Part shown: in pieces, positions 1 to 64,000 of the stretch
Layout of the letters: each line of letters opens with the position of its first letter
How positions within the stretch are numbered: position 1 is the first letter of the stretch
Source: Scleroderma bovista
Lineage: Eukaryota > Basidiomycota > Agaricomycetes > Boletales > Sclerodermataceae
Direction of reading: 5' to 3'
DNA length: 64,000 nucleotides
Assembly (NCBI GenBank): GCA_037178675.1
Contig: JAYMGJ010000242.1
Span: 1-64,000, forward strand
Made by a program: the position numbers and the translations under genes
The notes under the pieces: generated by a model
What the model was told of the DNA's origin: nothing
The model's input: only the letters and a program-made list of their open reading frames with translations
Database searches by the model: none

Positions 1-588
1 ACTTGCCCGAGTTCGAATTACGCCGACTCCGTCGCTATGTCGTTAGGTCGGTTTGCCACCGCAAGAAGTCAAATTTCAATCATGAATACCTAGTATTCGA
101 AATTCTAGAACCAACAGGCGGACTCACACACGTTATTTCCCAAAGGGAGCTTGAAGGCCAGTTGACTAGAATCGTGCCACAGATACTCACGCCGGGCAAG
201 TCATTGCCAGCCTCCGATCGTATTCTTATTGGCCCTGAAGCAATAGCCCACCAAGAGCAAACGGATAGAGACATTCGAACGCTCGTGTTCCACCAAAAAT
301 TCTAACCCACAGTGATGGATCTAGCCCTCTTACTGCAATTGGTGCATGAATCTGCCCCCAAATTATAAAGTTTTAAGCACGCAGTGCTTTTGGTTTGCGG
401 ACATTGTTTTCGAGCTTCTTCAAGCGATTTTCCCCGATCCGCACGACACCCTTGGAGCTGCAGAGAGGAAGCGTCGAAAGTTTCTGGGCATCAAGTGGCG
501 AGTTCGCGGAGGCTTGGGTGATATTGAAACAGAATACGAGCGACGAATGGAGGTTTACTGGTTAACGGGCACATTATCTGCACAATAG
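1..588 (+). pseudogene. Diverged fragment of orphan CKCRAGKGHEF-type family
   Basis: Function is unknown. The reading frame up to 305 and a second frame at 346-588 together resemble the proteins at 54700-55750 and 3729-4657. The shared pieces are the EYLVFEIL segment (EFLVFEIL in the others) and a later segment around QCFWFADIVF (QCSWYANTIF in the others). The frame is broken by an in-frame TAA at 303-305, and then by a one-base shift near 351-360 in a run of Cs. The window starts inside the gene, and no ATG is visible at its beginning. This is the most diverged of the three family copies here. I call it a decayed paralog; a short intron over the break is less likely because no GT-AG pair fits. 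Confidence 0.6.
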
Positions 589-593
589 TCGGA

Positions 594-2850
594 CAACAAA
601 CGTCCCCTTGACAGCGCCTGACCATCGAGACCTCATCATGAGCACGCATTCTAAAGTCACACCTATCATCTCGCTCTGCCCATACGCCCGATCGACCTCG
701 AAGGTTGGGCCAGTGCCAACTAAACAAAATATTATGCCCTGATCGACCCTAAACACGAGTATTTTCCCCTCGAAGCCTTCGCCAGCCATGTTCAGAGTCA
801 AATGCGGTGATGTGCACTCACAGGTGCACCCTCACATCTGCACCTGCAGCTGACCCTCCGCCCGTGTTCAAAGCGCTTTGACCAGTCACCAGCAAAGTTC
901 CTAAGGCTGGATGAACTCTTCGTCCTTCTCCTGGCGTTCCTCCATTCACGCTCGACTCCAACGGAACTGCTCTCTGTTGTTTGGTTCCAATCACTCGAAG
1001 ACAATTTCACCTGGTAGCTTCTTGGCGTCCCTCGTATTCACAAAAGCCCAAGGATATGCACGCAAGCGCTCCTCCTTAGCTCCCATCCAGGACCATACCA
1101 ACAACTTACTGATCCCTTCTGAGGCAAGGCGCAATCTTGGCCCCGCTGGGACGATGGGTGATTCTATTGGAAGCACGACGGAGCAAGAGTTTGATGCGAG
1201 CGACCCAGATTCTGATATTACTGATGAGCTCCAAGTGATTTTCTCTAACTCTTACAGGAGGATATCCCATCCTTTGATGCGAAGGTGCTACGCCCGCCAC
1301 TGCGATCCCCTGGTTTACCGCCATAGATACCATTGCCCACTCCGAGGGATTTGGCTCCCGAGGTGCCTGTCTTCTGCGCCAATGTTATCGATGACGATGA
1401 TCATCAGGTGGACATCGAGGAGGCGGCTATACGTTCGATTTCACTGGAGAGATCAAGAAACTTAATCAGCCTGGCGCATCGTATCGTCATAGTTTCGATG
1501 GAGCAATTAGAGCATGCGTTCCATACTCCTGCGATGATCAACCTTGGCTACGATTTCGGCAAAATGTCTTTCCAGTGCCCAAGAATTTGCTACAGGATGA
1601 ACTGTCGAGGGCTGGAGAAAGCGCGTCCAACCTGCCGAGTGAATATGAGTCATGCGAACTTTCTCCGATGGGTTCCCCCCCTCAATGTCAATGCTGAGCC
1701 ATCTTTCCTTCTTGGCATCGATTCTTGCGCTACGATCGCTTTGGTTGACGACTTGCTCAATATTATCGCACCACGGATGATGCACAAGCCTAGTTCCATT
1801 GGATCTCATCCTTCAGACGGCGAATTGAACAGGGACTTCAAGTCCAATGCCATCAAAGAGGACGCCAGCGAAAATGCCCCTTTCACATCTCAGACATCAT
1901 TCCTCCAGTGGTCGTTCACTCCTTGTCCACGGATGATAGTGCACTTTTGAAGTTGATATTCGCGAAGGCTGTCGAGATACTATTGCCATAGCCTCGTTCT
2001 CGTCTCAACTCGGATTCCAGCTCCAAGCGAAGGTCTCGAGGCGTCGTTCCTAATTCCATCATTGCAATTCGTCCGCTCTCAGCTTCGGAGGACTGGATTC
2101 ATTTGCTGAAATTTGAAGAGGCTTTGAATTCAATGACAATCGCCCAGGCTTCTATCCAGCGCCTGCAACAACTTCAGGGCATGGTAAACATGAATTGGTC
2201 TTCAGCATCGTACCTGTTTTCTTGTACAGTCATCTCGTTCACGCTGGGTCTTGTCGCCATTCGATTATGCATCTCTCGCTCTCCATTCAAAGCAACGGCC
2301 CTTGTCCGACGACTTTTCTTTCTCGATGTTGACGACATGTTCTCATTCGTCCACAAGCAGCCCTGCTGCAAACGAGTCGATGGTGATACATCCAGCTTAT
2401 ACTTCCGTGCCCCTGTACACTCACAAGTTCATCCTTATAATTGCAGTCACCGCCGTCACGGATCAACGGCTTCCATCACCTCCCTTGGTCCCCCTATCAG
2501 CTTTTACAACTGCAGTTTCGTGCATCGCCGAGGTGATTCTAACACGAGCATCAGCAACGCAGCACTGTCCTATGCTATGTGTGGTGCGAATGGTGGTCGG
2601 ACAACTTGGGCAAAGCATCACTTTCTGTTGACTCGGTCGTCAGTGATTCCTCAGGCGTCCTGGGTTGGGAGACAAGATGCTCGAGTGTATTGCAGCAACT
2701 CTCACGTGACACTCCGTCTACAAAACCTTGCCATTTCATGACATATCACGTCCGTCTCGCACATCTCGCCCATGTCACAACCCGTGTCCCGCTGCCGACG
2801 TCATCGATCATCATTGATGTCGTAGATAGTATGTTTTCTTTTTCCTTTTC
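594..2850 (+). pseudogene. Decayed copy of the large gene at 60004-64000
   Basis: From about 594 the DNA follows the third exon of the 60004-64000 gene from about 62019 onwards, with many indels and stops. Examples are the stretch around 650-720 against 62080-62150, and 2160-2460 against 63700-64000. The intact frame is broken into several pieces, so no long product can be made. The right-hand limit is uncertain because the parent leaves the window. A GTATGT followed by T-rich DNA at about 2830 could be a retained intron donor, which would point to DNA-level duplication rather than a retrocopy; that is inference. It shares changed bases with the fragment at 55976-57080 that the parent lacks. 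Confidence 0.75.
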
Positions 2851-3588
2851 CTCGTGTTTCTCTTTTTCTTTCATTGCATTGTTTTGCCTTATCACATTAA
2901 TTCCTTGTATCTATTGTCCTATGTTGTTCTGTCTCTCTGCTCACTATCTCCGACTGCCACGTGTGTCTCAAGGCACTTTGTTCTTCTTCTTTCAAGCCTT
3001 GTTCCTTGTCTCTCAACTCTTCTCAACTCTTTTTACACAACTAGTATATAAGGTCTCCTGTATTGAGCTTCAAGCAAGAATAAGATTCCACCTCATTTGT
3101 TCTCAAATTTCCTTGTCTGAATGTGCTTGGCTCAACCTCAGATTTTACCACACTGACCTCCCCCTTCTTCTACATAGGACATGCTTGCTGCCATGAGGCT
3201 CTTCCGAGCCACCAGCATGTCCAAAAACAAACACTTCACCTGGAGTACTAACATTGACTCCTCTTTTCTAGGACGTGCTCATCACCATTAGACTAAACTG
3301 TTTATCACAACAACTGGAGTGCCCTTCCGAGGATACCCAATAAGACTACATACATAGATGACCCACAAATACTCGCTATATAGTATTAGTACCTCAGTTC
3401 CCCAAATACATTACTCTCACGGCCCGTGGCACCGTGTCTTGACACTTTTTGTTTGCTTGCAGTGGTATATAAATTTAGACCCTCTCACACCTCAGGCACT
3501 GCTTCTCGATAGCAATAGCAGTCTGTTAGATAGGGTTGAAGAAGTAGCCTCAGAGACCAGCTGTAAGCTCGTGTTACATATTGAACCC
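2851..3588. other. Non-coding stretch with kinase-upstream relic
   Basis: No gene is supported. 2830-3030 is pyrimidine-rich, and a TATATAA box sits near 3051. 3240-3500 resembles the DNA just upstream of the FunK1 kinase (40850-41045), including the shared ACTACATACATAG and CCCCAAATACATTACTCTC words. It looks like a stray copy of that upstream region next to the orphan-gene 3' flank. Confidence 0.4.
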
Positions 3589-3728
3589 TTGCGGAACGTC
3601 GTAGCACCTTGTACTGACGTCTTGATAATGAACCTGGTTTTGTCAGGACACAGGTTGATGTATATGAACATTGTCATTGAATGTTATGTATACTGCCTAG
3701 TACACCTCCCAAGACAAAAAGACAACTA

Positions 3729-4657
3729 TTAGGGCCACAATGCGTCAAATTGCCTGCGCATTTCGAAATACACCCATTTGTTTCCCGCCCGCATATTGGC
3801 CAAATATGTTTCATGTTCAACATCTGTAAATGCCAGTGCTTTTCTGACTCGCTCAAATTCTTGACGTGACCTTTCCATTTCAATCTCGTACTGCTTCCAG
3901 TACTGCTCGGAACAAACATGAATATGTGATGATAAAGAGCAAGCAAATCCTCGCACAGCATAGTGGTTCTTAATTTGTTGAGAATATTTCTGATGGAGGC
4001 CATTAACACCTCCTTCTATTGAAACTTTGATCCCTTGATGCATCCCTTTCTTCTTCTCCTTTCTCCCGGGCACTACAACGCCACCTGGGAAGATGTCTTG
4101 CAAAGCAAGAAAGATCGTGTTGGCATACCAAGAACACTGTATACCATCGAGGTTGATATCACCGGCATGTGTCTTGACAACTTCCAGGACAGCGTAAAGC
4201 TGATCCGCAGAAGGTCGTGTGCTGGTAGGTGGGTATGTGAGGGTACGAAGGATGTCATATTTACCCCATTTCCCAATGATATAAAGTTCTTTGTAGGTAC
4301 CCTTGACCGCAATATCGAGATGGTCCAGTGCTGGGTGGCAGTGATCGCAAGGTCTGGATAGTATCTCTGAGTACATCTTCAGGGAGACAGATGATGTGAA
4401 GCGGCTGACTTGTTTCGACTACTATCACTGAACTGTAGTGAATCAGTGAGCACCACAAATGATGTGCAATCACCAGCGGGTGAAAGGATCTCGAAGACCA
4501 AGAATTCATGGCCCTTTCCAGCTCTGCATTTGCAGTGTAAAACTTTGTTGACGAAACACTGCGAGACCTGCGCTAGATCCTGCACCAAGCGTGATTGGTA
4601 CCATACGTCGACCGAGCTCATGAAACCGAATTCCTCGAACAAACCAAAAATGGAGGG
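3729..4657 (-). pseudogene. Orphan CKCRAGKGHEF family, 3' part, split by transposons
   Basis: This is the minus-strand continuation of the gene whose first codons lie at 23287-23391. It is closely similar to the protein at 54700-55750 over its whole length: the CKCRAGKGHEF motif, then CHPALDHL, then a WYANTIFLALQDIFPGG segment, and a basic, probably coiled-coil tail. The function is unknown. Two lesions are visible. Gypsy A interrupts it right after 4657. In addition, a 2-bp excess just before 4376 throws the frame into a TGA at 4379-4381, compared with the copy at 55061-55085. 3590-3728 is its 3' flank, which also matches 55760-55860 in reverse. The gene is dead here even without the insertion. 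Confidence 0.75.
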
Positions 4658-4662
4658 CTGTG

Positions 4663-4935
4663 TGGAAACTCACCACGAGGGGAGTAACACTTATGATAGT
4701 AGCTCGGGAGAACATGGACAAGCGCATGGGATTCACGATATTACAAGGGGTAACAGTAGTGAGAGCGAGAGTGAGAGAGAGAGGGAAAGAAAGAGATGTC
4801 CCGCCTGAGGGGACCTCGGGTATATATGAGGAAACGCGCTGACTACAGGACAGAAAAGGAAATAGAGCACTGCGCACGGACCTAGCGCGCATGGACGTCA
4901 TATTAGTAAGCTGTTAGTAAGACGCCAGGCTTACA
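4663..4935 (-). repeat. Gypsy A 3' LTR
   Basis: A 273-bp long terminal repeat running TGTAAG...TTTCCA on the minus strand. It pairs with 23014-23286 (six differences). It has an internal TATATA and a purine/pyrimidine-biased core. Confidence 0.93.
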
Positions 4936-4965
4936 CCCCTCCACCCTATGAAAAAAAGGCCAACC

Positions 4966-5253
4966 TGTTGAAGTCGCACATGCACCCGGCGTAAACCATC
5001 GACGAAGTGCGCACAAGACTGCGACCCATATTAGTGTAGACTTAGTAATAGTCCTCTTTAGAGTAGATGTTACATGTCACACGTCACGCGTCACAGTCAC
5101 ATGTCACACTATTTGTTGTATATAAACAGCGGTCATCGCTTATATAATATAACAGCTCTTAACCAGCTACCACTACCATCTCAGGTTGTCCACTCTACCC
5201 AACAGGTGAGCAGGAGTAGCAGTTCCTCTACGTACATAGGTATTGCTTCAACA
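4966..5253 (+). repeat. Copia I 5' LTR
   Basis: A 288-bp LTR ending in perfect 8-bp inverted repeats (TGTTGAAG...CTTCAACA). A TATATAAA box at about 5119 is the likely promoter element. It pairs with 17903-18190. Confidence 0.95.
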
Positions 5254-5267
5254 GGTTATGAGCCCCG
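5254..5267 (+). promoter_or_regulatory. Copia I primer binding site (initiator-Met half-tRNA type)
   Basis: GGTTATGAGCCCCG begins immediately after the 5' LTR. Its first 12 bases are complementary to the anticodon stem-loop of initiator methionine tRNA (GGGCTCATAACC), not to a tRNA 3' end. This is the arrangement known for Drosophila copia, where a cleaved 5' half of the initiator tRNA primes reverse transcription. Confidence 0.8.
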
Positions 5268-5574
5268 TGAGCACACTGTGTGCAGCAATGCACCAGACAG
5301 CACTCCAGCTCCCTGAGCGTCACTTTAACTAGCTTGACGCTGTGGACCACAGTGAGCTCCTAGTTGAGCCCCTGCACAGCCACAGGCGAAGTTCGTCGAT
5401 GACTTGCACCAACCATGGCGAACATCGTCGACGACTTGCGCTGGCATGACCTAGTCATGAGTTAGCTGTTGACAGAAGTGCTTTCATTAGCACTCAGGTG
5501 TTTCTTCTTTTCTTGCTTGTCCGTTGTCGCATTCACTTGCTGACTCTGTTGACTCCCAACAGAATATCGACAAG

Positions 5575-6897
5575 ATGGTTCCCGTGTTCACTGGCTCCAA
5601 CTGGCAGCAGTGGCACACTTCTATGCAGGCCTACCTCCGGGCACAAGGCCAATGGTACATCTACGGGATGACGCAGCCCGCTGACGGTCACGATGACCGA
5701 AAGGACTGGGACGACAACACCAAGAGAGCGCTCGGTAATATCACCTTGCGCCTCGCCCCCTCTATCCAGGTCGCAGTCTCCGAACTTACTACTGTAAAGG
5801 AAGTCTGGGACTACCTTAAGAAGGACTTCGGCACCCCCAGTATTGGCTCTGCTTATGCTGAGCTTAGTAGGCTCCTTGCAACCACCATCCCTGCTGGCTC
5901 TCACCCCGCTCCGGCTATCACCAAGGTGCTTAGCCACTTTGCTTATCTCAAGGATGCCGGCTTTGAGTTCCCTGCCAACGTGCAGGCCATGATCATCCTC
6001 TGCAAGCTCCCTCCTACTATGGAGGTTGTAGCTCAAATTCTTAGCCAGACGTCACCTGACGAGATCAAGACTCTGAAGCCCGACGGGATCGTCAAGGCCG
6101 CCACGCTCTCTTTTGAGCAGAAAGGTGCCACTTCCTGCGGCGGTGGTAAGGGCCCCCAGGCCAATAAGCTTAGTGCTGTGAAGCGCAAGCCGGCTGACCC
6201 CAAGTTTGCCCAGCAGCAGCAGCAGCCCCAAAGGCAGCAGCAGCAGCAGCAAGGTGGGTCCAACAGCAGTGTGAGCGGAAACGCTCCTGCCCAAGGACAG
6301 GGAGGCCACACACGCCGTGGTGGCAAGAAGGCTCGCGCTCGTCGCGAAAATGCCCAACAAGCCGCCTTCGCCACCTACATCCGCTATGAAGACGGACCTG
6401 TGCCCACAGTTGACCCCCGCACCTTGGCCCATACCCCCGGTGCTACCAACTTCGGCCCTCCCGCATTCGATAATACCATCAAGGCCTTCGATTTGGCACA
6501 CCATCTGGGGGTAGAGCCCTCCTGCCAGACCATCCGCACCCTCGACCAAGTTGTGTCGTTGGCGAGTGCAAACCTGGACCAGCCCGAGGCCGGTCCCTCC
6601 TCGTTGAAGCACCCTCGTCTTGAGGAGCGCATCACGATGTATGAGGAGGATGCCATCTCCCTTGGGGATGAAGAGCCCATTGCTCACGAACTGTTCGCTG
6701 ACGACGAGTTCGATGAGATCGATGCGATGGTCCTCAACCGCTACAACGCGACGTTGATGGCGATGGGCGCAGAGGCCAGCCTTTTCAGGCAAGTACCTTC
6801 TGCACGCGTGCTGACCGACACTGACATGCTCCCTTTACATGTGCGCTACACGCTGTCACGCACCAAACAGGTTTGGTACAGTGAACATGGAAGATAA
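5575..6897 (+). CDS. Copia I Gag
   Basis: Capsid polyprotein of a Copia element. It opens with a Copia-type Gag domain: a GSNWQQWHTSMQAYL segment near the start, then TVKEVWDYLKKDFG. A Gln-rich run follows, from CAG repeats at about 6211-6250, then a basic stretch (RRGGKKARARR) and an acidic C-terminal part. The first ATG in frame is at 5575; codons upstream stay open to 5524 without an ATG. There is no CCHC zinc knuckle, so the basic stretch probably does the nucleic-acid binding (inference). The last 40 or so residues may not be original, because coding similarity fades where the unexplained block begins at about 6790-6900. Confidence 0.75.
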   Translation: MVPVFTGSNWQQWHTSMQAYLRAQGQWYIYGMTQPADGHDDRKDWDDNTKRALGNITLRLAPSIQVAVSELTTVKEVWDYLKKDFGTPSIGSAYAELSRLLATTIPAGSHPAPAITKVLSHFAYLKDAGFEFPANVQAMIILCKLPPTMEVVAQILSQTSPDEIKTLKPDGIVKAATLSFEQKGATSCGGGKGPQANKLSAVKRKPADPKFAQQQQQPQRQQQQQQGGSNSSVSGNAPAQGQGGHTRRGGKKARARRENAQQAAFATYIRYEDGPVPTVDPRTLAHTPGATNFGPPAFDNTIKAFDLAHHLGVEPSCQTIRTLDQVVSLASANLDQPEAGPSSLKHPRLEERITMYEEDAISLGDEEPIAHELFADDEFDEIDAMVLNRYNATLMAMGAEASLFRQVPSARVLTDTDMLPLHVRYTLSRTKQVWYSEHGR

Positions 6898-8971
6898 CGT
6901 CTATATAGAATGATCCTTATGCGAAGGATAAGCACGACGGACCCTCATCGTAGCCATCTATCGCACAAGAAGACTATCCTGATGCAAGAGGTGATTGCCA
7001 ACGCTGACAGTCATCACTCGCACAAGAACCGCCAAGAAGCAGAAGAAACTGAAGGAATAACGTCCATTATGGTATGAGAAAGGAATGCACTCTATCGCAG
7101 TCCAACTCCCATACCAGAACGAGCAAAGAAGCTGAAGAATTGAAGGAGAAACGAAGGAAAGAAGAGAAGAAACAATTTTAGCGCTGAAATGTCATTTTTA
7201 GGCGCCCAGTGCCGGCATTCCGATATTTTGAATAGCTCCACCGTTTCTGAAGCTATCAGGCACGTGACTATACCGTCAGAGAGCCTAGAGCGTGGTCTAT
7301 CTGCCTGTCAAGTTCCGATGTAAATCCGTTCATTTCCCACGGAGATATTCCCCCCGCAATCCAGACACTCGTCTCATCGCTCACTATGGAGTCCGTATTT
7401 TCTCTGGATCATTTCTCTGCTATTGCTGCAGATCTCCACTATGTCCTGCTCTTAGGACAGCCTCTCCCTGAGTTCCCGTGCACTGCCTGGCACATATCTT
7501 CCCAGCCTGCTCCCTCAGTCCCCCTCGTTCTCGGTCAGTGCGTTCTCCTCGTCAGTCCTGCATCAAGGACGTACTTTGGTCGTCTTAGGTCTATTGTCAA
7601 GCTTGAGAAGTCTTCTCTGGTCGTCTCTGTGTCCCCTGAGCCCTCAGCCTATGGTCCCTTCCTCCCAGATACTTGCCATGTCCATCTTCCTCTGTCATTC
7701 GTCTCGCTTTCCCGGATGCGTCGAATTCAATACTCTATCCGCTTCCCTGCTTTCAGACGACGTCCCACAGCACCATGACAGTTATACCCCCACTTTAGAG
7801 TGCTATTAGGAAGAAGAACCCTCTCTCGTTCTTTCCCAGAAGAGAGCTTGTCAAGGGAGCCCATGGTTGTGCTACAGTGGCGCTAGAACACATGCATTAC
7901 ACCTTAGTGTATGCTGACCCCCCAAAGACCTCTGGACCCCTGGTACCCTTCTTGTGGCTGTTCTGTCTCGGATCAATCCCCCTATTAATCCCAGATCTTC
8001 CCCATTGTTGTCCCATCAAGTTCTTGATGGTACACAGCCTCCCATCAAACTTCTTAGGCTGTGCATCAATGACTCCCTTCTGCTGTGCAGTGACTCATCC
8101 CTTGCTTACTGATGCTCTCTTGTCATCAGTATTACTCTATCCCTTTCGCATTTTTGGTATATTACTCAGCTGATGACTCACTCCCTTACCAATCAATCTT
8201 GTCATGCAGCTTACTCATTCCTTTACTCAGCAGCTTATTCATGCTCCCTATGCTTACTCATTCATGCTTATCCCTTGCTTACTGATCGCTTACAAACCCC
8301 TTACAAAGCTCTTACCAATCCCTTACCAATCCTTGACAAATTCTGCTTACTCCCTTCTCTTTTTGTACTTTAACGCTGTGCCCCCCCATTTATTTAAACC
8401 CCTGGGCTCAGCCCAGTGGGAGAGAGCCCAATAGCACGAAATTATCCCTCTCTCAGTCCCTCTCAGTCACTATCCCCTCAGTACTTTGAGTCTTGTAGGC
8501 TTCAGTGAAGGTCTAAAGACTCTGATATTCAAGTTTTATCCAATCTATTCAAGTCCAAGTCTTTCTCTAGGCTCAAGCGGAGTCTAGCCTGTCAATCCTT
8601 CATCTCCTATTGCTTCTGGACGTCAGGAGCCCCCTTGTCCCCTTGCTGCACCGATCTCTAGGTGTAGTATCGCTATCTCAGTCCCAGTCAACTCAATCCC
8701 TGCTTTGACACTTCCTAGGCTTTAGGAAGAGTCCAGACCCTTATCCCCTTCGTCATCTATTGCTCCTGTACCCCAGGAGTATCCTGCATCATCGTCTGCA
8801 TCACCCTGTTGGTGTAGATCCCCTCTTCCCCTCCTCAGCACATCCTCTCTGGACCACCACTTGCACTTTTCGTAGTCCTTTGTTGGTGTTGTGTTTGGGT
8901 TGTTGTTCTGACCCAAATCCACACTTTGACTCACAACGCCGTCACTGTATATAGCGAGTAGTACCTACAAT
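6898..8971. other. Unexplained 2.1 kb block between gag and pol of Copia I
   Basis: Intact Copia elements do not have so long a gap here. An ATG-started frame of 130 codons (7386-7778) resembles nothing I know. 7900-8380 is a pyrimidine-rich string of degenerate CTTACTCATCC/CCTTACCAATC-like words. ATTTATTTAAACCCC at about 8390 looks like a core promoter. I could not find matching termini or a convincing target duplication. It may be a further nested, truncated retroelement. Confidence 0.35.
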
Positions 8972-10287
8972 ATGTCATGTCGTGTCTCGAGTACAGCATA
9001 TATTTGTTTGTGTTCTCATGAAATGAGTGATGCACGCTGTGCTAGATGTAAGGGAAAAACGGTCGATGATAGCGAACTCTCTGGTGCCTTCTGGCTACTA
9101 GACTCTGGCGCATCCCGCCATTTTACCGGTGACATAGGCGATTTCGCCTCTTACAACGCGCTAAAGCGAGCGCATTACGCCAAAACTGCAAATGGTGTAG
9201 CACTGATTGCTGGCATTGGCACGGTATTACTCCGGTGCCTAGACCACAACTCAGGGGATGAGAAAGTAGTAACCCTCACCCAAGTGCTCCATATGCCAGG
9301 CGCTACTGCACGCCTTATTTCTATGGGCGAAATGCTCCAGCGTAACTATAAGGTCACTGGCGATAAGCGCGGCATTAGCCTCATCGGCAAAACCGACCGC
9401 CTATGGTTTGGGCCAGACCCAGAAGATGATCGCAACGTCATTTTTGGGATTAGATCTATCCCAATAATTAGATCAAACTATGTTGCCTCCATGAGCAAAG
9501 TCAATTATGACATTATGCACCGGAGATTCGGGCACCCCTCAAAGGAAGTACTCCGACGCGCGCAAAAACATATGCAGCGCTTCCCGGAGATCCACTTTCC
9601 GACTGAGGACTGTGTTTGCCCTGGATGTGCTCTTGGCAAAATGCCCAATCGAGCTTTCCCAGAAAATGAAAGACGTGCTTCCAAGCCTTTCGAGCTGGTG
9701 CACTCTGATCTCAAATCCTTCCCGGTCACGTCGTACCAGAAGTTCAAATATGTTATCACCTTCTACGACGACTATACCTCTCACGCCTGGACCATGCCTC
9801 TCCGCTCCAAAGCTGCAGCGATCACGGCTGCCAAAGATTTCCTCGAAATGGTGCGAGTACAACATGATGCGCACGTCGTTGGATGGATGTCGGATGCCGG
9901 TGGAGAGTATAAATCCGATCTATTTGATCGAGCACTCCTTGAAAAGGGAATTAAAATATATCAAAGTGCTCCACGAACTCCCATGCAGAATGGCCGCGCC
10001 GAGCGTCTAGGGCGCACTCTCATGGATAAAGCTGAGTCTATGCGGCATCAAGCCTGCATCCCTGACTCCTGGTGGGAATTTGCATTCGCTCATGCAACTC
10101 ACCTTTACAACCGTACCCCGGTAGCTCGCCTGCGATGGCACACCCCCCATGAAATGCTTAAGGGGGAGATGCCTAACATCGACCACCTCCGTGTATTTGG
10201 CTGTGGAGCCTTTGTCTACCTCCCAGCCTCAGCTAGAGCGAATAAAATGGCTCCCAAGTCGGAGCTAATGACTTACATCGGTGTTGC
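8972..10287 (+). pseudogene. Copia I Pol, first part (protease-integrase)
   Basis: This part cleaves the polyprotein and joins element cDNA to host DNA. The protease active site is in FWLLDSGASRHF at about residue 43. The integrase zinc site runs HRRFGH...CVCPGC. The integrase core shows D in LVHSDLKSF, D in MSDAGGEY and E in QNGRAERLG. The catalytic residues look intact. The start is uncertain: the frame is open upstream of the ATG at 8972, because the unexplained block abuts it. The frame runs directly into Copia II at 10288 and resumes at 15561 in the same phase after the GTTGC target duplication, so the two parts were one gene. Confidence 0.85.
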
Positions 10288-10562
10288 TGTTGGAGAACAG
10301 ACCGTCATATCGTAGATTACATATACGTACTTTCCTTTTTCGGACACTGTACCAATAGCTACGCCGCATGCACCGCTCTCCTTTCCTCCAGTCTCGTATA
10401 CACTCGACTGGAGGTAAGCCATACGTACACATTCCTTACTCTCAGTTTACTTACTCTACCTAGGACTTACAGTCACTCTTATAGGTAGATTCCCTCCAGT
10501 CTCGTATACACTCGACTGGAGGACTTACAGTCACTCTTATAGATCACGTTGTCTGTCTAACA
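10288..10562 (+). repeat. Copia II 5' LTR
   Basis: 275 bp, TGTTGG...CTAACA. It contains two identical 30-bp hairpin units (stem CCTCCAGTC/GACTGGAGG, 12-nt loop) at 10385-10414 and 10493-10522. Direct repeats of ACTTACAGTCACTCTTATAG lie beside them. It pairs with 15281-15555. Confidence 0.95.
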
Positions 10563-10576
10563 GGTTATGAGCCCCG
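10563..10576 (+). promoter_or_regulatory. Copia II primer binding site (initiator-Met half-tRNA type)
   Basis: GGTTATGAGCCCCG directly follows the 5' LTR and is identical to the Copia I site. It is complementary to the initiator-Met tRNA anticodon stem-loop. Confidence 0.8.
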
Positions 10577-10894
10577 CCTAGCGCGGTAAAAATCCAACGG
10601 ACGACGAACCAAGCAGCCAAACAGATCCACAAGACCTCACTGCGCGGACCCCATCCATCCGAACCCTGACATTGAGCCACATCCGACCCTCCCCGGCAGA
10701 ACCGGACGCCACCCGTAGCACAGATGTCCCGAGAAGGTTCTCACGGACGCACAGGCCAACCAGCAGAGCCCACGGGAGCACTGGGACCTACTACCCTCGC
10801 ACCAGGACCTGAGAACGCAGGGAAAAATGTTCCCAAACAACCCAGGACCCAGCACCTCGCAATGCCCTATAACAACCCATGATCACGACCTACT

Positions 10895-13800
10895 ATGCCA
10901 ATCCTAGGCGATATCATAGAGGAAAATACATCGGATGAAGACGAGACCCACTTCACGCTCAAGAAGTCAATCGATCCGTCAAAATACACCCATTTATTCC
11001 GTCTCAAGCCGAAACTCACGGCCACGAATTATTCAACGTGGACGAGTGTAATTATAAGGGCGCTACACACAGTAGGACTACACATGTACCTCAGCCCCGA
11101 CTTCCATGCCCCTGCATTGCTCACATACGACACGAGGCACCACCGCGTGCGCTGGAGCAAGGCGAATCACTTCGTCTGCTCTGTCCTTACAGCATGCATG
11201 TCTGAGGAGGTCCAAAACCAGCTCGGACACCTACCTACCGCATCGGAAATATGGGCGGAAGCCCAACGTCTCTATGCAAACACCACCGCAACGGACTGGA
11301 CACTCACTATCACATCGATGGTGACAACCCGTCACACAGATGGCGAAGACATAGCCACCCACATCGCAAAGATGAAAACCTACCGCCGCGACCTAATACT
11401 CATGCAGCGTGACATCGATGACGAATTATTTGCATGCTTTCTCCGAATCTCCATGCCCACCACCTGGAATTATGTATTCGCAGCATTACCTGATCATTAC
11501 TCATCTGCTGAAGTCGAACAGCGCATCCGAGACGAGTATGGAGTTCGCACGAGCCAATCTACCAATACCTCAACCACTTTCCAGGCGTTGTACCCAAACA
11601 AAACTAAGGACGGACGCAGCCGTACCCCTGTCCCTGGTCAACCCTACTGTACGAACTGCAGAGTCTCGGGCCATCGCACCGAGGAATGCTACTCCAAGGG
11701 GGGACCTATGCATGGAAAACGGAGAGATAAGAAGGTAAATAAAGAGGACAAGGGGGATACGAAGCAGGAGGACAAGTTGAAGAAAGGAAAAGGGAAAGAC
11801 AGGTCAAAAACAAAAACCAGCAAAAAGGCCAACCAGGCTGTTGCTGATGAAGAAGAAGACGACGAAGACAATTGTCAATCGGATTCGGACCTTTCTGCCT
11901 ACCTTACAGGCACCTCACCCCGATCCCGATTTGGCTGGATACTCGATGGCGGCTCAACCAACCATATCTGCACGGAACGCTCAGCATTCACCACCTTCGC
12001 TCCGACTCATGACAGCATAAAAGGGATAGTCAAAAACGGTCCAGAACTCGAAGTTCTCGGAACTGGAACTGTCCTTATATCCGTCTCAGTCAAGGGCAGA
12101 CCAGATCGTACTATTAAACTACTCAATGTTAGCTACTGCCCCAACGCTCGTGACAACCTCATGTCGGAGAGCCAAATGGATCGGAAGGGAATGGAAATCA
12201 CCAAACGAAATGGCCGGATTACCATTAAAAAGCCAAATGGTGAAACCATTATGGAAGGACGACTACGAGGGAACCTATACGAAATCAATAGTATTATAGC
12301 CCCTCCCTCATCTTGGCATGATGCTGTCTTCACAGCTCGCTTGGCCCCCAATCTTGACCTCTGGCATGCCCAATTCGGACACATTAGCCTAAAGAGCCTT
12401 CGATACCTCAACTGCCATGACCTCGTTACAGGCATGGACCTTCGCGGAACAGGTGAACTCACACCCTGCAATGGCTGTGCAAAGGGGAAACACCACCAGG
12501 CACCCTTCCCCCAATTCGCCACCAATCGAGCTTCCGAAACAATAGAACGGATTCACATGGACCTTCAAGGGCCCCTGGATAAATCCATATTAGGATACAC
12601 CTACACTCTTGGCGTGATTGATGACCACAGCCGAAAGGGGTGGAAGGAGTTCCTACGACATAAGGATGAGGCACCCGACCTAATCAAGGCACTAGTACAA
12701 CAACTCGAAACCTACACAGGCCAACGAGTCAAGATCATTCGATCAGACCGCGGCGGGGAGTTTATTAATGCCAATCTAGGGGCATATTTCAAACAAAAAG
12801 GTATCTCACACGAATATACTGCTCCCCATACCCCTCAACAGAATGGTGTAGCTGAACGCTTCAACCAAACTACCCACGAAAGTGCACTTGCTATGCTCGA
12901 AGATGCCGAAATGGCCAAAGGATTCTGGCCTGAAGCTCATGAGTATGCCAACTACGTCCGAAACCGGAGCCCTACTAAAGCTCTAACTAGAACGACCCCG
13001 AACGAAGCCTTTTATGGCAAAAAGCCCAGCGTAGCCACCCTCCGTATTTTCGGCTCTCGCTGTCATGTTCGAGTCCCACCTGAACAACGTCGGAAACTTG
13101 ATGCCCACTCTATAGATGGGATCTTATGCGGATTCGAACGTGCATCCAAAGCCTACAAGGTCTGGATACCATCAAAACATAAATTTGTCGCATCTCGGGA
13201 TGTAATTGTCTATGAGAAAGTGTTTAGTCAGCGCGACGACGACCCAATCCCTCACAACACTCCGAGCAAGGGGGTGTCCCAACCTTCCCCCAGTACTGCT
13301 CTGATTGAGGGGGTGACAGAGGGTAATACCAATCAGACCACTACTAATCAACTACATGTCCCAGAATGTGGAAAGGATTCCACTCCCCCACCTTCGAAAC
13401 CCGACTCACTGGCAGCTCAACCTGCCTCCCCCATACCTAAGCCAGAAGCACCTTCAGCTGTTATACCCGATCTGGCACCAAGTGCACCCCGCGATTCAGA
13501 ATGCGTCACTTGACCCTCCTGGAAAAAGGAAGCTGTCGAGAAGCAAAAGGCTAAAGAAGCTGAGGTAAAGGCAGAGCGAAAGACTCAGTGAGAAACTCGC
13601 AACCAGTCTAAACTATCTCAGGAACCCGAGACCATGCCACTCGAGCCAACGACCATGGGCAACATCGCTCAGACTGCATACCTCGCAGCCCATGGTCATG
13701 AAATTCCTCGGAACTTCCGAGAGGCCACGTCAGGCCCGGACTCGGATCAGTGGTGGAAAGCAATGCACGAAGAAATTGAGATGTTACAGAAACATGGTAC

Positions 13801-15273
13801 ATGGAAACTCATCGAGAAACCTAAAGATCGCAAGGTAATCGGATCACGCTGGACCTACACCATCAAGTATGGTCCGAGCGGTGAAATACTCCGCTACAAG
13901 GCACGACTTGTCGCCCAGGGTTATTCACAGATTCCCGGTGTCGATTACAGTGACACCTTCTCGCCCACAGTCCGCCTCAACTCACTCCGTATCATCCTAC
14001 ATTTTGGTGCCTCCCACGGCTGGTATCGAGGACAAGACGATGTTACTGGCATGTTCCTACACAGCCGATCGATCACGAAATCTTCATGAAGCAACCCGAA
14101 GGTTTTGGCGATGGCATGGACAAAGTAGCTAACCTGCTACTCAGTCTCTATGGTATAAAACAAGGCTCGCACCTCTGGAACAAGTACATGCACCAGAAAC
14201 TTATCAGCCGCAACTTTGTCCGCCTCCCGTCCGACTATGCTGTCTACACCCACCACACAGCCACAGGCATGTCTGTCACAGCCATCCATGTTGACAACGC
14301 GCTCACCATTGCCAACTCGAGAGCAATGCTCGCCGAGACCCGCCATGAACTACACAGCCTGTTCGAGATGAAAGAGGAAGACCCCGACTGGTTAATGGGC
14401 TTCAAGCTCATTGACGACCGCAAAAATCACACAGTCACCATCTCACAGGCCCAGTACACAGGCACCCTACTCAAGAGACTCGGAATGGCCGACTGCAACC
14501 CGGTCAGCACACCCTTGGACCCAGGACTCGTCCTGTCCAAAGCAGACTGCCCACAGACCGAAGACGAGAGGAAGGAAATGGCGAGACACCCATACCGGGA
14601 GGTTCTCGGAGCCATTACCTGGCTCGCCATTGTGTCCAGACCCGATCTCGCCTATGCAAGCAGCCAACTTGGCCAGTACAGCGCGAATCCGGGCAAACCG
14701 CACTGGAAAGCTCTCACCTGAGTCCTGCGTTACCTCAAAGGTACCCAGGACGTGGCACTCACGCTCGGAAAGGTCGGCAATACCGACCCAGACCTACTTA
14801 CTGGCCACACAGACGCAAGCTGGGCAAACGATCCCGACGATCGACGATCGACGTTGGGATACGTCTTCCAGCTCGGAGACGCCGCCGCCTCGTGGAATAG
14901 TAAAAAGCAACACACCGTTGCCGCATCGTCTACAGAGGCCGAGTACATGGCCCTATCGCATGGCGCGAAGCAGGCATTGTGGCTTCGCCGGTTCTTGCAC
15001 GATGGCGGCCTTCACACCGCAGAATCCCCCCCGACAACTCATCTCTCTGTCGACAATACCGGTGCAATCGCTCTTGCGAAGGAAGCGCGTTTCCACGCAC
15101 GCACGAAGCACATTGACGTGCATTACCACTTCGTACGCGAACACGTCGAAGACGGTACCTTCGAGGTCACCCATGTACCCACCACGGAGATGCTTGCGGA
15201 CGGATTCACGAAGCCACTCACACGCGACGGACATCAAAAGATGGTAAATAGGCTTATACTGACGAAGGTCTGA
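10895..15273 (+). pseudogene. Copia II Gag-Pol polyprotein, disabled
   Basis: One original frame from ATG 10895. The order is Gag domain; CCHC knuckle CTNCRVSGHRTEEC (about residue 250); protease with DGGSTNHI in place of the usual DSGA; integrase zinc site (HAQFGH...CNGC); integrase D in MDLQG, D in RSDRGGE and E in QNGVAERF; then RT and RNase H. Lesions are TGA at 13511-13513, TGA at 13589-13591, a net one-base shift near 14060, and TGA at 14719-14721. The TGAs fit Arg CGA turned to TGA; the last stands where relatives have Arg before VLRYLKGT. The RT centre reads HVDN instead of YVDD, so a catalytic Asp is also lost. It cannot make an active RT. Confidence 0.88.
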
Positions 15274-15280
15274 GGGGGTG

Positions 15281-15555
15281 TGTTGGAGAACAGACCGTCG
15301 TATCGTAGATTACATATACGTACTTTCCTTTTTCGGACACCGTACCAATAGCTACGCCACACGCACTGCTCTCCTTTCCTCCAGTCTCGTATACACTCGA
15401 CTGGAGGTAAGCCATACGTACACATTCCTTACTCTCAGTTTACTTACTCTACCTAGGACTTACAGTCACTCTTATAGGTAGATTCCCTCCAGTCTCGTAT
15501 ACACTCGACTGGAGGACTTACAGTCACTCTTATAGATCATGTTGTCCGTCTAACA
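15281..15555 (+). repeat. Copia II 3' LTR
   Basis: 275 bp, paired with 10288-10562 and with the same two internal hairpins (15378-15407 and 15486-15515). It is followed by target duplication GTTGC. Confidence 0.95.
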
Positions 15556-15560
15556 GTTGC

Positions 15561-17856
15561 CCCTGGCAATGAGCGCAATTTTTTGTTTATGCGCTCCACC
15601 AATGCAGTATTCACAGCTGCTCATGCCGTCTTTGACGAGCGTCACTTCCCTCGCTGCCCTAAAAACAGGCGCGAACCTCTCGAGAACCCTTTCGGAAGGG
15701 CAAATCCGAAACCAGCCACTGATCAACCAGGGAATCCCCCTGATGATATCGACAGTGATGACGATGTGGAACACGACCATGGCTACCCACATCCCCAAGT
15801 GCAGGATGTCGATCCAAAGCACGAGGAACCTAAGGCTCCTGAGGAAGAGCCTAACCAAATAAATCCTCCCCGTACACCATCTCCAGTGCCTCCACCGGCA
15901 CCGAGAACGCCTTCACCGGCGAGAAACCCGCCACCTCCGGCACCGCAGTGCCCTGGCCGAGCTGAACGCCGCCAAAATGCGCTGCGACCCCCTGCAGTGA
16001 ATATCCCTGCCCGCCCCCAACGTGAACGTAGAGCGCCATTGCGCCCCAGTAACGTGTATGGTGAGCGGCGACATCCCGTCGAGCAACTCCGGGACATCGA
16101 AAGTGCCTCCCGATGACGACGAACAGTGGGTGAGGCCTCTAGGCCCCCACAACCGGACACACCAGACCATGTTCCTGGTGGTTTCCCCGACACCTCTGCA
16201 ACGCCCAGTGAGGAAGATGTGCAAAAGATATGCGAGGAAGGGGGAGCAAACCTAGTCCGTTTCCTGATGGACAAAGCCCTCGAAACCCGAGAGCCTCAAT
16301 ATGAGAGCGTCCGCAATTGGTCCAACAAGGACATCACTCGCTTACCCCAAGCTGAGCAGAAACTCTGGCGACTTGCTTGCCAAGAAGAGCTCGACGTGCT
16401 GCGAAAGCGCAAGGTCTTTGAGCTAGTTGACCGTCCCCAAGACCAGAAGGTCATAAAGAATCGATGGGTCTTCGACGTCAAGTCAGATGGCCACAAGAAA
16501 GCCTGCTTAGTTGCGAAAGGCTTCTCCCAGGTCGAGGGATTAGATTTCGACCAGGTCTTCTCACCAGTTGTGCGCTTTGAAACAGTGCGCCTCATGCTTG
16601 CGCTTGCCACACTTGAGAATTGGTATATCACTGGACTCAACGTTCGGAGCGCCTACTTGTATGGCAAGCTCGACGAAGAGATCTACATGGAACAACCTGA
16701 AGGGTTTGCAGTTCCCGGGCAAGAGTGCAAAGTGCTCCGCCTCTGGCATGCCCTCTATGGCCTTAAACAGGCCGGCCTAGCTTGGTGGCGCACACTCGAT
16801 GAGTCTCTCAAAGAGCTCGGGTTTGAGCGCCTTAAGTCTGAAGCAGGCATCTTCTTCTACAAGAAGAAAGGCACCAACATTGTCATTGGTATTATCTATG
16901 TTGATGACGCGCTATTCTGCGGCCCTAATAAGGCTGTTGTTGATGCCATCAAAGCGCAATTCATGCGCAAATGGGAATGCTGAGACCTTGGAGAACCTAA
17001 TGAGTTCCTCCGAATGCGAATCACTCGCAAAGGTCGTGCTATCCACTTGGATCAATGCGCGTACCTCCAAAAGGTCGTTGAACGCTGTGGCATGCTCAAT
17101 GCAAAGTCCGCAAGCACCCCACTGCCAGCTGGCTACTATGCCGCCAAAAATACAGAGCCTGTTGATGTGGATCTCCGCTCCCGTTTCCAGATGGTAATAG
17201 GGTCCCTTCTGTACCTCATGTTAGGCACTAGGCCCAACATTGCTTTTGCAGTAACGCATCTCTCGCGCCATGCGGCGAATCCCTCTCAGGACCACCTCAA
17301 CAAAGCGCTTTATATCTGTCGCTACTTAATTGGGACATCTACATACTCCCTAGTATACAATGGTGGATCCGGTGCTGGCTTAACTGCATGCACGGACTCA
17401 GATTGGGGATCAGACCCTATCTCTCGCCTCTCACAGACAGGTTTCTACCTGAAGCTTGCAGATGGCTTGATCAGTTGGACTTCTCGTGCGCAGAAGACTA
17501 TTGTGTACTCGTCCACTGAAGCAGAGTACATGGCTTTGAGCAATTGCGCTCGCCAAGTTACCTGGATTCGAAGTTTGCTCGGTGAGCTCGGCTATAAGCT
17601 GAATGCTATCCCGATTTGCGGAGATAATCAGGGGTCCATATTCATGGCATCCAACCCTGTAACGGAGCCACGCTCCAAGCACATCGACATCCGCTACCAC
17701 GGAATCCGCGAGTCAGTCGCAAAAGGTAACGTGGAACTATTCTTCATTGATGGTGCTGAGAATCCCGCCGATCTGCTCACCAAGAACTTACCACGCGAGA
17801 AATTCGCGAAGTTCAGAGCTCAACTAGGCTTACAGTTTCCCTCTGGCAGCATCTAG
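15561..17856 (+). pseudogene. Copia I Pol, second part (RT-RNase H)
   Basis: The continuation of the frame cut at 10287. A proline-rich linker (about 15830-16030) is followed by the Copia RT domain, with an intact YVDD centre at about 16899. The RNase H part contains ACTDSDWGSD, SSTEAEYMAL and KHIDIRYH. Two in-frame TGA codons stand at 16114-16116 and 16981-16983. At the second, relatives have Arg (WEC-R-DLGEP), fitting CGA to TGA. Without those changes the frame is open to the stop at 17856. The element was probably competent when it jumped and decayed by point changes plus the Copia II insertion. Confidence 0.88.
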
Positions 17857-17902
17857 TGCCTTATTCGCTGAAGTGCTCTACGTGCAGCACAGCGAGGGGG
17901 AG

Positions 17903-18190
17903 TGTTGAAGTCGCACGTGCACCCGGCGTAAACCGTCGATGAAGTGCACACAAGACTGCAACCCATATTAGTGTAGACTTAGTAATAGTCCTCTTTAGAG
18001 TAGATGTTACATGTCACACGTCACGCATCACAGTCACGCGTCACACTATTTGTTGTATATAAACAGCGGTCATTGCTTATATAATATAACAGCTCTTAAC
18101 CAGCTACCGCTACCATCTCAGGTTGTCCACTCTACCCAACAGGTGAGCAGGAGTAGCAGTTCCTCTATGTACATAGGTATTGCTTCAACA
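17903..18190 (+). repeat. Copia I 3' LTR
   Basis: 288 bp, paired with 4966-5253 (eleven differences, all at CpG). It is followed by target duplication CAACC. Confidence 0.95.
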
Positions 18191-18332
18191 CAACCTGTCT
18201 TCGGCGTTGTTTCTTGATTATTCTTGTGTCTTCATCTACTCTTCCACCCCAATCTAACCTCCACAATGTTATCCCTCAGTCCTTATCAAAAGGTGTTAGC
18301 ATGTATCCATCGTCAAAATAGAGATTACCGCG

Positions 18333-21300
18333 CTATGCATGTTCTTGTTCCCATCTATCCAAGGCTTCGCATTTGTCGAGGGCTTTCCGAGACAGCCACT
18401 CGTCGTCCTCCGGGCCATAACCAACCCACCGCACAAGATACTTTGTTGACTGTCCGACCTTCTTCTCATCTAAAATCCGTTCAATGAAATTCTCCAGTTG
18501 TCTGTCTGCAGTCACGACAGGGCCCGGACGAGGAAGTTCCCGTGATGGGAATAGTTCCTGATCATTCGCCACATAAGCGCGTAAATGGCTCGCATGAAAT
18601 GAGTTGCACGTATGTGAAGAACCTGGGATGTCTAAAACGTAAGTAGAAGTCTCTGGTGCAGCGGATAAAATCGTATAAGGACCGTCATAACGAGGCATGA
18701 ACTTAGCTACACGGCCTGACCCGCTCGTTATGTATTCATGTTGCCGATGTTTAGTAGACAACATAACCTTATCACCAACAGCGAAATGAGGATCAGCGAG
18801 ACGGTGGTGGTTAGCAGCCTGGGCTTGTTGTGCCTTGGCGGCAAGCAGATTGTCTTGTGCTTCTAGTACATCAAGTTCGAGTCGCGAGAGGAATGACGCA
18901 GCATCGAAGGAATCAGAGTTGGCAACCTGTGTCTCTGATAAGGGGGGTAACACGCGAGGTGAACGGCCCAAATGAAGCTGAAAGGGAGAGAAACCTGTGC
19001 TAGCATTTACAGAGTTCATGATGTGGAAACGCACCTGGGGTAAGGCTTTTACCCAACCTTTCTGATTACGTTCCACATGAAACCGGATGCACTGGTTAAC
19101 AGTCTTGTTTGTCCGTTCGCTTGCACTGTCGGTTTGAGGATGATATGCTGACGACATCTTCAACTTAACACCTGTTAAGGCATGCAGTGTCTTCCAAAAG
19201 CGTGATAGAAACAGCTTATCACGATCAGAGACGATCTCACGGGGAAGACCGTTTTCACAGTACCAGTGATCGAAAAACAGGGCAGCGAACTGAGGGGCAG
19301 TAATCGTGTTACGGCAAGGGATCAAATGGATGTCTGCACCTAGACGGTCAGTGATGGTCGCAAGCATGTTGTACCCCTGGTCTTCAGGCAGGGGCCCAAT
19401 AAAATCTACTGCTACAGATTCTCCCCTACCATCTGGAACTGGTAAAGGGTGCAGTGGTCCAGCTGGAGCTGTCGTAGCGGACTTGTTGCGCATGCAAGCT
19501 ACACAAGCGGGGATGTATGCTTCCACGAGGTCACGACGCATGTTTGGCCAATAAAATGATTTACGAAGTGCCGCATATGTTTTATCGGCTCCGAAATGGC
19601 CAGCCGCATCATGAACTGTATGGAAAAACTTTTCTCGTAAGGAACGTACGTGCGGTATAACCAAGCGGTCTGCTAGGTATAACAAACCGTCCTTCTCCTG
19701 TAATCGTGGAATGGAGTCCAACGACTCAAAAAGTTTGTGGCAGAAAGGATCTTCCATATAGCCTGTCAGAATGTCGAGTACCAGTGAACAATCAAGAGAA
19801 GTATTGGATACTGCACCAACTACACCATCCACAGGATCGCCTCGACGTGATAACGCATCTGCTACTATGTTGCGTTCTCCCTTAATGTAATGGATGGTAA
19901 GGTCAAACTGTGCCATATATTCTTGCCAGCGGGCTTGATGACGTGACAGGTCACGTTGTGTTGCAAAATTTTCCAGCGTACGATGGTCGGTGTAAACGTG
20001 GACTGGAGTTCCCAACAGTTCTATCCGCCACTTCTGTAATCCGCGAATAATTGCAAGCAGTTCTTTCTCATGAACAGGATAATTGAGAGTGGCGTCACAG
20101 AGGGGAGTGGAATCGAAGGCGACAGGGTGCGCTTCTTCCCAAGATGGACCCCAGGAAAGGACAGCACCAGTCCTATAATCAGAGGCATCGCAAGTTAGGA
20201 AAATTTGATTGTCACCCGGATTATCATGGTCAATCGTCGTTAGACACTGGGGACTGACAACGAGGTCTTTGATGGCTTGAAAGGCGTCTCGGTGTACTGG
20301 CAACCAACTCGGAAACTTGAGATCAGCAGCCTTGGTGGTCAAGGCGTTCAAAATGCGGGTGTATTCTGCAAGATTAGGAATGTGGTCGGCAATGTAGCGA
20401 ACCAACCCAAGGAAGGAACACATCTCATTTGCGGAGCAAGGTACAGGCCAATCCAAAATGCGTGAAATCTTGTCAGGATCGGCTTCAATACCTTGAGCGG
20501 AGACCTTGTGACCCAAAAACAAGACTTCGGCACAAAAAAGCTGCGTCTTCTTCAGAGAGCAGAAGAGTTTGGCAGCACGAAGAGCCTCTAGGATGGTACG
20601 GACGTTCTGTATGTGTTCGTCTAGGGTCTGCAACCAAATAACTATATCGTCAAGGTACATGTGGCAAATCCAACCAATGAACTGTCTCAATGCGCAAGCC
20701 ATGCGGTGCTGGTGAACGGCAGGTGCATTACGCACCCCCATAGGCATAACAAGCCATTCATAAAGTCCCCAAGGAGTATGAATGGCCAGCCATTTAACAT
20801 TGTCGGGATGTACCTTCGTCTAAAAGAAGGCATTGGTCATGTCTATCTTAGCAAAGAACTTGCCCTTTGCACAATCACGCAGGATTTCCTCAATCTTCGG
20901 CAAGGGATGATTGTCTGGTACTGTGTTGAGATTGAGTTCACGAAAGTCGTTCACCCAGCGGGGCAAGGCGGTCGGATCAGCCTTTGGGATGATAAAGGCT
21001 GGAGAAGAATGGGGGCTGTTGGAAGGGCGCAAACAGCCAGCATCAATGTGCTGTTGTAACAGTGTCTTCCAGGCCTCACGATATTTCTTGGGACAATTGT
21101 ATGAGCGACGTTGGATAATCTTAGTCGCATCTTTGGGTTGTACACGGAAAAGAATGTCATCAGGTAGGTGTTCAATAGGTGGAATGTCTACCGGAAAACG
21201 ATCTGCAAATTCTGCCTTCATGGAAGTGTCATACCTATGTAAGTCTTCGCTGCAAGCAAGCTGTTCAATACGACATTGGATCGCAGCTACATAGTCCTCA

Positions 21301-22973
21301 GACATCGGCAGGCGACAGTTTAATTCATTCACTATGTTTCTATCCGATGAAGGATTCAACAAGTCATAACCAGAGTCCTTATTCGTACAAGTGCGTAACT
21401 CATGATCGATCACAATGCGGTTGATCGACAAGAAGGGACCCCCCAACAAAAGCGGCGTGCAAAGACGTGGTGTTACAATGGCGCGAACTGAACGTGAATG
21501 GAACTGGCAGTCCAATGAGAGGCAAGACAGTCAGACATACTGAGACAACGAAAAGGTGTCACGCTCGTTGGGTGACATGGCGACCGAGACGTCAAGTGGT
21601 TTGGGCAGGGTATAAAGACGAAGGCCGAGCTTCTTGACGAGGGCAGTGTCAATCAGAACTAAATGTGAGCCATTGTCAATCAAGGCTTCAACAGGAAGAG
21701 ACGAGGCAAGGTTAGGCCCATCGATCAAGCACGACCAATAGAAATGAGGAACAGATAAGGGGGCTACGCACTCATCACCAGTATCCGTGCCGCTGCCCAA
21801 GGCAGCTGATGGCATCACAACGGCGATAGGCTCAGCAACCTCGTCCACGGCACAAACTCTCTTGGCCACTGGCTCATCCTCAACGACGGCCGCAATCGGC
21901 TTAGTACGCTTTTTGGTGCAGGCAGCCTCCACATCGGCAGCTGTGAGTGCAGCATACCCTTTAGCGTCTGGAAAGTCATTCGGACACGTAGGCGTAGTGT
22001 GAGTTTGGAAAAACCGGTGGCACTTGTAACATCCTTCATTATCGGTCAACAACTTCCGTTCCTCCGGGGTGAGCCGTGGAAGATGAGTAAGGGTGGTCTT
22101 ATCACCGGTCGTCTTAGACTCCTTGGACTTCGTATTCATTGAGCGACTCGTCTGAAGTGGTTGACGGTTAGCGCGAAGTGCCGCTTCAACAGCCTCTTTT
22201 TGTCTGGCCACATCACGAAGACGTTTTTCATTGAGGTGGCGAACCTTCTCGATCCACTTGCGAAGATCCTGCTCCGCTTCAACGTTAGCAGAACGACAGT
22301 CAGCAATAAGATCGACGTTCATGTGACTCTCAAGGTGATAACGGAGATTGTCGTCAGAGAGATGAGAGGCATTTCCACGGAGGAGAACATTCTGACTCTG
22401 TACCTCAGCAGCCCATACATGGAAGGCCTTATCACCTTGGGTAGACAACAACAACTTCTGTCGAACCATGGTAGCCCAGGCCGAGGGCAGCCAATAGGAG
22501 CGGACTTCCAGCATGAAGGCGGCAAAGGTCAATGTGTTGAGGCGTTCACTGTCGTTGACATACCAGTCCTGTACTCAGGGGTCTTGGAGATTCCAGGCGA
22601 CCCTACCGACCTGGTCCTTCGCTGCAATCTCCTTCTGTCGGAAAAACTGGAGACAACCCATCTCCCAGGCGCGGAGGGCCTCAGGAGTGATTTCACCAGC
22701 AGTAAGAAGAGGCACCTTATTCGGTGCCGCCTGTTCACAGTGACCTGGCTTCACAAACATAGTAACGGGAAGTTGGAGACAACGATTCACGGAGGAATAG
22801 TCTGAACTGTCAGACGAAGAAGGGGCAGGAGACAATGACGAAGGAGGAGGTGGCGATGACGGAGATAACGGCGGTAACGGTGATGATGGCGCAACTGCCG
22901 TTCCCCGACTTCGAGTAGTCAAGGGGTAGGGGATGGTGGGGCGGCGACGGTGTGACAGTTTGACGCCTTGCAT
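18333..22973 (-). pseudogene. Gypsy A Gag-Pol polyprotein with three premature stops
   Basis: A single minus-strand frame from ATG 22973 to the stop at 18333. It begins with a proline/serine-rich start and a Gag domain. A CYKC...H...C knuckle with unusual X6 spacing follows, then a protease site EALIDNGSH and RT with YLDD at about 20650. RNase H (LTCDASDY) is next. Integrase has its zinc site (HDAAGHFG...CVACM), D in AVDFIG, D in VSDRDK and E in SASERTNK. A chromodomain closes the protein (YLVRWVGYGPEDDEW). Three stops lie in the same frame: TGA at 22572-22574, TGA at 21531-21533 and TAG at 20820-20822. The third sits where relatives have Gln. All are explicable as C-to-T changes. Confidence 0.88.
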
Positions 22974-23013
22974 AGGGCGTCGACTCGCGCTCGGTGCGAC
23001 GTTCAAAAAAAAG

Positions 23014-23286
23014 TGGAAACTCACCACGAGGGGAGTAACACTTATGATAGTAGCTCGGGAGAACATGGACAAGCGCATGGGATTCACGATATTACAAGGG
23101 GTAAAAGTAGTGAGAGCGAGAGTGAGAGAGAGAGGGAAAGAAAGAGATGTCCTGCCTGAGGGGACCTTGGGTATATATGAGGAAACGCGCTGACTACAGG
23201 ACAGAAAAGGAAATAGAGCACTGCGCATGGACCTAGCGCGCACGGACGTCATATTAGTAAGCCGTTAGTAAGACGCCAGGCTTACA
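23014..23286 (-). repeat. Gypsy A 5' LTR
   Basis: 273 bp, paired with 4663-4935. On the plus strand it is bordered on the right by target duplication CTGTG. Confidence 0.93.
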
Positions 23287-23391
23287 CTGTGGTAGTGGTT
23301 TATTAGCAAAATCATGGCAAATTTTCCTGAAGAACATTGTTCTCAGACAGATTTCATGGTGAATGACATCCATAGTCGGGAAGAGTCGCAT
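23287..23391 (-). pseudogene. Orphan family gene, 5' part separated by the nest
   Basis: Starting at ATG 23391, the minus strand encodes about 35 codons (LFPTMDVIHHEI..., then a FFRK segment). They match the beginning of the protein at 54700 (LFPSMDGIHHEIW, FFRKLY). The match continues without a gap at 4657, on the far side of the three nested elements. The CTGTG duplication lies at the break. This identifies the host gene of the nest. Confidence 0.82.
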
Positions 23392-24135
23392 GGTTAATGG
23401 GAACAAGACACACCTCGCTTCGCTCCAGTATCTTGTGAGTTACAGTGAGGGTGATCAGACATTTATAAATGCAAATGTTATTGATAAATATGGAGGGAAT
23501 GCACCTTAGGCACCAGTTTCAAGAGGTTCCCACGGTCTCCTGATGGGGTTTTTTGCAGGGCGAAACCTATCTAACAGATACCCTCCCTCGGCGCTACTCC
23601 CTCACAAATCCCGATTTAGCTAGCACGACTTCTGACTGCCTCCAGGCCCTCTTCGAAATACCTCCCGACCCTCTTCGACAAGCCTCTCAGAGGGTTTGCA
23701 TACCCAATATCAGTCACTCGGCCTTATCGTTGCCAATGTCGCTCACCCTCCACACTCCACTTCAGGGCCTCTCAGGGGTAGCAGGATCGTCCTAGTCTCG
23801 TGGACAACGTTGCCCACCCTACGCGTCCCACTGCAGAGGCTCTTGTGAGGTTCTGCTTACCACGTCGCTTGCCCTCACTCTGCAACAGAGGCTCTTAGTA
23901 GGAACAGTACTTAGACTCGGGCCAGTCGCTCGAGGTCTGTCGGCACTTCTCTGGGGCCTATCCACTGCAGTGTAGACACTTCAATACTGGCCTGTATTCT
24001 GTACATAGAAATGACATAGCGGCTATATGTTTTTAAGTAAGAACTCGAGACAGGTTGAGACACATGATTAAGGAATCATCAAACACATAAATACTGACGC
24101 GACGAAGCAGAAGCTACCATTGCAACAATCATATT
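23392..24135. other. Intergenic, degenerate short repeats
   Basis: No gene is supported. 23640-23900 carries loosely repeated CAGAGGCTCTT- and CACCCTCCAC-like words. A 20-base word at 23518-23537 (TCAAGAGGTTCCCACGGTCT) recurs at about 59044. Confidence 0.35.
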
Positions 24136-27100
24136 TCACTTGGCTGCAGCATCATGGATAAGGGGTTCCGATTGTTGGGCAATGTCGTCTGGGTGGGTGC
24201 CAGAGAGATCTGCAGATTGATTGGCACCTCCTTCGACGCTGGAGGCAGCCACAGGTCCAGGAGGCATTGCATGGAGGTACTGAGCCTCACGGTAGACTCC
24301 CGGAATTGGCTCGTGGCTGCCGCTAGGTTTGGCATATCCAACAAGGTGTTGGCTGCGGAGAGGAAGCTGGGGATTGGTGTAGTGTCTGCGTGCCATTGTT
24401 CCAGGTTGTTGATGCATTGTTGGATTATCGTTGGCATACATGTTCATGTACGGACGTGACGCGAACGGAGGCGGAAGGAGATACTGTGGGTGATAGCAGC
24501 TATACTGGCCATCTGGGGCTCTGCCCGAAGGGTCATACCATCCAGTATTGATGCCAAGATGGTATGGAACCCCGTCGTAGTTGAATCGACCATTGTCATT
24601 ATATACCAGATCCAGGAGTGGCTTGTGGATGCCTCGGCGTGCGGGATTGTCGTGTAGAAAACCCTCCCTATCCATTGGCATTTCATAGTGGCGGCGGGGG
24701 AGAGACGGGTGACCTGGTGCTCCTGGGGGGTTACCAACCAGGGAATCCTGGCCAGGTTCTATAGGACCCGAGCGAACGCCGATGTGACCTTCTTCGGCAG
24801 ATAGAAGCCTGCAGGAGGCTGGAGACATAAGGTCCTTCTCATCCGCCATGGATGTATAAGGATCTGGATAGATTCTTCGGCGAAGGTTGAATGCCGTGTC
24901 TGGATCACTGTTTGGTCCCGTGCCCCGTACTACTGGACGCGGCTTTGGTCGCCCGCCAGTCTCAAGGTAAGAATCTCGTGGGGGTTGATCTACCGGGGCG
25001 TTAGGAATCAGACAATCGGTAATGTCATCATATGGCACCATGACTCACATGGCGCAGGGTTGTTAACTGATTTTCCAAGACCGACTGCACCTTCTGTGGG
25101 CCCAGCCATGGCCTGAATGGTGGCGACTTCGGGTTGTGCATGCTGAGAGCCATGGGCTGTGGGTGAGGTGTGGATTAGCACATTGTTGAATACTAACATC
25201 GACTTACGCTCGTCGCGTTGAGGCTGGTCCATGTCCATTTCACACGGAGCTGGACCACATGGCGTGTCTACTTGTCAGGATCGGTTCTCCTCAACGATCT
25301 TACTAGGAGGTCCAGGGGTGCAGGGAACTAATGAGGAGGTAAGTCCAGACACTAGTATGTGCTACTTAGTGCGGAGAGTCAAGTCCAGGTCATATGGACG
25401 AAGTCCGGGCACTGGAGAAGCACTGGGAGCAAGTCCGGGTTTTGCGGAGTTAGTCTGGACCGCGGGAAAGTGGACCGGAGTAAAGCGCAGCTTGTCCGGA
25501 TGAAGGACATCCCAGAGGTGGGATAAGTCCTCAGGGGTCTAGTGTCGAGTCTGGGACAGAGTTGGCTTTTGCCCTTGTGCAAGTAGGAGACTTGCTAGGA
25601 TCGGACATAGGACCAGGGGGACGAGATAGGACAGAGACCGGAGTTGGCCAGAGTTCAGGGGAACAGAGTGGAATTAGGAGAGCATGATGGGTAGTACAGA
25701 GGGAGGAGTATCTTAGTCGAGATTTGATCTAAGGACTACTAGGCCGGAGTACGGTAGTTTATATAGGAGTGAAAACTAAGGTGAGTATATACAGTGACAA
25801 GTAAACACCTTAATAGTGGGACAAGGGATGGAGCAGAAGCAGACAGGAAAATAAAGCAGGTACAGGAAAATAAAGCAGGGACAGGAAAATAAGCCGGAGC
25901 GGAAGCAGAAATGGGGAACTAGAGTTACAGGGACGACGGAGGAAAAGCAGGGACAGTGAAGTAAAGGGAACTAGGTCGGAAGAGGACAGGTAAGGGTCGG
26001 AGGTGGACTTAACTAATGTTAAGTCCGGAGCGATGTCCAGGACCGGAGGAAGTGGGACCGGAGGAAGTGCACGAGCGGAGGGAGTGTGCAGGTGGAGGAA
26101 GGGCGGAGTAGCCGGAGGAAGGTCCGGAGTTGGACATAGAAATGTCCTAGGCCATTGGTGGACCTGACAAAGGGAGTGGAGTGGAACAGGAGCAGATCTG
26201 ACCCGGAGTTGGATGTACCATCCAGAGTTGGGCTACGTTGCAGACGAGACCAAGGGAGTGGCCGGACTGAAACCGGAGTAGCGACTAGTGGTAGGTACAG
26301 GTTCGACATGGCGGAGTTAGACCGCAGATCTGTCTAGAGGGAGACAGGGGTTAGTCCTGAGGTGGAGATGGACACAGTGACCGGAGTTGAGCTGGAGTGC
26401 AGCTATGGGGCTGGAGATGGCCGGACTAGATCCGGAGTTGCATCTATGCCTAAGGAGAGGTCAAGCGGGCCAGGGTTAGACCGGAGTTCCGACTGGAAAA
26501 GTATGGATATGACACTACTATACAGTACATTAGGTCAATGATCTTTTGTACACAGTGGGGGCTTACCTTCCATGCGATGAGGACCTTGCACTGGTATGAT
26601 GGTCATGGCTTCATTCCGTACACGCCTAGGCTCATCTGGAGGACACAGAGATTGCATTCCCAATAAGTGTACATTAGTATAGTGCGGAATACTTGCAATA
26701 ACTTACGTTTGTCGCCTTGAGGCTGTTCCTTATCCATTTCACGCGGCGCTGGGTCGCATTCCATGTCTACAACACAGCACGTAGGTCGTTGATTTTTGTA
26801 CTTAGTGAGGACTTACTGTCTGTGCGATGAGGATCATCCAAGGGTAGACGTTCACTGGATGCACACTCGGACTCATCCCGAGGGCGCAGAGATTGCATTT
26901 CTATGAAGTATAGATTAATATACTGAGGTTAACACAGGCAGAGACCTACGTTCGTCGCGCTGGGGCTGGTTTGTATTGATATCAGGTCGAGTTGAGTCGC
27001 GTGGCGTCTCTACAGAGAAATACATTAGGCGGATGCTTATTTGTAAGAAGTGACGACTCACCTTTCGAGTGACGAGAATTCTCAAGGGGTAGGCCGGTTG

Positions 27101-28522
27101 TGACCTCTTGAGGGTGCACAGACAGAGGGCGCACCACTTGCATCGCTGCAGAGGGTCCACTGAGCTAATCAGTTCAGATTTCATGTGTAGTCACTTACGT
27201 GGGTTGAGACGCCCTCCTTCGGAGGCTCGTGGCATATGAGATAAATGCGGAGGGTCCACTAATTGCGTCACTGTAGAGGGCTCACCGAGGTGACCAACCC
27301 GGATTTAGTTTGTGACAACTTACGCGCATCAACACGAGGCTCTTCGCAGGCTCGTGGCACCTTAGATGACTGCGGCAGTGGCGTCGCTACAGAGGGTCCA
27401 CCACTGAGCGGACCAACTCAGATTTTATGTGCGACGACTTACCCGCGTCGACATGAGGCTCTTCAGTGGCTTGTGGCACCTGAGATGAATGTGGAGGGTG
27501 TGGTTCTCGCGTCGCTGCAGAGGGTCCACTGAGCCGATAACCAGGGATTTTATGTGAGACGACCTACATGCATCGAGACAACCGTCCTCAGAGCCTCGTG
27601 GTAATGAATGGGGAGGGTGTTGTAGTTGCGCCGCTGCAGAGGCTCCAATGAACTAACAAACACGGATTTTATGTGTGACAACTTACGCATGTCTTCAGAG
27701 GCTCGCAGCATCTTAGATAAATGTGTCCATATGCATGGCAGACCTACCTTCGTTGACACGACCAAGAGTTCCCGACATATGACCCTCACGGCTGTTGGTT
27801 TTTGGCTCATTGTCACCAGAAGAGTCGATGTCAAGCTGCGAGGTAAATTGAAACCTAGCTTTTCTGGTCTGCGAGGATCGTTGCATGCCCTCAGAGAGTT
27901 CCCTGGTGCTCTTATCCACCGAGGTTGCTGCTCTTTTCACAGCACGCGATGAGTCCTGGCAGGTTGCCTTGCGCTTGCGTGTATATGGAACTTGCTCCTC
28001 TGAAGGACGGGCGTTGGAGCTGCCGTCGATGAGTGCCCCATGTTTGTCACCGGCATTTATTTCTTCCAGGATGTAGTCGGAATCAGAGGTGTCCTGAATG
28101 GTGATGATGCTTGGTTCTCCCGTCGTCACCTTGCCTGGCCTTTTAGTAACAACGACCTCTACCTTCTTTCGCCTGAATGTGGATTTTGGCAGCCTAATCA
28201 GTGGCGGCGAGTCCTTCTCTTCCTCTACGTTGGTTACAGATCCTTTCGCTCCTTTCTGCTTCGTAGAGCGGAGATGCTTTGGTGCAGGCGAAGGCGACAA
28301 GTCAAAAATATCTTCGATGTCACTGCCAGGGTCTGTCTTCGAAGCAGGAGGCTTCCCCCCCCCTACCTGCTTCCTAATCCGCGTCTTGGCGGCATTGGGT
28401 AGGCGCGCTGGCCCTTCATAATCTACCTTGCTGTTGAAGAAAACCCTTTTGCCTCTCAACGAGTTTGAATCAGATAATGGTGGGGCGCCATGGATGACTG
28501 GAAACTTGGATGCAAGGAGGTC
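24136..28522 (-). CDS. Unrecognised multi-exon gene with mini-exon array
   Basis: Not recognised. The first large exon (28522 to about 27760) encodes a basic/acidic low-complexity protein. It has a KQVGGGKPP segment, a DIEDIFDL acidic patch and several KR clusters suggestive of nuclear location. Many short exons follow (27710-25130), each with a GTAAGT-like donor. The last exon (25041-24136) is Pro/Tyr/His-rich, with repeated PYxLGIN/PQYLLPPP-like stretches, and ends at the stop at 24136. An AG precedes 28522, so the true start may lie further upstream, or this could be the 3' half of the gene at 28563-31395. Expression is unknown; splicing of the middle is inferred only from consensus borders. 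It could equally be a decaying gene. Confidence 0.4.
25275..26510 (-). repeat. Diverged relative of the Gypsy B LTR
   Basis: A G- and A-rich stretch full of GTCCGGA/ACCGGAG words. At about 25770-25880 it shares GTGACAAGTAAACA..CTTAATAG and repeated GGAAAATAAA units with the Gypsy B LTR (compare 47028-47110). The ends are not clear. It lies in an apparent intron region of the minus-strand gene. Confidence 0.5.
27190..27710 (-). repeat. Tandem mini-exon/intron units, about 120 bp
   Basis: Five units have donors (plus-strand CTTACG/CTTACC/CCTACA) at about 27192, 27319, 27439, 27559 and 27684, spaced 120-127 bp. On the minus strand each unit holds an intron starting GTAAGTYGTCRCA. A short exon of about 36 nt follows, reading like VPQATEEPHVDA. 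Larger related exon pairs recur at 25204, 26701 and 26946 (QPQRDER just before the donor). Confidence 0.6.
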
Positions 28523-28562
28523 CACTAGTCATAGATCAGCATTTATAGCCACCAACACAACA

Positions 28563-31395
28563 TCAACACTTGCTCTTTTTGTTCGGCATTGACTTGAAAT
28601 GTAGCCTGTAAGGGCCGGTGTCACGGAGGGCAGCGATGACCTGTGCGGATTCCAAAATGGTCAGGTCTGATACTCCCTTAGGTTTGCTATGCGAAGCACG
28701 CTCTTGTCCAGGGAATAGCACTGCATCTGGCCAATGCATGCAGACAAGTGCATGCTGACCCAGCTTCCCCGAGGCCCACGTGTGGCCATGACCCTCTGAG
28801 ATTTCATCAGCAGCATGTTCTTGACTTTGAGTAATATAACAAACCAATATGTGAAGTGAGAAGCTTCTTCACAAGCTTGTGGTCCTCTCGCTCATCGCTC
28901 GCGTTATCCGGAGTATGGTCACCACTATCTAATGTGAGGTCGACGACGTCAGGTCCCACCTCACTGCGGTCCTTCGCTTTACCCTTAGTGTCCGACTTGT
29001 CTTGGTCGAACGACTCTGTAACGCACGCAAGAGACGACCGGTTGCTGACAAGACCACAGCAATGTGAGAACGTGAAACAGAAGTGGATCGTAGAGCATAC
29101 TATATGTGTGCTTTGAAGTGACCAATTATGGCATCCGAGTCAGCGCGACAACGCTCCATGAAAAACTATGTATGCCCAGTTGTGTCAGTAAATCGTAAGC
29201 AGATGAATTAAATACTTACATCTTCTGCACCAGAGGTGGTGTATGAATATCCCAACGAGGCATCTTGATTGACGATGCTTCCTGCCATTACGAATGCTGC
29301 TTCAATGCCATGCACTTTCGACAGAGCAGAGAACTGGAGTCATGTTAGGTGTGCTCCCTTTGCTATTGCATAAAAGACTCACCGACTGGGTAAATCTTTT
29401 CGCCGATTTATGGAACATTTGTTGCCGTTGGCCGAGCGTCTTGCTAGCTTCGGTGTACTGTGTACTCTCCTCGAACTTTGTAAGAATTTTCTGCCAGGTT
29501 CCAGGGTACTCCTTCTTGAACAGCTCATAGCACTGTTTGCGGACTGTGACCGCTGAGACATCATTAGCATATAGTGATACATCCCTTGCTCCTGTGCCCT
29601 TACATTTCGTATCGATAGTAGCATCCTGCACTACAGTTTTCCGGAAGCGATCAAGTTTGGCCTCAGTGTTCTGGGAAAAGTACTTGGCATACTTGTTCCA
29701 GTCGTTTGCTGAGTTCAATCGTGAGTATTGCTTCACAAAGCGATCAATTAACTGTTGAGGTGGTTGGCCAGAACGTACCGCGAGGTCGGTAAGGTATGTA
29801 GTGATATGATCGAGTCCCTCTTGAACGATATCTAGAACAGCGTCGGACGGTCTTCCAACCGTGCATGGACTGTCCTTGCTTTCGTCTAAATTAGCCCAAC
29901 TATCGTCACTGGGAGGCAAGGGAACTGCATCCCCAGATGGAGTATACAAAATCTAACAATGCAGAATCAGATAGTCACTTAGGAATCACCACAACCAGGT
30001 GGAATAACATGCCTCTCGAGCTTGAGCGGCTTGAGCCGGTTCCAAGCCTAGGGGACTGGGTGTATCAGCCACCAGCTTGGCATCTGAAGGCAGAGTCAGC
30101 TCAAGCTGCATGGCAGACGGGTTGTCCAGGGACAAAACAGTTGATCCCTTCGCCAAAGCTGGTAATTCATGACATTGCAGAATGACAGATGGACATACCT
30201 CATTGGTGCGGTTGGGAGGCTCGGAGGTTGGAGCGGACATACCACTGATATCGTTGGTGGGACGAACATGAGGCTCTCGCGAGGGTTGGCGGTTGGCTGG
30301 CTGGACTTCTGGCACACCTGCAGGCCCTCGCGAGGCTCCTCGCACGGGAAGTGGGACCTCTGACGAGGCTCCCCGACTTAGTATCACGCAGAACGGAGAA
30401 CATCCAAACACCTACCGGATACACTAGCGGTTGGAATAGTGGGAGCCACGTCATCGAGCGGCCCAGAGACCTTCCCTTTGGGTGTTGGTGACCCTTGAGA
30501 GCCTAATGAAATGAGTATGGTCAGCAAATAAGAACGGCGACCGAAGAGAGACAACCATACAAGTGGTGACAGAATTTCTTCTGGATGGTGTCTGCAAAAA
30601 ATCAACCACCACAGAATCCTCTCCAGATTGAAATAGTTCAGACGCGCATCTAATCTCGGGTTCCTCAAGGAACGGATTGACTTCGACAGATTTGCTGGGG
30701 TCTTCTGTACTAGAGGTAGACGGTGCAGCCTGGCGAGTACGACAAACTTGCACCTTGGATATGAGACCCCCATCACGGTCTGTGGCTTTGATGGAAGTGC
30801 GAAGGCGAGTGGGCGTCAGGACAGGAGGCGCTGTTGTATCTGGACGCCTCCCGCCGCCCACTTGTATTTCGATATAATCTGCATCTAAGTCGGACATGTT
30901 GCACTGCTGAGCGCTATGGTTGGAACGGTGGTCTAAGTCTGACAGTGTTCAGCAAGCAACTCAAGCACTTACATTGGCGTGCGTCCTGGGAAATCAACGG
31001 AGTGGATGGCAACGACGTTCTGATTAAATTGTGTTTATGTTTTGATACAAAAAAATCTGGACTAACCTTTGAGGAAATGAGATGTTCGTTGATCGCGAAC
31101 CCAATTGCTTCCATCCCAAACTGATTTGTGACCTATATGTTGTTAATGAATCAACAGAGTGGATGGCAACGACGTTCTGATTAAAATGTGTTTATGTTTT
31201 GATACAAAGAAATCTGGACTAACCTTTGAGGAAATGAGATGTTCGTTGATCGCGAACCCAATTGCTCCCACCCCAAACCAATTTGTGTCCTATATGTTGC
31301 TAATGAAGGAACGCTAACCAATGCGTCATAGCGATCTTGATTAGAGATAGGTCACCTACCTTGAGTGGGATGTTGAACGAGGATGGTGTTGCCAT
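28563..31395 (-). CDS. Unrecognised multi-exon gene
   Basis: Not recognised; probably a fungal lineage-specific family. The supported 5' exons are 31395-31360 (MATPSSFNIPLK), 31289-31224 and 31132-31067 (two near-identical exons ending NEHLISSK), 30985-30973, 30932-30561 and 30502-30416. They join in phase; the fifth holds DADYIEIQVGGGRRPD. Further exons are an Ala/Leu-rich part near 30157-30005, a helical domain at 29955-29390 (NDWNKYAKYF; KKEYPGTWQKI) and smaller exons. The last exon (HALVCMHWPDAVLFPG, ending PNKKSKC) stops at 28563. The downstream borders are less sure. A degraded copy of the repeated exon occurs at about 39910-39975 on the plus strand, so the family is multi-copy. Confidence 0.5.
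30991..31308 (-). repeat. Tandem duplication of one exon and its intron
   Basis: Two adjacent copies of about 157 bp (30991-31147 and 31148-31308) are roughly 90% alike. Each contains a 66-nt exon with AG acceptor and GTTAGT donor. Both copies keep the frame. Confidence 0.8.
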
Positions 31396-31766
31396 AGTAT
31401 AGAGGGGTTAGGACGCGAAAGGACGAAGCAGGACGAGCCTTAGATCCCGAGATATCGACCTATCAGTCCCAAACTCCACCCAAATGCGAAAATGCGAATA
31501 TCTCCGCAACCGCTGGACCAATCGCGATGACCCAGGCACCATTCGAAAGCCCTCGACGAGTAGATCTTGATTCCCGAAAAGCGAAAGATCCGGCGCAAAA
31601 GGGAGCGAGATATGCGCCAAACTCGAGGGGGGCAGGAGGAGAAGATGCTGAAAACTCAAGGGAAAATGATGGAAACTTCAAAGGAGTGACTGTAGTTGGT
31701 TAAGAGGGACCTAGAAAGAGGATAGGGAGTGCCAAGACACAGAAACCCCTCGCGGTGGGCTCCAGT
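31396..31766. other. Intergenic upstream of the minus-strand gene
   Basis: No gene is supported. 31488-31560 (GAAAATGCGAATATCTCCG, GAAAGCCCTC) resembles the reverse complement of 45100-45230, so it is a dispersed sequence. Confidence 0.4.
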
Positions 31767-32035
31767 TGTAGGGGGGGGTTGGGTGTTGCTGCTGCCTCAG
31801 GTGAGGCACGCTCGACCCAGGGGCTTCTGGAGGTCTGGCAGAGCTCCCAGGGACTGGGGAAACTAGAGGAAGTAGGGAGAGTAGAGGTGTTCAGTCACTC
31901 CAGGACTGAGATCAAACATATACAGAGGAAAGAGGGAAGTTTGCTTAGTAAGCTAAGTACAAGCCTACATAGCTAAGGTAAGAGTCCAGTATCAGTACTA
32001 CCAATTCTACACCTAGAGACAGGACTGTCTCTACA
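31767..32035 (+). repeat. Solo LTR2 at left inversion breakpoint
   Basis: 269 bp, TGTAGG...TCTACA. It has an inverted partner at 45577-45844 with about four differences. The end palindrome TAGAGACAGGACTGTCTCTA is notable. Its left flank (CAGT) does not match its right flank (GCGT), as expected if an inversion passed through it. Confidence 0.85.
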
Positions 32036-32039
32036 GCGT

Positions 32040-32634
32040 TACGCGGTACATTGTAGATTTCAACTGCCTCGCTTCGCAGGTCCAGGACTATGGGGATGGC
32101 GCACTCTGTCGCCTGTTTTACTCCGGTCTCCCGGACCGTCTCAAGGATGAGATCGCTCGAGTCGGGAAGCCCCTGACTCTGAATGGGCTGAGAGCCCTTT
32201 GTCAAGAGATCGACGCGCGCTATTGGGAGCGCAAAGACGAGATCTCCCGTACGACGAAGAGCCAGCCTACCTCGTCCACCCCCAAGCCCTCCAACTCTGG
32301 AGGCAACACCCCCAAGCCTGGTCAGGCCAAGACCGGCAACTCCCCCAGCTCCGCCAACACCTCTGGCTCGTCAAAGACGACCAGCAACCAGTCCTCGTCC
32401 GGCTCCAAACCGGACTTGACCAACAAGCTTGGTAAGGACGGGAAGCTGACTGCTGACGAGCGCAAAAGGCGGCTCGACAACAACCTCTGCATGTTCTGTG
32501 GAGGTACCGGACACTTCGCGGACAACTGTCCAAAGAAGTCTAAAAAGGCCAAGGCTCGTGCTGCGGCCGTCGCTGCTGAGTCCGGTAAGACGGACTCTAA
32601 CTCGGGTGCTAACTCCGAGTCAAAAAAAGAGTAA
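32040..32634 (+). pseudogene. Gypsy B Gag, C-terminal part
   Basis: A nucleocapsid-like part of Gag: a [16 protein letters not shown] segment, a Ser/Thr-rich linker, and a CCHC knuckle [14 protein letters not shown] that binds RNA. It lacks its N-terminal half, which lies at 45845-46671 on the other strand. Across the solo LTR2 the codons join exactly (LYRV then TRYIVDFN) once the GCGT duplication is counted once. It ends at TAA 32632-32634, just after a seven-A run. Confidence 0.85.
32622..32628 (+). promoter_or_regulatory. Probable -1 frameshift site between gag and pol
   Basis: A AAAAAA run lies just before the gag stop codon. Slipping back one base enters the open frame that leads into protease. 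This fits the X XXY YYZ heptamer rule and the usual gag/pol arrangement of Gypsy elements. Confidence 0.5.
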
Positions 32635-32635
32635 G

Positions 32636-35600
32636 CAGCTCCCAGCCCTCCGCACAACCGGCGAGCTGCGTTGACTCCAGAAGTGCACCCAAGGAGGCCC
32701 GCCTCAACGTGTCAGCTCTTTTCGACCCAAACTCTCTTATGCCTCATGTTTCCCTTTTATCTCTTGATATACCTAAAATCCGCGCTCTTGTGGACTCCGG
32801 TTCCACGCATTGTTTTGTAGATTTACAATTCGCACACAAAAACAACCTTACATCCTACTCCGTCTCTCCTATCCAACTCCGGTTATTCGACGGTACATCA
32901 AACTATGTAATTACTCAAGCTATCGATTTATCAGTGCAGTTCCCCGCATCCGGTGATGTCACCCCCATGACTTTTTATCTCGCTCCGTTGGATTCTGAAT
33001 GCTCGATTGTCCTTGGACATAACTGGCTCACCCGCTATAATCCGTTGATTGACTGGGTATTGAGTAGTTTAACATTCCGGACTCTTGCAGGAAGTTTGCC
33101 AGCGCCCCCATCGACTCCCTCTCTGGTTCTGCCTGGAAACTCTGACTCCGGCCTCTCCGGCCAGTCTACCCCAGGCCTCGTGCCATCTGTCGACACTCCG
33201 GTTTGCAACCCTCCGCTTATCTCTCTAATCAACGCAGCCGCATTCGTGCGTGCATGCAGTTTGGAAGGATCCACGAAGTACCAACTCCAGCTGCGTCCTG
33301 CGGACTCAGCAAAAGCCTGGTCTTCTTCTATATCAACTCCACCGGACTTGGACATCATCCCTCCGGAATATCGCGACTATGCGGACGTGTTCAGCAAGGC
33401 GAAAGCCTCTGAACTTCCCCCGCATCGCGACTACGATTTGAAGATTGAGCTCGAAGAAGGTACCTCACCACCTTTGGGAACCCTATACTCACTGTCTCCG
33501 GTCGAGCTCTCCGCCCTCCGGACATTTATCGATGAGAATCTCAATACAGGTTTCATCCGCCCTACCGCTTCCTCTCACGCTGCTCCGGTCCTCTTCGTCA
33601 AGAAGAAGGACGGCTCCCTCCGCCTATGCGTTGATTTTAGAGGCCTTAACAAAATCACCAAAAAGGATCGCTATCCACTCCCCCTTATCTCCGACCTATT
33701 GGACTCACCCAGCCGTGCTAAAATCTATTCCAAGATTGACCTCCGGCACGCGTACCACCTGGTCCGGATTGCTCCGGGCGACGAATGGAAGACCGCTTTC
33801 CGTACGCGCTACGGGTCCTACGAGTGGTTAGTAATGCCCTTTGGCCTCACTAACGCCCCTGCAGCATTCCAGCGCTTTGTCAACACCATCTTTGCTGACA
33901 TGCTGGATGTCTGTGTCGTCGTGTACCTCGACGACATCCTCATCTACTCCGAGGATATGGAGTCTCACCAGCAGCATGTCCGGGAGGTACTCCGGCGACT
34001 CCGGTTACATGGCCTCTTCGCCAAACCGGAGAAGTGCGAGTTCCACTCGGACTCAGTGGAATACCTTGGCTACCGTCTATCCCCTGAAGGTCTGACTATG
34101 TCTCCGGACAAAATACAAACCATCTCCGATTGGCCTGAACCTTGTAAGGTAAAGGACATCCAATCCTTCTTGGGATTCGCCAACTTCTACCGGCGTTTCA
34201 TTTTCAATTACTCCGACATTGTGGTTCCTCTTACCTGGCTCACCCGGAAAGATGCTCCTTGGATCTTCTCCGAGGACTGTCGACGCACTTTCAATGCTCT
34301 CAAGCACGCCTTCACTACCGCGCCCATACTCACTCATTTCATTCCGGACACCCCTATCATCATGGAAACGGACGCCTCTGACTACGCTGTCGCTGGCATC
34401 CTGTCTATTACCTGCGCAGACGGAGAGATTCGTCCGGTCACTTTCTACTCCCGGACCTTGACTGCTCCGGAGCTGAACTATGATACCCACGATAAGGAAC
34501 TCCTTGCCATCTTTGAGGCATTCCGGAACTGGCGCCATTACCTTGAAGGTTCCGCCTCTCCTATTGACGTCGTCACTGACCACAAAAATCTAGAGTATTT
34601 CTCTACCTCGAAAGTCCTCTCCCGCCGGCAAGCCCGGTGGTCCGAGTTCCTCTCTCAGTTTAACCTTGTCATTCGTTTCCGTCCCGGGAAACTCGGTGCC
34701 ACGCCGGACGCTCTCACTAGACGATGGGACGTCTACCCCAAAGAGGGGGATAGTGGCTACACCCGTGTTAACCCACAAAATCTCAGGCCGGTGTTCACTC
34801 AAGACCAACTGACTAACTCCCTTCGCGCAACCATTTTAGAGTTCCCTGTCCTTCGTCGAGCAGTCGCCATCATGGACGTGGAAACACTCCACAACAACAT
34901 CTTATCTGCTCTCCCCTCAGATCCCATTGCCCAGATCCACCTCTCAGACTCACCGGACTCTCGTTGGTCCACTGATGAGGCAGGTTTCCTCCGCCTAGAT
35001 GGTCGCATCTATGTACCGGACCTGGACGGTCTCCGCCTCCGGGTACTCCGGTATCACCATGATCACCCACTCTCTGGCCACTTTGGGCAAAACCGGACTT
35101 TGGAACTAATCCGGCGTAAGTATACCTGGTCTGGTCTTAGGACCTTCGTCAAAGACTACGTCCGGTCATGCACCTCCTGCGCTCGAGCTAAGACACCGCG
35201 CCATCGACCCTATGGGTTACTAAAACAGCTTCCTGTCCCGGAAAGACCTTGGAACTCCATATCCATGGACTTTATTGAGCAACTCCCTGGCTCAACTGGA
35301 TTCACAGCTATCCTGGTCGTAGTAGACAGGCTCTCTAAACAAGCCGTCTTCATCCCTACCCACGACACCATCACTAGCCCAGAGCTCGTGAAGCTCTTCC
35401 TTCTTCATGTATTCTCCAAGCACGGTATTCCCGCCCACGTCACTTCAGATCGCGGTACAGAGTTTGTCTCGCACTTCTTCCGGTCACTCGGAAAAGCCCT
35501 CGACATGCGCCTCCACTTCACCTCCGGTTACCACCCGGAGGGCGATGGCCAGACAGAGCGGTCCAACCAGACACTCGAACAATATCTCCGTGTCTACTGC

Positions 35601-36348
35601 AATTATCAGCAGGACAACTGGGCGGACCTACTCCCACTGGCGGAGTTCGCTTACAACAACGCACCTAGTGCTACCACCGGAGTCTCACCATTCTTCGCCA
35701 ATAAAGGTTATCATCCCAGCATCTCCGTCTACCCAGAACGCGATATGACCTCTGCACGGGCTCGTGATTACATGGTCGACCTCGAGTCGCTGCATCAATA
35801 TCTTCGAGAAGAAATGGCCAACGCGCAACTTCGCTACCAAGGTCCTGGCTGATGCCAAACGTACTCCGGCACCGGACTTCAAAGTAGGCGACCAAGTATA
35901 CGTCAAAGCCAAATACTTCTGGTCTACTCGACCATCTAAAAAGCTATCAGAGAAGAACCTGGGGCCCTACTCTATCATCGCGCAAGTAGGCTCCCTCTCT
36001 TTTACGCTCCGTCTTCCAGATTCCATGCGTGCCGTTCATCCCGTCTTCCACGTCTCCCAACTCGAACCGGCCACACCCAACACCATACCGGACCGGATAC
36101 AACCTCCTCCGCCACCGGTCGAAGTAGATGGTGAACCGGAGTTCAAGATCTCTGAGATCCTCGACTCCAAGGTTGACCATCGACGAAAATTGTGCAAGCT
36201 TTTGTACTTGGTACGTTGGTCCGGTTACGAAGGAACTGACGAAGAAACGTCATGGCTTCTCGCCACTGAACTTGGCAACGCTACGGAACTCTTAGAAGAT
36301 TACCATGTCCGGTATCCGGACAAACCCGGACCACTTGTGTCCATGTAG
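32636..36348 (+). pseudogene. Gypsy B Pol (protease, RT, RNase H, integrase, chromodomain)
   Basis: The pol frame is open from the slip site and has no ATG near its start, as expected for a frameshift product. Protease: RALVDSGSTHCF. RT: YLDD at about 33927. RNase H: METDASDYA at about 34363. Integrase: zinc site HPLSGHFG...CTSCA, D in SMDFIEQ, D in TSDRGTEF and E in GQTERSNQ. A single extra G at about 35842 (in CAAGGTCCTGG) ends the frame at 35852. The same protein continues in the next frame to 36348. That part holds the integrase C-terminal KVGDQVYVKAKYF stretch and a chromodomain (LLYLVRWSGYEGTDEETSW). All catalytic residues seen are intact, so the frameshift is the main lesion. Confidence 0.88.
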
Positions 36349-36512
36349 TATTACTCTCGCCTCCGTTTCCCTTATCTGTTTCTCTTATCTGTTTCCCCTA
36401 TCTGTTTCACTCTGTAATATCACTCACTCTCAAATCCAGCCATTTTTCTCTATAAACAAAAAAGTAAAACTAAATTACATTTTCTATTTACAAGGAGTCC
36501 GGACCGGACCAC

Positions 36513-37576
36513 CTACTCCGGCACACCGCTGCCAGGGTTCTCCTGCTCCTCATGGAGTCCCTGGACTTCTTGTTCGACCTCCTCCGGGTCGACCTCCGCC
36601 TTGCTGTCCTCCGACTCCTCGTCCTCGTCCCAGGGCGCCGTAAAGAAACGACACTCCTCGAGAAAAGTCTCGAGGCCGGCCGTCAACCGCTCATTTCCCC
36701 TTGCCACCGAGCGAGTGGCATCCGCGACCCGGCGCATCTGACCGGTCATCTCCTCCACCGCCCCGGTCAACCGGTCCAGTCGTTCCAAGAACGGCCCAGG
36801 GTCAAACCCAGACCGTTTCCCAGACGGCCCTGGCACTTCGACGATGTCGTCGTCGTCGTTGACGACCTTCGCCAGCTTCTTCTTCTTCCGCTTTTCACCG
36901 CCTCGCGGTGACGTCGCCACCTCCTTCTCCTTCGCCTTACCCTTGCCTTTGTCCACTACCGGACCGGGACCCCCCACCTCCGGCCACTCGCACTTCTCCT
37001 TGAGGCCGGCGCACTTCATGCACGCGCGCTGCTTGGGTTTTTCCGGGTCTCGTTCGCACTTGGCCTTGTGCTTCGCACAGCGAATGCACCTGCCAAAAAA
37101 ATTAATAAAGTAACAAGGGAATAAAATTTAAAAAAAAAAAAAAATACTTACCGGACATTGTCGCTCCGGTCTTCACTCGGACCCGCCTCCGGTTCCTCCC
37201 TTGCTCGCTTCTTCGACGCCTCCTGCGCCATCGCTCTCTGCCTCGCGGCGACCTCTGCAGCCCTCCGTTGCACCTCCACCCTGTCCTTCTCCGCCTGCTC
37301 CCGCGCTTGGCGTTCCGCCTCCGCCTTCGCTCTCTCCGCCTCCTCTCGTGCTCTCGCCTCCGCCTCCTCATGTGCTCGTCTCTCCGCCTCTTCCCTGCGC
37401 TGCTTCTCCTCCCTCTTCACTTGCTTGCGACGACGGCGCTCCTTCGCCTTGGCGTCGAGAACGTCGGACTCGTCCTCGCTACCGGACTGTAACTCCGGTG
37501 TTGGGGCCTTCATCCAATCCTTGGACTCAGTGGCAGCAGGGGCGGCGGGGCTGACGGACTTGGCAATGGCAGACAT
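36513..37576 (-). CDS. Antisense Zn2Cys6 / coiled-coil protein carried inside Gypsy B
   Basis: A two-exon gene on the strand opposite to pol, between pol and the 3' LTR. Exon 1 is 37576-37152, the intron 37151-37090 (GTAAGT...GGCAG, 62 nt), and exon 2 runs 37089 to the stop at 36513, giving about 333 residues. Residues 45-130 form a long charged helix rich in RRREEAERR-type repeats. Splicing then completes a cysteine pattern C-X2-C-X6-C-X11-C-X2-C-X6-C, the fungal Zn2Cys6 binuclear cluster spacing. A lysine-rich segment, a leucine-containing helix (FLERLDRLTGAVEEM) and an acidic tail follow. By family it would be a DNA-binding regulator in the nucleus; its target is unknown. The frame is undamaged although pol is not. 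Confidence 0.75.
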
Positions 37577-37736
37577 TTTCAGATAGCAGTAAATTGGGGG
37601 TAAAGGCAAAACCGGTCTGAGCTTTATAGATCCAGAATTCGTACTCAGACATTAACTCCGGACTCCGCATTGTCTTAGGCGACCACACGTCAGCCTCGTT
37701 GGGGCCTCATGGGTTCGGCCCCTAAAAGGGGGATAC

Positions 37737-38367
37737 TGTTACGACCATGCCCAACTCCGGGCCTTATCCGGTCACTCCGGTCGTATCGCAGCTCTACAGC
37801 TCTACTCCGGTCGCTCGTCTCCTACTCCGGTCGCGCTCACGCAGATAACCTTCCGCTAACTACGACCCTTGGTCTATACTCCATTCGCTCTTACTACACC
37901 TCGCCATCTACCCTGCCTTGACGTGAGTTCTCCGTGAACTCAATATATCCTATACCTTGTAGCTTTTTCACCGGACCTGATTTATTTTACCCGGTCCTGA
38001 CTTTATTTTCACCGGACCTGACCTAGTCCTAACTCCGGTCGTCCCTTGTCCGCTATTAGGTTGTTTACTTGTCACCGTATGTACTCGACCCTAGTTTCTA
38101 CTTAGTATAAGTACCCTCTAGTTTACCTTGTATACCTCAGTCTGAAATCATCTAAGTTACTACTCCTGTCCCCTTGTCTGTCTCCGTCTCCATCTCCACC
38201 TGACCGGAACCTACGCAAGGGATCAACGCTCGTTGTCCTTGTCGTTGAATCCAATCGGTTGCAACTCCGGCCCGGGCTAACCTCTGCCCAAACCTCTGAC
38301 CTCTGCCCTCGTCTGTTTTCATCCGGACTTGACCGGACTTCCTACCGGAGTAGACCCGGACTTGACA
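37737..38367 (+). repeat. Gypsy B 3' LTR
   Basis: 631 bp, TGTTACG...TTGACA. By eye it is identical to the inverted 5' LTR at 46739-47369 except for one base. TATAAGTA at about 38107 precedes CAGTCTGAAAT at about 38138, the likely transcript start, by about 30 bp. Confidence 0.95.
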
Positions 38368-38372
38368 CCGAT

Positions 38373-39409
38373 CATAGCCTTGTTGTCCACCATTGAACGC
38401 ATGCAGCACAATCACCGCCTGAAGAAGGCTGCTCAGATACGCGACCAACAATTGATCGTTCGTGCTTGATGTGAGGCTCTGTGTGAGCATCAGATCACTG
38501 AGATCCGGAACCTAGATCGAGCCTGGCATTCCGCAGATATATGATCTTGTGGTTCACAGAGAGCTTTCCCTCGGCCACCTTGAAGAGATATGTGCAGTCT
38601 CCACTTCAGACCCTATTATCTCTGTACCATGTTGCATACACTTGAAGCAGTGTGGGTTGGACAACAGATGAGAAGTACAAATGGCGTGATATTTTTGATT
38701 TCTTCCGCAGAATAAAACGGTTGGCGTCTCAAGCCACTACTTGGATTCCTAGAGTGGAATGATAGCGGAGTATTTCATTCGGACGATAAGAACATCAAAA
38801 TTAGGGGTGTGCTCAGTTATCCTCACACACAAGATATATCACCAACGGTTCAGCTTATTCATGGTGCACATTGTCTCTCTCTCACAGGCACGAGATGGCT
38901 GGTGCATCCGGACATCTTTGCCATCACCCCAACCTCCAGAGGATCCGCTCCACAGGCACCCATTTCTCATTCTATACATACATACACACACCATTCGGAC
39001 TTGTTGTGTGCTACTACGATAGTGTATTCTTCCTCTTCCTCTATCCATCATGATGTATACATGTTAGTTTGTTCACATGCGGTGATCATACAATGGCAAA
39101 CACTACATTAAAAGACAATATAAATGAAATGAAATGATGGGGAGATTACAACCCCCACCTTAATACTGCACTCACTCCCAGCCTGCAGTTCTCTCGGGTC
39201 ATTTCATCACCCATGTCATGCCATGAGCAGCCTTGCCTACCGTGGGGGGAGGTAGGTGGGGTTATGAGGTGGGGCTGGCCCAGATTGACCTCGAAATGAT
39301 GGATTAGTACCTGCCGATAATCGACGACGGCCGCATTGACGCGCTTCAGGATGATGGTATAACATGCTTACTGGTAGCGTGATCGGATGTGTCAATCTCG
39401 CACTGAAGG
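38373..39409. other. Non-coding; former target region of Gypsy B
   Basis: The first 100 bases keep a short open stretch (ERMQHNHRLKKAAQIRDQQ). It may be the end of whatever gene Gypsy B entered, with its other flank now at 47375. 39000-39150 is T/A-rich. No gene is supported. Confidence 0.35.
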
Positions 39410-40160
39410 TGAGTGCTGTTGGGTGTGCTCTGAATGAAGTTCACTCACCGTCTGAGACTGTCTGAAGGCCAAGACATGCGATGAATACGCAGTCACATCT
39501 CCATCATAAACGAACATTGGTGTGAACGTCAAGATCAGCAATTACAAAGCGACGACCTACCTATGCTGCCGTCAAGGTGATCCACCAGACTCACAAACCA
39601 CCCGCACAAGGGTCTGTGGATGTAAACATCAATGTGGTAGCATCCGATTCGGAGTTGCCAGGGTTGAAGAGGCTTCACTCACCTGATATTGCAGAAGCTT
39701 GTCTGAGTGCTAGCGATGATGGTGAACCGGCTTTGCCAAACAGTAAATGAAATAGTAAGGCCTGCCATTGCTGACTATTAGGGCAATCACGTGCGGACAA
39801 CGTCCATTACCGCCCATTTCGTTCTCCTCAAATGGACTTCATCTGACACTTGAAGACAGTTTGACCTGCGGTCTGTAACGACCATATTGTTTTGATCCAT
39901 TAATAACATGTAGGGCAGGATCGGTTTGGGTGGAAGCGATTTCGTTCGCGATTGACGAACGTCTCATTTCCCTAAGCCCTGTTCAATCCAGCGTTGTTTT
40001 TGATAGATAGGGAGACGAGGATTTCGGGCGGAAATGATTGGCTTCTCTGGCATCAACGTCTGTGTTCTATTCGTGCGCATTATTGACTATTATTGAATGT
40101 ATCGTTATCGTTTACGATAGGTACTGAAGGTCAATAAGATTTCTTTTTGGCATGCACGGC
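39410..40160 (-). pseudogene. Degenerate copy of the 43858-44477 gene and repeated exon
   Basis: 39420-39800 matches 43855-44470 in the same orientation (for example TCACTCACCGTCTGAGACTGTC against TTACTCACCATCTGAGACTGTC), with stops and gaps. 39910-39975 matches the duplicated exon of the 28563-31395 gene on the opposite strand, and 40010-40150 matches 44810-44910. These are relics only. Confidence 0.55.
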
Positions 40161-41363
40161 CTGCTATAGTCCGCAATTGCCCTCGTTATGATACGTTCTT
40201 CCCACTCAAGGTAAGATCTAGTGCCTTGAATCAAGATCGACATTTCTCATTCTCACCAGCTTCAACCAGCGGTCTATCTCAAACATTCCTTGACACCGTG
40301 TTTGATGATCCACTGATCGGACGTGTCTTCACCATCTTCCAAATATCTCGCACATGCCGAACGACCCCTTTTCACTGGCCTTGCGACCCGTCACTCCCTC
40401 TCAATGCAGGGCATTTATGACAAGGACTACCATGGTGCGTCGCATAGCATTTGCTCCCACTTGTCCATCTACATACTTTACCCGCCTTCCAGAGCCTCAG
40501 TAATCTCAAAGAACCCCTACAATGTGTTCTTACTGACGTAACCCCACCATAGTGCGTACACATCCCATGGACCAGTCTCGCACAGTGACTCACCGACCGT
40601 CCCCTTGTTCAGTGCTGTATACAGCCCTCTCCTGAGCCTCGTATGGAGTTCCCGTCTCATCACCCAATACCCTGTTACTTGGCCAGGATCCCGCTCTCCC
40701 CTTCTCCCAATCAATCGCCTCGTTGATAACCTTGCTGAATGCCTAGCCAATTCATGTTTCTGTTCGCAGCTCCCGGTCAGCCCCCACCCGAAGTACCTCC
40801 AGCATAACAGTGACACCATAGTGACCCCTCCCATCTTCTAGGGCACACAAAACAACAACGCCCCATCCCGACATCGACATCATCACCATTAGTCATCGCA
40901 CGCATACTGGAGGGCCCTACACAGATACCCAACAAAACTACATACATAGTTGACCCACAAATATTTGTATAGTACTTTAGTTCCCCAAATACATTACTCT
41001 CCTACTGTGACACCACGTCTTGGTGCTGATTGTTTGCTGGCAATGGTATGTGAAGAAATCTCTCTGTCCTGCACTTCCGCGTGCCGACATAGAGCACAGG
41101 CTCATTCTGCCATTTGTCAAACGAACTCCGGAGCGTGAGGGTCCAGCTTTCCATACTCTCATCACACATGATACAATTTCCCCATGGTGCACTATAGGCA
41201 AGCCATTGTGTGTGCATTTAGGTGGTATATAGGTATATCCAGACTCGTCCGAGTACAGGGACTCTATTGCTACCGTCAATTGACGCTGTTGACATACTTT
41301 TTCAGAGTGATCTCTCTGTCATACATTGTCACACAAACCACTGTTCAACGTTCAACTTCGACC
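40161..41363. other. Upstream region of the kinase gene, with repeats
   Basis: 40550-40800 resembles 44545-44755 on the other side of the kinase (shared CAGTCTCGCACAG...CTCACCGACC). 40850-41045 resembles 3240-3500. No separate gene is supported. Confidence 0.45.
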
Positions 41364-43841
41364 ATGACGACACTGAGCCCTGTTCTTGATCAATTGCCTG
41401 CCCCAGCAACTACAGGAAATGGGACTCCCACTACCGGCCCTCGGAGGTCCACTACACCTATTAGGAAGAGCAGCCAGCTTGAGAGGCAGTTCTCGACCTT
41501 GACCCGCTATCGCGACCCCACTCTGGCTGCTATCGGTGACCAAATGACTGGTTGCGTAGTGGGTCCAATGCCTGTGGCCGATTTCCTGGATACGTTTCTT
41601 CCCGCCTCACTTATCCCATCCTACCAATCAACAGCCAATCACTTCCAAGCTGGAGCCTTCGAGCAGTGCATTGATACCAAAGACGAGTTGGGCATGTACA
41701 AGCCATTCGTGAGTACTTCCAGCTAACATCTACCTCATCTAATTCTTTCATGTCGCTTAAGATCACCAACATGCAATCTTTCACCCAACATCTCCACTTT
41801 GTTGACTCGCATGCAGAAGGAGACCCAGAAAACGGATATGCGTTTACAATAAAACCCGACGTCTCCATATATTCCGACACCGTCACTCCTTGTCCCACAG
41901 GTTGTGTTTCAGACCAGATCAAGATGCACATGGAGTTCAAGCGTTACACCTGGGATAACCCATTCTTCTTACCCAAACCTCCCAAATCACCTGAACAGCC
42001 TGACCAGGAGGTGATCGAACCCTTTGTTGCATCCACCCCAAACAAAATCAACACGTTAGGACAAATTGGAGCATATGCTGCTGCACAGCTCGGTTCACAA
42101 TTTCGTACGCATTGCTTCTCTGTATTTATTATGTATGACGTTGCATGCATAATCCGATGGGATAGGGAGGGTACTATCGTCACGGAACCCATCTACTACA
42201 ACACCCAGCCAGAACTTGTGGAATTCTTCTCTCGATTCTCTCAAGCGTCACCTGCCCTGCGTGGCATTGACACAACTGTGTCTCTTGCTCCCGCGCACGA
42301 AGCTGCCCTCACGAGGGCTAAACTGAAGTTGTCTTCATCCACCGCCATATTCATGACTAGCATCCCAGGAGTCGGAGGGAGCTCAACAACGATTTTTTTC
42401 CCCTGCTGTGATGCTTTGCCTACCATTCCTACTTGTCGTGGCACTCGTACTACCCCTGCATATGACCTTGCAGGGGATCGGGTCGTGTTCTTCAAAGACT
42501 CATGGCGCATCAAGGCCGATGATATCCTCTCCGAGGGTCAGATTTATGCAGAACTCAAGGCTCAGAATGTTCCCCATGTACCTATTTGTCTGGCCTATGG
42601 TGATGTGGACTCTTTGCCTGTGCAACGCCTGCAAACATCTCAATTTGCAACGGCCGACTGGGCTTGTCAACGACGACCACCAGCAATCACAGCCCATATC
42701 CATTACCGGCATCTCCTGGACATTGTAGGACAGAGTCTGACCAGCTTCTCTTGCACCCATGATCTGGTGCAAGCCATGCATGATGCAATTGTCGGTGAGT
42801 CAATCCATGCCCTATGATAATATAACCAAAATGGATGACATAGTACTTCCAATACTTAGCTCATAGAGGCGCATATAGAGCGGGGTTCCTTCATCGAGAT
42901 CTTAGCCCCGGTAACATAATTATTTTTGAGGGCCGTGGTTATCTGATCGACTGGGATATGGCGAAGCCCATCCGAGTAGCCACCCCACGTCGGGTTACGC
43001 GCACAGTTCGTGATACTTTCTTTCCTTGTTTGCTCACTGACGAACACTGGCAGGGCACCTGGCAATTCATGTCCGCACGCCTCGTCAAGCACAAGAGCGC
43101 CATGCATACATTTCGGGATGATCTGGAGTCTTCGTTTTGGGTCTTACTATGGACAGTTCTCATGTATTGTCCATCGTCGCTGCCCATCGAAGAACGGAGC
43201 AATTTCATTCGGCAAACTTTTGAGTGGGGAGGGCAGGAGAAACGTAGTGTACTGCTGTCACAAATCATATTCAAGGGGACTCCTGATTCCTCACCCGATA
43301 CCCCGACATCACACAACAATAATGGCCCTATGGCTGGTGGCACTTCCGCTACCTTATCCAACGAACCAATGTCTCTCAGCTCCCCATTACACCACTCTGA
43401 CAGTCCTGCGCCTCACTGCGACGACCACCAAAAGCCCATCTTCTTCCCCAAACAGCCGTTGCTACACCAGCTGCTGAAAGACTTAGCAGATCTGTTTCGA
43501 GCACTCTACTGGGAGCCATCTCCAGGAGACCTCTTGGTCGTAGAATATGCTGGTGGTCTCCAGAAGGGCGACCCTATATGCAACAACTGTCGGCATTCCA
43601 TCACCAACAGTCCATCAACAGGCTACAAGACCATCAGTATGTTATCGATCGCTTGGTGTACTACCTGGAACTTGAAACTTGGCCTACAGACGACAAGGCT
43701 GTACCACAACAACTCATGGAGATGAAATGTGATATCGTGGAAGGCACGGATATGGTGGTTGTCCCGCAATCTAAACATATATGTGAGCGTGTGGATGTGG
43801 TCGAAAGGCAATGTAAGAAAGCGAGGCTTGCTGATTGTTAG
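41364..43841 (+). CDS. FunK1-type fungal protein kinase, probably damaged near its end
   Basis: A member of the large basidiomycete FunK1 kinase family, expected to phosphorylate proteins on Ser/Thr; its substrate is unknown. Exons are 41364-41708, 41762-42794 and 42860 onward. The introns (GTGAGT...TTAAG and GTGAGT...CTTAG) fit, and the second restores a continuous IVAHRGAYRAG. Exon 3 holds the catalytic loop HRDLSPGN and a DWD (LIDWDMAK) in place of DFG, which is usual in this family. The terminal part (HQYVIDRL...) to 43841 is in a different frame from 43550 on. There is therefore a one-base error, an extra intron, or a recent frameshift at about 43540-43575. It lies inside the inverted segment. 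Confidence 0.8.
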
Positions 43842-43857
43842 TGTAGTTGTGCTGTTG

Positions 43858-44477
43858 ATTGCGCACTGAATGAAATTTACTCACCATCTGAGACTGTCCG
43901 ACAGGCAAGATATGCGACGAATACGCAATCGCGTCTCCGTTATAAATGAACGTAGGTGGGAAAGTTTCGGGTTTGGTTTGGTATTTGCAAGCGTTCGAGG
44001 AACTCCATTCAGCGGGGGGTTCGTATGGTGGAGCACACCAATTGAGGTCCTGTTGAGCGTTAGTCGAAGCTGGATCGGTCGAGATCACGGGTAATACCTA
44101 CCAGGCGACAGATGTCAACTGCAAAACAGGAGGTGTTCGTAACAGTTGAGGAGATGATGAAGGTAGGGAATCAATGAAGAACTCGCCTATGCCACCATCA
44201 AGGTCATCCACCTCACGAACCTCCCGCGCGACTCGAGGTCTGTAGACATAAGCGTCAATGCGGTAGAATTCAATTCAAAGTTGCCACGGTGGAAGAGGTG
44301 TGAAGGCAACACTACTCGCTGGATCTCAGTCCAGAAGCCTGCGTGCGTGCGAATGTCGGTGATAGTGATCCAGCTCTGCCAAACAGCAGTCTCGCCAAAC
44401 TTAGAGGAAGATATTGTTCCACCAAACAAAGAATGAAATATTACGGCTAGGGCGATCACGTGAGGACAACACCTCAT
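43858..44477 (-). CDS. Small unrecognised gene
   Basis: Not recognised. ATG 44477, then a probable intron GTGATCGCCC...TTTGGCAG. An exon follows with ITITDIRTHAGFW, VVLPSHLFHRGNFELNSTALTLMSTDLESRG and FVRWMTLMVA, then another near 44088-43870 (DLNWCAPPYEPPAEW, FIYNGDAIAYSSHILP). A degraded copy lies in direct orientation at 39410-39800. Coding is supported by the conserved intron position between the two copies; the 3' end is uncertain. Confidence 0.45.
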
Positions 44478-45576
44478 TCTCCTCCAAATGGACTCCGATT
44501 GGCTTCAACCACACCTGAAACTCGAGGAGAAAGAGTGGTGGCCTTGCCAACATGTGCTTATGACCCCATCATAGTGCATATCTTTCATCCAGCCCAGTCT
44601 CGCACAGCAACTCACCGACCATCCCCATCTTCGGTGCTGGATGTGAGCCTCTCTCAACCCTTGTGTGTAGTTCTCAGCTCACTGGCCTGTTGCTTGTTCA
44701 GGCTCCCGCTCTCACCATCTCACAAGTAATCGCCCCGACGTTATATTCATTGAAGCTTCGTACTAACGCCCATCAAGTATTATAGTCTTCCTCTTGATAT
44801 ACAGGTCATCTTGGTTTTTGGGTGGACATGATTAGCTTCACCGTCTGTGTCAATGCTCTATTTCATGCGCCGCAATCACCACCCTTCCACTTCCTATGAT
44901 AGGCGCTGATTAATCACGCCGCATCCATCCGTCCAGCCGTTCCATCGCTATGCTGCGCTTCTCCTCCTCCCCCCCTCTTTCTGAGATTTGTCCATTGTGC
45001 CTCTGTTTCTCGACCGGCCCTTTCATCTGTTTAGTCTCTAGTTCTGTCGTACTCGTTGATTTCGTATCCGTTTTTACCTCGCGCGTTTCCCTTGCCGTTC
45101 CGGAGATATTCGCATTTTGGAGTCCAGAGAGGAGGGAGAAAGATCTGCATGTATGTCGACGGTTTCCACGCTGTTCCCTTATCGCTTCTAGGGCCAAGTA
45201 CTCCTCGATGAGGGCTTTCTAACGCCACTCTGATCGCCCCAATCGCCCCAGCCATTCCGGAGATATCTCCAATTCTTCGCCCTTGTCCTCCTCCCCCTCC
45301 GCTTTTTGCCTTTTTTGGGTCCTCTCTCCTATCCTCCTTCCTCAGGACTGCTTCTCCTGCCATTCCCCATCCTTGTTAGTCAACCTCTTGCCGTCCTTAG
45401 GTCTGGGGACCACTCTGATGACGTGCGGAGTGTTCGTGTTCCCAGGGTTATGTGAGTCTGTGCGTTTTTGATGGACTGTTTGGTGTTTTGGAAGGTTTAG
45501 TGGGTCTTTGGTTGTGGTTTGGTGTGGTTGGTGAGTGCCTGATTGGGGACAGTCAGTGTTTCAAGTGCCTGGGAGG
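44478..45576. other. Non-coding with repeats shared with the left side of the kinase
   Basis: 44545-44755 matches 40550-40800, and 44805-44910 matches 40010-40150. 44940-45370 is related in reverse to 31440-31680. No gene is supported. Confidence 0.4.
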
Positions 45577-45844
45577 TGTAGAGACAGTCCTGTCTCTAGG
45601 TGTAGAATTGGTAGTACTGATACTGGACTCTTACCTTAGCTATGTAGGCTTGTACTTAGCATACTAAGCAACTTCCCTCTTTCCTCTGTATATGTTTGAT
45701 CTCAGTCCTGGAGTGACTGAACACCTCTACTCTCCCTACTTCCTCTAGTCTCCCCAGTCCCTGGGAGCTCTGCCAGACCTCCAGAAGCCCCTGGGTCGAG
45801 CGTGCCTCACCTGAGGCAGCAGCAACACCCAACCCCCCCCTACA
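45577..45844 (-). repeat. Solo LTR2 at right inversion breakpoint
   Basis: 268 bp, the inverted partner of 31767-32035 (about 98% alike). It sits inside the gag gene of Gypsy B. The GCGT next to gag-N matches the GCGT next to gag-C at 32036-32039. Confidence 0.88.
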
Positions 45845-46671
45845 ACGCGGTACAAGTCTTTCATCCGGAGATGCTCGAGCTGGTGCTCGGCATCAGCAAC
45901 TGGGTCGTGAGGACCGAAGGTACTCTGGAGTTCAGCAACAAAATGGACCCAGCTGTCCATCCAGCGTGGGCGGTCAGCCAGATTACCGGAGTTGAGAAGG
46001 TCCGGTTCGAACCATTCCAGCGTCATACCTTTAAGATAGGACTAGGCAAACGTTACCCTTGCTCTATCTTGCCAGAAGGCCTTGGCGCGATCCTGGAAAC
46101 ACAGTTCGCACTGGACCAAGAAGGTCCGGAGTTTCTTTGGATCCGTGCCATCAAAGGTGTCCGGTTCACGGACCTTGGCACGGGAGGAGGAGGAGGAGTC
46201 GTTGGAACGGCGGGAGGAGCGGGAGAGGCGGTTGACGGCGATGGCAAGATTGTGGAAGACAGCCAGGCTAGGGTCTAGTTCTTCCATGGCATCGAGAAAT
46301 TCGTTGTTGTTGTTGTTGTTGTTGTTGTCATCTCCGGGACCATCCTCAGGGCCGAACCATTGGAAACGACCGGGTTCGCGACGCTCCGGAGTGGAGTCGC
46401 GGCGGTAGGGAAACCTGTCACCAGAAACAGATTCATGGCGACCTAAGTCTGCAGAACCGCGAAGGCTCTGAGATGCAGCATCTTGACGCGGAGTCAAAGG
46501 TGCTGTGGGGTTTCGAGCTGTAAAGCTCCGGAATTGGCTTACAGAAGCCGGAGGTTGCCTGCGATTAGACAGGGCTTGCTGGGCGGCAGAAAGGTGAAGG
46601 TCGTCTACTGCACCTGCTTCTTCAGCGAGTGCGGCAGTAGTACGAGCGCGAGAGCGCGTAGTCATGGTCAT
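45845..46671 (-). pseudogene. Gypsy B Gag, N-terminal part
   Basis: From ATG 46671 (MTTRSRART): a low-complexity start, an Asn run from GTT/AAC repeats at about 46305-46328, then the Gag core (EPDTFDGTDPKKLRTFLVQCELCF, MTLEWFEPDLL, ELQSTFGPHDPVADAEHQLEHLRM). One in-frame TAG stands at 46042-46044, between VTFA and SYLKG. The frame runs to LYRV at the LTR2 border and continues in phase at 32036. Confidence 0.85.
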
Positions 46672-46722
46672 GAGGAATGAAACTAGTTTGCGTACGAGGT
46701 TTGTATAGTGAACCCACACAAG

Positions 46723-46738
46723 TGTGAGTCTGAAATAC
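46723..46738 (-). promoter_or_regulatory. Gypsy B self-priming site
   Basis: Directly after the 5' LTR the minus strand reads GTATTTCAGACTCACA. Its ATTTCAGACT is the exact complement of AGTCTGAAAT at the predicted transcript start inside the LTR. This matches the self-priming mechanism known for Tf1-type elements, rather than tRNA priming. Confidence 0.6.
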
Positions 46739-47369
46739 TGTCAAGTCCGGGTCTACTCCGGTAGGAAGTCCGGTCAAGTCCGGATGAAAACAGACGAGGG
46801 CAGAGGTCAGAGGTTTGGGCAGAGGTTAGCCCGGGCCGGAGTTGCAACCGATTGGATTCAACGACAAGGACAACGAGCGTTGATCCCTTGCGTAGGTTCC
46901 GGTCAGGTGGAGATGGAGACGGAGACAGACAAGGGGACAGGAGTAGTAACTTAGATGATTTCAGACTGAGGTATACAAGGTAAACTAGAGGGTACTTATA
47001 CTAAGTAGAAACTAGGGTCGAGTACATACGGTGACAAGTAAACAACTTAATAGCGGACAAGGGACGACCGGAGTTAGGACTAGGTCAGGTCCGGTGAAAA
47101 TAAAGTCAGGACCGGGTAAAATAAATCAGGTCCGGTGAAAAAGCTACAAGGTATAGGATATATTGAGTTCACGGAGAACTCACGTCAAGGCAGGGTAGAC
47201 GGCGAGGTGTAGTAAGAGCGAATGGAGTATAGACCAAGGGTCGTAGTTAGCGGAAGGTTATCTGCGTGAGCGCGACCGGAGTAGGAGACGAGCGACCGGA
47301 GTAGAGCTGTAGAGCTGCGATACGACCGGAGTGACCGGATAAGGCCCGGAGTTGGGCATGGTCGTAACA
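46739..47369 (-). repeat. Gypsy B 5' LTR
   Basis: 631 bp, identical by eye to 37737-38367 in reverse except one base (CAACTTAAT against CAACCTAAT). Confidence 0.95.
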
Positions 47370-47374
47370 ATCGG

Positions 47375-48451
47375 GCGTGCTGAGATAGAGGGGTTGGATG
47401 AAAAGGCCAAGGAAAATAAGTTGACGGAGGAGACGTGTTGGGTGCAAAGGCTTCATTGGCAGAGGCTCCGCACCTAGACGGAATGACCTTCTGGTAGCAC
47501 ACTGTGACGCCAACTAACTTGGAAGTCAGGGGACACTCGGATTCATGAATGACCTTCCTGGTCCACTGCAGCAGCAGAGTGGCGCACATGACGCCGGCTA
47601 CGCTGGGCGGGCGCTCCTGACACTGCAGCAAAGCAGCGGTTACACCTGGAGTCTGTTTGAGTCAGTGGCAAGACACTACCAGTATGTAGTACTAGTACTA
47701 TTATGTCAATGAAACGACCCCAGTCCAGAGATATTTCGCTCCTTAGTACTAGTCCTTGGTATTTACAATCTCACCTAGTACCTACTACAATCTTGATCAC
47801 ACCCCAAGCATTACTACGCTGGGGAAGGGGGGGCGAACACTTCTGGACACTGCAGCTTGCACCGCTCAGCATCTGAGTTTTAGTTTGGTCAGCAAGATGC
47901 TACTACTAAGTACTATGTCGATGAAACGACCTTCCGGTTACATTTCGCTCCTTTTGTACCACCTACTACTAGTATGATTTCGATCACTGTGGTCTTGCCT
48001 TTCGTTGGTAGTCCCTCGCAAGGCCATGGATGAACCACTTCGAGTCGTATGATTCCACAGTGATACCAGATCATTAGGACTAGTAACAAGGCAAATACAA
48101 CTTAATGGGTAATGTAGGTATCAAATAGTGAACACCACCGGGACAACCTCACTGGCGATTTGTAAAACAGAGATGGAAATAAAATGCATGCCCATCCGTC
48201 TTGGTGTTGAGGGGTTCCCACCAGAATGTTTTCCATGCGGGTCTCTTCGTGGATAATATGTATGGTCATTGAGTTACTGGCCAGTCTTCTTACCAGAGAA
48301 GTTGATGAGGTCAGAACCGGAGGAACAACTAAATGTTTTCGGTGGCATTCTCTCACTCATCCTCAATGCATGGTCTAGAACAATATTGTACTGCATAATC
48401 ACCATTTCGTAGGGATACGTAGTAGTGCAAACAAACATATAGATGTAGCAG
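47375..48451. other. Relic coding edge and non-coding DNA
   Basis: 47380-47640 on the minus strand is open (CATLLLQWTRKVIHESECPLTSK, a C- and P-rich end) and may be the other edge of the gene hit by Gypsy B. 47703-47770 and 47909-47975 are loose direct repeats around CAATGAAACGACC...TTTCGCTCC. Otherwise nothing is recognised. Confidence 0.35.
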
Positions 48452-51400
48452 TTAAACAGGTTCTACAATGTGATGAATAAGGACTCGGAGGAAATGCCGA
48501 AAATGAATGATGTCATCCTCTTCGAAGGAAGTGACCTCGAAGCCCCTCAGAATAGCAGCCATTTGTGCCAAGGCCCACACGCCACAGTCATGTCCATTGG
48601 TTTGCCGTGGTTCTATCTGTAATGGCAATTAGCACGCCATAAGTACAACGTTAATTCTCAAACCTACCAAGATGGGTCGGGCCACCCAATCACCGCGATC
48701 TCGGCGGCTAGTCCCCACTCTCCGAGTTGCGACCCTGGAGAAACGACAAATGAGTTGCATGATATCCTGTACACGTGTTAGAATGGGACTAGTTCACATA
48801 AGTGGCTAACCTTAACATCCTTCCTCCACGGCTGCTGTTCAGCCAGGCTGTCAAATAGCAGCAGCAGCCTCGAAGGAAAATAAATCGCGCAAAGCACCCA
48901 GTGTCCCATGGGCAACGAACAATGGATTGGGAGGACCCAGATAGGCTTCTCCCAGAAGCGAGTCCACGACAGATTACGCCAGAGCGTATCGTCATCGACG
49001 TTGTAGCGGATATGGGGAAGGTCATGGGTCGAAAGAACAGCACAGGGAGACGCGAAAGGTAGGAACGCTGAATAGAGGAGGGCAGCACAGCCATTGATGC
49101 AGGCGTCATTGAGGCAGGCCTGTGGGGACGTGTCAAGTCCGGGTCTACTCCGGTAGGAGGTCCGGTCAAGTCCGGACGAGCGCGGACGAAGGGAGGGGGC
49201 AGAGGGCTGGACGAGGGATTAGTCCAGCCGGAGTTGGTGACCGCTTGGATTCAACGACAAGGACGACGTGCATTGATCCCTTGCGTAGGTTCCGGTCAAG
49301 GTGATAGGGACGGAGACGGAGACGGAGACAGACAGAGACTGGAGTAGTGACTAAGTTGATTTCAGACTGAGGTATACAGGACGGAGTACAGGGTACTTAT
49401 ACTACGGAGAACTAGGGTCGAGTATTTACGGTGACAAGTAAACAGCCCAAAGGGCGGACAAGGGATAACCGGAGAAAGTACTAGGTCAGGTCCGATGAAA
49501 ATAAAGTCAGGTCCGGGTAAAATAAATCAGGTCCGGTGAAAATAACACAAGGCAGGAGATATAACAAGTACACGGAGAACTCACGACCAAGCAGGGTTGA
49601 CGGCGAGGTGTGGTAATGAACGAATAGAGCATAGACCAAGGGTCGTGCTTAACGGAAGGTTATCTGCGTGAGCGCGACCGGAGTAACTGGTGGGCGACCG
49701 GAGTTGAGCTGTAAAGCTGCGAAGTGACCGGAGTGACCGGATAGGACCCGGAGTTGGACATGGTCGTAACAGGACGCCAGTATGTTGGTATCACTCGGGA
49801 GGAATGTCTGTCGAGGGAAGCCATCGACAGTCGGTCGTATTATGGTTGTCGTGGTAGCTGGCACATGCATGTCCTTCGCCATGTCAAATCCGCCATCGAT
49901 ATTGATTACCTGCCGAAGCCAGGTTAGGCGGGAATCGATAATACAATTCATCCTACCTCTGGAAGCTCCCAATTCATGGTTATTCTGGATGGTGTTTCAG
50001 CTTCAAGTTCGGGCTCGAACTCGTCCTGATCGTCAAAATGGGCCACTTCAAGAATGTCTGAAAGTGCGACCTGTTCAGGGTCGAGGGGAAGGTGCACGGG
50101 ATCGGTGCCTAGCGTGTCGGTGAGTTCCCACATCTCCTCGTCATCAATATCATCAATATGATCGTTGATAACGACCAGTACTAGCCACCAGAGGGAAGGC
50201 TGAGGGTTTCCCATGATAGTTTGTGCGACCTGGGTGGCAACTTCCGTCTGGTGTGCATAATGAGAGGGAGAACTTAAAGCGGTTGGCCATCGTTCCTGCA
50301 GCTCGGAAATGGTTTTGAGCCGTTGTCTCAGGATGAAATGATAGTTACTGTCTGAAAATAGTCAATTAAGAGACTTCTCATGGTAGCCAAACTCACTTTC
50401 AGATTGCCGTAATGCAACGTGAATGGCAGTGAGTTCGTGGCCAAACCAACGACACATATTATCAGCTTCTAAACCCAGACGACATTGTTCTTCTAGACAA
50501 CGTTCCGTCTTAATGAGAGCGCGGATACCATCTCGTACATCAGCGTCTTCGAGCCAGCGAGGGACCTCCCCCACAGAGGGAGTGATCCAGATGTCTTGCA
50601 TGAGTGTTGGGTCATTTCGTAAGTCGGTGAGTGTGGTGGGTAGTGGGGGAGGTAAAGGAATCACACAGGAGGGGTCGTAAAGTTGGGAAAGCTGTTCGCA
50701 GTAATGGTTGTATTTGCGAATGGCCGCTGTAAGTGCAGGCTGACGTTTCACGATCGCCTTCCGTGTCTGTTGGTGAAGCTTGGTACCTATGTAATAATGT
50801 CATGGATGGTGGGTTCTGTGAAGGGTGGCCGGGACGCACCTAGAGGCTTGTTTTTTCTGCCGACAGCACGGTCGAGCTTGTCCCACTCAAAAAAAGTGCC
50901 AACTGCCCTCTTGCGAATGTTTATCTTCAAGTCCCGAGCCATCAGCAGTATCTGCACAAAGTCGAGGCTGATGTTTTTAAGTTCTGGAAATTGATCATGC
51001 ATGTTTAGAGACGAATAGAGAGCCTCAGCTTTGGTCATAAGCCTCGCATGACTGCGCTCGAGGCTCGAGAGCGCTTCCATAATTCCAGGGGACGCATTGC
51101 CCTTCTCGATGGTCGTTCGCGCCAGCTGCAGCACCTTATTGCTGTTGTCCAAGTCGGCTTGCAGCATAAGCACAGTGTCAAGCTCTTTCTTGAGCTTGGC
51201 GGGCGCATCTAAGGATGTTCATTAATGGGAAGGGCATGATTGAAGTATAAGTACTTATGTGTTCTGACGGACAACTGCGTGGCTCGTTGTTCGGCCCACT
51301 GTTTCTGGAGTTCCGTAACGCTCATGCCGCAGCTGTCAAGGACTTCTTGTGCCACATATCCTTGATCACCTACGCCCTTTTTGAGGCGGCGTCTAAGCCA

Positions 51401-53290
51401 ATCCCCGAGCTCACACTGCATTTCATTACCGACTGTGGCCGCATGACGATCGAGAAGCCAGATGCGACGCTGTCGCTAGGCAAAATCAGCGAAGAGCTCA
51501 GTAATACTTTTTCAACTTACGGATGACACCCGTTCAATCCCAATGAGTTTAATGAAACGGGACCATAGTCACTTGGTACCTTCACCGTCAGATAAACCCA
51601 GCCCAGAAACGAGGTGTGGGTTGTAAACGAGCTGGCACGCCCATTCATGGCCATACGCATGCATGGCAGTCGTTGCAAAGTGAAGTCGAGACATGATTTG
51701 TGGTTCGAGAATATTAAACTGTAACAAGGCTTTAGAACAGAGTATTGGCAGGACGAAAACTTACCTGAAAGAGCGAGCGAGCTAGAACGCAGCCCACGTC
51801 ATACAACACCACAATGTTAGCTTGATACGGAAGAAGAGAGAAAAGGTGTGAGATGAGAGCAAGGCTATACTTTTGTTGTTCGCCTGGCGTATCTATGTTT
51901 GCAAAAAATAGCGGTATGTCATGACGACAGATGAGCGCCATTAGTCCGGAGTCATCAAAGTTGTCCATAGCCGTTTTTTGCTTCTGGCCATCTGCAACCT
52001 CGTATGAGGCCTCGCATTGGTCGATGGCCTCGTCGGGCACCGCGGATGGTGACAGCTTGGATGGACGTTGGCGGGCACAGTCAATGTGACGCCCAATGGC
52101 ATCTACCTGTGCTTTTGGAGTAAAGTAAGTAGGTTCATAGAATTGAGGGCAATCGCCTGCAGAGCGGCGATGCCAATGATGAAAGTTACCGTCCGTTGCA
52201 ACATGGATATCGCCGCCCTCGTGCAGCGGTCTCCCAAACAATGTGCCGCCAAAGCATGCTGGACACCGTTGAATGAGAAGCTCAGCACAGGAACCTCGTG
52301 ATAGACCGTCCTGCTGCATGGATGGGGGAGAGGAAGGCGCCAAAGGGGGTTCGATAGTGGGCTTGACAAGAAGTCGACATTGCTGAATGAGGCTGTCGAC
52401 CTGCTTCTCCACTTCGACCTGCAGGATGTGGTACCACTGCGCAGCTTGACTGAGACCACGGCGGAATGGATCTCTCACAGTCTGGTTCTTGTGCATCGAG
52501 CAATCAGGGATGAGAATAAAGAGATGAGGAATCACTTACTTTGTGATCCGTCATGTGGAAACCTCGCCTAGCGTAATATGTACTGAGAGCGGCCGCGAGT
52601 GCATGGGTCGCATCGCACGAACGCTCGAAAATTGCATGGAAAAAAGAAAGGAGTTCGACGGATACGGCCATCCGTGGCTGAGTTGGCGCAGTGGGGAATA
52701 GTCCATGGGAGACGAGCGTGTGAGGCAGAGTGGAACAGGGACAGCTGGAGACATCTATAGACACAACACCTGGGGTGCTTTGTTAACGAGTGGATAAGCG
52801 GTTGGAGTTTCTTTGCTAACGGTCAAAAAATAAACACAATATTGCAGTGAGTTTTTGTTCTTGACAGCTTAATGTACACGAAGAGAGGTGAGGGCCTAGG
52901 GCTACTAACGGTTGGCGAAGCGTTGCTGCCGTGTACTTGAGGAAAGGGTCGACAATGGTGGGGATAAGAGCCTTCCAGCCAGCACACGCAGAGATTGACC
53001 TGGCAGTAGGGCGAGTAGTGCGAATATGCTGCGCAGTGGTGCCATGGGACGCATCCTCACCATCGGACATGACTAGTAAATCTTCCAGCTCCGTTGGGTG
53101 CGCTTCCAGCGGCTCCTCTGGCTGAAGGATGGGAGACACGACCATGGCGGTATTGCATGGCGGCTGTTTGGGTTCAGAAGGGGGCGCTAGTAAGGCATGG
53201 AGCTCGTCGAGGAGTTTCTGCCGTTTGGAAGCATGCCCTGGAACAGGCACGGTCATCCGGCTCTTCTTCTTGTCTCGCGGCTTTCGAGGG
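48452..53290 (-). pseudogene. KDZ transposase with C-terminal Ulp1-like protease, disabled
   Basis: Mobilises a DNA transposon of the Kyakuja-Dileera-Zisupton group. On the minus strand it opens with a basic start and MTVPVPGHASKRQKLLDEL. Then come VSSCPCSTLPHTLVSHGLFPTAP, CPACFGG, GGDIHVATDGNFHH (first catalytic Asp), FDDSGLMALICRHDIPLFFANIDTPGEQQKY, and HEWACQLVYNP...LSDGEGTK (catalytic Glu region). Coiled-coil parts follow (LDFVQILLMARDLKINIRKRA). A C48 (Ulp1/SUMO-type) cysteine protease domain ends it, with GHWVL, FDSLAE and QTNGHDCGVWALA carrying His, Asp, Gln and Cys. Exons are short-intron separated. Lesions are TGA after GEGTK at about 51572, TAG before RQRRIW, and a solo LTR at 49131-49771. 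The domains join in frame across that LTR, so this is one fused protein. Confidence 0.82.
49131..49771 (-). repeat. Solo LTR of the Gypsy B family
   Basis: 641 bp, diverged from the Gypsy B LTRs, with the same TATAAG and CAGTCTGAAAT landmarks. Target duplication GGACG at 49126-49130 and 49772-49776. It splits the KDZ gene between NILAS and PQACLNDAC. Confidence 0.92.
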
Positions 53291-53987
53291 CTTGTGTAGT
53301 GTCAACCCAGCCCCCTGGTTGTGATCGCTTGAGACGCACGAGTGGGACGCGGATCCAACATCGCATACGATCAGAAAGAAAAAGAAAGGTCGAGTCGTGA
53401 GAACGTACCAAACCGACGAGAAATGCGCGGAACGAGAGGCTCTGGGTGGGTGGATGGCCATTGGGGAAGGTCTGGGGGAGGTCTGCAGAGGGCTGATAGA
53501 GGCTCAGAGGTGGCATGCTGGGGGTAACGAGGAGGATTTGCCGACGGGCAGCCGAGAATATGAATTTTCAGGGCCAGCTGGGTAGATCCAGTGCGGATGG
53601 TTGGTCTCTTAGATGGGTTTCTCACAACATAAAAACCCATCTAAAAGAGCCTTATTGCCACCGAGAACTGGTGCCTAAGGTGAAGGCAGGTGGGGACAAG
53701 GAGGCTTCTTTGTCAGCGAAGCCAACAGCGCTCGAGGCTGTTCCCACAGGCCAGCCGGGCGAGAATGTCCCTTTCGGGAGCATGCCAGCACTTTTCTCGT
53801 CCCCATGCAGCACCACACTGGTACTAGCCAGTGTGGATCCTCTCCTGCCATACCGCTGTGGGCATCCGACGAGTGGCACAGATAATGGTATTAGAATAAT
53901 CTCTTTTGTTTGTATCTGTGTGGCACAGACCACAGGGGCTACAATTCCCACGAATTATGTGGGCGGCAGAAACCTTGACAAGCAAGG
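53291..53987. other. Upstream of the KDZ gene; no gene supported
   Basis: 53300-53520 is open on the minus strand in more than one frame and may hold a first KDZ exon. 53600-53980 shows nothing recognisable apart from the hairpin at 53606-53647. If KDZ terminal inverted repeats exist I could not see them. Confidence 0.35.
53606..53647. repeat. Perfect hairpin upstream of the KDZ gene
   Basis: TAGATGGGTTT (53610-53620) and AAACCCATCTA (53633-53643) are separated by a 12-nt loop. The pairing extends outward to CTCT/AGAG with one bulge. The role is unknown. Confidence 0.6.
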
Positions 53988-54365
53988 TAATGCCTTCCTG
54001 TTCGAGTCCTTCCCATTTTTCTTGCTTTTCGAATCTCCCTCTCCATCTTCGTAACGTTCTTACTTCGCGTTCCATCCTGCGGCTCTCCTTGATGATTTCC
54101 AATCCCAACGAACTGAGACAGACGAATTAGATGATCTGCCCAAACCACCCAACACGCTCGAAAACGCCGACAGCGGCAATGACGATGCCGTAGCATCTGT
54201 GACCCCGAGCGTCCGCGTACCAAAATTCCACAGCCCAGAATGGTGGCAGAAACAGACAGGCTTTTGCCGCAGCCATAGTGACCACAACTGATGAAGTTGT
54301 GGCACCATTGCACGACAAAGGGAGGCGCATAGTCAAAGGTAAGCCCAATCTTAAAATGCTGATTC
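53988..54365 (-). pseudogene. Fragment of the large gene (part of its exon 2)
   Basis: Minus-strand similarity to about 61165-61570: GGCILVRGRSGSQM-like words, SQFVG, and the KxKEK-type charged end. It is frameshifted repeatedly. It lies on the opposite side of the orphan gene from the 55976-57080 fragment and is not collinear with it. Confidence 0.7.
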
Positions 54366-54699
54366 CAGAGATTTTGATTCTGTGGTGTTTCGAAGCTGTT
54401 GCCCAAGTATTCTTTTACCTTCCGTTATTCAAAGGTTAGCGTTGTTGCATTTGGGGCAATTATTGGGTGAGTAGTGATGTTTCCATGGGAGATGATTACA
54501 TTTCCAGACACAGTTGGATTGGATCACTGTTCTCAGACGAGTCGGAGGGGGTGAGTAGACACAGGAGTCATGCCAGTAGTGTTGCAGCGGGCTACGGACC
54601 GTAGTAGCAGGAGACGACTTAGCCCAAACTTATCAGAAGATCACAAGTGCAAATGACACCATTTGAGTCTATTTACTTCACATTTAGGAGGTTTTTACC

Positions 54700-55750
54700 G
54701 TGCCACAACTCTTCCCGAGCATGGATGGTATTCACCATGAAATCTGGCTGAGGACCCTGTTTTTCAGAAAACTTTACCGTGAATTTGCTAAACCACCACC
54801 ACAGCCCTCCATCCGTGGTCTGTTCATGGAATTCGGTTTCGAATGTTCAGTCAGCATGTGGTACAAATGGAACTTGACGCAGGATCTAGCGCAGGTCTCG
54901 CAGTGTTTCGTCAACAAAGTTTTACACTGCAAATGCAGAGCTGGAAAGGGACATGAATTCTTGGTCTTTGAGATCCTTTCACCCGCTGGTGACTGCACGA
55001 CACTTGTGGTGCTAACTGATTCATCACGACTCAGCCATTATCAAGTATACAAGTCAGTCGTCTCACATCCCGTCTCCCTGAAGATGTACTCAGATATACT
55101 ACCCAGACCTAGTGATCACTGCCACCCAGCACTGGACCATCTCGAAGTTGCGGTCAAGGGTACCTACCAAGAACTTTACATCACTAAGAAATGGGGTAAA
55201 TATGACATCCTTCGTACCCTCACATACCCACCTACCAGCACGCGACCTTCTGCGGATCAGCTCTGCGCTCTCCTGGAAGCTGTCGATACACATGCCCGTG
55301 ATATCAACCTCGATGGTATACAGTGTTCTTGGTATGCCAACACGATCTTTCTTGCCTTGCAAGACATCTTCCCAGGTGGCATTGTAGTGGCCGGGAGAAA
55401 GGAGATGAAGAAAGGGGTGCATAAAGGGGTCAAAGTTCCTATAGAAGGAGGTGTTAATGGTCTCCATGAGAAATATTCTCAACAGATTGAGAACCAATAT
55501 GCTGTGCGATGTTTTCCTTTGCCTTTTATCATCACATATTCATGTTTGTTCTGAGCAGTACTTGAGGCAACGCGAGATCGAAAGAGAAAAGATACGTCAT
55601 GAAACTGAGCGACTCGAAAGATTTCGGGCAGTTACGGAAGAATGTGTAAAAATTTCGGGCAAACTGACAGAACGAAAAAGACGGAAGGATTTCAAAATGC
55701 GCATGCAACATTTTGTGGGTTCTTTGTATGCACAAAAGGATGCAATGTAA
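54700..55750 (+). CDS. Orphan CKCRAGKGHEF-family gene, best-preserved copy
   Basis: Function unknown. The frame is open from about 54691 to 55554. Segments: LFPSMDGIHHEIW, LAQVSQCFVNKVLHCKCRAGKGHEF, FEILSPAGD, CHPALDHLEVAVKGTYQEL, WGKYDILRTLTYPPTSTRPSADQL and WYANTIFLALQDIFPGG. A basic, helical tail (EIEREKIRHETERLERF...) to 55750 lies in another frame. The first available ATG in the frame is 54721; the other copy has an ATG slightly further upstream (23391), lost here. The frame change at 55520-55560 is one base longer than in the 3729-4657 copy, so it is either a short intron or a fresh frameshift. CKC...H suggests a metal site, unproven. No signal peptide or membrane segment is seen. Confidence 0.6.
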
Positions 55751-55975
55751 CACGAATAGTTAGCTTTTTGTCTTGAAAGGTGTAGGCAGTGTAACATCCA
55801 TAAATGTTAACCTGTGTCCTGACAAAACCAGGTTCATTGCTAAGACGTCAATACAAGATGCTACGACGTTCTGCAAAATGTTCACTATGTAGCACGGGCT
55901 TGAGCCATGGCTACTATCGGTTAGGAGTGCAATCGGTGATGCCGCAATGCAAAGGCCGAGGTTGTCAAATATTTA

Positions 55976-57080
55976 AACGTACATCAACGGAAGAGAGTGT
56001 TAACGGAATTGCTCACGACGCCTCGAGACCTTCGTTTGGAGCTGGAATCCGAGTTGAGACGAGAACAAGGTTCACAGGTGGCGATGGTATTTCGACAGCC
56101 TTGGCGAACATCGACTTCAACAGTGCGCTATCATCTGCGGCGAGTGTACCTGTGAACAAGGAGTGAACGACCGCTGCCAGAGGAAGAATGATGTCCAACA
56201 ATGTGAGAGGGGGAACCTGGCGTCCGCTCTGAGGGCAGTGGGTGATGGCTTTCCATTAAACTTGAAGGCCATGTTCAAGTCGCCACCCTAAGGACGGGAT
56301 CCAACGGCTCTGGGCTTCCGCATCATCTGTGGTAGCAAGTCGTCAACCGAAGCGGTAGCAGAGTAAGAATCGGTGCCAGGAAGGAAAGATAGCTCAGCGT
56401 TGACTTCGAGGGAAAGGCCCATAGACAAAAGTTCGCGTGATTCGTATTCGCTCGGCAGGCTAAACGCGCTTTCTCCTGCCCTCAACAGTTCGTCTTGTCG
56501 CGAATTCATAGGTGCTGGAGGAGCATTGGTTGCCAAGAAATTGCCGAAATCGTAGCGAAGGTCGACCTTTGCGGGAGTACGAAATGCGTGCTCGAGTTGC
56601 TCCATGAAACTATGTACGACGATGCGATGCACCAGACTCGTAAAGTTTTTGAACTCTCCAGTAAAATCGAACGATTTCTTTGTATCATCCTTAGATGATA
56701 GAGCCGCCTCCTCGACGTCCGCTTGACGATTAGATAACATTGGCACAGAAGACAGGCATCTGTGCCGGTAAACCAAGGGACCGTAGTGGCGGATGTGGTA
56801 CCTTGGGGATCAAAGGACAGTGCATCCTCTTGATCGGAGTTGGAGAAAATCATCTAGAGCGAGTCAATCAGGAATACCAGAATCTGGGTCGCTCGCGTCA
56901 AACTCTTGCTCCGCCATGCTTCCAATAGAACCGCCAATCGTACCAGCGAGGCCAAGATTGTGCTTGCCTTAGGGATGGGTAAATCGCTGGTATGGTCTTA
57001 GATGGGAGCTAAGGAAGAGCGTTTCCATGCATGAGCTTGGGCTTTCGTGAATACGGGGGACGCCGAGAAGCTACCAGGAG
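55976..57080 (-). pseudogene. Decayed copy of the large gene, exon 3 region
   Basis: Minus-strand similarity to about 62460-63540: SFDFTGE, EQLEHAFRTPAK, DLRYDFGNFLA, SLPSEYESREL, TASVDDLLP. It carries multiple frameshifts and stops. It shares changed bases with the fragment at 594-2850 (for example CTCAACTCGGATTCC, where the parent has CGCAATTCGAATTCC), so those two are sister copies. Confidence 0.78.
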
Positions 57081-57233
57081 TCCGTCGAACGCGTAATTAT
57101 GTAATGACGTGTCTTGTATAACGTAAGGATGGGTGGAGAGCACTGAGCGCGAGGGAAACTCCCTGTACAGAGACAACTGGTAACGTGAAACAATCTATGG
57201 ATCGTATTCTGCTCCTGACTCCATCAACTGTAG

Positions 57234-58126
<893 letters not shown>

Positions 58127-58139
58127 ACTAACCTGGTCG

Positions 58140-59017
58140 TCATTCATCCATATCAAGAAGTTCCTTCACTGTATTTGTTTTCTGTCCTTGGCCCAACGTT
58201 GCGACGAGCGACCGCGTCCGTATTTGGAGTGCAGCCTTCATCTCGACATGGAGGATCTTGCCAGCGTCAACGGCTAATCTGAATATTTCCTCAAACCTTT
58301 CAACATGCAGACGCGTTTCCATTGTCACGAGGGCAATGCGTTCTGATCGAGGCATGACGGCGACCGTGACATGAGGAACATCATTTTCCTCAAGCGTGGT
58401 TAGATCCAAGATTGGCGACGTCGAATGTACACCACCTGAAACTGCGCACAAAAAGTCGAACATTGGTATGCCAGCAGCCGCAAGGGCCAACGTAGAGCCG
58501 TTGATACAAGCGGAAAGAAGACCCCCATCCTGCTGAATGACCTGAATGAAGATGTCGACCTGGGATCTCGGATAGAGATGTGTCTGGACGACCGGCTCGA
58601 ATGTCGATTTGATGGTAGAAGCGAGTTCTAGCAGTCGCCTGAGGTGGAATAAACGCTATTAATTGATGCTAAGGTGGGCATTTAGGACGCACTTGTCGCC
58701 CCTTGTACGCTTGCGCCTCTCCCCCGTACTGAAGGCTGCGACATTGACCTCCACGTTGATGACGGCACGATCATGAATAGTTTGTGAACGCGATTTCGCT
58801 TCATGTGGGCCAAGGACTGAAACAAGCACCTGCGTCAGACCGTGCTGGAAGGTGACCGATGCGTCCGCATGGCCTTGCAAAGAAAAATCGATGCTGATGT
58901 CTCGCAGCTCGTACTGCCGCCTCCCATCAGATCGCAGCCCGTCGTCATTGAGAATTTCGATCCTAGATGCCTGGAGAATGGGTCAGAATGTGCGAGTAAA
59001 ACAGAGGGACCAACCAT
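58140..59017 (-). CDS. RRP41: Exosome core subunit RRP41 (SKI6)
   Basis: An RNase PH-like subunit of the nine-subunit RNA exosome ring, which feeds RNA to the Rrp44 and Rrp6 nucleases in nucleus and cytoplasm; the eukaryotic subunit is structural, not catalytic. Exon 1 contributes only the ATG (59017-59015). The intron is 59014-58971 (GTTGGT...CTCCAG), exon 2 is 58970-58693, the intron 58692-58639, and exon 3 runs 58638 to the stop at 58140; 259 residues (yeast 246, human 245). Landmarks: MASRIEILNDDGLRSDGRR start, QGHADASVTFQHGLTQVLVSVLGP, FEPVVQTHLYPRSQVDIFIQVIQQDGG and AAGIPMFDFLCAVSGG. The other ATG frame from 59017 without the first intron fails quickly. Confidence 0.92.
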
Positions 59018-60003
59018 CTGGTAGGACGTATGATTATAGGCAGTCTCAAGAGGTTCCCACGGTCTTTATGCTTCGTAAAGCAACTCGATCTTTGAACTCT
59101 CCATAACCTGACCCCTGCGGGCTCCTTCACATTCTCCCCAATAAAATGCCGATCGACCAACTGTTGAGACAGGGTATCCTTGCGTGTGGTACCGTAGTGT
59201 GTTTGCGAGCGCTGATGAGATCTCAAGCCCAACTTTGGAACCAGCGTTTACAAACACTTAAGATCCTGGCAGCCGGTTCAAGATTATCGATAAGTGGCAT
59301 CGGATGGAGGGACAGCCGACGCGTTCATTGCATCATTGCCGATGACTGTGTGAAGGCCCATCTGAGAGCCCCAGTGACGCTTAAGCCTTTGTCTAACAGT
59401 GAACCCTTCGGATATGGCGTAGTGGATCGATTCTGTTCTGGTGTAATTGGTGCTCCCTCCCCGTTAACTTCGTTCTGTTCCCGTGACGCTTTGTATTTAC
59501 GCGTTGTTTGTGTCGATGCCCACACGACCAAACAAGTTCGAGTTCCATCGAGGCGGTGACGCTCGAGTCTCTCTTCCCTAGCGTCGCATCCACTAACAAG
59601 TGCTCGCTGTCGTCGTAGCGAGCCTTGTCACTAGAGGCCGTAAGTCATTTACTTCGTCGCTCAAGGTGAGTTTCATACACCCTATTACCTCACCCTCTGA
59701 CCGTATACATACAGATTCCACTTTATTAACTACAACGCATTAACGAGGTTACTTTGCTAACGAATTCGTTTCACTCTTCGTCAAGACACTCAAGAACGTA
59801 CGCGATCTAACGACGCTTTACTGACCTGGCACGCGCTAAATCGTAACGACAACGATCTTACGCCCCTCGCGCCTTGCACGGCGCAAGCATCTATTTCTCT
59901 ATCCATTCAACATCTTTGTGTTTATAACGACTTTGACGACTTTTCAGTCTCAAACTTTTTCAGTTGCATATAACGACTTTCGCAAGATATATTATTTCAA
60001 GTC
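59018..60003. other. Intergenic region and 5' leader of the large gene
   Basis: Open frames at 59066-59257 (minus) and 59146-59559 (plus) are short and unlike anything known to me. 59690-60003 has repeated AACGAC/ACGACTTT words just before the ATG, likely promoter and leader DNA. Confidence 0.35.
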
Positions 60004-63000
60004 ATGCCATTGTCACTACTGTCACGACCCATGACGGACACCGTTCGTGTCCGGTCCCCTTCCCCATTCACAACCCCAGCAACCAAACCGCAGGTACCCA
60101 CCATACGTCTCACCGCACCCACGCCCTCAGAACCTAACACATCCCGTCATCAATTCAATCCTGAGCCATGGATCGCAGAAACCATCCCCACTCCACTCGC
60201 ACCCAAGGCAAGCGCAGGCGGAGAACCCGTCCGTAAACGTCTGGTCCCCAAGAAGTCCAAGCTTGGTCTGCTCGGATCCTCGACAAGAGAGGAACGCGAA
60301 CAAGACTTGTCCGATGTGGTGCGACGCGTCGCGGGTTCCATGAGGGACACGGGCGGGTTCGAAATATACGTCGACCCCGCTGATGATCCAGAAATCGGTG
60401 AGATATTGCTGGTCAAGAAGAAGAAATCACGCGCTGCTCTCAATGGAATGAGCTGGGGTACACTGGGAGAGGTCACGAACGTGCCGCCGATTACGAAACC
60501 CAAGGAGAGTAAGGAGAAAAGTGGGAAGAAGGAGAAGGAAGGCCTCTTGAAGGTCAAGATGGACGAGAATCAGAAGTGGTGGAGCATTGGTCGAGGAAGG
60601 AAAGATTCCAAGGAGAAGGACAAGGACAAGGACAAGGAGAAAGACAAGGAGAAGGAGCGCGCCAAGTGTAAGACAAATCAGGTCCAGTATTGTGTCGATT
60701 GCTAACGCATTTATCAGGCCCCGCGCCGCTTGAGAAGCCGACAGATTCACGGACACGCTTCAACTCACTCGACTCAGGAATTCTGCTCAATAGCCCCGTA
60801 TATTCAGAGCAACCCTGCACCCCCGTGGAATACCTGTGTGTTCCGACGACAGCGGGAGCAACCCTCGCGCCGCCCGGGGCTGGCGCATTGGGAAGCGGCA
60901 AGGACTCGGTCGCCATGCGCGCAATGCGCTCCGTCCGTTCACTCGCCCGTATCGGCAGCTGGGCTCAACTAAGGAATGCGCAGACTACAGAAGATGCAGA
61001 CAGGAAAGATAAGAATCAGCCTGATGCCAAGAAGAAAAAGAAAAAGAAGGACCGAGAAAAAGAAAAGGCGAAAGAAACCATCCGCTACTCGGGCAGCAGC
61101 TTCGAAGCGGGCGCGTTGACCGCGAGCCCCGCAGGGTCAAAGATCGACAGCAAATCTCTGGGCAAAAGGAAAGGCAGCATTTTAGGATTGGGCTTACCCT
61201 CGACTATGCGCCTGCCTTCGTCGCGCAATGGATCTACAGCTTCGTCAGTTGTGGTTGCTAATGGCTTCGGAAAACGGTTATCTATTGATTCGGCCACCGT
61301 TCTGGGCGGTGGAATTTTGGCACGCGGACGCTCGGGATCACAGATGTCTACGGCATCGTCATTGCGACCGCTGTCGGCGTCCTCGTGCGTGTCGGGTGAT
61401 TCAGGCGGATCGTCTAATTCCTCTGTCTCAGTTCGTTGGGATGAAGCGGGCCTGGAAACCGTCAAGGAGAGTCGCAGGATGGAACGCGAGAGTAAGAACA
61501 CTGCGAAGAAGAAGGAGAAGGAGAAGGAGAAAAGCAAGAAGAGGTCGAAAAGTGGGAAGGACTCGAGCAGGAAGGCATCCGATGGTCGGAAGAGGAAACC
61601 GCTGGCGGCAATATTCCCCGGAACACTTTCTGAGCGCGAGGAGGAAGAGGACGCCGCGAACCCTGTTACCCCGATCGTCACGATTGAAGAGGCCACGATG
61701 GAAGGATGTTCCGGAGACGAGGAAATGTTGCTCACGGAGACTCCTATCAAACGTGCTCGTTCGCGTCCCATGTCCGAGGACCTTCTTGGTCGCTCACGAC
61801 CCAAGGCAATCTATGATGACGGGGATGGTGAGTATCTCTGCATCACCAACATGTGCTTGATATTTAGTCTTATCAACAGACGAAGCTGTCATGTCATTGT
61901 TGGATGCTGCTACAAACGATCTGGCCCAACTCATCAATAGACTGGACCTGGAAGCTACCCCGGGTAGTCGTGACATCAGCCCACGAAGCGAGCGCTCACC
62001 GCTGGATCACTCGGATAACAAAAGTCTCCCTCGACAGCGTCTGACGATCGAGAGTCCTATCAAGAGCTTGCGTTCCAAAGTCGCATCTATCACGTCGCTC
62101 CGCCCATACGCCCAGTCGACCTCGAAGGTTGGGCCGGTGCAGATTGGACAAAACATTGCGCCCTGGTCGACCCTAAATGCAAGTATTTCCCCCTCGAAGC
62201 CTTCACCAGCGACAGTCAGAATCAAATCCGGTGATGATGTGCCAACGCTTCGCCTAACTCACAAGGGCAGCCTCACACCTGCGCCTGCAATTGACCCTCC
62301 GCTCGTGTTCAAGGCGCTTCGACCAGCCACCAGCAAAGCTCCTAAGGCTGGACGAACTGTTCATCCTTCTCCTGACATTCTTCCATTCACGCTCGACGCC
62401 AACGAAGTGGACCGCTCTCCATCAGCGTTCACATTCGGCTCGAATCGCTCGAGGATGGATTCACCTGGTAGCTTCTCGGCGTCCCCTGTATTCACGAAAG
62501 CCCAAGGTCATGCACGCAAGCGCTCCTCCTTAGCTCCCATCCAGGATCATACCAACAGCTTACCCATCCCTCCCGAGGCAAGGCGCAATCTTGGCCTCGC
62601 TGGTACGATGGGCGGTTCTATTGGAAGCACGGCAGAGCAAGAGTTTGACGCGAGCGACCCAGATTCTGATATTCCCGACGAGCTCCAAGTGATTCTCTCC
62701 AACTCCGATCAGGAGGATACACTGTCCTTTGATCCCAAGGTGCCACATCCCCCACTGCGCTCTCTTGGTCTACCGCCAGAGATGCCGTTGCCTATTCCAA
62801 GGGATTTGGCTCCCGAGATGCCCGTCTTCCGCGCCAATCTTATCGATGAAGATGATCGTCAGGCGGAAATCGAGGAGGCGGCTATATCATCTGAGGATGA
62901 TACCAAGAAATCATTCGATTTCACTGGAGAGATCAAGAAACTTAACGAGTCTGGTGCTTCGCATCGCCGTAGCTTCGTGGAGCAATTGGAGCACGCGTTC

Positions 63001-64000
63001 CGTACTCCCGCAAAGATCGACCTTCGCTACGATTTCGGCAATTTCTTGGCGGCCGATGTCCCTCCAGTACCCTCTCTACAAGACGAACTGTCCAGGGCTG
63101 GAGAAAGTACGTTTAGCCTGCCGAGTGAATACGAGTCACGCGAACTTTCGCCGGTGGGCTTCCCCCTCGATGTTAACGCTGAGCCATCTCTCCTTCCTGG
63201 CACTGATTCTTACGCTGCTACCGCTTCGGTTGACGACTTGCTCAATATTATCGCACCACAGATGATGCGGAAGCCCAGCTCCGTTGTATCTCGTCCTTCA
63301 GATGGCGAATTGAACAGGGACTTCAAGTTTGGTGGAAAGCCGTCGCCCACTACCATTAAAGAGGACGCTAGCGAAGATGCCCCTCTCACATTGTCGGACA
63401 TTATTCCTCCTCCAGCAATCGTTCACTCTTTGTCCATGGGTACCCTCGCCGCAGATGATAGCGCGCTTTTGAAGTCGATATTCGCCAAGGCTGTGGAGAT
63501 ACCATCGCCACAGCCCCGTTCTCGTCGCAATTCGAATTCCAGCTCCAAACGAAGGTCTCGAAGCGTTGCTCGTCATTCCATCAGCACGCATCATCGCAAT
63601 TCGTCCGCCCTTAGCTTCGGAGGGCTGGATTCGTTTGCTGAGATTCGAAGGGGCTTCGAATTCAACGACACTCGTCCAGGCTTCTATCCAGCGCCTGCAG
63701 CAACTTCGAGGCACGCTAAACATGAATCGGTCTTCAGCATCGCATCCGTTTCCTCGTACGGTCGGCTCGTTCACGCTGGGTCTTGTGATCCATTCGACTA
63801 CGCATCTCTCGCTCTCCAATTGAAGCAACGGCCCTTGTCCGATGACTTTTCTTTCTCGATGTCGACAAGCGTCGACGACACGTTCTCCTTCATCCACAAG
63901 CAGCCCTGTCGCAAACGAGTCGATAGTGACGCATCCAGCTTCTACTTCCGTGCCCCTGCGCATTCACAAATTCATCCCTACAATCGCAGTCACCGGCGTC
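60004..64000 (+). CDS. Large serine-rich protein gene, runs off the window
   Basis: Not recognised; no catalytic domain seen. Exons: 60004-60667, 60718-61827 and 61880 to beyond 64000. The introns are 50 nt (GTAAGA...TATCAG, with GCTAAC) and 52 nt (GTGAGT...CAACAG). At least 1,298 residues, all phases fitting. N-terminal region: VRSPSPFTTP, RKRLVPKKSKLG, a folded-looking stretch GGFEIYVDPADDPEIGEILLVKKK, then a highly charged KDKDKDKEKDKEKER tract. Middle: Ser/Lys-rich with KKKKKKDREKEKAKE. C-terminal: acidic/serine-rich with EQLEHAFRTPAKIDLRYDFGNFLA and RRSRS-type basic patches. Probably nuclear or regulatory by composition only (inference). A start at the second Met (60031) is possible. It is the parent of three decayed fragments in this window. 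Confidence 0.75.

Follow-up and report, generated by a model that had tools for sequence, protein, structure and literature searches.

Several plant families have LTR elements with antisense accessory genes, and the accessible part of the source gives the roles of these genes as undetermined (PMC7264820). According to excerpts of the respective papers, gene23 of the maize element Grande is an antisense gene with its own promoter and a nuclear product (PMC7264820), and TRP28 of the Silene element Retand is predicted to bind DNA and is described from flowering plants only (PMC7264820, PMC11963269). The same excerpts report neither an intron nor a matching element-wide motif for the Grande and Retand genes (PMC7264820, PMC11963269). 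Among fungi, brtn is an antisense gene of the Boty-like Gypsy elements of Botrytis cinerea (PMC8365987 and PMC4227169, in excerpt). HBZ of HTLV-1 is presented in the accessible part of one source as a nuclear antisense regulatory protein of a retroelement (PMC11963269), and the HTLV antisense promoter is placed in the 3' LTR in that of another (PMC7264820). For VANC of the Arabidopsis VANDAL elements, the available portion of the paper describes a protein that coevolves with its motif and removes silencing, with a motif that lies mostly in non-coding DNA and was built up through tandem repeats (PMC5735166).

The locus described here lies in Scleroderma bovista (assembly GCA_037178675.1, contig JAYMGJ010000242.1, positions 1 to 64,000; this whole stretch of 64,000 nucleotides is referred to as the window) and consists of a spliced gene on the strand opposite to a Gypsy element. 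As far as the excerpts go, Grande gene23, rice RIRE2 and Retand likewise have their genes antisense between pol and the 3' LTR and conserved within the family; TRP28, however, belongs to another protein family and Retand to a non-chromovirus lineage, whereas the element studied here is a chromovirus. To judge from the excerpts on brtn, that gene is also an extra antisense gene in a fungal chromodomain Gypsy element. Botrytis cinerea is an ascomycete. HBZ is a spliced bZIP protein with an LTR promoter, whereas a zinc cluster is found here and the TATA box lies outside the LTR. As in the portrayal of VANC in the available portion of that paper, a transposon protein occurs together with a short motif that has accumulated in its own family and differs between families; the VANC motif is mainly non-coding, whereas the motif here is also present in coding pol beyond what codon usage predicts, and binding and demethylation by VANC are experimental findings, whereas the present case is built from sequence. 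VANDAL is a DNA transposon, in contrast to this Gypsy element with its antisense spliced gene, and the resemblance would be a likeness of working only and not one of membership. An antisense zinc-cluster gene of this Gypsy family was not found in print in the open-licence PMC literature. Taken together, antisense accessory genes are already known (Grande/Retand, brtn), and the spliced zinc-cluster variant appears to be new.

The antisense gene and its chromovirus

The antisense gene in the window has the following features.

37623 to 37628, minus strand: TATAAA box, 52 nt upstream of the antisense ATG and outside the LTR; present in 21 of 21 copies
37152 to 37576, minus strand: exon 1, 425 nt, N-terminus MSAIAKS... 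and a long charged helix/coil; conserved among 40 copies
37090 to 37151, minus strand: intron, 62 nt, phase 2, GTAAGT...GGCAG (GT-AG), directly before the first cysteine codon
36513 to 37089, minus strand: exon 2, 577 nt, coding for the zinc cluster, a basic linker (with TSPRGGEKRK), a long helix and an acidic tail, followed by the stop
36990 to 37088, minus strand: six-cysteine cluster C-X2-C-X6-C-X11-C-X2-C-X6-C; Pfam Zn_clus 14.1 bits, below the cut-off of 21

The original prediction of a two-exon minus-strand frame joined at 37152/37089 was correct in its coordinates, with the intron running from 37151 to 37090. Splicing produces a 333-aa protein without an internal stop and yields RCIRCAKHKAKCERDPEKPKQRACMKCAGLKEKCEW, and the cysteine spacing that was said to be encoded only after splicing is exact in this protein. 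A TATAAA is located at -52 or -57 from the antisense ATG in all 21 copies examined and sits, outside the LTR, within an invariant GGATCTATAAAG block. The gene thus appears to have its own core promoter, with expression predicted to start from the TATAAA block.

The surrounding element is made up as follows.

32017 to 32634, plus strand: 3' part of gag with a zinc knuckle, 20.5 bits (cut-off, 20.8)
32613 to 35852, plus strand: pol with protease, RT, RNase H and integrase; frame broken near the 3' end
35749 to 36348, plus strand: 3' part of pol in another frame, SH3_Tf2-1 and chromodomain; convergent with the antisense gene, about 165 bp from its stop
37724 to 37736, plus strand: polypurine tract region AAAAGGGGGATAC, directly before the 3' LTR; same block in other copies
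37737 to 38367, plus strand: 3' LTR, 631 bp, TGTTACGACC...TTGACA, with 16 CCGG and 10 ACCGGA/TCCGGT
38368 to 38372, plus strand: 5-bp target duplication CCGAT, identified by eye; same bases beside the inverted 5' LTR at 47370 to 47374
45577 to 46738, minus strand: inverted stretch with the 5' untranslated region and the beginning of gag; the last ~270 bp repeat 31765 to 32035 (98.9%)
46739 to 47369, minus strand: inverted 5' LTR belonging to this insertion; identity to the 3' LTR, 99.7%

The window copy is in two parts, one at 31765 to 38372 on the plus strand and an inverted one at 45577 to 47374, 7.2 kb away. About 270 bp of gag is present at both breakpoints and the CCGAT target duplications match, and the copy was divided either by an inversion or by an assembly error. 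The break in the adjacent pol frame that had been noted is real (32613 to 35852, continuing at 35749 to 36348 in another frame), and an open pol frame of 3,732 to 3,753 nt was found in 6 of 20 other copies examined. RVT_1, RT_RNaseH, Integrase_H2C2, rve, SH3_Tf2-1 and Chromo all score above their Pfam cut-offs, the last two in the second pol frame, and RT, RNase H and integrase are combined with the C-terminal chromodomain that defines a chromovirus. Complete copies measure ~7.9 kb from LTR to LTR, with the gene located between pol and the polypurine tract. Near-full-length LTR pairs were present in 14 of the 20 loci examined, and in 11 of these 14 a 5-bp duplication was recognized by eye; since paired LTRs are up to 99.4% identical in the loci examined, some insertions look recent. 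In self-primed elements such as Tf1, the primer-binding site is complementary to a sequence of the element itself. Here, at 15 of 15 readable primer-binding sites (examined in L009 to L028; 46729 to 46738, minus strand, in the window), ATTTCAGACT, which follows the 5' LTR, exactly complements AGTCTGAAAT in the 3' LTR, and in four copies AGTCTGAAAT was seen ~30 bp past a TATA-like TATAAG. Judged from this complementarity, the element is a self-primed chromovirus.

Several repeats accompany the element in the window. An LTR-like stretch at 49130 to 49772 is ~83% identical to the element's LTR and is possibly a solo LTR, a tandem pair with a 157-bp unit (94% identical) lies just upstream of the element at 30992 to 31307, and an 85-nt repeat is present at 27116 to 27688 in four imperfect copies with a spacing of 119 to 244 bp.

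Conservation of the gene and its relatives

A DNA search of the organism's own genome (51.8 Mb, 850 contigs) gave 224 candidates, 40 of which were scored. Copies of the frame, as expected in related elements if the gene is genuine, were present in all 40, each with the intron at the same place and 48 to 62 nt long. The donor is GTAAGT in 37 copies, GTAAGC in 2 and GTTATT in 1, and the acceptor is AG in 40/40. Intron lengths are spread over all three classes modulo 3 (17/12/11), the length modulo 3 is retained for exon 1 in 35/40 and for exon 2 in 32/40, and the unspliced frame runs into a stop within the intron in 39 of the 40. The six cysteines are found at exact spacing in 37 copies. Half of the copies (20/40) have an intact spliced frame, and the remaining 20 contain stops, frameshifts or partial matches. 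Among the 20 intact copies, variable columns are distributed over the codon positions as 81/86/165 (333 of each), and the NG86 dN/dS is 0.196 (exon 1, 0.183; zinc cluster, 0.144; tail, 0.224), a value that refers to this set, from which the 20 broken or partly matched copies were dropped. Other frames gave 1.2 to 1.6 and the opposite-strand frame sharing third positions 0.32; where both frames could be used (five copies), the accessory gene had 0.218 and pol 0.103. Codon change between copies is therefore purifying and not neutral. Because the intron is kept in 40/40 copies, 20/40 are intact and dN/dS is 0.20, the antisense frame is, on the evidence of conservation, a gene of the element and not a chance frame; it is this conservation from which both coding and splicing are deduced.

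Searches with the exon-2 protein and with pol gave 303 and 620 candidates, respectively, of which 150 each were scored. Among the 150 listed exon-2 copies, 116 are arranged tail to tail with the chromodomain end of pol at a median distance of 172 bp, in support of the prediction that an antisense, intron-bearing gene is carried by a Gypsy element; for the other 34, no pol in another arrangement was found nearby among the matches listed. Conversely, the gene sits behind 123 of 150 listed pol ends (34 ends were unpaired at first, and 27 were left after 36 matches had been typed, with C448 and C555 already paired). Twelve of these 27 ends without a listed gene were inspected: nine have a remnant or a divergent gene behind pol, one has no gene other than that of a neighbouring copy in inverted orientation, and two are truncated. 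Hence, most copies among the matches listed have the gene antisense between pol and the 3' LTR, as is the case for Grande and Retand. The proposal that an intron can survive retrotransposition through its antisense orientation fits these data, as the intron is kept in elements with paired LTRs and 5-bp duplications. No clearly stand-alone copy of the gene was seen among the loci checked, which were drawn from the matches listed; of the outlying matches L048 to L053, five of six have pol or an LTR of the family in the stretch, and at L048, where the stretch ends with the contig, neither was seen.

Zn2Cys6 proteins follow the pattern C-X2-C-X6-C-X5-12-C-X2-C-X6-8-C (PF00172), which the window protein fits exactly. 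Pfam Zn_clus scores are 14.1 to 14.3 bits for the window protein, 14.0 for subfamily B and 15.2 for subfamily C, with no match for subfamily D, and 11.3 to 11.4 bits or none for the named relatives, so that every member tested falls under the gathering score of 21. With respect to the predicted Zn2Cys6 identity, the cysteine spacing was borne out but the Pfam score is too low (14.1 versus 21 bits). As the score is below threshold, the family name draws on how the cysteines are spaced and on a structural match that is weak, and we describe the protein as Zn2Cys6-like only. Similar to Gal4, Put3 and Leu3, it has the six-cysteine spacing, two short predicted helices and a helix after the linker; it differs from them in the location of the zinc cluster mid-protein behind a long charged stretch and in the sub-threshold Pfam score, as well as in the longer first loop of C and D. 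The long helix is likely to form a coiled coil. Neither an activation domain nor any other Pfam domain was found in the protein, a PDB sequence search returned designed coiled coils and other entries (best E, 0.03) and no zinc-cluster match, and a scan of viral contigs revealed no relative.

In addition to the subfamily of the window copy (A), three others, B, C and D, encode proteins that are ~32 to 45% like the window protein and retain the six cysteines. Exon 2 of subfamily B (L049 and L050) is 42 to 44% identical to that of the window and 56 to 58% identical to a Scleroderma protein; by eye, its intron has the same position and phase, and the gene adjoins pol. In C (L062 and L063) and D (L068), an antisense six-cysteine protein is likewise encoded behind pol, with a first loop (X8 and X9) that is longer than the PF00172 pattern allows. 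Across the aligned A, B, C and D sequences, neither the six cysteines nor a TSPR-x-GEK block varies. Between A and C, identity is ~36% for exon 2 and 77 to 80% for pol. By these comparisons, the antisense gene is old and fast-evolving. Among named proteins, the closest come from Scleroderma citrinum, Melanogaster broomeanus and Astraeus odoratus, and relatives are common in JGI and ENA sources (66, 148 and 553 matches). The gene could have originated as a captured host gene; none of the 21 six-frame Pfam Zn_clus matches in the genome coincides with a listed exon-2 match.

CGG-type words in LTRs and pol

CGG is the half-site of Zn2Cys6 proteins, which bind two zinc ions. The window LTR contains 16 CCGG in 631 bp, compared with 2.8 expected from shuffles and with 1.3 to 2.5 per kb in stretches sampled elsewhere in the window, and its strongest 6-mer is ACCGGA (10 versus 0.4). 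For pol, words were tested against expectations that preserve the amino acids and the codon usage. Of three A pol copies, two have ACCGGA as their leading 6-mer and one has it in second place (18/3.5, 24/5.6 and 16/4.2), and the word was enriched in all 10 A copies, of 20 examined, that have an open frame of >900 aa (12 to 24 versus 2.9 to 5.9).

The preferred word differs between subfamilies. CCGG is up and CCGA down in A pol, and in the single C pol CCGA is up in each third and CCGG depleted (7 versus 20.4). LTRs of C favour ACCGA and CCGATC, although AGCGC scores higher among the 5-mers and AACCGG is the top 6-mer (4/0.3) in one of the two. Those of B favour CCGGA among the 5-mers, with CAGG and AATAAA heading other lists in one of two, and the B pol pieces disagree on CCGG (23/11.4 in L049 and 4/3.6 in L050). 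In the D LTR part, CGGAG is preferred. CCG is followed by G in 69% of cases in A and 62% in B, by A in 63% in C, and by T or C in 36% each in D; the following base is nearly even in window positions 1 to 30900. CGG or CCG is found in the main enriched words, and these words are different between the subfamilies with the most divergent proteins; the word CCGGA is common to A and B although their proteins are only 42 to 45% alike. As with VANC, then, a family-specific short motif has accumulated in the element, although some lists for B and C depart from this.

When A pol (L009) was aligned with C pol, only 1 of 61 A CCGG sites was also CCGG in C, whereas 53 of 188 other NCGN were kept. At 22 of the 61 sites, the word of C itself lies within one base, compared with 9.5 +- 2.5 when C codons were shuffled and 5.2 +- 2.1 (maximum, 13) when sites were shifted. 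Six other A copies gave two or three kept sites and 15 to 21 overlaps, of 49 to 66 sites. Elsewhere, a CGG-type word was on top in 2 of 82 tiles, and the two strongest CGG tiles fall in a diverged LTR relative at 25201 to 26460. That LTR-like stretch belongs to the same superfamily, and one of its 630-bp tiles contains 15 CCGGA. No bias towards CGG-type words was present in a frame that we take to be a copia-type gag, in a kinase frame or in a further frame of the window; an unrelated word reaches z 4.5 in the kinase frame. Two frames meant as pol controls (372 and 834 nt) were too short, and the second is not pol. The kinase frame (41675 to 42817) matches a fungal protein kinase (PF17667, 28.2 bits; cut-off, 24.1), and at L067 a 389-aa frame that reads like a copia-type gag lies near the 1,280-aa pol family, antisense to that pol, and may belong to a neighbouring element.

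The aligned A LTRs gave no sign of selection on CCGG after insertion: CpG retention is 0.868 in CCGG (16 sites) and 0.821 elsewhere (31 sites; p 0.48). CCGG is phased at 10.5 bp (p 0.0084 pooled and 0.012 for the LTR only), a result that is exploratory because the period was chosen after looking. Control by binding to the LTR, as raised in the original prediction, is better motivated now that CGG-type words are seen to crowd the LTRs and pol.

Possible roles of the protein

We lean towards the view that this is an accessory gene of the LTR family whose protein binds the family's own CGG-type motif and regulates its own subfamily. Between the 3' LTR and the coding region, a TATA promoter belonging to the gene would drive transcription; the transcript would be spliced once and translated into a nuclear, Zn2Cys6-like protein that combines a zinc cluster with a long helix. 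This protein would bind the short CGG-containing motif that has accumulated along LTRs and coding sequence, and binding would mark copies of its own subfamily for regulation, with activation or de-silencing more likely than repression. Protein and motif would change together, and the subfamilies would become separate systems, as with VANC, the nearest precedent that has been worked out; for an antisense gene with a nuclear product and its own promoter, the precedent is Grande gene23. DNA binding, nuclear location, expression and the sign of regulation are features that we infer from sequence. Points that weigh against this reading are the sub-threshold Pfam scores, the longer first loops of C and D, the failure to find an activation domain, the uneven word lists of B and C, and the CCGGA word common to A and B; the motif in coding DNA and the equal CpG retention inside and outside CCGG also speak against a plain copy of VANC. 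A more specific form, which we put forward tentatively, is one of self-recognition, in which the protein reads a CGG code that switches with the subfamily (ACCGGA in A, CCGA in C and CGGA in D) and de-silences or activates the copies that bear it.

It is conceivable, if rather unlikely, that the protein binds the element as a repressor or copy-number limiter and not as an activator or anti-silencing factor. Its antisense position, its separate TATA box and the zinc cluster of its product would suit either regulatory sign, and convergent transcription alone could give double-stranded RNA; yet a purely repressive gene should vanish from the fittest copies, whereas at least 150 exon-2 copies were scored, the gene occurs in four subfamilies, selection is purifying where measured, and copy numbers are unlike those under strict copy control. 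A role in replication, with the protein coating or packaging cDNA or RNA or tethering the integration complex and the motif serving as a loading signal, seems to us less probable still. The basic linker and the long helix agree with it, as does the motif in coding DNA as well as LTRs, which a role restricted to the promoter does not need; however, the gag zinc knuckle, just under its Pfam cut-off, and the pol chromodomain could serve such functions.

To about the same small extent as repression, gene and motif may be unrelated, the motif stemming from codon context, mutation bias or an earlier host. The equal CpG retention inside and outside CCGG, the word at z 4.5 in a kinase ORF of the host and the non-CGG words that head some B and C LTR lists speak for this, but A and C pol have opposite preferences within one genome, in each third of the pol tested, and the in-place switching at 22 of 61 sites was seen with controls for amino acids and codon usage applied. 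There is very little to recommend the idea that the antisense RNA is the functional product, through RNA or transcriptional interference, and that the open frame is incidental. The gene is antisense to and convergent with pol, ~165 bp apart in the window copy, as such a mechanism would have it; its codons are nevertheless under purifying selection, exon but not intron lengths are mostly kept modulo 3, and the six cysteines are retained in 37/40 copies, and we rejected an RNA-only function on the codon and indel evidence. Long frames occur on both strands of this GC-rich stretch, and a chance frame opposite it might be imagined, but the copies, the intron, the codon pattern and the subfamilies refute this, and we regard its probability as negligible.

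In summary, under the favoured reading of subfamily-specific regulation, the antisense accessory gene described here would have an explicit target DNA word that differs between subfamilies and is packed into its own element. If this is true, some Boletales proteins annotated as 'Zn(2)-C6 fungal-type', for example several of Scleroderma citrinum, may be transposon genes and not host regulators, and sequence-specific self-regulation of the kind demonstrated in one group of plant transposons would have evolved independently among retrotransposons of fungi.
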